A stretch of 35,422 nucleotides of DNA from contig PXSQ01000049.1 in NCBI GenBank assembly GCA_003022725.1, positions 34,629 through 70,050 on the forward strand. Reading direction: 5' to 3'. Below, one piece after another: positions 1 to 35,422 of the stretch. A program made the position numbers and the translations under genes. How positions within the stretch are numbered: the first letter of the stretch is position 1; every line of letters begins with the position of its first letter. A model generated the notes under the pieces. That model searched no databases. It worked only from the letters and a program-made list of their open reading frames with translations, and was not told the DNA's origin. Source of the DNA: Halobacteriales archaeon SW_7_65_23 (GTDB lineage Archaea > Halobacteriota > Halobacteria > Halobacteriales > Haloarculaceae).

Positions 1-74
1 CTATGTTGCCGGATTCATCCTGCGGCTGAAGCCGCAGGTATTCTCCTCGCTCTTTATAATCACGCACGACCGTA
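1..74. mobile_element. Right part of a MITE-like element cut by the window edge (family F)
   Basis: The tip TCACGCACGACCGTA at 60-74 is identical to the right tip of the complete element at 8477-8585 and is followed by TCA (75-77), the same target trinucleotide. The left tip would lie outside the window if the length is about 109 bp as in the other copy. The interior does not match that copy; it contains a perfect palindrome at 19-38 (CCTGCGGCTGAAGCCGCAGG), a hairpin reminiscent of IS200/IS605-type ends. No transposase is seen. The TCA is followed by the stop codon of the next gene (81-83) after three bases. Confidence 0.55.
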
Positions 75-80
75 TCACGA

Positions 81-251
81 TCACCCGACTTCCTTCCACT
101 CGCGGCCGCACTCGGGACACATGCGGACCCGGCCGAGCTTGTCGGGGTCGTTCTTCGTGTCGAGCTGCTCGTCGCATTCGGCACAGGAGAGGCGCTCGTA
201 GGTGTCCTTCTCGATTTCGCCGGAGCGCAGACCCTTTTGTGTCGACTTCAT
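81..251 (-). CDS. Small zinc-finger protein, HVO_0758-like
   Basis: This encodes 56 residues starting MKSTQKGLRSGE. Two CxxC pairs (CAEC and CPEC) are about 20 residues apart, giving a single zinc-ribbon knuckle, followed by a basic/aromatic end (GREWKEVG). The make-up resembles the small haloarchaeal zinc-finger family named after HVO_0758, a recollection of the family rather than a search result. The ATG at 251 is chosen because the protein family starts there and because a TATA-like box lies at the right distance for a leaderless transcript (274-283). An upstream in-frame start would add 21 non-conserved residues and run through that box. The function is unknown; such proteins may bind nucleic acid or a protein partner. 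Confidence 0.75.
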   Translation of the reverse strand: MKSTQKGLRSGEIEKDTYERLSCAECDEQLDTKNDPDKLGRVRMCPECGREWKEVG

Positions 252-266
252 ACCCCACGGTACTTT

Positions 267-290
267 CCGGGAGTATAAAAAAGCTCCCGG
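267..290 (-). promoter_or_regulatory. TATA box inside a 7-bp inverted repeat
   Basis: CCGGGAG (267-273) and CTCCCGG (284-290) form a perfect inverted repeat flanking an AT-only stretch (TATAAAAAAG, 274-283). The AT stretch lies 23-32 bp upstream of the zinc-finger ATG at 251, where a haloarchaeal TATA box is expected. The inverted repeat could be an operator that overlaps the TBP site, or an RNA or DNA hairpin; this is inference. Confidence 0.5.
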
Positions 291-339
291 AGCCACGGAC
301 CGGCGCCGGGTCATCTGCGCGGGAACGGCCGTCTCCTGA

Positions 340-558
340 TACTGGTGGCTGTACGTACGTGGAAACTCGAATTGAGAATCCAGGCGGAACGGGTCTGTCT
401 CCGCAGATATACAGCCAGACGTGACTCCGTCCAGTGCCAGGACAGTCCATCGGCTGTGTCATGGCCCGAACAATGGGATTTGGGACGGCATGGCGTAACT
501 AAATCACGTCTGGCTGTATACCAGAGACTGGTGAATAAAAGAATTACAGCCACCAGTA
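340..558. mobile_element. MITE-like element, family A, interrupted by a second element
   Basis: The tips TACTGGTGGCTGTA (340-353) and TACAGCCACCAGTA (545-558) are perfect inverted repeats. Both sides are flanked by TGA (337-339 and 559-561), a 3-bp target repeat. An uninterrupted sister copy lies at 7392-7499 with only a few mismatches. Removing the inner element (410-518) and one TA leaves exactly the length of the sister copy. There is no coding capacity. Together with the nested element it fills nearly all of the gap between the zinc-finger gene and the glycosyltransferase. Confidence 0.85.
410..518. mobile_element. MITE-like element, family B, nested in the family A element
   Basis: This is a 109-bp element with perfect 15-bp tips TACAGCCAGACGTGA (410-424) and TCACGTCTGGCTGTA (504-518). 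It is flanked by TA on both sides (408-409, 519-520). Comparison with the uninterrupted family A copy at about 7460-7475 shows that one TA is the original target. TA duplication is characteristic of the IS630/Tc1-mariner group, so the mobilising transposase may be of that type (inference). It has no ORF of its own. Confidence 0.8.
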
Positions 559-616
559 TGAGGGACCGTTCCGACAGATCGCGGGGCTTTTTGCGATCCA
601 CCCATATACATAGCCG

Positions 617-1759
617 ATGGAGTACGTCCAGGAGCGGATCGCGACCCTCCACGACTTCGGGACCGCGCAGCCGGCGGCGCCGACCGATCGGGCGACTGTG
701 GTGGTGCCGCTGACCGAACGGGACCACGCCAGCCTCGCGGCCGAGCGGGTGCTCTCGACGCTCGAACAGGTCGATCCCGGCCGGGTGCTGATCGCGCTGC
801 GGGCCGACGAGCACGAGATCGCCGACATCGTCTCGTGGGTCGACTCGTTCGACCTGCCGTCGACGGTGCTGTGGTGTACTGCCCCACGGGTCGAGTCGCG
901 GCTCCAGGAGGAGGGGCTCGACGGGACCGCCGGCAAGGGCCGGGACGTCTGGCTCGGCCTCGGAGTCGCCGGCGACAGCGAATACGTCGTCGTCCACGAC
1001 GCCGACGTGGTGTCTTACGACGCGACGCACGTCCCGCGGCTCCTCTTCCCGCTCGCTCGTGACTATGCGTTCGTCAAGGGGTACTACGCCCGCGTCGAGA
1101 ACGACCGCCTCTACGGGCGGCTGTTCCGGCTGTTCATCGCGCCGATGCTCCGCGCGCTCGCCGCCGAAGCCGCCCCGGAGCACGGCGGCGCCGGGAACCG
1201 TGACCTGCTCGCTTACCTGTCCTCGTTCCGTTACGCGCTGGCCGGCGAGTTCGCGACGACAGGCGCGCTCGCCCACCGGCTCCGCGCCCCCCGTGACTGG
1301 GGGCTGGAGATCGGTACCCTCGGCGACGCCTACGACGCGGCCGGCTTCGAAGGGACTGCCCAGGTCGACCTCGGCATCCACGAGCACGACCACCGCTCGG
1401 TCGGCGGCCCGGACGGCCTCGGCGAGATGGCCGGCCAGGTCGGCGCGACGCTGTTCACAGTGCTGGAGGAACACGGGATCGACCCCGACTACGGGACGCT
1501 CCCCAACCGCTACGGCGCGTGCGCCCGGGACATGATCAATCAGTACGCGACAGACGCGGCGTTCAACGACTTTACCTTCGACCCCGAGGGAGAGCGCGAC
1601 CAGGTCGACGCGTACGCCGGGGCGATCCGACCGCCGGCGGCCGACGACCGCCTGCCGGCCTGGCGCGACGCCGACCTCGACCCGGAAACCGTCGCAGGGC
1701 TCTCCGCCGCCGCGATCGAGGAGCACACGTCCGCAGGGTACGCGAGCCGCCCACATTAA
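617..1759 (+). CDS. GT81-like glycosyltransferase (glucosyl-3-phosphoglycerate synthase-like)
   Basis: This 380-residue protein has a GT-A type nucleotide-sugar glycosyltransferase fold. A beta-strand lead (ATVVVPLTERD, around 26-36) is followed by GKGRDVWLGL (107-116) and the metal-binding DAD motif at 128-130 (VVVHDADVV). Further on, PRDWGLEIGTLGDAY and an Arg/His-rich IHEHDHRS resemble the acceptor region of GT81 enzymes such as glucosyl-3-phosphoglycerate or mannosyl-3-phosphoglycerate synthase. These make glycosylglycerate compatible solutes from NDP-sugar and 3-phosphoglycerate. The donor and acceptor cannot be read from sequence. The stop codon TAA (1757-1759) is also the left target repeat of the element that follows. 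A nested repeat element lies 58 bp upstream, so the promoter is close to or inside repeat DNA. Confidence 0.75.
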   Translation: MEYVQERIATLHDFGTAQPAAPTDRATVVVPLTERDHASLAAERVLSTLEQVDPGRVLIALRADEHEIADIVSWVDSFDLPSTVLWCTAPRVESRLQEEGLDGTAGKGRDVWLGLGVAGDSEYVVVHDADVVSYDATHVPRLLFPLARDYAFVKGYYARVENDRLYGRLFRLFIAPMLRALAAEAAPEHGGAGNRDLLAYLSSFRYALAGEFATTGALAHRLRAPRDWGLEIGTLGDAYDAAGFEGTAQVDLGIHEHDHRSVGGPDGLGEMAGQVGATLFTVLEEHGIDPDYGTLPNRYGACARDMINQYATDAAFNDFTFDPEGERDQVDAYAGAIRPPAADDRLPAWRDADLDPETVAGLSAAAIEEHTSAGYASRPH

Positions 1760-1867
1760 TACTGTTGGACGTAATTTCGTGGAGTCACGCGTCACGTTCA
1801 GCCGTTCACCCGTGCGAATACAGCCAGGAGAGTGTCACGATGTGACACAGAGTTACGTCCGACAGTA
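1760..1867. mobile_element. MITE-like element, family C, directly after a stop codon
   Basis: This is a 108-bp element with tips TACTGTTGGACGTAA and TTACGTCCGACAGTA (one mismatch between the arms), flanked by TAA at 1757-1759 and 1868-1870. The left TAA is the stop codon of the glycosyltransferase. The element is the reverse complement of the copy at 9034-9141, with only two mismatches in 108 bp. It has no ORF of its own. Confidence 0.85.
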
Positions 1868-1941
1868 TAAGCGTGTGGCGGCGCTATCAGTCGTAAACTA
1901 CCGCGCCCTGCACCGCTACCGCTGCTCGGTCGCCGAGCCAG

Positions 1942-2190
1942 TCAGCTGGTGACCATCCAGGTCGTGCTCGAGGAGTACCCCCACTTCTCGACGTCGATGG
2001 CGAAGTCGCCCTCGGCGATGGCCGTCATGTTGGTGCCGACTTCCTTGGCGGACAGCCCGAGTTCGTCCGCGATGAGCCGGGACTTGAAGTACGTCTGCTC
2101 GTCTGCGTGCTCGTGCAGGTACGCGAGAATCCGCTGCTGTTTCTCCGACAGGCCGGGCGCCTCCACCCGGATGTCCGCGGTCGTGCTCAT
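1942..2190 (-). CDS. DUF7123-type small winged-helix protein
   Basis: This 82-residue protein starts MSTTADIRVEAPGLSEKQQR. The pattern QQRILAYLHEHADEQTYFKSRLIADELGLSAKEVGTNM is a winged helix-turn-helix: the recognition region is LGLSAKEVG and the wing ends with DVEKWGYSSSTTWMV. I recall it as the haloarchaeal DUF7123 family. It is likely a DNA-binding or nucleoprotein factor; no regulated gene can be named. It stands alone, with a 225-bp gap to the TRAM gene in which I see no gene. Confidence 0.75.
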   Translation of the reverse strand: MSTTADIRVEAPGLSEKQQRILAYLHEHADEQTYFKSRLIADELGLSAKEVGTNMTAIAEGDFAIDVEKWGYSSSTTWMVTS

Positions 2191-2415
2191 ACCTCACTAG
2201 AGCCGGTCCCCACGTATAGCCCGTTTGGTACGATCGATAAATTCGGTTGCCATCCTGCGATTGTCGCCAGTATCCCGTCGTTGTCGATCTTCGCTGCGAA
2301 CCGTCCGGACGCTGTCGATGGTGTCAGTAGTTTCCGACAGGGCGTTATGGCCGCCAGGACGGCTAGCACGGCGCTGGCGGCGGGCGTGTGTGCTGGTACG
2401 CGAGTGAAAGACCAG

Positions 2416-2814
2416 TCAGATAGTTTCTGAGAGCGGTTCGCCGACGGCGAAGTTGGACTTGACCTCCGTCACTTCGATCTTGACGCGCTCGCCGATCTCG
2501 GTGTCGGGGACGATGATGACGTAGCCGCGCTCGACGCGGGCGATCCCGTCGCCCTGCTTGCCGATGTCCTCGATCTCGACGTACCGGATCTCGCCGGGTT
2601 CGACCGGCGGCTGGGGTTCGCCGGGTGCACCCCCCTCGGTCCCGTTGGTCGATTCGTCCTCGGAAGCGGGGGCGACCAGCGCCACCCGGTAGCTCTCGCC
2701 CGGCTCGACGGAGCCGGCCTCGATCTCACGCCGCGGCAGCTCGACGACGTATCGGTCGCCCTCCGCGGAGATGTCAGCACTGAACAGACACAGGAGTTCG
2801 CTCGAGATTTCCAC
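2416..2814 (-). CDS. TRAM domain protein
   Basis: This is 132 residues if started at the GTG giving VEISSELLCLFSADI. The C-terminal half (GEIRYVEIEDIGKQGDGIARVERGYVIIVPDTEIGERVKIEVTEVKSNFAVGE, described by its key residues I-x-D-I-G-x-x-G-D-G-I-A and G-E-x-V-x-V) is a TRAM domain. It is a small beta-barrel that binds RNA and in archaea has been linked to RNA-chaperone or cold-shock roles. The N-terminal half carries a haloarchaeal leader domain. The open frame continues upstream, but the GTG matches the family start and avoids low-complexity translation. Residues 60-85 form a Pro/Glu/Gly-rich linker. Confidence 0.8.
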   Translation of the reverse strand: MEISSELLCLFSADISAEGDRYVVELPRREIEAGSVEPGESYRVALVAPASEDESTNGTEGGAPGEPQPPVEPGEIRYVEIEDIGKQGDGIARVERGYVIIVPDTEIGERVKIEVTEVKSNFAVGEPLSETI

Positions 2815-2936
2815 AGTAGTAGACCTCCTCTGCCTTTCCCATCGACTGCCACCGTCAAAGTAGTTGTCGTCTCGGCTCGGCAAATTATTCCCTCGTGTGA
2901 TATATTCCCACCCCGGGCGCATTCTTCCGGGGAGGC

Positions 2937-3635
2937 TCAGCGCGGGGTCCCGTCGGCGCGTTTCGGGCCTTCGGAGTCGTAGACGACGACCTCGTCCGCC
3001 GCGGCGTCGGTCGGCTCGTAGTTGTCCCGGACGGCAATCGCCTCCTCGAGTTCGCGGACCGCCCGGCGTTTGAGTGTGGCCGCGAGCGCCTCCGCGTCCT
3101 CGCGGGAGATGTCCCGGCCCAGCCCCTCGCACTCGTGGGCGCGGACCGGCCCCTCCCGGTCGACGGCGGCGCCCATCGGCTGGCTCGTCCCGCCGAGGTC
3201 GACGCTGAACGGGTAGGTCTGACAGATCAGCGGCCGGTCCTCGTAGACGGTGCAGACGCCGCCGTCGGCGTCCCCCTCGTAAAACGTGCAGTCGCCGCAG
3301 CCGTCGGTCTGCAGCGCCCACTCGAACGTCTCCCCGCCGGGGCCGTCCGGGCTATCGGAGAGTCCGTAGGGCATCGGCCGCGCGACGTCGCGCCAGTCGT
3401 AGTCGCCCCGTGCCTGGAGCTGCCGGATCTCGTCCGGAAAGACGGTGGCGGTGTGCTCCTCGACATCCTCGTCGGGGTCGTCGGCGGCTTCGTCGTCGGC
3501 GCCGTCGCCGCAGGTGGCTCCCCGGCAGCAGGCGCCACACTGCGTGCACTCGAAGCCGATGCGCTCGATAACGTCGGCGAGGTCGCTGACGCGGAGTGAC
3601 CGGGCGCGTTCGAGTTCGCTTTCGAGGCTTTCCAC
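2937..3635 (-). CDS. YkgJ-family cysteine cluster protein
   Basis: This is 232 residues from the GTG giving VESLESELERARSL. A dense cysteine cluster (CTQCGACCRGATC, around residues 30-42) is followed by further cysteines in GCGDCTFYEG and GGVCTVYEDRPLICQTYPF. This is the pattern of the YkgJ / UPF0153 Fe-S or zinc cluster family, whose role is unknown. An acidic insert (about 20 residues rich in Asp/Glu/Ala) separates the first and second groups and is probably a haloarchaeal surface adaptation. The frame stays open upstream, but that part would be low-complexity, so the GTG at 3635 next to the first alpha-helix is preferred. About 150 bp of non-coding DNA separate it from the ABC operon. Confidence 0.8.
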   Translation of the reverse strand: MESLESELERARSLRVSDLADVIERIGFECTQCGACCRGATCGDGADDEAADDPDEDVEEHTATVFPDEIRQLQARGDYDWRDVARPMPYGLSDSPDGPGGETFEWALQTDGCGDCTFYEGDADGGVCTVYEDRPLICQTYPFSVDLGGTSQPMGAAVDREGPVRAHECEGLGRDISREDAEALAATLKRRAVRELEEAIAVRDNYEPTDAAADEVVVYDSEGPKRADGTPR

Positions 3636-3783
3636 ACTGTTTTGTTCGGGTCTGTGGGGAAAAGCACATTGTTGGAGGTGCCGTTGGATTTTTCCGAACT
3701 GCAAGAACTGTTTTCGCCGGAACTGTGGCGGTGAAAGCGTAGACTTTCCTACGTGAGCGTGGCGATCCACCGGCGAAAAGCGT

Positions 3784-5394
3784 TTATGAGGTCTCTTCGG
3801 ACAGGTTCTCGTTGAGGTCGTTGCCCGCCCCGACGGAGCCCATCTCCGGGTGCCCGTGCCGGCACGATTCGCAGTACCAGTTCTCGCCCTCTTCGATCGT
3901 GTACAGCGGGAGTCCGGCGACGACGTACTCCTCGGTGTACTCCCGGCGGACGCCTTTTTCGACCCGGTCGAGACAGACCGAACACGCCTCGTTGGTGTCG
4001 GAGACGACGTGCTCTTCGACGCTCTGGGTCGGGCCGAACGTCGTCGGCGGGTGCCGATCCTGGATGCGCCGGTACGTCGGCGGGAACACGCGCAACCCGA
4101 GCACGAGCAGCGCCAGCCCGACCATGATCGGCACGGCCGAGAAGCCGGCGGAGACCAGCACGGCGATCCCGGCGATAAACAGCCCCATGCCGGCGGCGAA
4201 CGCCCCGAGCGACCCGGACTCGTCGCCCTCGTATCCCTGCGGCGGTGCCGGGTCCTCGCCGGGCATCCGTTCGGTCCCGTCGGCACGGAGAACCTTCTTC
4301 TCGGCCGTGTACGAGTAGTGGTACCACCCGTAGAGGAGGTTGCCGACACCGCCCGTGAACATCAACAGGAGCGCGTGTACCGCGATCGAGCCGACGCCGC
4401 GGTCGACAAGCACCACCTCGTCGCCGGCGTCGTACTCGATATCCCAGTCGTTGGCGACGTAGTCGCTGACCCGCCGCCTGAACTCCTCGAGGGACTGCTC
4501 CGACGGGTCGTCGGAGGCGTCGGCCGAGGAGTCGGTCGCGTCGACCGCGCCGACGAGCTGGTGGCCACAGTCCGAGCAGTAGCTGTCGTCCGGCTCGACC
4601 GCTTCGCCGCAGTTCGAGCAGTACGACGGCCCGCCGTCGGGGACCGGATGATCGCGGCGATCTGCCATTGGCTTGACGAACGGCACCCACTCCCAAAACT
4701 GCTCCTCGAAGAACTGGTCGGCCGGCGTCCGCTCGGCGATGTGGCCGTCGGACATCAGCGTGATGGTGTCGCCGACCTCGCGGGCGAACCCCATCTCGTG
4801 GGTGACCACGAGCATCGTCATGCCCTCCGCCGCGAGGTCGCGCATCACGTCGAGCACCTCGCCGACGAGTTCGGGATCCAGCGCGCTCGTCACCTCGTCG
4901 AACAGCATCACCTGCGGGTCCATTGCGAGCGCGCGGGCGATGGCGACCCGCTGTTGCTGGCCGCCCGAGAGTTCGGCCGGGTAGGAGTCGGCCTGGTCGC
5001 CCAGCCCCACCTCCGCGATCAGCTCCTCGGCCTGCTCGCGCGCCTGGGCTTCGGGGACGCCCTTGACCTCGGTCGGCCCGATCATGATGTTCTCGATGGC
5101 CGTCATGTGCGGGAAGAGGTTGAACGACTGAAACACCATGCCGACGCGCTGGCGGAGGCGGTTGACGTCGGCATCGGGTGCGGAAATGGAATCGCCCGCC
5201 AGCCGGATCTCGCCGCTCTGGATCTCCTCGAGGCGGTTCGTACACCGCAGCAGCGTCGATTTGCCCGACCCCGAGGGGCCGATGATGACGGCGACCTCCT
5301 GGGCTTCGACCTCGAGATCGATGTCCTTGAGGACGTGCGTCCGCCCGAAGTACTTGTTCACGCCCTCGAACTCGACGAGGGCCTCGCCTACCAT
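3784..5394 (-). CDS. Polar amino-acid ABC transporter ATPase fused to a zinc-ribbon membrane module
   Basis: One open frame of 536 residues. Residues 1-242 are a GlnQ/ArtP-type ATPase: Walker A GPSGSGKS (39-46), Q-loop FQS (88-90), signature LSGGQ (142-146), Walker B VMLFDE (162-167), H-loop His199. From Met243 (codon 4668-4666) a second protein begins with no stop between: zinc ribbon (CSNC...CSDC), an alpha/beta stretch, two or more transmembrane segments ([36 protein letters not shown] and following), then a second Cys pair set (CSVC, CESC). Similar zinc-ribbon membrane proteins occur alone in other haloarchaea, as far as I recall. The ATPase lacks the usual tail after its last strand, so a deletion may have joined two genes; translation from Met243 as a separate protein is also possible. 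It overlaps the permease gene by 7 bp and is the last gene of the operon. Confidence 0.75.
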
Positions 5395-6287
5395 CGTCGC
5401 CTCCCGAGGCCTTTCCCGATGGAGCCAAGCAGCCGCCGCAGCCGCGACCGATCGCCGTCCTCGTCCTCGCTGCTCCAGTCGGCCCGGCGTTCGAGGAGGC
5501 TGATCACCAGGCTCATCGTCATCGTCACTGCCAGGTAGAACAGGCAGACCCACACCAGCGGCGTCCAGGGGTCGAGCTGGTTGCTGTTGATGTTCCGGAA
5601 CACACTCATGATCTCGTGGATCGCGATGACCGTCAGCAGGGAGGTGTCCTTGACGAGGATGATCTGGTCGTTGCCGATCGCCGGCAGGGCGTTGCGCCAG
5701 GCCTGAGGGAGGATCACCCGGCGCATCGCCTGGACGTTGGACATGCCCAGCGAGCGGGCCGCCTCCAGCTGGCCGTCGGGAACGGCGCTGACGCCGCCGC
5801 GAATCGCCTCCGCCACGTAGGCCTTGGAAATACGGGCGGTGATCGGGGAGGAGGAGATCCGGGCGACGCCCATGATCGTCGGGAACTGGCCGATCCCCCA
5901 CAGCCGCGGGACGCCGAAGAAGATGACGAACAGCTGGAACAGAAGCGGCGTTCCCCGGAAAAACTCCACGTAAGCCTTGGAGATGCGGGCGGTGATCGGG
6001 GAGGATGAGACCCGGGCGATGCCCATGATCGTCCCCAGCGAGACCGAGAGGATGCTGGAGACGACGACGATGAGCACCACCAGTTTGAACGCCTCGACGA
6101 ACCGCGGGAACACCGACTGTAGCAGCCGGTAGTCGACCTGTGTCGCGAGGATCCAGCCCAGAAACGACGCGATCGCCAGCGCGAACGCGGCCGCGACTAG
6201 CTCCCCGAGGCGCTTGACCGCCACGTCGTTCGCGAGGATACCGCCGTCGCTGACGCTCGATCCCTCTTCTGCGTACGTGTCTGCCAT
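5388..6287 (-). CDS. Polar amino-acid ABC transporter permease with internal duplication
   Basis: This 299-residue membrane protein belongs to the HisM/GlnP permease family. The N-terminal helices (around 30-48 and 66-90), the [19 protein letters not shown] segment, the EAA loop ([22 protein letters not shown], about 175-196) and the closing helix [20 protein letters not shown] are typical. The oddity is residues 137-158, which repeat residues 86-107 almost exactly (TIMG[17 protein letters not shown]). They sit where the family normally has a hydrophobic transmembrane helix ending in SGAYxAE. The DNA shows a 67-bp in-frame repeat. Transport may therefore be impaired. It lies 63 bp downstream of the binding-protein gene and overlaps the ATPase gene by 7 bp. 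Confidence 0.85.
5814..6033. repeat. 67-bp in-frame direct repeat inside the permease gene
   Basis: Copies at 5814-5880 and 5967-6033 differ at about 6 of 67 positions and are offset by 153 bp (51 codons). Both are in the same reading frame and encode nearly the same 22 residues. The downstream copy (lower coordinates) replaces the sequence expected for a conserved transmembrane helix. Confidence 0.85.
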
Positions 6288-6350
6288 GGGTTGACAATGA
6301 GACTGGGGGGTAATGAAGCTGCCGTGAACGCTGACCGCGCCGGACGGCGG

Positions 6351-7289
6351 TCAGCCCGCGAAGTACTCGCTGTAGATCTCGTCGTACCTGCCCGACTCCT
6401 TGACCGCCGCGAGCGCCTCGTTGACCGCTTCCAGGAACTCGTCGTCGTCCTCGCGGAACGCGATGCCGTAGTTCTCGACGGTCAGCGTGAGGTACTCCGG
6501 CGCATCCTGGCCGGCCTCCGCGGCGGCGCCTTCGCCCTCCAGGAACACGATCCCGTCGTTCTCGTTGGCGAACTCGGCGTTGACCGTGTTGTCGTTGACG
6601 ACGGCCGCCACCTGGTTGTTGATCAGCGCGTCGAACGCGCCCGTGATCTGGTCGTAGCTCTGGATATCCAGGTCGCCGTCGAGCTCCTCTTTGAGCTGTT
6701 GAGCCGCACCCTCGCCGGTCGTATTCTTCTGGACGCCGACAGACTCGCCCTGCAGGTCCTCCTTGGACTCGATGTCGCTATTTTCGAGTACGATCACCGT
6801 CTGGTAGGCGGTGAAGTACGGGTCCGAGAAGTCGACCTCCTCGTCGCGCGTGTCGTTGATCGTCATCGCGCTCATGATGACGCGGAAGTTGCCGTTGTTC
6901 AGCGACGGGATGATCCCGTCCCAGGCGGTCTTCTGGAACTCGTACTCCAGCCCCATCTCGTCGACGAAAATCGCCTCCGCCATCGCCGGGTCGAACCCCG
7001 TCAGGTCGCCGTCCTCGGTCCGGTACTCGAACGGTTTGTACGGGATGTCCGATCCGATGGTGACGACACCGTTGTCCAGCCCGTACGGGTTCTCGTCGCC
7101 GTTTCCGTTACCGGTACCATTCCCGTTGCCATTCCCATTCCCGTTTCCGTTGCCATTCCCATTGCCGTTACCATTCCCATTGCCGTTCCCATTGCCGTTG
7201 CCTCCCTCGTCGTCGTCGCTGGTACAGCCTGCGAGGGCGGCGACTGTCGTTCCTGCCGCGATCGTTTTGAGGTATTTCCGTCGACGCAT
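6351..7289 (-). CDS. TAT-exported lipoprotein, amino-acid-binding protein of the ABC transporter
   Basis: This is 312 residues. The leader [22 protein letters not shown] has basic residues with a twin arginine and a lipobox ending at Cys22, typical of haloarchaeal TAT lipoproteins anchored outside the membrane. An acidic Ser/Asp stretch and a long (Gly-Asn) repeat (about residues 30-66) form a flexible tether. The remainder is a family 3 solute-binding domain: [12 protein letters not shown], the [12 protein letters not shown] motif, and the two-lobe hinge with [12 protein letters not shown] and YGIAFREDD. The ligand is a polar amino acid, not further defined. It is the first gene of a three-gene operon with the permease and ATPase. 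The start is supported by a TATA-like box about 26 bp upstream (7311-7319). Confidence 0.9.
7098..7203. repeat. Hexanucleotide repeat encoding the Gly-Asn tether
   Basis: Near-tandem 6-bp units of the type CCRTTN (minus strand GGNAAY) encode alternating Gly and Asn in the lipoprotein linker. Synonymous third-base differences between units suggest the array is not brand new, but its length could still vary by slippage or unequal exchange in whole codon pairs without shifting the frame. Confidence 0.85.
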
Positions 7290-7309
7290 GCCCGCTCCTC
7301 GTAGCCGCT

Positions 7310-7320
7310 TCTACTTAAAT
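7310..7320 (-). promoter_or_regulatory. TATA-like box for the transporter operon
   Basis: The minus-strand AT-rich stretch ATTTAAGTAG is centred about 26 bp upstream of the lipoprotein ATG (7289). This fits a haloarchaeal TATA element with a leaderless or nearly leaderless transcript for the three-gene operon. Confidence 0.5.
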
Positions 7321-7391
7321 GAGTCGCCGGATTGAACAGTTCCTACCGCGAGCGGCAGTCGACAGCAGGACGCCGACGACACTGGCTGTGA

Positions 7392-7499
7392 TACTGGTGG
7401 CTGTAAGTACGTGAAAACTCGAATTGAGAATCCAGGCGGAACGGGTCTGTCTCCGCAGATAGCAGAGACTGGTGAGTAAAAGAATTACAGCCACCAGTA
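7392..7499. mobile_element. MITE-like element, family A, uninterrupted copy
   Basis: This 108-bp element has the same tips as the copy at 340-558 and the same orientation, with few mismatches in the shared parts. It is the empty-site reference for the element nested in that copy. The flanks are TGA on the left (7389-7391) and TTA on the right (7500-7502). They do not match each other, and the right flank is shared with the adjoining family C element. Confidence 0.85.
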
Positions 7500-7502
7500 T
7501 TA

Positions 7503-7577
7503 TACTGTCGGACGTGACTCTGTGGAATGGCAAGACACGCAAACCGGCGTATGCACACGTTTTCACGTCCGACAGTA
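7503..7577. mobile_element. MITE-like element, family C-related short copy
   Basis: This 75-bp element has tips TACTGTCGGACGTGA and TCACGTCCGACAGTA... the right tip is read at 7563-7577. The flanks are TTA (7500-7502) and TCA (7578-7580), both of the TNA type but not identical. Its interior differs from the 108-bp family C copies. It abuts the family A copy with only a shared trinucleotide between them, and ends 10 bp before the stop codon of the MBL-fold gene. Confidence 0.8.
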
Positions 7578-7587
7578 TCACCACGCC

Positions 7588-8343
7588 TCACCAGTCCTCG
7601 TCGAGCGCCACCGGCACGCCGCGGGCGGCGGCGTCGGCGGCGAACGCGCGTGAATCGGTCTCCAGCGCGTCGAAGGTGTTGTAGTGGATCGGCACCACGA
7701 GGGCCGGATCCAGAGCCGCGGCCAGCGCGGCGGCGCCCTCGCGGTCCATCGTGAACGATCCGCCGATCGGCGGCAGGAACACGTCGACGTCGAGTTCGGC
7801 GTGCCCCTCGAGGACGTCGGTGTCGCCGGGCCAGAACACCCGCGTCCCGCCGATCGACAGCAGGAAGCCACAGCCGAACCCCTCGGGGTGGACCGGCTGT
7901 CCGTCCGCCCGCGTGTGCGGGCCGTCCGGGTGGTTGTACGCCGGCACCGTCCAGAGCGGCACGTCCGCGACCAGCGCCTCCTCGTCCGTCCCGACCTCCC
8001 GGACGTCGTGGGGTAGCTCGACCAGCCGGTCGAGGTCGCGCCGGCTGTCGCGGGGATCGATGCCCTCGAAGGCGACGACCGTCGCGTCCGGCCCGGCGAC
8101 GCGGTCGATCCCGTCGGGGTCGTAGTGGTGGACGTGCGTGAGGAGGACGGCGTCGCTATCCTCGGGACGGACGGCGTCGCCGGCGGGGTGGGCGTCGGCA
8201 ACCCCGGGGCTATCGGGTTCCCACTCGCCGGTCAGGACGCCGTAGCGGCCGGGGTCGAGGTACACGACGGTGTCGTCGGCTGCCAGCCGCACCGTGGCGT
8301 ACCCGTACCACTCGATCGTCAGGTTCTGGTACTGGACGGTCAT
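7588..8343 (-). CDS. MBL-fold metal-dependent hydrolase (UlaG-like)
   Basis: This 251-residue metallo-beta-lactamase fold protein starts MTVQYQNLTIEWYGYATVRL, with YLDPGRY and the metal motif THVHHYDPDGID, which is close to the canonical HxHxDH. Later metal ligands are in PAYNHPDG, the strand VFWPGDTDVLEG and VVPIHYNTFD. This is the layout of UlaG/YtnP-like L-ascorbate-6-phosphate lactonase relatives, widespread in archaea as proteins of unknown substrate. The first motif has His-Tyr-Asp, so the metal set should be checked. A TATA-like GTTTTACT lies about 25-32 bp before the ATG (8368-8375). It is monocistronic, bracketed by repeat elements. Confidence 0.85.
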   Translation of the reverse strand: MTVQYQNLTIEWYGYATVRLAADDTVVYLDPGRYGVLTGEWEPDSPGVADAHPAGDAVRPEDSDAVLLTHVHHYDPDGIDRVAGPDATVVAFEGIDPRDSRRDLDRLVELPHDVREVGTDEEALVADVPLWTVPAYNHPDGPHTRADGQPVHPEGFGCGFLLSIGGTRVFWPGDTDVLEGHAELDVDVFLPPIGGSFTMDREGAAALAAALDPALVVPIHYNTFDALETDSRAFAADAAARGVPVALDEDW

Positions 8344-8476
8344 CGACCGACCCTTGGGCGGGACGGAGTAAAACAGTCACGCACCTGCGTGTCCCGGTAG
8401 GGGGCTGCTGACGGCCACGCCGTTACTGCCGTCCAACCATCCGCCACGGTTTCTGCCGGCGCGACAATCACTATCA

Positions 8477-8585
8477 TACGGTCGTGCGTGATTCTTTACC
8501 GCTGTGGGTTCACTCATACCCTGCCTCAGCTCCTGAAACAGCCGATACTGCGATACGGTGCTGAAAATAGTCACGCACGACCGTA
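8477..8585. mobile_element. MITE-like element, family F
   Basis: This 109-bp element has perfect 15-bp tips TACGGTCGTGCGTGA (8477-8491) and TCACGCACGACCGTA (8571-8585). Both sides carry TCA (8474-8476 and 8586-8588). The same right tip and TCA occur at 60-77. It lies between the MBL gene and the small gene at 8652, which starts 66 bp beyond it. Confidence 0.85.
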
Positions 8586-8651
8586 TCAGAGACACTCCAG
8601 CGATACCGAGCGGACGAAAGCGGTTTCTACGCGAGCGCCAAAGGGGCGGGC

Positions 8652-8978
8652 ATGAGCCTGGACGACCTGACAGACGACGTCGAACAGCGGTACGCCGACC
8701 TCGGCGACGAACTCGCGGTGGATCTGGATCGGGAGACGCGCAACGAACTGGCGATGCTCTCGGTCGCGATGGAGCCCGACGACACGGACGAACTCGTCCG
8801 GCGGGCGATCCACATGCTGTTCCAGACCACCGTCGAGACCGGGACCCTCGATTTCCACCTCCGCAGCAGCCACGACGTCACCTACGACGAGTACCTCTCC
8901 GGCATGACGTTCGAGGAGATGACCGGCGGGCAGTTCCCCCAGCCCAGCACGAACGACGACCGCCGCTACCAGTTCTAG
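8652..8978 (+). CDS. Small acidic protein of unknown function
   Basis: I do not recognise a family. This 108-residue, soluble, strongly acidic protein is predicted mainly alpha-helical in the first two thirds (MSLDDLTDDVEQRYADLGDE, RETRNELAMLSVAME, DDTDELVRRAIHMLFQTTVE). A conserved-looking YDEYLSGMTFEEMTG follows near the C terminus. There is no signal peptide, membrane segment or cysteine. The codon use is normal for the window and the start ATG is preceded by a purine-rich GGGGCGGG. A family F element lies just upstream and a family C element starts 55 bp downstream of its stop. The DELVRRAIHMLFQ helix pair could be a dimerisation or DNA-binding unit, but that is a guess. Confidence 0.7.
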   Translation: MSLDDLTDDVEQRYADLGDELAVDLDRETRNELAMLSVAMEPDDTDELVRRAIHMLFQTTVETGTLDFHLRSSHDVTYDEYLSGMTFEEMTGGQFPQPSTNDDRRYQF

Positions 8979-9033
8979 GCTCGCTGCGAACACGCACTCG
9001 TGCGGCCGATCCCGTCCTGACGCACAGCGCTCA

Positions 9034-9141
9034 TACTGTCGGACGTAACTCTGTGTCACATCGTGACACTCTCCTGGCTGTATTCGCACGGGTGAACGGC
9101 TGAACGTAACGCGTGACTCCACGAAATTACGTCCGACAGTA
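9034..9141. mobile_element. MITE-like element, family C, inverted sister of the copy at 1760
   Basis: This 108-bp element has tips TACTGTCGGACGTAA and TTACGTCCGACAGTA, and TCA on both sides (9031-9033, 9142-9144). Its reverse complement matches 1760-1867 at 106 of 108 positions. The right TCA is followed by CGA and then TCA, the stop codon (9148-9150) of the permease gene on the minus strand. Confidence 0.85.
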
Positions 9142-9147
9142 TCACGA

Positions 9148-10068
9148 TCAGTTCACGATCCCGTAGCCACGCCGGAACAGCCAGACGTCCAGCGCGATCA
9201 CGACGACAGTGCACCCGCTCAACACCATCAGCGCCAGCAGCGGCTCGACGTCCGAGTAGCCGAGAAACCCGTAGCGGACGCCGTTGACCATGTACACCAT
9301 CGGGTTCGACAACGAGAGCAGGCGGTAGACCGTCGGCAGGACATCCAGCGAGTAGAAGACGCCGCCGAAGAAGACCAGGGGCCGGACGATGAACTGGTTC
9401 ATCACGGTCAGGTAGTCGAAGTCCCGCGCCCAGAGCCCGCCGACGACCCCGAGTCCGGCAAACAGCGTCGAGATGACGAGCATGAACGCGACGAGATACA
9501 GCGGCTCCGCGACCGCAATCGACCGGTCTGTCACGGTGACGAACGCCAGCCCGATGGTCGCGATGATCGCCCCGACCAGGAGCCCGCGGATCGCCGACGC
9601 GACGACGTACGCGGCGACGAACATCCAGTTGGACAGCGGCGAGACGATCACCGTCTCGATGTACTCGTTCCAGCGGCCGTGGAAGATCGAAAACGACGCG
9701 TTCTCGAAGGCGTTGGAGATGGTCCCGAGGACGATCAAGCCCGGCAGCAAGAACACGATGTAATCGAAGCCGGCGATCTGGTCGATCCGACCGCCGAGAA
9801 TCACCCCGAACACGGCGAAGTACAGCACGTTCGTGACCATCGGCGGCAGGAAGGTGTTCCCGGGCCGGCGAACGAAGCGGAGGATCTCCCGGCGGAGCAG
9901 CGCCCGAACGCCCGTGAGCCCGCCGGCTTTCTGTCCCGCTTCCGCGGCCGTCGTCGCGTCCGTCCCGAGCAGCGAGCCCCCCTCCGACGTGTCGGCACCC
10001 GTCCCGCCGTCCGTGTACGGGGCGTCCGTCCGCCCGTCGCTTCCGGGAGCCGTCCGCGAGCCAGTCAT
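9148..10068 (-). CDS. ABC-2 type exporter permease
   Basis: This is 306 residues. An Asp/Gly/Thr-rich N-terminal tail of about 45 residues is followed by the cytoplasmic lead LRREILRFVRRPGNTFLPP and six hydrophobic segments: TNVLYFAVFGVIL, YIVFLLPGLIVLGTI, WMFVAAYVVASAIRGLLVGAIIATIGLAF, LYLVAFMLVISTLFAGLGVVG, PLVFFGGVFYS and LLALMVLSGCTVVVIALDVWLF. This is the ABC2_membrane layout of drug or polysaccharide exporters; the substrate is unknown. It is translationally coupled to the ATPase gene by a 4-bp overlap (ATGA). A family C element ends three bases beyond its stop codon. Confidence 0.9.
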   Translation of the reverse strand: MTGSRTAPGSDGRTDAPYTDGGTGADTSEGGSLLGTDATTAAEAGQKAGGLTGVRALLRREILRFVRRPGNTFLPPMVTNVLYFAVFGVILGGRIDQIAGFDYIVFLLPGLIVLGTISNAFENASFSIFHGRWNEYIETVIVSPLSNWMFVAAYVVASAIRGLLVGAIIATIGLAFVTVTDRSIAVAEPLYLVAFMLVISTLFAGLGVVGGLWARDFDYLTVMNQFIVRPLVFFGGVFYSLDVLPTVYRLLSLSNPMVYMVNGVRYGFLGYSDVEPLLALMVLSGCTVVVIALDVWLFRRGYGIVN

Positions 10069-10991
10069 AGCGTGCCCTCCGCAGTGCGGGTGATGTCAAC
10101 GAAAACTTCCTCGAGCGACGCCCGGCGAACGTCCAGATCCGTGACGGTGTACCCCTTCGTCTCGAGGTCGCGGAGCACGTCCGGAACGAGCTCGCTGCCA
10201 CCGCGGGCAGTAACGAGCAGCCGGCCGTCGTCCATCCGGGCCGACACGACGCCGTCACGGCTGAACTGGGGGGCAGTCGCGGGTGGGTTGGCGAGCCCGA
10301 TATCGAGCGTGTCCGTGCCCCGGCGGGTGAGTTCGTCTGGTGCCGCAACCTCGACCTTCCGTCCCTGATCGAGGATCGCCACGCGATCGCAGAGGCGCTC
10401 GGCCTCCTCGATGTAGTGGGTCGTCAGCAGCACCGTCGTCCCGGCTGCGTTCATCCGTTCGATGATCTCCCAGAGGTCGTGCCGAAGCTGGACGTCGACA
10501 CCGGCCGTCGGTTCGTCGAGGATGAGGAGTTCGGGGCCGGAAACCAGCGCGCGAGCGAGCATGAATCTGCGCTTCATCCCGCCGGACAGCTGGTGGAAGC
10601 GGGCGTCGGCTTTCCCGGCGATCCCGACGATCTCCAGCGCCTCCAGGGCGCGCCGGCTGGCGGTCCTGCGGTCGAAGCCGTGGTAGCCGGCCTTGTGTTC
10701 GAGCACCTCCCGGATCGGGAAGAAGCGGTCGACGTTGTACTCCTGTGGCGCGAGCCCGATCCGGTCCCGGACCTCGCGGTAGTGGTCGACGACGTCGTAG
10801 CCGAACACTGACGCCTCGCCGCCAGTGGCGCGGACGAGGCCGACGAGCACGTTGATCAGCGTCGTCTTCCCCGCGCCGTTCGGGCCGAGCAGGCCGAAAA
10901 ACTCCCCTTCGTCGACGGACAGCGAGAGCCCATCGAGCGCCTGCACGTCACCGTAAGATTTCCGAAGATCACACACGCGAATCGCCGCCAT
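10065..10991 (-). CDS. ABC-2 type exporter ATP-binding protein
   Basis: This is 308 residues from the ATG giving MAAIRVCDLRKSYGDVQ. Walker A is GPNGAGKTT, the signature is LSGGMKRR, Walker B is LLILDEPTAGVD and the switch His is in LTTHYIEEAERLCDR. It is the CcmA/DrrA subclass, followed by a C-terminal domain of about 80 residues (VSARMDDGRLLVTARGGSE...) typical of this subclass. It partners the permease encoded just downstream, overlapping by 4 bp. An in-frame upstream extension lacks similarity to the family and is left out. Confidence 0.92.
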   Translation of the reverse strand: MAAIRVCDLRKSYGDVQALDGLSLSVDEGEFFGLLGPNGAGKTTLINVLVGLVRATGGEASVFGYDVVDHYREVRDRIGLAPQEYNVDRFFPIREVLEHKAGYHGFDRRTASRRALEALEIVGIAGKADARFHQLSGGMKRRFMLARALVSGPELLILDEPTAGVDVQLRHDLWEIIERMNAAGTTVLLTTHYIEEAERLCDRVAILDQGRKVEVAAPDELTRRGTDTLDIGLANPPATAPQFSRDGVVSARMDDGRLLVTARGGSELVPDVLRDLETKGYTVTDLDVRRASLEEVFVDITRTAEGTL

Positions 10992-11070
10992 TATCGAAAG
11001 CGTGGGTCGTCTCGTGGTTAAGGCCGTCGCACTCGGCGAGGGCGCGCGACTCCCCTGTCTGCTCCCCGGC

Positions 11071-12102
11071 TTACCTGAGCTCCAGCCCGCGGATGGCGAC
11101 CGTTCCGTCCTCCTCGCCGTCGGCTTCTTCGACAGTTCCGATGAGCCGGCCATCCTCCGTCGCCTCGACGACCGCCTCGGCGTGGTTGTCGGGCAACGCC
11201 GCGACGAAGCCGGTGCCCATATTGAACGTCCGGTGCATCTCCGCGTCGGAGACCGATCCCTCCCGCTGGATGAACGCGAACACCGGCTGGGCGTCGAAGG
11301 GGTCTGTGATCTCGTAGCGGTGGGGCCCCATCCGGGTGAGGTTCGTCCACCCGCCGCCGGTGACGTGGGCGGCCGCGTGCGTTCCGTGTGCGCGCAGAGG
11401 ATTCAGCATATCCGTGTAGATGCGCGTCGGCTCCAGCAACTCCTCGGCGATGGAGCGGTCGGGGTTCGGCGGGAACGGGTCGGTGTACTCGTGCTCGCGG
11501 GTGACCGCTTCGCGGGCGAGCGTCAGGCCGTTGGAGTGGATGCCGCTGGAGGGCCACCCAACGATTGCGTCGCCTGGCTCGGCTTCGCCGGGGAACAGCG
11601 CGCCCTTCGGCGCGAGGCCGGCGCAGGCGCCTGCGATGTCCAGCCCCCGGATGACGTCCGGCATCACCGCGGTTTCGCCGCCGACGAGCGCGACGCCGGC
11701 GGCCTCGGCGCCGCGGGCCAGCCCCTCGCCGATCGCCTCGGCGGTGTCGTCGTCCGGCTCCTCCACTGCGAGGTAGTCGACGAACGCCACCGGCTTGACC
11801 CCCTGAGCGACGAGGTCGTTGACGTTCATCGCCATGCAGTCGATGCCGACGGTGGAGTAGTTGTCGATGGCCTCCGCCACGAGGAGCTTGGTCCCGACGC
11901 CGTCGGTCGCGAGCGCGAGGTACTGGTCGCCGATGTCGACCAGGCCGGCGTAATCACCCGCGAACTCCCCCGTCGCGCCGACGAGCGCGGCCGTCGCCGC
12001 CTCGCTCGCGTCGATGTCTACGCCCGTCTCCGCGTAGGTCAGCCCCTCCTCGTCGCCGTCGGCGGCGTCCGCCTCTCCCCCGGAGTGGTCGTCCTCGCTC
12101 AT
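11071..12102 (-). CDS. purM: Phosphoribosylformylglycinamidine cyclo-ligase (AIR synthetase)
   Basis: This 343-residue enzyme closes the imidazole ring of FGAM with ATP to give AIR, the fifth step of purine synthesis. The sequence shows the family landmarks TYAETGVDIDA, ATDGVGTKLLVA, GIDCMAMNVNDLVAQGVKPVAFVDY, ALVGGETAVMPDV, GWPSSGIHSNGLTLAR and HVTGGGWTNLTRM. The N-terminal 20 residues are an acidic haloarchaeal tail. The ATG at 12102 is chosen because the longer open frame upstream reads as non-conserved sequence, and a TATA-like GCTTTTGC lies about 25-30 bp before it. It is monocistronic; the next gene on this strand begins 80 bp downstream. Confidence 0.95.
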   Translation of the reverse strand: MSEDDHSGGEADAADGDEEGLTYAETGVDIDASEAATAALVGATGEFAGDYAGLVDIGDQYLALATDGVGTKLLVAEAIDNYSTVGIDCMAMNVNDLVAQGVKPVAFVDYLAVEEPDDDTAEAIGEGLARGAEAAGVALVGGETAVMPDVIRGLDIAGACAGLAPKGALFPGEAEPGDAIVGWPSSGIHSNGLTLAREAVTREHEYTDPFPPNPDRSIAEELLEPTRIYTDMLNPLRAHGTHAAAHVTGGGWTNLTRMGPHRYEITDPFDAQPVFAFIQREGSVSDAEMHRTFNMGTGFVAALPDNHAEAVVEATEDGRLIGTVEEADGEEDGTVAIRGLELR

Positions 12103-12400
12103 GCTCAGGATGCCGACGCCGGCGAGCAAAAGCCCATCGCTCTCGGGAACGTCTACGGGCCGAATACGACCGGATCGCCGACGGGAAGCTTGCCGGCCAC
12201 ATGGCGGACCAGAATCCCCCGTGAATCCCCGTGACGATGCCCACGGGAAACTTGACACCGTCGACGTCGTCCACCTCGCGGGGGCGTCGTCCCCCGACGC
12301 GGCCGTCGAGAACGGCAACGCGACCCGTTCCGGCCGGCGACCCGACGCCGTTCCGGCCCGTGTCCGGCAGTATTAGTAGCTGCCCGTCAAAGGGTGCGGC
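12103..12400. other. Intergenic region between purM and the 93-residue gene
   Basis: About 300 bp between divergently oriented starts. It holds a TATA-like element for purM near 12125-12132 (minus strand) and an AT-rich CAGTATTAGTAG near 12368-12379, placed about 27 bp before the next ATG. Several frames are open on both strands, but none resembles a protein I know. Confidence 0.5.
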
Positions 12401-12682
12401 ATGAACCACCTGTCGGCCCTCGGGGAGGACGAGTGGCAGCTGCCGCCCCACGCCCACGTCATCGTCCACGAGGCCCCCGACAGGAACGAACTGCTCACGA
12501 TCTATGACTGCGGCGCGGCCCAGAAACCCCCTTCGGCGCAGGTGATCGGCAACCTCGTCCGGGTCGACGCCGACCACGAACTCCTGAGCCAGCCGACGGG
12601 CTACATCGCGAAGCTCCGCGAACCCGCGAAACTCGAACGCCAGGACGACACCCACTGGGTGATCCGGGCCCGCGAGGAGTAA
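12401..12682 (+). CDS. Small conserved-looking protein of unknown function
   Basis: I do not recognise the family. This 93-residue protein begins MNHLSALGEDEWQLPPHAHV. The segments VIVHEAPDRNELLTIYDCG and DDTHWVIRAREE look like beta strands of a small globular domain, and GNLVRVDADHELLSQPTGYIAKL could be a helix. A single Cys is present; there is no membrane segment. A TATA-like stretch precedes the ATG at the distance expected for a leaderless transcript. It points toward the convergent rad50 gene, leaving 56 bp between the stops. Confidence 0.7.
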   Translation: MNHLSALGEDEWQLPPHAHVIVHEAPDRNELLTIYDCGAAQKPPSAQVIGNLVRVDADHELLSQPTGYIAKLREPAKLERQDDTHWVIRAREE

Positions 12683-12738
12683 CGTGCTCCTCGCCGCGAA
12701 ACTCGATGTCCCGAAAACACCCCAGATCAAAACCGTTC

Positions 12739-15326
12739 CTAGTCAGCTTCAGCGAGCACGTGCTCGTCGAGGCTACCGCGTTCGACCGTCGAGCGGTTCG
12801 AGGTCGGGTCCTTCCGGACGGTCACGAGGTCGTCGGCGGCGCCGACAAGCTCCTCGTCGTGGCTCACCACCAGGATCTGCTCGACGCCCAGCTCGCGCAT
12901 CGCGTCGACCAGTTCGACAAGCTGTGAGACGTGACCGTCGTCGAGGAAGACGGTCGGCTCGTCGAGGATCAGCGGCGGCATCGGCGCCGCGCCCTCGATG
13001 CCCTCGGCCAGCAGCTGGTAGATCGCACACCGGAGACTCAGGTTGAACAGCGCGCGCTCGCCGCCCGAGAGCTGCTCGGGGTCGAGCGTCTCGCCGTCCT
13101 TCTGGTACACCGTCAGCCGGTACTCGCCGTCGAGTTCAATTCGCGCGTACGTGTCGTTCTCGTACAGCAGCTCGAACGTCTCGTTGAGCATCCGTTCGAG
13201 GCTCTCGACGTTGCGCTGGCGCAGCTCCGCGCGCAGCTCGCCGTACATCTCCTGGAGCGCCCGCGCTTCGTCGTACAGCGATTCGAGCCGCTCGACGGTC
13301 GCGTCCAGCGCCTCCTGGCGCTCCTGGAGCCGCTCGAGCTCCTCGAGTTCGTTGTCGATCCCGCCGATCCGGCTCTGCAGCTCCGACCGGCGCTCGTCCA
13401 GCTCCGTCAGCTTCTCTTGCACCTTCTCGAGATACGCCTCAGCGTCCCGCTTTTGCTCGCGGGCCTCCTCGACGCGCTCCTCGTCGAACGCCTCCTCGAG
13501 TTCGGCGCGGCGCTCGCGCTTTTCCGCCAGGCGGTCCCGGCGCTCGTCGTTCAGCTCCTCTTTCTCCGCGCGTTGCTCGCGCAGCGTTTCGAGCTCCGCC
13601 TCGAGGTCGCCGATCTCCGCTCGCGGAGCGTCCCGACACGCTCGGCCTTTTCCTCGAGTGCGCGTTTACGCTCCGCGAGGAGGTCCTGGAGGTTCTCGCG
13701 TTCGGTCTCCAGCTGTTCGACGCGTGACTCGCGCTCGACGAGCGCCTCCGCCGTCTCCAGATCAGCGTCCAGCTCTCTCTCCTGCTCCTGCAGCTCCTCG
13801 AGCCGCGCCTCCAGCTCCGCGACCCGCTCGCGCCGGTCGTCGATCGCGTTGACGTGGGGTGACTCCTCGACCGGCTGGCCACACTCCGGGCATTTGCCGG
13901 CTTCGAGCAGTTCCTCGGCTTCCGCGAGGCGCCCGCGGGCGCCCTCGAGTTCGGTCTCGCACTCGGCGCGCTGCTCGCGGCAGTCGCTCAGCGCCGACGC
14001 CACCGACTCGCGGTGCTCGTCGGCGTCCCCGAATTCGATCGGCGCATCGGCGAACGCCTCGCGCTCCTGTTCGATTTCGTCGGCGAGCTCCTCGAGCTGG
14101 TCGCGCCGCTCGGCGAGCAGGTCGCGGGCGTCCGCGACTTCCGACTCGAGTTCGTCCGCTTCTTCTCGCTTCTCCTCGGCCGCCGATTCCAGCTCCTCGG
14201 CCTGCTCTTCGCGCGTCTCGCGGTCGCTGTCGTGTTCCTGCTTCTCAACGCTGAGCTCCCGAATCCGCTCGGTCAGATCGTCGATCTCCTCGCGGATCGC
14301 CTCGACGCGGGCCTTGACTGCCGCCGCGAGTTCGTCGGGGTCGCGGTCCTCCGCTGCCGCGGCGTCGAGCACGCCGTTGCCCTCCACAGCCGCGTCCACC
14401 GCGTCGTCGCCGGACGGCTCGACCTGTTCGAGGAGGTCGTTGCGTCGCTCTCGGGCCGCGGACAGCTGTTCGCGGGTTTCCGCAATCTCGTCCGCGAGCA
14501 CCTCGCGTTCGCGCTCGGTCTCGCTGATGCGCTCGCGCAGCTCCGCGACGTCCGCCTCGATGGCATCGAGCTGCTCGCGTTTCTCCTCGTACTCCTCAAG
14601 CACCGAGGCGGCGCGGTCGCGGGTCTCGCGGGCCTCCTCGCGGTTCTCCTCGAAGCGCTCGATGTCGGACTCGACCTCCCGGAGCTCCGATACCAGCTCG
14701 TTGCGCGTCGCGTGGAGGTTCCGCTCCTCTTTGGCTTCGATCTGTTCGGCGACCTCCGAGAGCGCCCCCTGCTTGTCGTCGCGCACCCGGCCGACGCCGA
14801 CGCGGGCGTCGCTTGCCCGTTCGCGGTACTCCTCCAGTTTACCCAGCTGCAGGAGGTCGTCGATCATGTCCTGGCGGTCGGCCGGCGAGGCGTTGATCAG
14901 CTTGTTCACCTCGCCCTGGCGAACGTACGCGCAGTTGACGAACGCCTCGCTGTCCATCCGGAGCAGCTCGGCGACCCGCTGCCGGACGTCGATCGCGCCC
15001 TCGATCGTCCCGTCGGGCCCCTCCAGGACGCACTCGGCCGTCCGCGCGCTGTCGCCGGTCGCCCGCACCCGGCGCCTGATCTGATAGGATTCGCCTGCGT
15101 GGGTGAACCACAGCTCGACGATCGTCTCCTCGGCGCCGATTGTGACGACCTCCTCCAGGGTCTTCTCCAGTGCCTTCGAGCCGTACAGCGCGAAGAAACA
15201 CGCCTCCAACAGCGAGGACTTCCCGCTGCCGTTCAGCCCGTGGATCACCGTCACGCCGGTGTCCAGCCGCAGGTCGGCCGCCTCGTAGCACTTGAAGTGC
15301 TCCAGCCTGATCCTGTCGAATCTCAC
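12739..15326 (-). pseudogene. rad50: Rad50 ATPase, coding frame broken by a frameshift
   Basis: Rad50 is the SMC-like ATPase of the Mre11-Rad50 double-strand-break complex. The N lobe begins at a GTG (15326) with [14 protein letters not shown] and has Walker [10 protein letters not shown]. Long Glu/Arg coiled coils surround the zinc hook CPECGQP (around 13880-13895). The C lobe has the signature [14 protein letters not shown], Walker [10 protein letters not shown] and the D-loop/switch region VVSHDEELV. Near 13617-13627 the frame shifts: the first frame goes off into [13 protein letters not shown], while [17 protein letters not shown] continues in another frame. One missing base within CGCGAGCGGAGATC explains it. 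Everything else is intact, so sequencing error and recent mutation are both possible. The start overlaps the mre11 stop (GTGA). Confidence 0.85.
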
Positions 15327-16452
15327 AGGTAATCCTCCATCGTGGCCTGATCCTCGGCGGGGTCGAACACCCCGGGATCCTCCTCGTCGAGCAGCGTCGC
15401 GACGCGGCGCTGGACGGTGTCGGCGACGTTGGAGTCGGCGACCTTGCTCGCACGGATCGTCTCGTCAAGGTCGCGGGCGGCGGCGCTCAACCCCATCTCG
15501 CCGATCCGCTCGGCGACGGCGTCGTCGGGGTCGGCGAAACTCACGTCCAGTTCGCTCTCCTCGGCGCGCTCGCGGCGGTCGGTGACGCGGGTCACCAGCG
15601 CGCCGCGGCCCTCGCCGAACTCCTCGACGTTGGCCGGCAGCACCTCGCCACCCTCGCCAGTGATCTCCACGATCACGACCGCGTCCTCGATGTCGTACTG
15701 GTCGATCCGCTCGCGGACCCGCTCGGTGCCCTCGCCGTCGCCGAGTTCGACGGAGACGAACACGAACTCCCTCGTGGGCAGGCCGCGCCGGCGGATGTCC
15801 ACCCCGTCCTCGAAGATGACGAGGTTGTAGCCGCGCTCCTCGCGCTCGGCTGCGCTCGCGCGCTCGGTCGATCCGGAGTAGGTGAGCCACGCCTCGTGGG
15901 GATCATCGATCTGTTTGGTTTTGGGGTCGTGGTCGTCGCCGAGCAACATCGCGTCGAACGCGACCGACGACTCGGCGAGCACCTCGCGGGCGTCCCAGTC
16001 GCCGTGGTCGAACGGCGCGAACAGGCCGTGGGAGACCAGCGCCGCGTGCTCGGCGTCGCCGGGTTCAAACTCGTAGTCGAGGTCGTCGCGCTGGGACCGA
16101 GGCACGAAATCCAGGCCGTACAGGTCGACGTTCCCGATAGTTACGGGCTCAGCACCGAGTCGCGTTGCGAGTCCCATCGACTCGAAGAGGTCGAGCCATT
16201 GCCGGTCGCGCTTTGCCTCGTGGTTGCCGACGATGGCGAGGAACGGAACGTCGGCGTCGTCGAGCCGTCGCAGCACCTGGATGGCATCCATGATGTCCTC
16301 GAGTGCCGGCTGGCGGTCGTGGAAGAGGTCGCCGGCGTGGACCACCGCGTCGACGCCGTGCTCGATGGCGTCGGTCGCGCCCCGGGACGGGCCTGCCGGT
16401 GGTACTGCCGGTACCCGAGGTGGGTGTCCCCGGTGTGGAGTATCCGCGTCAT
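15323..16452 (-). pseudogene. mre11: Mre11 nuclease, N-terminal part frameshifted with a short internal deletion
   Basis: Mre11 is the Mn-dependent nuclease subunit of the Mre11-Rad50 complex. Motif I (MTRILHTGDTHLGYRQYH) is read from the ATG at 16452. The remaining motifs GDLFHD, VGNHE, LVSHGLF and LLGDDHDP are in another frame that continues to the stop at 15323. Between GYRQYH and ATDAIEHGVDAVVHAGD (about 16375-16400) the two frames meet. This linker is about eight codons shorter than I expect for haloarchaeal Mre11, so a short deletion that is not a multiple of three is likely. As written, no single protein has all phosphoesterase motifs. A further upstream ATG (16473) would add seven residues. 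The stop overlaps the rad50 start. Confidence 0.8.
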
Positions 16453-16717
16453 TGGCTTCCGGTAGGTTGCCATCTCCTAAAGGGATTCCCAAACCACGGT
16501 GGAAGTGAGTGTCGGTATTTCGTATTCGGTCAGACTCGTGGCTACAGGCAGTGGTCATCACTGACGTCGACCACCGGCCACCACTGACCCCCCACATCTG
16601 TTATAGCGATCACTCGGCAACGGAGAGTCAGCGAAAGGAGAAAGCAAAGGGCAGTGAGAACGCGGGGAGGCAGAGTGTGGGAGAGGCGGTAGTTGCAGGG
16701 CAGTTCCCCGGCAGCGA

Positions 16718-16978
16718 TTACTCGAGCGAGAGCGTATAGATCCGCTTGCGGGCATCCGAAAACGAGAAGCGTGACTCGACGATCCCCGCATCTTCGAGCC
16801 GCGTCAGGGCGTACCGCACTGTCCGCGGCGGCAGCAGCGTCTCCTCGGCCAGCTGGCTCTGGGTCAGCGAGTCGTTGTACTCCAGTACCTTCGCTACGAG
16901 CTTCGCGCTCGGGGGGAGCTCCCGCAACGTCTCCAGATCGTCGGGCGCGTTCTCCCGTACCGTCTCGGTTGCACTCAT
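16718..16978 (-). CDS. Winged helix-turn-helix regulator
   Basis: This 86-residue protein has the core LPPSAKLVAKVLEYNDSLTQ, then SQLAEETLLPPRTVRYALTRLEDAGIVE. It is a MarR/TrmB-like winged helix whose recognition helix is in PPRTVRYALTRLE, followed by a wing with RFSFSDARKRIYTL. It is likely a DNA-binding transcription factor or a chromatin-like small regulator; the target is unknown. It lies between mre11 and pan, divergent from pan, so the 206-bp region between them holds both promoters. A TATA-like ATATTATT sits about 30 bp before its ATG. Confidence 0.8.
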   Translation of the reverse strand: MSATETVRENAPDDLETLRELPPSAKLVAKVLEYNDSLTQSQLAEETLLPPRTVRYALTRLEDAGIVESRFSFSDARKRIYTLSLE

Positions 16979-17153
16979 CGTACTACCTGTTCGGAGATAC
17001 AGACTAATAATATTTGGTATTCTATTTTATTCCTCATGGTTATTCACCCTGGGCGTTCCGCGAGGGCGGATCGGTCAGTTAGCAAACCATTCAGCCGGGT
17101 CGGCGGATCGGGGGTACGTTACTTGTTATCACGGTGGAAGACCGACCCGAAAC

Positions 17154-17163
17154 CTCTTATTAT
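17154..17163 (+). promoter_or_regulatory. TATA-like box of pan
   Basis: CTCTTATTAT followed by TG lies 22-31 bp before the pan ATG (17185). It stands out in a GC-rich context. The spacing suggests a transcript with almost no leader. Confidence 0.5.
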
Positions 17164-17184
17164 TGAAACCGCTACAGTAGGGTA

Positions 17185-18396
17185 ATGACTGATACGGTGG
17201 ACGACGTCGAACTCCCGTACGACGACGACGCGTCCAAGCAGGAGAAGGTCGAATCGCTGGAGGAGCGCCTGGAGGTGCTCGAGTCCCAGAACGAGGAGAT
17301 GCGGGACAAGCTGCTCGATGCCAACGCGGAGAACAACAAGTACCAGCAGAAACTGGAGCGGCTGACCCACGAGAACAAGAAGCTCAAGCAGTCCCCGCTG
17401 TTCGTCGCCACGGTCCAGGAGCTGACCGACGAGGGCGTCATCATCAAACAGCACGGCAACAACCAGGAGGCGCTGACCGAGGTCACCGAGGAGATGCGCG
17501 AGGATCTGGAGCCCGACGACCGCGTCGCGGTCAACAACTCGCTGTCGATCGTCAAGACCCTGGAGGACGAAACTGACGTCCGGGCCCGCGTGATGCAGGT
17601 CGACCGCAGCCCGGAGGTCACCTACGGCGACATCGGCGGCATCAAAGAACAGATCGAGGAGGTCCGCGAGACCGTCGAGATGCCGCTGAGGAACCCCGAC
17701 ATGTTCGAGGACGTCGGCATCGACCCGCCCAGCGGCGTGCTGCTGCACGGCCCGCCGGGCACCGGCAAGACGATGCTCGCGAAGGCCGTCGCCAACCAGA
17801 CCGACGCGACGTTCATCAAGATGGCCGGCTCCGAACTCGTCCACAAGTTCATCGGCGAGGGCGCGAAGCTCGTCCGCGACCTGTTCGAGCTCGCCCGCCA
17901 GCACCAGCCTGCTGTCATCTTCGTCGACGAGATCGACGCCATCGCCGCCAAACGGACCGAGTCGAAAACCTCCGGCGACGCCGAGGTCCAGCGGACGATG
18001 ATGCAACTGCTCTCGGAGATGGACGGCTTCGAGGACCGCGGCGAGATCCGCATCATCGCCGCCACCAACCGCTTCGACATGCTCGACCGGGCGATTCTGC
18101 GCCCCGGCCGCTTCGACCGCCTGATCGAGGTGCCCGAGCCCGACGAGGCCGGCCGCGAGCAGATCTTCAGGATCCACACCCGCTCGATGAGCGTCGACGA
18201 CAACGTCGACTTCGGCCGCCTCGCGGCGATGGCCGAGGGCGCCTCCGGCGCCGACATCAAGGCGATCTGTACCGAGGCCGGGATGTTCGCCATCCGCGAC
18301 GACCGCACTGAGGTCCGGATGAGCGACTTCCGGGAGGCCTACGAGAAGATCCAGACCGAAGACGAGGACGAGGACGTCTCGCGAACCTTCGCCTGA
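17185..18396 (+). CDS. pan: Proteasome-activating nucleotidase
   Basis: This 403-residue AAA+ ATPase unfolds proteins and feeds them into the 20S proteasome. The N-terminal coiled coil (about 20-75, EKVESLEERLEVLESQNEEM...) is followed by an OB domain. The AAA module has Walker A GPPGTGKT, Walker B VIFVDEID, the second region of homology ATNRFDMLDRAILRPGRFDR and sensor 2 GASGADIKAIC. The C terminus is SRTFA: Phe occupies the place of Tyr in the usual HbYX docking motif. It is intact, and is convergent with nothing nearby; the MscS gene follows on the same strand after 56 bp with its own T-rich box. Confidence 0.95.
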   Translation: MTDTVDDVELPYDDDASKQEKVESLEERLEVLESQNEEMRDKLLDANAENNKYQQKLERLTHENKKLKQSPLFVATVQELTDEGVIIKQHGNNQEALTEVTEEMREDLEPDDRVAVNNSLSIVKTLEDETDVRARVMQVDRSPEVTYGDIGGIKEQIEEVRETVEMPLRNPDMFEDVGIDPPSGVLLHGPPGTGKTMLAKAVANQTDATFIKMAGSELVHKFIGEGAKLVRDLFELARQHQPAVIFVDEIDAIAAKRTESKTSGDAEVQRTMMQLLSEMDGFEDRGEIRIIAATNRFDMLDRAILRPGRFDRLIEVPEPDEAGREQIFRIHTRSMSVDDNVDFGRLAAMAEGASGADIKAICTEAGMFAIRDDRTEVRMSDFREAYEKIQTEDEDEDVSRTFA

Positions 18397-18452
18397 GCGG
18401 CTGCCGTCCGGCGGGGCACAACGCTTTTTTTCGGGCCGGAACTCCACAGGCT

Positions 18453-19490
18453 ATGGATCCGGCGACTGGCTTGTGGCTCCTCGCAGGTCAGAACGGGACC
18501 GACGAGGGGAACGGGACGATCCAGCGGCCGGGCTTCGTCCCGGAGAGCGTGCCACAGTGGGCGCTCGACGCCGTCGCGTCGGTCGTGGTGATCGTGCTGG
18601 CGTGGCTCAAGCACGCCTTCTCGTCAAGCTGTTCAGCCGGCGCCTGGCCCGCCACTTCGACCGGCCGAGCCTCACCCGTGTCTCGCTGGCCGGCATCCGC
18701 GTCGGCGTCTACCTCTTCGCCCTGCTGACGCTCCTCCGGATCAACGGCCTCGACCTGGGGAACATCGCGCTGTCAGTGACGATCTTCTCGGCCGTGATCG
18801 GCGTCATCCTCGCGCCGATCGTCGGCAGCATCATCAGCGGCGTGTTCCTGCTGGCCGACCAGCCCTTCGAGATCGGCGACATGATCGAACTGGCTGACCG
18901 GAGCCAGCGTGGCTTCGTCAACGACATCGCTGCGGTACACCAAGATCTTCACACTCGACAACACGTTTCTGGTCGTGCCGAACGGCGAGATACGGAAACG
19001 GGACGTCATCAACTACTCGGCCGAGGACGCCCGGGTCCGGCTCTCGCTTGACGTGTTGATCACCTACGAGAGCGACCTGGCGGCGGCGCGGCAGTACATG
19101 GAGCAGAGTGCGCGGGACGTCGAGGGCGTCATCTCGGGCGGCCCGGGGATCCGCGTCGGGATGGCCCGGTACCCCGCGTCGCCGGACTGCCTCGTCGCCA
19201 ACTTCAGCGATCACGGCATCCTGCTGCGGCTTCGCTACTGGGTCCACGAACCGTACCGGATCCAGCGGGTCCAGTCGAAGGTCCAGACGAACGTCTGGGA
19301 CGCCTTCGAGGGCGAGGACGTCGAGATCGCCTACCCGCACTCGCACCTGATGTTCGACGAGACCAGCGGCGAACTGCAGGTGTCGACCGAAGGGGAGGGG
19401 CCGATGACCACGGATCTCGAGCGGATCGACGAGGCAGAACTCCCCGATGACTCCGATCCGACTGTCGGTGACAGCGGCCACGGGAACTGA
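18453..19490 (+). pseudogene. MscS-type mechanosensitive channel, two frameshifts
   Basis: Three consecutive frames together make one small-conductance mechanosensitive channel of about 345 residues. Frame one gives an N-terminal Gly/Asn-rich lead and the first helix (DAVASVVVIVLAWLKHAF). Frame two gives LVKLFSRRLARHF, two further helices and the pore-lining region IFSAVIGVILAPIVGSIISGVFLLADQPFEIGDMIEL. Frame three gives LRYTKIFTLDNTFLVVPNGEIRKR and the C-terminal beta/alpha domain. Joins fall near 18618-18621 (one base missing) and near 18928-18932 (two bases missing or one extra). Residues either side of both joins remain family-like, so the breaks are recent or are sequence errors. A T-rich box lies about 25 bp before the ATG. 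Confidence 0.8.
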
Positions 19491-19543
19491 TCTGGCGACA
19501 AGAACGCTGGCAGCACAAGGACGGCGGCAGGGTGACGGGACGG

Positions 19544-19948
19544 TCAGGCTGAGGAGACGGTCACGACGTCGCAGTCCAGTTCCTGCCGGAGAAACGCCTC
19601 GATGTCGGGGTCGTCGACGAGCCCTCGGACCATCTCGCGCCACCGGCCCGCCTGCTTCTTGCCGATGACGACGATGTCGGCGTCCTCGGCGGCGGCCTCC
19701 TCGAGGATCGACTCCTCGACCAGCAACCCCTGCCTGACCGCGTAGCGGGCGTTTGGAACCGGGCCGAACTCCTCCTCGACGGCCCGCTTGAGGTCGCTCC
19801 GCGTGGCTCGCGTCGTGTCCTGGTAGAGGTTGATGTGGAGAACGGTGAGCGTCGCTCCCTTCTCCTCCGCGATTCGGATCGCCTCGGCCAGCGTCTCCCG
19901 TGAGTGGTCACTGAGCGGGTACCGGACCGGGACCACGACCTGTGTCAT
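19544..19948 (-). CDS. UspA-type universal stress protein
   Basis: This 134-residue single USP domain starts MTQVVVPVRYPLSDHSRETL, with the alpha/beta alternation EAIRIAEEKGATLTVLHINL, then DADIVVIGKKQAGRWREM and a last strand DVVTVSS. The ATP-loop motif G-x2-G-x9-G-S/T of ATP-binding UspA proteins is not clear here; the segment after VVIG instead reads KKQAGRWREMVRGLVDDPDI. It may therefore be a non-ATP-binding member. The ATG at 19948 fits the usual family start. It is convergent with the MscS gene (53 bp between stops) and divergent from the DUF5816 gene. Confidence 0.8.
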   Translation of the reverse strand: MTQVVVPVRYPLSDHSRETLAEAIRIAEEKGATLTVLHINLYQDTTRATRSDLKRAVEEEFGPVPNARYAVRQGLLVEESILEEAAAEDADIVVIGKKQAGRWREMVRGLVDDPDIEAFLRQELDCDVVTVSSA

Positions 19949-20042
19949 CACGCCCACGTTGGCGGCCCCCCCACCTGAGCCTTTCCACTCGGCAACGTTG
20001 CCACCAACCAGGTCTTTGTCGGTGGACGCCCAACGGTCGCTC

Positions 20043-20282
20043 GTGGAATCAATCACTGGTCCGAACGGGGAGACGCTGTTCATCGACCCGACGGAAGGCA
20101 AGCGCGGCGCGAAGGGACCGTTCTACGTCGTTTACGCCGACGGCGGCGGCGAGGACCGCTGGGGGTTCTACTGCGGGAACTGCGACACGGCGAACAACGC
20201 CGTCGACCCCATGGGACGCATCCAGTGTAACATCTGCAGCAACCGCACCAAAGCCGAAGAGTGGGACGCCGCCCACGAGTGA
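20043..20282 (+). CDS. DUF5816-type zinc-ribbon protein
   Basis: This is 79 residues from a GTG (VESITGPNGETLFIDPTEG). The pattern YADGGGEDRWGFYCGNCDTA...MGRIQCNICSNRTKAEEWDAAHE has two CxxC pairs, forming one zinc ribbon. It matches my memory of the haloarchaeal DUF5816 family. The GTG is preferred over another GTG seven codons upstream because the family normally begins with a short M-E-x-I-x-x-P-x-G-E-T lead. The function is unknown. Confidence 0.75.
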   Translation: MESITGPNGETLFIDPTEGKRGAKGPFYVVYADGGGEDRWGFYCGNCDTANNAVDPMGRIQCNICSNRTKAEEWDAAHE

Positions 20283-20352
20283 CTGTCCGAGTTTTGTTGT
20301 GTCAGTGTCACTAAGATACGTTTAAGCCATCACCCGGAGTATCGGACTGTGA

Positions 20353-20652
20353 ATGGGAGTTGCTAGCACATCCCTCGAACGCGAGGCCGAGTCGATTTTC
20401 AGCGACCTCGGGTACACCGTCACCGCAGACGACGGGACGTTGCGCGCACAACGGAAGTGGCGCGTCGTGGAGCTGACACCGATGGCGGAGCCCGACGATC
20501 CGCCGGAGTCCGGCGGCCTCCGGTGTTTCGTCACGTGGGAGGATCACGTCTCGGCGCTGGAACGACGCCTCACAGGCGCGGATCTCGACTACGAATGGGC
20601 GATCATCGGCGTCGGTGCCGACGACTACGTCGTCAGCCACCACCCGGCCTAG
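20353..20652 (+). CDS. Small haloarchaeal protein, possibly DUF7116
   Basis: This 99-residue soluble protein starts MGVASTSLEREAESIFSDLG. A helix is followed by the strand-rich part YTVTADDGTLRAQRKWRVVEL, GGLRCFVTWEDHVSALERRL and DYEWAIIGVGADDYVVSHH. I recall this layout as the DUF7116 family; the function is unknown. A TATA-like GTTTAAG lies about 30 bp before the ATG. It is in the same direction as the neighbouring genes but likely has its own promoter. Confidence 0.7.
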   Translation: MGVASTSLEREAESIFSDLGYTVTADDGTLRAQRKWRVVELTPMAEPDDPPESGGLRCFVTWEDHVSALERRLTGADLDYEWAIIGVGADDYVVSHHPA

Positions 20653-20707
20653 GAACTGTCGACGGTCGTTTCACTCGCTCGAATCGGTGGTAGACCCGTG
20701 CCCGAAC

Positions 20708-20716
20708 GTTTAAATC
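20708..20716 (+). promoter_or_regulatory. TATA-like box before the Cas4-like gene
   Basis: GTTTAAATC lies about 25-32 bp before the ATG at 20740. This spacing supports 20740 rather than the upstream in-frame start at 20698, which would place the box inside the coding region. Confidence 0.55.
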
Positions 20717-20739
20717 CCAATCCACGACCAGTCCGTGGC

Positions 20740-21399
20740 ATGCACGCCTTTCGTGAGGTCGAGACGGCGGCGTACTGCCCCCGAAAGCTGTACTACCGTC
20801 GGCGCTCCCCCGATCCCGAAGAGGTTCCACAGGAAGTCACCGCCAGGCGCGAGCTGGCGTTTCGCTACGAGCAGTTGCTTGCGGACGACCGGGCGATCGA
20901 CGAGGCGCCGATCGCAGTGACGCCGACGCAGTTCCGATCGAGACTGGGCTGTGCCAAGGCGCGCCTCGACGCCTGGGAATCGCTCGTCGATCCGCCCGAC
21001 AGGGACGTGTTCCTCGAAGGGCGGGACTGTCGAGGAATCGCACACAAGCTACTCGGCGGCGACCCGCCGTCGCTCTCGCTCGCGTTCGCGGGCGCGCCCC
21101 CGGAGAACGGCGTCTGGCACCCACAGAGCGTCCGGCTGATAGCCGCCGCGAAGGCGCTGTCCTGGGAGCGCGAGACCAGCGTCGAGCAGGTGTACGCTGA
21201 GTACCCTGCCTACGGCGTCATCCGGAAAGTCGACGTGAGCGTTCGGCGGACCGCCGAGTACCGCGAGGCCGTCCGGATCGCCGAGGCCATCGACGGCCCG
21301 CCGGCGCGGACCGACGACCGGGCGAAGTGCGAACCCTGCGAGTACCAGGCGAAGTGTGGCGTCAAGACGCGCTCGCTGCGGAGTCTGCTCGGCGGATGA
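20740..21399 (+). CDS. Orphan Cas4/Dna2-like Fe-S protein
   Basis: This is 219 residues from MHAFREVETAAYCPRKLYYR. Cys13 in the YCPRKLYY motif and three C-terminal cysteines (C197, C200, C206 in CEPCEYQAKC) match the 4Fe-4S arrangement of Cas4 and related RecB-family nucleases. The middle has GIAHKLLGG and SVRLIAAAKALSWERETSVEQVYAEYPAYGVIRKVDVSV. The canonical nuclease D...ExK set is not obvious, so activity is uncertain. No CRISPR array or other cas gene is in the window. Similar stand-alone proteins are known in haloarchaea and may act in DNA repair. It is followed by the convergent threonylcarbamoyl-AMP synthase gene. Confidence 0.75.
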   Translation: MHAFREVETAAYCPRKLYYRRRSPDPEEVPQEVTARRELAFRYEQLLADDRAIDEAPIAVTPTQFRSRLGCAKARLDAWESLVDPPDRDVFLEGRDCRGIAHKLLGGDPPSLSLAFAGAPPENGVWHPQSVRLIAAAKALSWERETSVEQVYAEYPAYGVIRKVDVSVRRTAEYREAVRIAEAIDGPPARTDDRAKCEPCEYQAKCGVKTRSLRSLLGG

Positions 21400-21417
21400 C
21401 AGCGTGACGACGTGAGA

Positions 21418-22041
21418 TCAGTGCTCGGCGAGCCAGGACTCGATGTCGTCGGCGAGCGGCCCCCGCCGGTGGATCTCCTTGCGGGCCACGTCGACGACCG
21501 TCGAGCCGCCGCCGGGCGTCTCGCCGCCGTCAACGACCACAGTGGCGGACTCGCGGATCCGATCGTCCAGGTCGGCCACGCCACGCGCGCTCGGACGGCC
21601 GCTCACGTTCGCGCTCGTCGCGGTCACGGGCGCGGCCTCGCGGAGCAGTGACAGTGCGATCTCGTGATCGGGTACCCGGACGCCCACGCGATCCCGGCCG
21701 GCAGTCAAGGCGTCGGGCACCATCGGCCGCCGTTTGAGGACGACCGTGACGGGGCCGGGTAGGAACGCCTCCATGAATGCCCGCTCGCGGTCGCTCGGCG
21801 CGGTGTACTCCGCGGCGTGCTCGACGTCTGGCACCGCGAGCGACACCGGGTTCCCGCGGTTGCGGTTTTTCGCCGCGAACACCCGCTCGACAGCCTCGGC
21901 GTCGAGCGCGTCGGCCCCCAGCCCGTAGACGGTCTCGGTCGGGTAGACCACGAGCTGTCCGTGCCGGATCGCCTCGGCCGCGTCAGCAATCTTGTCGGCA
22001 GATACACCGTTCGCCGTCGCATCGCTGGCGTCGTCTGTCAT
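21418..22041 (-). CDS. L-threonylcarbamoyladenylate synthase (Sua5/YrdC family)
   Basis: This 207-residue enzyme makes threonylcarbamoyl-AMP from threonine, bicarbonate and ATP, the first step of the universal tRNA modification t6A37. Landmarks are the QLVVYPTETVYGLGADA motif, FAAKNRNRGNPVSLAV, LPGPVTVVLKRR, RVGVRVPDH and TATSANVSGRPS. The protein has the single YrdC domain without the C-terminal Sua5 extension, as is usual for short archaeal forms. It is only 19 bp downstream of the redoxin gene on the same strand, so co-transcription is likely. Confidence 0.9.
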   Translation of the reverse strand: MTDDASDATANGVSADKIADAAEAIRHGQLVVYPTETVYGLGADALDAEAVERVFAAKNRNRGNPVSLAVPDVEHAAEYTAPSDRERAFMEAFLPGPVTVVLKRRPMVPDALTAGRDRVGVRVPDHEIALSLLREAAPVTATSANVSGRPSARGVADLDDRIRESATVVVDGGETPGGGSTVVDVARKEIHRRGPLADDIESWLAEH

Positions 22042-22060
22042 CGTCCCGAACTCGCCCCCG

Positions 22061-22588
22061 TTACTCCGACACCCGTTCGACGGCCGCCTCGAACTCGTCG
22101 TAGTCGGGGAAGTCAGGCCACTGGTCAGCGGCCCAGGCGTACTCGACAGTCCGCTCCTCGTCGATGACGAACGTCGCGGGCCGGGGCTCGCTGATCCCGG
22201 TCATGCCGTCGAGGTCGTTGACGATGCCGTACTCCGCGGCGACGCCGTTGGCGGGATCGGAAAAAAACCGGATGTCGCGGTCCGCGAGGTCGCGCTCCTC
22301 GATGAGCGTCTTGTGCTCGTACGGCGAGGAGATCGAGAGTCCGACGACCGTCACGTCGTGCGCGTCGAGGTCGCGGTCGCGCAGTTCGTTCCAGATGTAC
22401 GTCGCCGGGAACGCGCCGTCCATGGGGTGGAAGACGAGCGCGACCGGGCCGTCGTCGGTCAGCTCCGAGAGCGCGACGTCCTCCCAGTACTCGTCGTTGA
22501 CCAGCGGCCGTGTGAAGTCGGGTGCCGTGTCGCCTTCTTCGGGGTGGGCCGGTTCCTCGAGGTCGACGACGTCGAACTCGAGATCCAT
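22061..22588 (-). CDS. Redoxin-domain protein lacking cysteine
   Basis: This is 175 residues. A peroxiredoxin/AhpC-like fold is visible: EEGDTAPDFTRPLVNDEYWEDVALSEL, then PVALVFHPMDGAFPATYIWNEL, VTVVGLSISSPYEHK, DIRFFSDPANGVAAEYGI and RPATFVIDEERTVEYAW. At the place of the peroxidatic Cys the sequence reads MDGAFPATYI, and the whole protein contains no cysteine, so a thiol peroxidase reaction is ruled out for this protein alone. I recall haloarchaeal relatives with the same HPMDGAFPA motif, so this is probably a family trait. Its ATG shares one base with the stop of the upstream glutaredoxin-like gene, indicating tight coupling. Confidence 0.8.
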   Translation of the reverse strand: MDLEFDVVDLEEPAHPEEGDTAPDFTRPLVNDEYWEDVALSELTDDGPVALVFHPMDGAFPATYIWNELRDRDLDAHDVTVVGLSISSPYEHKTLIEERDLADRDIRFFSDPANGVAAEYGIVNDLDGMTGISEPRPATFVIDEERTVEYAWAADQWPDFPDYDEFEAAVERVSE

Positions 22589-22890
22589 CAGGAGCCCTCC
22601 CCGGCGACCGTCGCGTCGGCGGCCGCAGCGTCGACGCCGTGCTCGCCGCACGTCGCGTCGAGATACTCGACGATGTTCGCGCTCTCGGCCATCGTGACGC
22701 CAGTGTTCTCGTCGACGATCACTGGGACCGTCCTGACGCCGCTGTGTCGCTTGACGACGTCCCGGTCGGAGTGCATCGGTTCGACGAACCGCGACCGGTA
22801 CTGGAGGTCGTACTCGTGGAGTTTCCTGACGACGCGCTCACAGAACGGACAGGCCTGCAGCCGGTACAGGGTGATCGCTGGATCGCTCAT
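22588..22890 (-). CDS. Glutaredoxin / GST N-terminal-type protein
   Basis: This 100-residue thioredoxin fold begins MSDPAITLYRLQACPFCERV. CPFC at 14-17 is the redox motif, followed by the TVPVIVDENTGVTMAESANIVEYLD pattern with the cis-Pro and the Glu-Ser pair of glutathione-type binding. Haloarchaea mostly use gamma-glutamylcysteine, so the partner thiol may be that (family knowledge, not seen). It is translationally coupled to the cysteine-free redoxin gene. The C-terminal 15 residues are Ala/Asp-rich and probably disordered. Confidence 0.85.
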   Translation of the reverse strand: MSDPAITLYRLQACPFCERVVRKLHEYDLQYRSRFVEPMHSDRDVVKRHSGVRTVPVIVDENTGVTMAESANIVEYLDATCGEHGVDAAAADATVAGEGS

Positions 22891-22975
22891 ACCCCCAGTA
22901 GGGACGAAGCCAGTGTAATACCTTCGCCCGGCGCATGACAACCCTTTTGACCGGGAGCCGAGAATTAACGGGCCG

Positions 22976-24511
22976 ATGACGAGTCTCTCCGTCCTCGACA
23001 GCCTGGCAACCGCCGTCGGGACGGCCGGCCAGCTTGCCGCCGCGAGCGGCGGCGCCGCGACGACGGCTATCCCGGACTGGGTGACGGAGCTGTTCGGCGT
23101 GTGGCAGGTGCCGGCGCTGGTCGACGCGGGACTGGCGGCGGAGCTGCTCGGCACGGGGCTTGCGGCGGTCGAGGTGTTCGGACTCGAGCTGTCGGACGCC
23201 GCCTTCGCCGTGATCGGCGGACTCGTGCTGTTCGTGTTGCTCGGCCTCTCGGCGTTTTTCTCTTCCTCGGAGATCGCGATGTTCTCGCTGCCGAGCCACC
23301 GCGTGGAGGCAGTGGTCTCCGAGGGGAAACGCGGCGCGAAGACGCTGCAGAGCCTGAAGCAGGACCCCCACCGCCTGCTCGTGACGATCCTCGTCGGCAA
23401 CAACCTGGTCAACATCGCCATGTCGTCGATCGCGACGGGGCTGCTCGCCTACTTCATGGCCAGCCAGGGGCGGGCAGTCGCGGTTGCGACGTTCGGCGTC
23501 ACGGCGCTCGTGTTGCTGTTCGGCGAGAGCGCCCCCAAGTCCTACGCCGTCGACAACTCCGAGCCGTGGGCGCTGCGCATCGCCCGGCCGCTGAAGTTCG
23601 CGGAGACGCTGCTGTTGCCGCTGGTGGTGCTGTTCGACTACCTGACCCGGGCGGTCAACAAAGTGACCGGCGGCCGGGCGGCCATCGAGGAGTCCTACGT
23701 CACCCGCCAGGAGATCCGCGACATGATCAAGACCGGCGAGCGCGAGGGCGTCCTCGACCAGGAGGAGCGGGAGATGCTCCAGCGGACCCTCCGGTTCAAC
23801 CGCACGATCGTCAAGGAGGTGATGACCCCCCGGCTGGACATGACCGCTGTCCCCAAGGACGCCTCGATCGAGGAGGCGATCGAGACCTGCGTCCAGAGCA
23901 ACCACGAGCGCCTGCCCGTCTACGACGGCGAACTCGACAACATCCTCGGGGTCGTCCACATCAACGATCTGATCCGGGACAGCAACTACGGCGACGACGA
24001 CACACCCGTCGACCTCGAATCGCTGATCAAACCGACGCTGCACGTCCCCGAGACCAAGAACGTCGACGACCTGCTGACAGAGATGCGCGAACAGCGGCTG
24101 AACATGGTGATCGTCATCGACGAGTTCGGCACCACCGAGGGGCTGGTGACGATGGAGGACCTCGTCGAGGAGATCGTCGGCGAGATCCTCGAAGGCGGCG
24201 AGGCCGAGCCCATCGAGTTCGTCGGCGACGGGGCGGCGGTCGTCAAAGGCGAGGTCAACATCGACGAGGTCAACGACTCCCTGGGGATCGAACTCCCAGA
24301 GGGCGAGGAGTTCGAGACCATCGCCGGCTTCATCTTCAACCGCGCCGGCCGGCTGGTCGAGCAGGGCGAACGCATCGAGTACGACGGGCTGACGATCCGC
24401 GTCGAACAGGTCGAGAACACGCGCATCCTGAAGGCGCGCATCTCCGGACTCGACGCCTACCACGAGGAAGCGGAGGGCGGGGAGGCCGCCGACGCCGAGG
24501 CGGTCGAGTAG
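22976..24511 (+). CDS. CNNM/CorC-type membrane protein (hemolysin family) with CBS pair
   Basis: This is 511 residues. After a variable N-terminal segment, the DUF21/CNNM transmembrane domain starts near residue 75 (FAVIGGLVLFVLLGLSAFFSSSEIAMFSL). It continues through LLVTILVGNNLVNIAMSSIATGLLAYFM and FGVTALVLLFGESAPKSYA. A CBS pair follows (VMTPRLDMTAVPKDASIEEAIETCVQSNHERLPVY and VPETKNVDDLLTEMREQRLNMVIVIDEFGTTEGLVTMEDLVEEIVGEI). A CorC_HlyC domain ends the protein. The family is linked to Mg2+/Co2+ or Na+/Mg2+ transport in bacteria and archaea; the actual ion is not known here. A T-rich box lies about 30 bp before the ATG. It is convergent with pitA. Confidence 0.9.
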   Translation: MTSLSVLDSLATAVGTAGQLAAASGGAATTAIPDWVTELFGVWQVPALVDAGLAAELLGTGLAAVEVFGLELSDAAFAVIGGLVLFVLLGLSAFFSSSEIAMFSLPSHRVEAVVSEGKRGAKTLQSLKQDPHRLLVTILVGNNLVNIAMSSIATGLLAYFMASQGRAVAVATFGVTALVLLFGESAPKSYAVDNSEPWALRIARPLKFAETLLLPLVVLFDYLTRAVNKVTGGRAAIEESYVTRQEIRDMIKTGEREGVLDQEEREMLQRTLRFNRTIVKEVMTPRLDMTAVPKDASIEEAIETCVQSNHERLPVYDGELDNILGVVHINDLIRDSNYGDDDTPVDLESLIKPTLHVPETKNVDDLLTEMREQRLNMVIVIDEFGTTEGLVTMEDLVEEIVGEILEGGEAEPIEFVGDGAAVVKGEVNIDEVNDSLGIELPEGEEFETIAGFIFNRAGRLVEQGERIEYDGLTIRVEQVENTRILKARISGLDAYHEEAEGGEAADAEAVE

Positions 24512-24551
24512 CTCGTAGCGCTCTGTGAGTGTTTTCGGCACCACGTCACGA

Positions 24552-25736
24552 TCACAGCAGCGCGTCGACGGCGAGGAAGCCGCCGTAGCCGACGGTGAGC
24601 GCGCCGGCGAGCGAGGCGACCCACGCCAGCACGGTGTAGCCCATCTTCGCGCCGCTGACCTCGCCGCCCTCGCCGCTGGCTGCGTAGCCGCTGCCGATGA
24701 TCGCGGAGACGATGATCTCGTTGAACGAGACGGGAATCCCGAAGAACACGGCGGTCTGGGCGATGGCAAAGGAGGGGATCAGCGCCGCGATGGAGCGGTT
24801 CGGGCCCAGCGCCGAGTAGTCCTGGGACAGCGCCTTGATCATGCGGGGCGCGCCCGTCCAGGAGCCCACCAGGAGGCCGAGGCCGCCGCCCAGCAACACC
24901 GCGACCAGCGGGATCTCGAACCCGCCGAGCAGCGGCACGAGCGGCCCGATCGCGAGGCCGACCTGGCTGCCGCCGGCGGAGAACGCGACGAGCCCCCCGA
25001 GGCTCAGCAGGAACCGCTGCTGGGCCCGCTCGGGGTCGACCCTGGTGCGGTGGGCCAGCAGTCCCGCGACCGCGCCGGCGACCAGCAACGTCGCGACCGC
25101 GTACGTCACCGTCCCCCCGCCGAACCGCTGGACGGTCGCCTGCGCGATCGACGCCTGTTCGTCGCCGGGGGCGAAAAAGACGAACTGCACGTTCGCGAGG
25201 ACGAGTCCGACGACGCCGCCCAGCAACGGAATCGCCACCGTCTGTGCCAGCCGGTCGCCCCGGAGCAGGCGCGCGGTCGCGTACGCGACCCCGCCGCCGA
25301 CGAACGGCGTCGCGATCCACAGCGCCGTGATCTGGCGGTAGTTCGCCCACGCGGGGTCGCCGCCCATCGCCAGCCCGACGCCGACCACCGCGCCGGTGAC
25401 GGTGAAGGCGGTCGCGATCGGGTAGCCGGTGAAGATGCCGATGGCTACGAGCGTGGCGGCGATCAACAGTGCGAGCGTCGCCGCCGTCGCCGACAGCGAC
25501 TGGCCGATGACCAGCTCCGACCCGACGGCCTCCGTGACGTTGGCGCCCTGCAGGACGGCCCCGAGCAGGCCGAGAATCCCCACCAGGAAGCCCGCCCGCA
25601 TGATCGAGATTGCGTTCGCACCGACTGCGGGCGCGAACGGCGTCGACCCCGACGACCCGGCGCCGATGGCCCACGCCATGAACAGGCTCGCCAGCCCCGC
25701 CACCACCAGCGTGAGCACCGCGCTCGCTGCCACCAT
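24552..25736 (-). CDS. PitA-type inorganic phosphate transporter
   Basis: This is a 394-residue integral membrane protein of the PiT family, driven by H+ or Na+. The signature GANAISIMRAG follows the first helix and LFMAWAIGAGSSGSTPFAPAVGAN. The repeated inverted half ends with ALSQDYSALGPNRSIAALIPSFAIAQTAVFFGIPVSFNEIIVSAIIGSGYAASG. About ten helices are visible. The ATG at 25736 is chosen from the conserved start VAASAVLTLVVAGLASLFM; the frame is open farther upstream but that part reads as non-conserved. The broken gene described next ends immediately upstream. Confidence 0.9.
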   Translation of the reverse strand: MVAASAVLTLVVAGLASLFMAWAIGAGSSGSTPFAPAVGANAISIMRAGFLVGILGLLGAVLQGANVTEAVGSELVIGQSLSATAATLALLIAATLVAIGIFTGYPIATAFTVTGAVVGVGLAMGGDPAWANYRQITALWIATPFVGGGVAYATARLLRGDRLAQTVAIPLLGGVVGLVLANVQFVFFAPGDEQASIAQATVQRFGGGTVTYAVATLLVAGAVAGLLAHRTRVDPERAQQRFLLSLGGLVAFSAGGSQVGLAIGPLVPLLGGFEIPLVAVLLGGGLGLLVGSWTGAPRMIKALSQDYSALGPNRSIAALIPSFAIAQTAVFFGIPVSFNEIIVSAIIGSGYAASGEGGEVSGAKMGYTVLAWVASLAGALTVGYGGFLAVDALL

Positions 25737-25739
25737 CTT

Positions 25740-26492
25740 CCCGGCCGTATTCGGCCGAGTGGTATGAGGCTGCCGGTTGGGTCGTGACCGGCACCTCGTC
25801 GGCCAGGAACCGATCGAACCCACCCGCAGACGCCGCCAAATCTCCTGTTCCAGACTCGGCCGCCGCAGTCGGGTCGGTCGCCGTCGCCGGGTCGGCCGAA
25901 TCGCCGCGGCCAGTCAGATCCGCGTTCTCCGCGAGGTCGATGGTGTCGACGGGCTCGACGGCCACCTCCCGACCGTCGCGGAGGAAGGCGGCGATCCGTT
26001 CGGGCGGCTCCTGGCCGGCCCCGACGACGGTCGTGGTCGCGTGCTCCGGCCGCGCCTCGACCCCGAGCTCTCGTCCATGACGACGGCGCTGCTCACGGCC
26101 CCGCGCGTCGGGTCGACCAGCACCCGGCCGGTCTCGTCCTCGACGTAGAACGGCGAGACGGACACCCCGAGATCCAGCAGTTCCCACCCCCCGTCAGCGT
26201 CAGTGGATCGCTCGGAGATCTTCCACTGCACGTAGAGACACTCCTCGTCCGTGAACGGCGCCCGACAGGTCTGCTCTGCGGGGCGGGCGACGCCCGAGAC
26301 CTCCGTCCGGCCGACTGCGACCGCACCCGGCGTCTCTGTAGGCGTGTCACGGACCCGCTGTCTGATCCGGAACTGTTTGAACCCCTCGTGGACCATCCCC
26401 AGCCCGACGACCAGCGGGATCAGCAGAAACAGCAGGAGAAGGACGCTCGAGGCGAGGAGGTCGCCGCCCGGGCCCACCTGGTCCAGCACCAT
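25740..26492 (-). pseudogene. Membrane protein of GIDE-like type, frameshifted and apparently truncated
   Basis: From MVLDQVGPGG one frame gives a membrane helix (LLASSVLLLLFLLIPLVVGLGMVHEGFKQF), then ARPAEQTCRAPFTDEECLYVQWKISE and DLGVSVSPFYVEDETGRVLVDPTRGAV. This order resembles the GIDE / E3-ligase-like domain of archaeal membrane proteins (tentative). Near 26070-26080 the family-like sequence moves to another frame (HATTTVVGAGQEPPERIAAFLRDGREVAVEPVDTIDLAENADL). It then becomes low-complexity and has no stop before running into pitA. The C-terminal part that should follow is missing. Either one frameshift plus a deletion, or several errors, would explain it. Confidence 0.5.
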
Positions 26493-26595
26493 ACACACGT
26501 GGAGACGGAAACTGATATAAAATTCTGGCGCCGGGAACCTGTGGCCCGGAGGCGATAAGGGTGCGCCAGCCGTCAGCTACGATGGGCAGACACCA

Positions 26596-26910
26596 ATGAG
26601 CGAGTCCAGCGATCCGGACGACTCCGGGGCCGATGCGCGTGCGCCGGACGTCGGGACAGTCGAGGCGGAGTCGGACGCACCCGTCGTCGAGTCCCGACGG
26701 GAGCGGCTGCTGGCGTACCTCCGTCACAACTGGTCCCGGATCGTCGTCGACGCGGCGGTGCTGGCGGCGTGGCTGCTCGTGACGACGCTCGCCTTCCAGT
26801 GGTTCGCCCTCCCCTGGTGGCTCCTGTACGTCGTCGTGTTCGTCGGGGTCGTCGTGTACACGCGGGTGACGCCGTCCTGGCGGCGGCCGTACAAGCGTCA
26901 GGAACCGTAG
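26596..26910 (+). CDS. Small membrane protein of unknown function
   Basis: This 104-residue protein starts MSESSDPDDSGADARAPDVG with a 40-residue acidic tail. A basic amphipathic stretch RRERLLAYLRHNWSR follows, then two close transmembrane helices (IVVDAAVLAAWLLVTTLAFQW and WWLLYVVVFVGVVVYTRVT) with a short loop, and a basic end SWRRPYKRQEP. No catalytic motif is seen. It may be a membrane adaptor or an uncharacterised haloarchaeal DUF. Its upstream neighbour is transcribed divergently; a repeat element starts about 70 bp downstream of its stop. Confidence 0.7.
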   Translation: MSESSDPDDSGADARAPDVGTVEAESDAPVVESRRERLLAYLRHNWSRIVVDAAVLAAWLLVTTLAFQWFALPWWLLYVVVFVGVVVYTRVTPSWRRPYKRQEP

Positions 26911-26981
26911 CGGCGACAGCGACCGGAGACAACAGCGCCGGGCCGACAACCCAGGGCAGTCCCGCAGTCGCGGGGCCCTCA

Positions 26982-27172
26982 TACTGCCGGACGTGACTAT
27001 GTTACTCCGAGTGATGCTCATAGTGATTATTGTGAGTCGTTCCAGGATCGACCGCGCGACTACGTGCGGTCGACCCGGTACACAGTCACAATAATCACTA
27101 TCAGACTGGGGTTTTCGGTTGTCTCAGATGCTGAGCGCCATCCGGGTGGTAACGGAATCACGTCCGGCAGTA
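26982..27172. mobile_element. MITE-like element, family D, interrupted by a family E element
   Basis: The tips TACTGCCGGACGTGA and TCACGTCCGGCAGTA are perfect inverted repeats. Both sides carry TCA (26979-26981, 27173-27175). The right TCA is also the stop codon (TGA on the minus strand) of the next gene. Removing the inner element (27021-27100) and one TCA leaves 108 bp, exactly the length of the related copy at 32067-32174, of which it is the reverse complement with several mismatches. Confidence 0.85.
27021..27100. mobile_element. MITE-like element, family E, nested in the family D element
   Basis: This 80-bp element has perfect tips TAGTGATTATTGTGA and TCACAATAATCACTA and TCA on both sides (27018-27020, 27101-27103). 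The uninterrupted family D copy at 32067 has TCG at the matching place, so TCA is the duplicated target with one later change. Its reverse complement closely matches 30903-30982 (about 75 of 80 positions). It has a GC-rich centre with self-complementary segments. Confidence 0.85.
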
Positions 27173-28405
27173 TCAGATCGGGTAGACGAACCGCAGCAGC
27201 GGGAGGACGCCGACGACGATCCACAGAAGGACGCCGGTCCGCACGTGGCCCAGGTCGGCGTCGGGGTCCCGCGCGCTCCGGGAGGCGCCAGCAGCGATGA
27301 ACCCGATCGCGGCGACGACGGCGACGTGGTGGACGACCGTGTCCAGCGGCAGCGACCGCACGCCGAGGACAGTGTAATCGAACAGCAGCGTGACGAGGAA
27401 GGCGAGCGCGGCGACGGCGAACGCGGGGGTGGCGTCCAGCCTGCGGGCCGCGAGGTACGTCAGCACCGGCTCGCCGACGACGAGCACCGGCAGGAAGGCG
27501 GCGACCAGCAGCCAGGGGTCGATCCCCGGCAGCGCCCCGTGGGCAGCGATCGACCCGAAGCGGACGAACAGGTACGGCACGGCGACGGCGCCGGCCAAAA
27601 GCGCTGCACTACCGGTGTCGTCCCACCGGTCGAGGGCGGTCGCGATCCGGCGCTGGGTCGTCGCGAAACCAACGAGCATCGTTCCGCCGGCGAGCAGCCA
27701 CTGTTCGAGTTCGACGACGCTGACCCACCCGTCGGCGTCCGACCCCTTGCTGTTCCCGAACTGTTCCCGGCGGAGCTCCGCGTACTCCCGGTCCTGGAAC
27801 CGCTGGTCGACGTGACTCTGTGCCTCCTCGACGCTGTGGACGGTGTGGCGCAGCCGGAACCAGTCCCAGTGTTCGCGGTGGGCCTGGATCGCCGTCCACG
27901 TCCCGTCGGCCGGGTCGACGTACGCCCGGACGTGGTGGCGCGACCCGAAGTACTCGCCGTCGTGGAGGTGGTAGTCCGCCGGCTTCCAGTAGTGGATTCC
28001 CTCGCCAGGGGTTCTGAGCGCCAGGTAGCGGACGGCGCCCTCCGCCGGATCCCAGTCGACCCGCGGGCCCTCGATGGTGGCTGACCCCTCGTCCGGGCTG
28101 ACGTCCTGCTGTTGTTCGGGGACTTCCTCCCACTCCCCGGCGCCCTGTGCGAGGATCCGTTCGACGATCTCCGCGTCGCCGTAGACGACCACGTTGATCG
28201 GCAGCGTCCGCGTGGAGTGAGAGATCGTCTGACTGTGGTACGGCCACAGCTGCGTCCCGTCCTCGAGTTCGACATACTCGGCTTCGGCGTCGGCCGCCTG
28301 GTCGGCGTCGGCGGACTGGGTGCTCGCGATCCAGCCCCCGCTGACGACGAGCAGCGCGACGAGCAGCAGCGCCAGGGCGGTCGGGAGCGAGGGGCCAGCC
28401 GACAC
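27173..28405 (-). CDS. Membrane protein with LssY-like domain
   Basis: This is 410 residues from the GTG giving VSAGPSLPTALALLL. An N-terminal helix (ALALLLVALLVVSGGWIAS) anchors an extracytoplasmic domain: TRTLPINVVVYGDAEIVERILAQ, YWKPADYHLHDGEYFGSRHHVRAYVDPADGTWTAIQAHREHWDWFRLRHTVHS. These look like the LssY C-terminal domain, a fold of unknown role often found with PAP2 or membrane proteins. Five or six helices follow to the end (LLAGGTMLVGF, AALLAGAVAVPYLFV, LLVAAFLPVLVVGEPVLTYL, FAVAALAFLVTLLFDY, HHVAVVAAIGFIAAG, GVLLWIVVGVLPLLRF). An in-frame ATG 24 codons upstream lies inside a repeat element and is rejected; a TATA-like TTTATTG is about 25-30 bp before the GTG. Its TGA stop doubles as target repeat of the family D element. 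Confidence 0.65.
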   Translation of the reverse strand: MSAGPSLPTALALLLVALLVVSGGWIASTQSADADQAADAEAEYVELEDGTQLWPYHSQTISHSTRTLPINVVVYGDAEIVERILAQGAGEWEEVPEQQQDVSPDEGSATIEGPRVDWDPAEGAVRYLALRTPGEGIHYWKPADYHLHDGEYFGSRHHVRAYVDPADGTWTAIQAHREHWDWFRLRHTVHSVEEAQSHVDQRFQDREYAELRREQFGNSKGSDADGWVSVVELEQWLLAGGTMLVGFATTQRRIATALDRWDDTGSAALLAGAVAVPYLFVRFGSIAAHGALPGIDPWLLVAAFLPVLVVGEPVLTYLAARRLDATPAFAVAALAFLVTLLFDYTVLGVRSLPLDTVVHHVAVVAAIGFIAAGASRSARDPDADLGHVRTGVLLWIVVGVLPLLRFVYPI

Positions 28406-28445
28406 GATTGGCGAAACAACGGAACGGAACAATAAAAGCGTTTCA

Positions 28446-28553
28446 TAGTGATTGTTGTGACTCTTTAGGCCAGGCATTCGTCAGACTCCAGTTTCAGGCC
28501 GTGAAACCGCCGTTAGTGCGATGTGGCGCCAAAAACAATCACAACAATCACTA
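28446..28553. mobile_element. MITE-like element, family E variant, in a divergent promoter region
   Basis: This 108-bp element has perfect tips TAGTGATTGTTGTGA and TCACAACAATCACTA and TCA at both ends (28443-28445, 28554-28556). The interior differs from the 80-bp family E copies. It occupies half of the 217-bp gap between two divergent genes, ending 41 bp upstream of one start (28405) and 70 bp upstream of the other (28623). It could supply or displace promoter elements. Confidence 0.85.
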
Positions 28554-28622
28554 TCACCGGACTGCACTCCGACGGTGCCGCGAAGGCAACACGTTCATTG
28601 CGCTCGCATCGAACACCCAGGT

Positions 28623-29138
28623 ATGTACGCCGTCGTCGGCTGCGACGAGTGCCAGGCGCTGTGGATCGTCGAGGGGCGCCCCGACAGCAGCCAGTGTCCC
28701 CGCTGCGGGAAGACCCGCAAGTACGAGAAACGCCGGGAGTTCGTTACCACCGACGACGAGGACCACGCCCGCGAGGTGCGCGCCTCGATGCTCGCCGCCC
28801 GCCAGGGCCAGGACGAGGCGTTCGCCGAACTCGATTCGTTCGCGGAACTCGACGCGCAGGTGGACGACGCCGGCATCGACGACGACACCTACCTCGCCGA
28901 GTCCGGCATCGACCCCGAGGCGGTCGCCGAGGCCGGCGAGCGCGAGTCGAGCGGCAGTTCGAGTCGTGAGGGGATCGTCCGGGACGCGCTGCGGGAACTC
29001 GACGAGCCGACCGAAGACGACATCGTCGCGTACGCGAGCGAGCGCGACGTGCCGGCAGAGTACACCCGGACGGCGCTGCAGAAACTGGTCCGTGCCGGCG
29101 AGATCAGCGAGAGCCGCGGGACGTACCGGCTGCTGTGA
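28623..29138 (+). CDS. DUF5817 protein with zinc ribbon and winged helix
   Basis: This is 171 residues from MYAVVGCDECQALWIVEG. An N-terminal zinc ribbon (CDEC...CPRCGKTRKYEKRREFV, two CxxC pairs) is followed by a conserved helix DDEDHAREVRASMLAARQGQDEAFAEL and an acidic linker. A C-terminal winged helix (REGIVRDALRELDEPTEDDIVAYASERDVPAEYTRTALQKLVRAGEI) ends the protein. I recall this as the haloarchaeal DUF5817 family. It is probably a nucleic-acid-binding protein; the role is unknown. It reads divergently from the LssY-like gene across the family E element. Confidence 0.85.
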   Translation: MYAVVGCDECQALWIVEGRPDSSQCPRCGKTRKYEKRREFVTTDDEDHAREVRASMLAARQGQDEAFAELDSFAELDAQVDDAGIDDDTYLAESGIDPEAVAEAGERESSGSSSREGIVRDALRELDEPTEDDIVAYASERDVPAEYTRTALQKLVRAGEISESRGTYRLL

Positions 29139-29156
29139 TTAGGGAGTGATATACAC

Positions 29157-29173
29157 CCGGACGTGACTCTGTG
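29157..29173. repeat. Possible remnant of a family C element tip
   Basis: CCGGACGTGACTCTGTG matches the inner part of the left tip of the family C/D elements (for example 7508-7523). It lies 19 bp downstream of the DUF5817 stop. The outermost bases are degraded and no right tip is present, so it may be a decayed element or chance. Confidence 0.35.
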
Positions 29174-29258
29174 ATACGTCAGGACACGATATCCACGAGT
29201 ATCGACCCTGATAGTCCCGAGTTGTGTCGAGATGGGGTAGTTGACAATACAGCGCAGC

Positions 29259-30533
29259 CTAGTAGTCGATTCGCGTGATCTCCTCGACGGGCCACTCACT
29301 CAGAATTTCGACACCGTTCTCGCGGACGACGACCATCTCCTCGACGCGGACGCCCTGCCGGCCGGCGGGTTCCTGGGTCTCGACGGCCATCGTCATCCCT
29401 TCCTCGATCTCGATGGGGTGCTCCGGCGAGATGCCGCGCCAGATCAGCGGCACCTCGTACAGCTGCAGCCCCAGGCCGTGCGCCCAGTGGTTGGTGGTCA
29501 TCTCCCAGGGCTCCTCTGCCCCGTAGTAGTCGGCGTGCTCGCCCGCCATGTCCGGGAACCCCTTCGCGATCTCGTCGGTGGTCGCACCGGGCTCGATCCG
29601 TTCGAGCACGTCGTAGAGGTTGTCCCGCGCGATCTCGTAGGCGTCCTCCTGCTCCTCGGTGGGCTGGCCCATCGAGAACGTCCGGTAGTAACACGAGCGG
29701 TAGCCCAGGTAGCCGATGTTGTAGAAGTCGGCGTACACCAGGTCGTTGGGACGCAACATCCGGTCGGTGGTGTTGGCCTGGTGTTTCGGCCAGGTGTTCG
29801 GGCCGGAGGTGCAGTAGCCGCCGCCGACGAACGCGCCGTGGCGCCACAGCTCCCGCACCGCCTCGCCCCACACCTCTGTCTCGCGCACGCCGGGCTCGGC
29901 GGTCTCTTTGATCTGCTGGAAACCAGCCTCGCAGATGGCCGCGACCATGCGCAGGCACTCGATCTCGTCTCCCGTCTTGGTCTTGCGTGCGTCGAGCATC
30001 ACCTCGCCCGCGGTGCTCGTGTCGACGTCGACGCTTTGGTCCTCGAACGCCGCGACGAGGCCCTGGTTGCCGATGTCCAGCCCCAGCGTCTCGTCTTCCA
30101 CGCCGTACTCCTGCATTGCTTCGGCGACGAGTTCGGCCATCTTCGAGAGGAGGAACTGCCGGGCTGAGTTGCGGCCGGACGCGCGCGGAACGTTGCCCAG
30201 GCCGGGGCAGGCGTAGCGGATGTCCTCCAGCCACGGGCAGTGCTTGCGCTGGTTGCTCGCGTGGTCGGCGGTGTCCCAGTGGACGACGTCGCCGTGCTCG
30301 GTCAGCAGCGTGTAGTGGTCGGCGCCGCTGCCGCCGGTCATCGCCAGCCCGGTCACGTACCGGATGTTCGGGTCCGAGACGAGCAGCATCGCGCCCAGGT
30401 CGGTGTCCTGCAGGCGGTCGAGCGCCTTCTGCTTGCGCTCCTCGCGGAGCCGCTGGGTGTTGATCCGCTCCTCCCAGTCGACGGCCTGCGTGCCGAGGGT
30501 GCCTTCCATGTAGCCGCGCTCGTGGAATCCCAT
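29259..30533 (-). CDS. M24-family (creatinase/aminopeptidase fold) protein with altered metal site
   Basis: This is 424 residues. An N-terminal creatinase-like domain (LQDTDLGAMLLVSDPNIRYVTGLAM, about 41-65) precedes a C-terminal pita-bread domain (from about 190, KTGDEIECLRMVAAICEAGFQQI). Of the five metal ligands of M24 peptidases, Asp269 (YADF), His352 (HGLGLQLYE), Glu385 (VETQEP) and Glu399 (VRVEEM) are seen. The second Asp is replaced by Cys281 (YRSCYYRTF). It is thus more like non-peptidase M24 relatives (creatinase, DMSP-lyase type DddP) than a true Xaa-Pro dipeptidase; the substrate is unknown. A TATA-like element lies about 26 bp before the ATG. Confidence 0.85.
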   Translation of the reverse strand: MGFHERGYMEGTLGTQAVDWEERINTQRLREERKQKALDRLQDTDLGAMLLVSDPNIRYVTGLAMTGGSGADHYTLLTEHGDVVHWDTADHASNQRKHCPWLEDIRYACPGLGNVPRASGRNSARQFLLSKMAELVAEAMQEYGVEDETLGLDIGNQGLVAAFEDQSVDVDTSTAGEVMLDARKTKTGDEIECLRMVAAICEAGFQQIKETAEPGVRETEVWGEAVRELWRHGAFVGGGYCTSGPNTWPKHQANTTDRMLRPNDLVYADFYNIGYLGYRSCYYRTFSMGQPTEEQEDAYEIARDNLYDVLERIEPGATTDEIAKGFPDMAGEHADYYGAEEPWEMTTNHWAHGLGLQLYEVPLIWRGISPEHPIEIEEGMTMAVETQEPAGRQGVRVEEMVVVRENGVEILSEWPVEEITRIDY

Positions 30534-30618
30534 ACCGGATGGTCGACCGGCGCTTCATTAACCGTGCCGGTCTGCGTTCGGCACCACTCCTATATCCTGT
30601 GAGGTGGTACCAACCCGT

Positions 30619-30828
30619 ATGGTCATTCCAGGCTACGATCCCGAGGACATCGACGACGTCCTCGAGACGTACATCGGCGAGAAGCAGCTAAGCACGTACC
30701 TGAGCGAGGAGGAACTCGCCGCCTACCGCAGCAGCGACGAGTCGCTGGTGAACATGCTCAGCACCGAGGAGATACGCGAACTGCTCGAAAAGGCCGACGC
30801 GCCGGTCGACATCCCCGAGGAGCACTAA
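30619..30828 (+). CDS. Small acidic protein of unknown function
   Basis: This 69-residue protein starts MVIPGYDPEDIDDVLETYIG. It is all-helical in appearance (DIDDVLETYIG, EEELAAYRSSDESLVNMLS, TEEIRELLEKADAPVDIPEE) and strongly acidic, with no Cys or membrane segment. I do not recognise it. A TATA-like CCTATATCC lies about 25-30 bp upstream, which supports the ATG at 30619 over a GTG five codons upstream. An IS200/605-type hairpin follows 10 bp after the stop. Confidence 0.65.
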   Translation: MVIPGYDPEDIDDVLETYIGEKQLSTYLSEEELAAYRSSDESLVNMLSTEEIRELLEKADAPVDIPEEH

Positions 30829-30837
30829 CAGCGCAGC

Positions 30838-30875
30838 TTGACATCCTCTCCGCCCCGAAGGACGGGGCTTCCGCT
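30838..30875. repeat. IS200/IS605-type terminal hairpin remnant
   Basis: TTGACATCCTCTCCGCCCC followed by GAAGGACGGGGCTTCC is the kind of sequence found at ends of haloarchaeal IS200/IS605 (IS1341-type TnpB) elements. The stem is CCCCG (30853-30857) with CGGGG (30863-30867). No transposase or tnpB is in the window, so it is a remnant or a shared hairpin that now sits just after a stop codon, where it could help termination. Confidence 0.5.
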
Positions 30876-30902
30876 TGCTATACGTCACCCGACCCCGTCT
30901 CA

Positions 30903-30982
30903 TAGTGATTATTGTGACTGTTTACCGGGTCGACCGCACGCAGTACCGCGGTCGATCCCGGAACGACTCACAATAATCACTA
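30903..30982. mobile_element. MITE-like element, family E
   Basis: This 80-bp element has tips TAGTGATTATTGTGA and TCACAATAATCACTA and TCA on both sides (30900-30902, 30983-30985). It is the inverted sister of 27021-27100. The right TCA is followed by GGC and then TCA (30989-30991), the stop codon of the epimerase gene on the minus strand. Confidence 0.85.
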
Positions 30983-30988
30983 TCAGGC

Positions 30989-31887
30989 TCAGACCGGATC
31001 GAGGCCGGCGTCTTCCCGCAGGACGTTGATGTACTTCCGGAAGCCACTTTCGAGGTCGTACTGCACCTCGTAGCCGAGATCCTCCCGGGCTTTCGTCATG
31101 TCGAGGTTCTGCGTCCAGGGGAGTTCGCCCTCCCCCGAGACTTCGATGTCGGCGTCGGGCATAATCTCCGTGACAGTGTCGGCAGCCTCCTGGACCGTTG
31201 CGAGCACGCCGCGGACGTTGTAGACGCGCTGGGTGAGCTCCGCCTCGGGCGCGAAGGCGGCCCGCCGGAACGCCTGGGCGATGTCTTCGACGTGCTGCCA
31301 GTCGATCGCCTGGTCGCCGTACTCGACACTGTAGGACTCCCCGAGTGCGGGCTTCTCGACGATGTTCGCGAGGAACGCCGACCCGCCGGTTTCACGGTAG
31401 GGGCCGTAGGCGACCGTGGGACGGAGCGCGACGTGGTCGAGGCCGTAGTCCTCGTGGTAGACGCGGGCCTGGTGTTCGTTGTACTCCTTGGTCGCGCCGT
31501 ACAGCGTGTCGGGGTAGACGAGTTCGTCCTCGTCGACCCACTCGGCGTCGTAGTTGTGTGGCGGGGCGTACACCGCGGCCGAGGACGCCCACGCGACGCG
31601 CTTGACCTGGTCGTCGAGGGTTCGCGCGGCCTCGAAGACGTTAGTAGCGCCCCGAGGTGGACGATGCGGGTCGCACCGGTCTCCTTGACCGCCCGGACGA
31701 CGTCGGTCGGGTCCGCGAGGTCGCCCCGCCGGACCGTCGTCTCCCCGGCGACACCGAGTTGTTCGAGGATCTCCGTGTCCGTCGAGATGTCGTAGGCGAC
31801 GACGTCGTGGCCCTGGTCGAGCAGGTCCGCGACGGCGTACGAGCCGATGAAGCCGGTTCCGCCGGTCACCAGTACTGTTTCGCTCAT
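30989..31887 (-). pseudogene. NAD-dependent epimerase/dehydratase, internal deletion with frameshift
   Basis: This is an SDR-family sugar-nucleotide epimerase. The N-terminal part from ATG 31887 has the Rossmann motif TGGTGFIGSYAV and continues to ATRIVHLGALL. The C-terminal part in another frame has NVFEAARTLDDQVKRVAWASSAAVYAPP, the catalytic YGATK (Tyr-x3-Lys) and RPTVAYGPYRETG. The two meet near 31641-31650 at GALL/NVFEAARTL. The family normally has some 15-18 residues between these points (the VNVxGTxNVFEAAR segment), so a deletion of about 45-55 bp that is not a multiple of three is likely. As written it makes no full enzyme. A family E element ends close to its stop. The 179 bp between its start and the next element show no gene. 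Confidence 0.75.
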
Positions 31888-32066
31888 ACGTACTCCTGGG
31901 AGTGCATCTGTGGTTAGCCTACCGGTTTTGACTCCAGTGCCAGACGGACGCCGACCGGCCCGCACGTGACAGGGCCGTCACAACGTGTTGCCGAGCGTAC
32001 CAAATGACTGCCCAGTCGGCGCTGGACGCTGACTAACAAGTCACTGCGGCACTCCAAGTCTACCTA

Positions 32067-32174
32067 TACTGCCGGACGTGATTCCGTTCCCACCCGGGTA
32101 GCGCTCAGCATCTGAGACAACCGAAACCCCCAGTCCGAGCATCACTCGGAGTAACAGAGTCACGTCCGGCAGTG
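32067..32174. mobile_element. MITE-like element, family D, uninterrupted copy with one damaged tip
   Basis: This 108-bp element has a left tip TACTGCCGGACGTGA; the right tip reads TCACGTCCGGCAGTG, with the last base changed. The flanks are CTA and TTC, so no target repeat remains. It is the reverse complement of the outer part of 26982-27172 with several mismatches. It directly abuts a truncated metallophosphoesterase gene, which suggests a deletion at this element. Confidence 0.8.
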
Positions 32175-32189
32175 TTCGAACTCTTCGGG

Positions 32190-32326
32190 ATCGTCCTGCT
32201 TTGTACGAACACGTGTGTGGGCTCCCGGGCGGCGAGGCGGTCACTGATCGACACCAGCGTCTCGCGGATCGCGTCGGCGTGGCCCCGGCGGGCGTGGACG
32301 TCCGAAAGGATGCCGACGGTAGTCAC
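32190..32326 (-). pseudogene. Metallophosphoesterase, N-terminal fragment
   Basis: From a GTG at 32326 the frame reads TTVGILSDVHARRGHADAIR and on to RLAAREPTHVFV, which is the first metal motif (SDVHA) and first strand-helix unit of a calcineurin-type phosphoesterase. The GDLI and GNHD motifs expected next are absent: after about 40 residues the sequence becomes unrelated and enters the family D element. The remainder of the gene is not in the window, so this is a truncated remnant. It lies 12 bp from the stop of the ThDP enzyme gene on the same strand. Confidence 0.6.
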
Positions 32327-32338
32327 AGTCGCACCCCG

Positions 32339-34072
32339 TTACTCGTGGAGGCCGCCGACCGACTCGTAAAATGAGGAGGCGAGCTGGTCGGCCATGTCCT
32401 CCTCGCGATCGATACGGATGTCGAGCACGTGCGGTGTGTCGGCGGCCTTGCCCGCTTCAAGCGCCTCGCCGAGGTCGCCGGGCTCGGTGATCCGTTTGCC
32501 GACGGCGCCGAACGCCTCCGCCACTTTCAGGAAGTCAGTATCGTGGAACTCCACGCCCGCGATGTCGCTGTCCTCGTGCTGCATCTGCCGGACCATCCCG
32601 AGGCTGGTGTCGTTGAGCACGACGAACGTCGGTGCGACGCCGTACTCGACGGCGGTCTCGACGCTGTTCATCGTCATCGCGAACCCGCCGTCGCCGGCGA
32701 CGCCGATCACGTCCCTGTCGGTCGTCAGCGCCGCCGAGACCGCGGCGGGGACGGCCCAGCCCATCCCGCCGACGCCGCCGCTCCCGAAGTAGGTGCGAGT
32801 CGCGGGCGTCTGCAGGTAGTAGAGGAGCCAGAACCGGTTGTTGCCCGAGTCGGCGGTGACGATGGTGTCCGCGTCGACGGCGCCCTGGATTTCTTTCACA
32901 GCGCGCTGGGGTTTGATCGGGACGGCGTCGGACTCGCAGGCCGGCGCCGCGAACCACTCGCGGGCGTCGGCCGCGCGCTCGATCGCCCAGCCGCTGTCGG
33001 CGCCGCCAGCGTCGGTGAGCGCGGCGAGGCTCTCGGCGCCGCCAGCGTCGGCGAGCGCGGCAAGGCTCTCGGCGGCGTCGCCGATCAGCCCCACGTCGGC
33101 GGGGTACACCCAGCCCGCGTTGCGGGTGTCGATATCGGCGTGGATGATCGTCTGCTCGCCGGGCCGGATGAACTCCGGCGCCTGCCAGTTGGTGTCCATC
33201 GGGTTCATCCGACAGCCCACGACCAGCAGCGTATCGGCCTCGCTGACAATCCTGTTTGCGCCCTCATGGCCGAACGAGCCGATCACGCCCGCTGCGCGCT
33301 CGGCGGTCTCGGGGTACGTCGACTTCCCCAGGTAGGAGGTCGCGACCGCACAGTCGTACGCCTCGGCGACTGCGGCGAGTTCGTCGTAGGCCCCGGCGGC
33401 GTGGACACCGTTTCCCGCGACGATCACGGGTCGCTCGGCCGCTTCGAGGGCGTCGACGGCCGCGGCGACGTCGCCCTCCGTCGGCGCGGCGTCCCAGGTC
33501 CGGGCTTGTTCGCTCGCGTCCCACGTCGGCGGCGTCGGATCCTCGGGAACGTCCTCGGTGATGGCGTCGCCGTCGAAGATGACCGCCGTCGGCCCCGGGC
33601 GGTTGGCGACCGCGTGCTTGAACGCCAGTTGCACGGAGCGCAGCGTCTCCGTGGGGGTGCGCGGGAACCACCACTCCTTGGCGACGCCGTCGAGGATCGA
33701 GGGCAACGAGAGCCCGCCGTAGTCGCCGCGGGACTGCTGGTAGGGCGCCAGCGTCGAGTACTCGCCGCGCTCGGAGGCCTCCGTCAGCACGACCATCGGC
33801 GAGGAGGCCAGCCGTGCCTCCATCTGGCCCATCATGCCGAGGCTGCCGATCCACGGCCCCTGCCCCGCGAGGACGGCGGGTTCGCCAGTCAGTCGGCCGT
33901 GCACCTCGGCCATCACGCTGGCCTCGCGCTCGTCGCGGGGCCGCACGACGTCGACCTCGGAGTCGGGCAGGTACTCAAGCAGTTCGATCACGCGCCCGCC
34001 GGGGTAGCCAAAGAGGTACTCGACGTCCAGTTCCTCCAGGGTCGCAACGACGGCTGCTGCGGTCGAGGTCAT
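32339..34072 (-). CDS. Thiamine-diphosphate-dependent enzyme, acetolactate synthase-like
   Basis: This 577-residue protein has the three-domain layout of the IlvB family: PYR domain (LEELDVEYLFGYPGGRVIELLE, with the activating Glu in EREASVMAEVHGRLTG), central domain (PVIVAGNGVHAAGA..., IGSFGHEGANRI) and PP domain with the ThDP/Mg motif GDGGFAMTMNSVETAVEYGVAPTFVVLND. It is not a clear IlvB: the QxPxxxxG landmarks for FAD binding are weak, so it may be another decarboxylase or ligase. A 36-bp tandem duplication in the middle domain adds a 12-residue repeat. Its ATG overlaps by 4 bp the stop of a small upstream gene. Confidence 0.8.
   Translation of the reverse strand: MTSTAAAVVATLEELDVEYLFGYPGGRVIELLEYLPDSEVDVVRPRDEREASVMAEVHGRLTGEPAVLAGQGPWIGSLGMMGQMEARLASSPMVVLTEASERGEYSTLAPYQQSRGDYGGLSLPSILDGVAKEWWFPRTPTETLRSVQLAFKHAVANRPGPTAVIFDGDAITEDVPEDPTPPTWDASEQARTWDAAPTEGDVAAAVDALEAAERPVIVAGNGVHAAGAYDELAAVAEAYDCAVATSYLGKSTYPETAERAAGVIGSFGHEGANRIVSEADTLLVVGCRMNPMDTNWQAPEFIRPGEQTIIHADIDTRNAGWVYPADVGLIGDAAESLAALADAGGAESLAALTDAGGADSGWAIERAADAREWFAAPACESDAVPIKPQRAVKEIQGAVDADTIVTADSGNNRFWLLYYLQTPATRTYFGSGGVGGMGWAVPAAVSAALTTDRDVIGVAGDGGFAMTMNSVETAVEYGVAPTFVVLNDTSLGMVRQMQHEDSDIAGVEFHDTDFLKVAEAFGAVGKRITEPGDLGEALEAGKAADTPHVLDIRIDREEDMADQLASSFYESVGGLHE
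33002..33073. repeat. 36-bp tandem duplication in the ThDP enzyme gene
   Basis: Two consecutive 36-bp copies (33002-33037, 33038-33073) differ at two positions. They encode AESLAALTDAGG and AESLAALADAGG-like twelve-residue units, in frame, on the surface of the central domain. Confidence 0.85.
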
Positions 34073-34230
34073 CCGTCGACGTGGACCGTCTCCTCGACGA
34101 TCATGCGCTCGGTCGCCTCCATGTCGACGAACTCCGCGGCGTCGGCCTGCACCTCCTGGCCGACCTCTGAGTCGAGCGCCTCGTGGTCGTACCCGTCGGC
34201 TCGCATCATGAACTGGACCATCGTGACCAT
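34069..34230 (-). CDS. 53-residue acidic protein coupled to the ThDP enzyme
   Basis: This encodes MVTMVQFMMRADGYDHEALDSEVGQ... and ends in ATERMIVEETVHVDG. It is small, acidic and probably helical; no family is recognised. The ATG of the ThDP enzyme lies inside its stop (4-bp overlap), so it is translated together with it and may be a partner or regulatory peptide. The frame is open upstream; the ATG at 34230 avoids a low-complexity Arg/Ser-rich lead, but a start at the second or third Met is also possible. Confidence 0.55.
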   Translation of the reverse strand: MVTMVQFMMRADGYDHEALDSEVGQEVQADAAEFVDMEATERMIVEETVHVDG

Positions 34231-34346
34231 GGCATGTGCATCGCGTGCCCCGGACTTTGCTCTGTCGATGGGGCCTCGGGACGGTGTCTGGGAGTTCCGT
34301 GACGACTGCGATCGTTGTGACGGGGAAAGCTCTCGGCCGCGTCGCA

Positions 34347-35422
34347 TTATCCTTCTGCCTGTTCGCTCCCTGTCCTTTCCTGAACCACGCTGACCCCGTC
34401 GGTCATCCAGCAGCCCTCGTACCGTTCGGCGTCGGATCCGAGCCTGGTCAGCCTGAACTCGTAGCGTCCGGTCTCGGTGGCGTTCTCGAACGTGATGACC
34501 TCGACCCAGGCCGTGTCGCTGACCCGCTCCGGCGTGTACCTGACGCTGTCCCAGGAGAGCATCGGGGCGTAGGACCCGTCGCTGATCAGTCGGGCGTAGT
34601 CCCTGACACTGCCCACGGCCCGGCGGTTCGACGGCGACGCGAACCGTCGGACCGTCCGGATGCCGTCGTTTGTCGTCTCGTTGTTGTACTTCAGCGCGTT
34701 CATCTGGATCTGGACGACGTGGAGATACGACCGGTTACAGGTCGGTTCGAGGCCGACATCCCGGGTCGCAGACGCGGTTATCCGCGGCTGGTCGCTTCCG
34801 GCATCGGCATCGGTCTCCCCAGCTCCGTCTCCCTCGTCGATCGTCCGAACGACCGTCAGGTTCGCGGAGTCATCGCCGTCCCCCAGCGGCTCCGCGTCCG
34901 TGGCGGTGTCGTCCGTGACAGCGTCCTCGCCACCGAGAAGCGCGGTGATGGAGTCGCCAGCGCCGGCGACGTACACAGCGCCGGCACCCGCCACGAGGGC
35001 AACGAGCGCGAGCAGCCCCACCAGCACCACCGGCCGCCCGACCCAGCTCGGCGGAGACTCGCCCTGCGGCGGATTCTGCCGTGCTGGATCGCGGGCATTC
35101 GGCTCCGGGGCCGGCGGCAAGTCGGCATACCTGGTCGAGTACGCCGGCACTCCCAGTGTCCGGTCACACAGCGCCTGGGCTTCGTCGACCCGGAGTGCCC
35201 ACAGCAGCCGTTGCCGGAGATCCGACGGGGTGATGACCGTCGCATCGGCGTCGACGTCCGACGGTTCCTCGACCCTCGTCACGATCCCGTCGACTGCGGC
35301 CGGATCGATCCCCGGATCGGCGTCGGGCGCACCGACCAGCAGTTCGGTTCGGGGATCCGCTCCTGTGAGCGTGCGACCGGCGGGCGGATGGCCGAGACGT
35401 ATCTGCTCGGCCTCGACGGCGA
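34347..35422 (-). CDS. Membrane-anchored protein of unknown function (5' end outside window)
   Basis: The frame is open to the window edge, so the start lies beyond 35422 (a GTG at 35282 is possible but the upstream codons also look coding: PPAGRTLTGADPRTELLVGA). The visible 358 codons have a cytoplasmic part with TPSDLRQRLLWALRVDEAQALCDRTLGVP, a Pro-rich linker and one transmembrane helix (VVLVGLLALVALVAGAGAVYVAG). An acidic stalk follows, then an outer domain with single Cys residues (PTCNRSYLHVVQIQMNALKYNNET and RYEGCWMTDG) that could form a disulfide. I do not recognise the domain. It may be a sensor or cell-surface factor. Confidence 0.7.
   Translation of the reverse strand, partial: AVEAEQIRLGHPPAGRTLTGADPRTELLVGAPDADPGIDPAAVDGIVTRVEEPSDVDADATVITPSDLRQRLLWALRVDEAQALCDRTLGVPAYSTRYADLPPAPEPNARDPARQNPPQGESPPSWVGRPVVLVGLLALVALVAGAGAVYVAGAGDSITALLGGEDAVTDDTATDAEPLGDGDDSANLTVVRTIDEGDGAGETDADAGSDQPRITASATRDVGLEPTCNRSYLHVVQIQMNALKYNNETTNDGIRTVRRFASPSNRRAVGSVRDYARLISDGSYAPMLSWDSVRYTPERVSDTAWVEVITFENATETGRYEFRLTRLGSDAERYEGCWMTDGVSVVQERTGSEQAEG

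Follow-up and report, generated by a model that had tools for sequence, protein, structure and literature searches.

The 219-bp element at positions 340-558 of the window, the whole 35,422-nucleotide stretch of DNA analyzed, is probably one copy of a second-order MITE that belongs to a mobile multi-copy family and is not a one-off. It consists of a 108-bp MITE (A) split by a 109-bp MITE (B), and the composite MITE, A(B), itself exists as a multi-copy family. Three related genomes carry this family: the window's own genome (G000, a 2.63-Mb assembly of 115 contigs that is 79% complete) and its two sister genomes (G006 and G007). A genome of the same genus (G014) and one of another genus (G027) were used for comparison.

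Structure of the composite element

The features of the composite and of an uninterrupted copy of A in the window are as follows.

337-339, no strand, TGA target duplication of A, left copy
340-558, plus strand, composite MITE A(B), 219 bp, 14-bp perfect inverted ends
340-409, plus strand, left part of A, 70 bp, last two bases are the duplicated TA at 408-409
340-353, plus strand, left terminal inverted repeat of A, TACTGGTGGCTGTA
410-518, plus strand, inner element (B) of 109 bp, perfect inverted ends of 15 bp, bordered by TA at each end
410-424, plus strand, left inverted repeat of B, TACAGCCAGACGTGA
504-518, minus strand, right inverted repeat of B
519-520, no strand, second copy of the duplicated TA
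521-558, plus strand, right part of A, 38 bp
545-558, minus strand, right terminal inverted repeat of A
559-561, no strand, TGA target duplication of A, right copy
7392-7499, plus strand, solo A, 108 bp, flanked by TGA on the left and TTA on the right

The perfect inverted ends are 15 bp in A, 15 bp in B (17 bp counting the TAs) and 14 bp in A(B), and the end sequence of B is TACAGCCAGACG in short form. Removal of 410-520 joins the two parts of A into 108 bp that align without gaps to 7392-7499, with 104 of 108 positions identical and mismatches at positions 15, 23, 71 and 85. This match bears out the preliminary description of 340-558 as an A copy interrupted by a 109-bp element with 15-bp perfect tips, and the TAs at 408-409 and 519-520 agree with its statement that one TA was duplicated. 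The order of events that it gave, B entering A, also stands. Its use of 7392-7499 as a natural empty-site control is not supported: this copy is an intact A but a paralogue, and the true allele in G006 and G007 contains neither A nor B.

With lengths of 108, 109 and 219 bp, A, B and A(B) have no room for a transposase gene. All three are short elements with inverted ends that lack a transposase gene and occur in many copies with target duplications, as is characteristic of MITEs. A composite transposon with two flanking IS copies was ruled out; the structure is a single A split by B. The composite is intergenic, located between a short minus-strand ORF (1-252) and a plus-strand ORF (617-1759), neither of which has a Pfam match.

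Abundance and distribution of A, B and A(B)

Of 284 candidates for the 219-bp A(B) query in G000, 40 were scored, and these contain 61 matching stretches. This genome has 309 occurrences of the A tip (at most 1 mismatch) and 175 of the B tip (at most 2 mismatches); both reversed control patterns occur 0 times, and the abundance of the two tips is far above chance. Hand counts of the A-B junction (at most 1 mismatch) gave about 52 in G000, 12 in G006, 15 in G007 and 0 in G027; solo B may account for a few of the hits with one mismatch. The corresponding numbers of unfilled A sites are 79, 42, 21 and 53. G027 has A, and B had no match in it in the search of 59 genomes; the same search detected B in G000, G006 and G007, and in G010 at 76-78% identity. 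A was detected in 7 of the 97 genomes searched. Phage and plasmid collections contained no match to 340-558, and viral contigs with single tips have a low GC content (0.38-0.46) and unpaired tips that were taken as chance occurrences. Stretches of G014 (for example L091:8591-8670) contain exact A tips around other short cores, about 80 bp long and palindromic inside.

At several loci the whole composite is missing in related genomes

The window locus was located in both sister genomes, and neither A nor B is present there. G006 aligns with window positions 56-300 and G007 with 81-300, and both align with 574-1731. The aligned blocks lie about 52 bases apart, versus 273 in the window. The flanks of the empty site are 83-96% identical and the alignment extends both ways. 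Three further pairs of loci have a composite in one genome and nothing in the other (L024/L158, L139/L011 and L146/L026, judged mainly by the lengths between aligned flanks). A composite in G007 (L143) corresponds to a 65-bp A remnant in G000 (L021), and one pair of loci (L131 and L149) has the composite in common. The preliminary description took the nest as the record of a B insertion at this locus, a claim that is not supported: dozens of loci have the same composite, and the site is wholly empty in G006 and G007. An empty site alone does not exclude the arrival of A first and B later.

Two loci differ in B only. A has the same TGA flanks in G007 (L079) and G006 (L159), and B is present in G007 alone. 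The left flank is common to a G000 locus cut by a contig end (L115) and a G006 locus (L161), and B is present in G000 alone. The comparison of A with A(B) between shared flanks at these two loci shows that a resident A can acquire or lose B. The lone A copies (L159:15625-15732 and L161:1783-1890) read GAGAG, not GATAG, and their relatives at these loci have A(B). The dominant picture is arrival of the composite as a unit, though an A already present can also gain or lose B.

The window copy most likely came as a ready-made 219-bp unit rather than as A followed by B, a reading drawn from the dozens of junctions, the empty sister sites and the A and B variants that copies share. In this history, the 109-bp B would have inserted at a TA within the 108-bp A in an ancestor of G000, G006 and G007. 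A transposase acting in trans on the A ends could then move or copy the whole 219 bp because both A ends stayed intact, and TNA would be duplicated each time. This transposase is inferred to be IS630-like in nature. The window copy would have landed in front of ORF 617-1759 after G000 split from its sisters.

Target duplications match this history. TNA is identical on both sides of 24 of 28 full composites, and the T and A are correct in 28 of 28. Solo A has identical TNA flanks in 38 of 43 copies and most C elements, members of another family, also have identical TNA flanks. B copies flanked by something other than TA were sought as disproof of a TA target. The B copies outside A have TA on both sides in 22 of 28 cases, and the remaining six have an altered flank or tip base or are divergent hybrids. 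The preliminary description gave TNA as the target of the outer element and TA as that of the inner one, and this is upheld for A and for solo B.

Divergence among composites was used to follow the common history of their parts. The comparison used 27 composites, those for which the fetched flanks took in both ends of A and B measured 106-107 bases. Over this set, distances in A show no correlation with distances in B (Mantel r = -0.11, p = 0.76), and those of the left and right parts of A hardly correlate with each other (r = 0.15, p = 0.17). This lack of coupling is put down to limited statistical power or else to reshuffling among the copies. Four full G000 composites, including the window copy, have common B variants. 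The A parts of this window clade differ by a mean of 2.7 bases, versus 6.8 over all G000 foursomes, and 4 of 715 sets of four, the clade itself included, are as close in A; the test was post hoc, since the clade was picked after its B variants had been seen and after the 27-composite test had failed. The window clade is read as having spread as a unit upon a background of exchange between copies.

B occupies a single site within A

The fetched stretches contain 90 B-like records, of which 37 lie within A (the element of L029 is counted twice), 19 adjoin A on one side and 34 lie outside A, where C- and D-like elements are included. All nested B copies inspected occupy one identical TA of the seven TAs in A. 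B is oriented minus relative to A in 28 records and plus in 9, and a single insertion alone would require inversion or exchange to account for both orientations. The outermost bases are mostly G and C in nested B, T and A in solo B, and T and A in the window copy; the window clade shows all four combinations among its four full composites. Derivation of the G..C end bases from the target base was rejected, as it would not yield C on the right.

These observations bear on a history in which B repeatedly enters resident A copies at the same favored TA, facing either way, 340-558 being one such event. The constant site, the two orientations and the uncoupled A and B distances fit repeated entry, and clean TA/T...A/TA junctions in varied A backgrounds and both orientations (the window copy, L070 and L146) look like separate events. 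This history is nonetheless unlikely for the window copy: the four loci of its clade have variants of both A and B in common, the symmetric G..C ends in most nested B are almost absent from solo B and point to few founders, and no A-only allele is known for the window locus.

The mixed end bases (T/C and G/A) inside one clade introduce the other process by which B might fill resident A copies, namely gene conversion or crossing-over that spreads B and swaps its interiors and end bases while the composite itself does not transpose. The 19 half-composites, in which only one side of B adjoins A, are in keeping with such exchange, as are A/B/C chimeras, two loci with GAGAG on the left and CTAG on the right (L135 and L121), and the two loci at which one genome has A(B) where another has a lone A. 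Exchange without transposition of the composite is doubtful, however, as loci at which a relative lacks the whole of A(B) imply a transposition somewhere in their history and the homology arms are short, at 70 and 38 bp.

The target motif of B is altered in a fraction of the solo A copies. GAGAG replaces GATAG, so that the target TA becomes GA, at 23 of 42 sites in G006, 12 of 21 in G007 and 21 of 79 in G000 by hand count; a G007 sample of A copies chosen in part for GAGAG was left out. None of 12 A copies in the B-free G027 has GAGAG, in a sample taken as the top matches to a query with GATAG and hence biased toward that motif. GAGAG is possibly an excision scar of B, a route that would require either that both TAs were lost or that a base was substituted.

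The ends of A resemble those of IS630-type elements

A DDE_3 transposase is present in 30 of 79 genomes searched and none was found in G000, G006, G007 or G027, all four of which are incomplete assemblies. DDE_Tnp_1 is represented in G000 by 3 fragments only, none enclosed by a pair of A or B tips. G000 thus yielded no source enzyme. Several candidate autonomous partners were discarded. Widely spaced A tips in G000 (L040 and L030) come from split or half copies that have host genes in the interval and mismatched flanks, single A tips of G014 belong only to MITEs with other cores, and the wide A-tip pairs followed up (L039, L108, L123 and L240) are multi-layer composites.

A complete 1,114-bp element in G029 (L254:699-1812) has long perfect inverted ends and a duplicated TCA. 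Its 340-residue protein scores 241 bits against the NCBIfam IS630 model and 111.5 bits against DDE_3; relatives of this transposase were absent from viral contigs. Seven other elements on haloarchaeal plasmids or in relatives (L255, L263 and L278-L282) are about 1,070 bp long with TACT-type ends and TNA on both sides. TNA is identical on the two sides of 6 of these 8 IS630-family elements (those with TACT-type ends among 17 loci tested), a count slightly favored by the bonus given to matching flanks when element ends were scored; the T and A are right in 8 of 8, and the TACT.. ends and the length of about 1070 bp recur across elements. ISNamo16 (L277), L251 and L283 appear TA-flanked, and the TA-flanked and TNA-flanked elements alike encode IS630-type transposases.

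The haloarchaeal IS630-family elements with TNA (L254, L255, L263 and L278-L280) have A-like ends, with TAAGTACGTGAA at one end and GGCTG..ATTCTTT at the other. They differ from A in their length of about 1.07-1.11 kb and in carrying a transposase gene, which A lacks. The left end of A agrees with the IS630-type end at 15 of 22 bases beyond TACT, a score equaled by 0 of 1093 control 26-mers, and the right end agrees at 13 of 22 bases, equaled by 8 of 1093. The ends of B agree with those of C and D, a fourth family, at 16 of 22 and 17 of 22 bases, equaled by 3 and 1 of 5431 control 25-mers. Judged by these ends, A, C, D and perhaps B would lie near one IS630-like group and would not represent unrelated systems. 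A direct ancestor of A was not found among the haloarchaeal IS630-family elements examined.

The proposal that an IS630-type system for B and an unrelated TNA-type system for A met once at this spot is highly improbable: the TA and TNA duplications differ and no shared partner transposase is known, but haloarchaeal IS630-type elements duplicate TNA and have A-like ends, the B ends resemble those of the TNA families C and D, and the nest is not a single event. The corresponding claim of two unrelated mobilizing systems in the preliminary description is not sustained. The preliminary description also placed B in the IS630/Tc1-mariner type. B shows the TA duplication typical of these elements in the solo copies, but a scan around the 30 DDE_3 loci found none with the ends of B; B is not filed as IS630 because it has no partner transposase with its ends.

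The usual definition of the IS630 family includes duplication of TA, from which A departs by duplicating TNA. IS630-type elements themselves duplicate TNA, so the TA definition may be too narrow. A is assigned only as carrying IS630-like ends, a putative relationship based on sequence. A TNA target of IS630 was undescribed in the literature searched, with subscription papers and ISfinder outside the scope. A haloarchaeal IS630-type group that duplicates TNA is suggested by these elements and, if true, would alter the assignment of small TNA-flanked elements.

Further layers and chimeras

Triple nests of 308-330 bp, A(B,C), occur in G000 (L108:1020-1341, L039:1645-1952 and L027:7459-7766) and in a contig of SW_10_66_29 (L240:2860-3189). 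The right-hand part of A(B) has C inserted at a TGA, in either orientation, and the outer TNA flanks match in 3 of 4 triple nests, L027 being without its right end. A fourth element with ends like TACGGTCGTGCGTGA lies within B, itself within A, at L123:1255-1585. Chimeras consist of a C core between A ends (including L042:8047-8169) or of B joined to C inside A, and the TNA flanks match in the three cases L042:8047-8169, L019:583-798 and L112:1203-1427. Many composites have internal deletions, and most multilayer, deleted or chimeric forms retain matching TNA flanks. Whatever stands between A ends seems to travel. One could speculate, at rather long odds, that B is a specialized rider that lands at one TA of A and is copied by way of the A ends, that the TA-less GAGAG form of A common in B-bearing genomes marks an escape contest, and that C joins the ride.

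Relation to known nested elements

MITEs nested in MITEs are known from plants and animals. A literature search on nested MITEs, in the portions of the sources available, found no description of prokaryotic MITE nests that spread as a unit, and the word 'nested' is absent from the available text of a review of prokaryotic MITEs (PMC10969869). The accessible part of a study of Haloquadratum walsbyi tabulates 192 element-in-element events, none of them into a MITE (PMC3119063). The MITEs in the available part of this source are like A and B in being short, non-coding and mobile without an intact partner transposase in the genome, with inverted ends and target duplications, but it lists no MITE-in-MITE, and here the MITE-in-MITE is multi-copy. 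The H. walsbyi element SMR-A, as the same partial source describes it, is about 110 bp long and targets IS605-type elements and PATEs (PMC3119063). SMR-A is like B in its length, inverted ends, many copies and strongly preferred site inside another small mobile element. It differs in having no target duplication (PMC3119063, available part), whereas solo B duplicates TA and nested B lies in an IS630-like MITE. B was rejected as an SMR-A element for its TA duplication. Through hundreds of element ends in three related genomes, the A(B) system lets one follow in prokaryotes how non-autonomous elements nest, fuse and continue to spread, and it could show whether a nest is cargo or sabotage.

Other MITEs in the window

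The window contains further elements of the C and D families.

1760-1867, plus strand, C element, 108 bp, flanked by TAA/TAA
7503-7577, plus strand, C-type element, 75 bp, adjoining solo A via TTA, far flank TCA
9034-9141, minus strand, C element, 108 bp, flanked by TCA/TCA, orientation opposite to 1760-1867
26982-27172, plus strand, D element, 191 bp, ends intermediate between B and C ends, flanked by TCA/TCA
32067-32174, plus strand, D element, 108 bp, non-matching flanks

The solo A and the 75-bp C-type element share a single TTA and together span 7392-7577, with TGA and TCA as outer flanks. Two long inverted repeat pairs overlap D elements. The first (27012-27110 and 30893-30991) is 90% complementary with a spacing of 3.8 kb, and the second (27101-27173 and 32066-32138) is 93% complementary with a spacing of 4.9 kb.

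Follow-up and report, generated by a model that had tools for sequence, protein, structure and literature searches.

Nested MITEs in a haloarchaeal genome carry a 3-bp target duplication that often coincides with a stop codon

The DNA analyzed here, called the window, is a stretch of 35,422 nucleotides from Halobacteriales archaeon SW_7_65_23 (GenBank assembly GCA_003022725.1, contig PXSQ01000049.1, positions 34,629 to 70,050 of the forward strand). Its source (the own genome, G000) is a 2.63-Mb haloarchaeal draft of 115 contigs that is 79% complete, and the nearest relatives sharing its elements are the MAGs SW_10_66_29 (G007) and QS_4_66_20 (G006). At the locus of interest one short element, E, is nested in another, D, and the composite, D(E), abuts the end of a gene. 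The features are as follows.

26979-26981, no strand: left target duplication TCA of outer D and of the D(E) composite; TCA also at the orthologous QS_4_66_20 locus
26982-27017, plus strand: left part of MITE D, with the 15-bp terminal inverted repeat TACTGCCGGACGTGA
27018-27020, no strand: left target duplication of E, TCA, which is target site 1 of D (GATGCTCAGACTG)
27021-27100, plus strand: MITE E, an 80-bp near-palindrome with perfect 15-bp ends TAGTGATTATTGTGA
27101-27103, no strand: right target duplication of E, TCA
27104-27172, plus strand: right part of MITE D, with the still-empty target site 2 (TGTCTCAGATG, 27120-27130)
27173-27175, minus strand: right duplication of D(E), which also ends the neighboring gene as its minus-strand stop codon, TGA; the stop is kept in the QS_4_66_20 ortholog
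27176-28477, minus strand: neighboring gene, a 434-aa open frame for an unknown membrane protein
28446-28553, plus strand: E2, a 108-bp relative of E with ends TAGTGATTGTTGTGA and TCA on either side
30903-30982, minus strand: second copy of E in the window, TCA on either side
32067-32174, minus strand: uninterrupted 108-bp copy of D, with TCG where the target of E falls

The outer flanks of D(E) are matched, TCA on the left and TCA on the right. The neighboring gene is 98% identical to its QS_4_66_20 copy and has no Pfam family; its true start probably lies further inside the 434-aa frame. The sequence-only reading had placed an 80-bp, TCA-flanked element inside D at 26982-27172, and read directly from the sequence this element is E at 27021-27100. 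A repeat scan of the window recovered the nested arms (I2, I3, and I4).

E is far from a chance repeat, as a similarity search of its own genome gave 71 matches, with E-like copies down to E = 3.5e-37. Both elements have the features of MITEs: they are 80 and 108 bp long, lack a transposase gene, and have perfect 15-bp inverted ends, a target duplication, and empty sites. They belong to a superfamily whose ends consist of TNA followed by TASNGNYNNNYGTRA; the own genome holds 592 such ends, compared to 2 for the reversed pattern, and other Halobacteria hold from none to 160. About 30 copies of E are present in the own genome, together with 199 E-type ends (0 in the reversed control) and 274 D-type ends (5 in the reversed control). 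Within 417 kb of this genome, 47 short elements have strictly matched TNA flanks, and the reversed sequence yields 0. Two length groups stand out, 77-80 and 108-109 bp, and TNA is the flanking trinucleotide in each of the D/B, E, G, X, and G020 classes. The target logo is C-T(C/G)A-G, so that the duplication is TSA, rarely TAA or TTA, with C or G as the middle base in 94%.

Support for a 3-bp duplication of the target came initially from the window itself. When 27021-27103 is removed from 26982-27172, the remaining 108 bp align with the reverse complement of 32067-32174 without gaps and with 7 mismatches, and the TCG noted earlier at the insertion point is indeed there, a variant shared with D copy C28 and the divergent C68. 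The duplication inferred from this pair stands, but the claim that the uninterrupted copy alone gave direct proof was too strong: it reads TCG rather than TCA, which makes it a weaker comparator, and as a paralogue that occupies a different locus, it serves as an internal control and not as the pre-insertion state of the same site. Its own outer flanks are not matched either, whereas those of the copy at 26982 are TCA on both sides. The relative age read from the pair, with E younger than the D copy that hosts it, holds within that pair only. Better empty-site controls are D copies C94 and C97, which read TCA at the junction, where the interrupted D halves overlap by exactly TCA.

The duplication rests on more than one pair. 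An identical trinucleotide stands on both sides of 79 of 97 distinct E-type elements from four genomes, against identical flanks of 2 bp in only 2 of the 97 and of 4 bp in none. In a class-by-class tally, the 3-bp duplication is present in 88 of 104 E-type elements. Empty sites of three kinds concur: the paralogous D copies, the orthologous locus of the QS_4_66_20 composite, and the E2 insertion in C97. One could argue that TCA is instead the outermost sequence of the element, since both window copies of E and D(E) have TCA on both sides and the strong target preference leaves one base free. As the T and A are nearly fixed by that preference, the test depends on the middle base and on the empty sites. 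The middle base matches between sides in 85 of the 97 elements, TCA/TCA and TGA/TGA each occur with both element orientations (18, 13, 15, and 9 cases for the four combinations), so that the trinucleotide is not part of the element, and the empty sites, each with a single TSA, refute this explanation, which we consider extremely improbable.

Three loci that are not orthologous to one another carry D(E), with separate matched duplications of TCA in the window, TGA in SW_10_66_29 (L097), and TCA in QS_4_66_20 (L098). The surroundings of the latter two are unrelated to each other's and to the window's locus. At the QS_4_66_20 locus, the orthologous site is empty in both the own genome and SW_10_66_29, reading ...GGCG-TCA-GTACCAGTC... 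with one TCA. The element at the SW_10_66_29 locus is absent from the own genome, where the junction has diverged. At the window locus, QS_4_66_20 has a remnant of D whose middle was lost between two CTAT repeats, which indicates that outer D was present before the split from QS_4_66_20. Given this age and the presence of D(E) at other loci, the nesting need not have arisen at the window locus.

Insertion into D is also not limited to E. D is a recurrent landing pad for superfamily members because it contains two CTCAG sites. Site 1 is occupied by E (three loci) or by G (SW_10_66_29 scaffold_389), and site 2 by E (scaffold_389, in the same D copy as G) or by E2 (C97), in each case with TCA on both sides. 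The scaffold_389 arrangement (L049 3629-3929) thus has two elements nested in one D, both with TCA duplications. In C20, G lies between the outer halves of both D sites, with the intervening 23 bp lost and TCA on both sides. D is an example of small-element nesting that arises repeatedly at two fixed sites.

Whether the three D(E) pairs share a single origin is a more delicate matter. By their D backbones, the three composites fail to form one group, with alleles CTATG/GGTAACG in the window and CTCTG/GGGAACG in the other two, which leaves room for repeated independent insertions of E at site 1. Such parallel events in each lineage are a real possibility, if a little short of even, as both D sites are hot (G, E, and E2 insertions in scaffold_389, C20, and C97), the D alleles of the window pair are unlike those of the other two, and the outer D at the window locus is old. 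Set against this are the identical site and orientation of E in all three composites and a C at position 61 in all three inner copies that occurs in only 11 of 74 E copies. Further, the QS_4_66_20 pair is lineage specific, its site being empty in two other species, so that a single insertion of the composite is simpler than two insertions in succession, and its inner E is already damaged at one end. Bounded by intact D ends, D(E) would probably be able to move as a single unit.

Since TGA is compatible with the target, superfamily insertions often coincide precisely with a stop codon. With genes called by a simple purpose-written predictor, 48 of 129 distinct sites in three sets have a duplication that doubles as the stop codon of an intact neighboring gene, namely, 12 of 29 in the own genome (p = 1e-4), 24 of 61 in SW_10_66_29 and QS_4_66_20 (p = 2e-6), and 12 of 39 in G020 (p = 0.009), where the share expected is roughly 7% for TSA sites outside genes and, with weighting by the target logo, 12-15%. 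A prediction-free count, in which insertions and CTSAG sites come from partly different genomes, gives 52 of 137 insertions compared to 49 of 348 CTSAG sites downstream of an open stretch of 150 codons or more (p = 2e-8). Within 60 bp behind the stop codon, the logo-weighted excess is not significant in two of the three sets and reaches p = 0.03 only in the own genome. Hence, the target motif combined with the loss of insertions within genes may account for the coincidence, without special targeting.

Many of the genes involved are plainly genuine and whole. Duplication of the stop codon leaves a stop beside the gene, which is thus unharmed, and D(E) in the window is such a case. Pfam domains reach the C terminus in the affected genes for PCNA, eRF1, glyoxalase, and TrkA_C. 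Others with an insertion at the stop codon encode RNase HII, phytoene synthase, an Na/H exchanger with TrkA domains, a class I aminoacyl-tRNA synthetase, DnaJ, replication factor C, and DNA polymerase IV, and the gene at the QS_4_66_20 composite encodes a pyridoxal-dependent decarboxylase. Stop-codon duplication offers a simple reason for the many copies in a compact genome, as the protein is unchanged even for PCNA, eRF1, RNase HII, and aminoacyl-tRNA synthetase, and this harmlessness may be why insertions persist. We found no paper in the open-access literature on MITEs inserting at stop codons. While nested MITEs are already known, that literature seems not to describe either the 3-bp target defined here for the superfamily or the overlap of this target with stop codons.

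In 417 kb of the own draft genome (79% complete), and near the forward ends that were read in the complete genome G020, no autonomous element bearing these ends was found. PF01609 transposases were rejected as a parent, as three partial matches in the own genome have ends that do not match, and the PF01609 genes of the relatives likewise. The one transposase-bearing candidate in G020, of 1491 bp (L117 1008-2498) with D-like ends and TCA on both sides, proved to be a 1403-bp PF01609 IS, with its own ends CATYCGTCTTTAGCTAA and a 10-bp duplication, inside a 78-bp MITE. At C8:52846-54094 of the own genome (L136 12846-14094), a 305-aa regulator-like gene and an inner MITE lie between B-type ends spaced by 1249 bp; the outer flanks show no matched duplication, and two MITEs seem to have been rearranged here. 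In G061, a 1544-bp pair resolves into two separate MITEs of 78 bp, one on each side of a DNA polymerase IV gene, with the second at the stop codon of that gene. Ten genomes lack the PIF/Harbinger-like domain PF13359, viral contigs contain no exact match to three end patterns, and a plasmid search gave one weak E-like match, in Halococcus dombrowskii.

The IS1031 subgroup of IS5 has TNA targets, and D and E resemble this subgroup and IS5-family MITEs in their TNA-type 3-bp duplication and short inverted ends. An example is the 140-bp ISMma12-related MITE of the IS5 family, with a direct repeat of 3 (PMC3852290). Unlike the IS5 family, D and E have ends that start with TA, and no IS5-type transposase with such ends was found in the own genome and its relatives. 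An IS630/Tc1-mariner-type MITE was rejected, as this type requires a TA duplication, whereas D and E have TNA; only class T has TA. This class of the own genome (109 bp, ends TACAGCCAGACGTGA) lies at window positions 410-518, as the inner element of a nested pair at 340-558, and occurs also in L140, L141, L143, L145, and L150. It shares 13 of 15 end bases with TACTGCCGGACGTGA and the length class of D, but its flanks are TA/TA in 7 of 9 copies and never a matched trinucleotide.

Similar in general form are the SMRs of Haloquadratum walsbyi, in which SMR-A measures about 110 bp and SMR-B can be as short as 80 bp (PMC3119063). Like D and E, these are gene-less haloarchaeal elements of ~80 or 110 bp with prominent inverted ends and tens of copies, no known transposon with matching ends, and a record of insertion into other mobile elements (PMC3119063). 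Compared by description, they differ in being reported without a target duplication, where D and E make one of 3 bp, and SMR-A prefers palindromes of IS605-type elements (PMC3119063), where the target of D and E is C-TSA-G. Archaea also contain 19 MITE-like structures without an autonomous partner (PMC3852290), which are likewise repeated, with inverted ends and sometimes direct repeats. By description, they differ from the D/E superfamily, whose members occur across many genera and share a defined target of 3 bp.

Two explanations without a cut-and-paste transposon were considered. Short, palindromic, high-copy, intergenic elements that carry no gene could be moved by a Y1 enzyme, as REPIN/RAYT-like repeats or as haloarchaeal IS200/IS605-type PATEs. 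However, repeats of this kind leave no target duplication, as stated for IS605-type elements and PATEs (PMC3119063), so that the 3-bp duplication seen here refutes this reading, and PATEs are without the perfect terminal inverted repeats of D and E; its probability is very low. The elements could instead be a conserved structured RNA, such as a 3' UTR hairpin, as their folding is strong (z of -9.5 for E, which folds as a single hairpin, and -6 to -8 for D) and many copies lie directly behind stop codons. We judge this to be unlikely. There is no Rfam match, and the copies, with their target duplications, are scattered over unrelated sites. The inner stem lacks compensatory upkeep, with 103 broken cells compared to about 117 in shuffles, and the 7 pairs that covary, where shuffles yield 6 at most, are mostly within the ends. 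The hairpin is attributable to the long inverted ends, with inner pairs decaying.

Our data make it highly probable that D and E are two MITEs mobilized in trans, with E nested in D, by cut-and-paste insertion at C-T(C/G)A-G with a 3-nt stagger, and with insertions on stop codons that leave the gene unharmed. A cut-and-paste transposase supplied in trans would act on the ends of D and E, and its 3-nt staggered cut at the palindromic target would copy TSA on each side. D, via its two CTCAG sites, would then receive other members of the superfamily. No transposase gene with matching ends was found, which agrees with published accounts of archaeal orphan MITEs and SMRs (PMC3852290, PMC3119063), and the DDE-type chemistry is what we infer. 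More tentatively, with confidence somewhat below even, we suggest that this is an orphan superfamily spread over several families of Halobacteria, with nearly 300 copies here, served by an undescribed transposase whose target includes TGA; the stop would be rebuilt at each such insertion, the ends of essential genes would tolerate it, and nested pairs would hitch-hike. The target as now fixed, C-TSA-G with 3 bp duplicated, reduces the range of enzymes to look for, and the loci provide clean filled/empty pairs for orphan mobile elements of haloarchaea, a class represented by SMRs and orphan MITEs (PMC3119063, PMC3852290).

Several further arrangements were observed. In L136 6604-6823 and L142 11694-11860, MITE pairs stand head to tail with one TCA shared or abutting, and look as if one MITE had targeted the duplication of the other. 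D occupies one orthologous stop codon in two species (L139 11853-12048 and L052 about 5515-5577), where later damage differs, with a G insertion and 23-bp loss in one and an internal deletion in the other. Insertions at stop codons are also seen at window positions 1760-1867, in L139, L144, L150, L152, L183, and L195, and elsewhere. At L163 364-3660 of G020, a MITE lies at the stop codon of a gene for the replication factor C small subunit that contains an intein and a LAGLIDADG domain.
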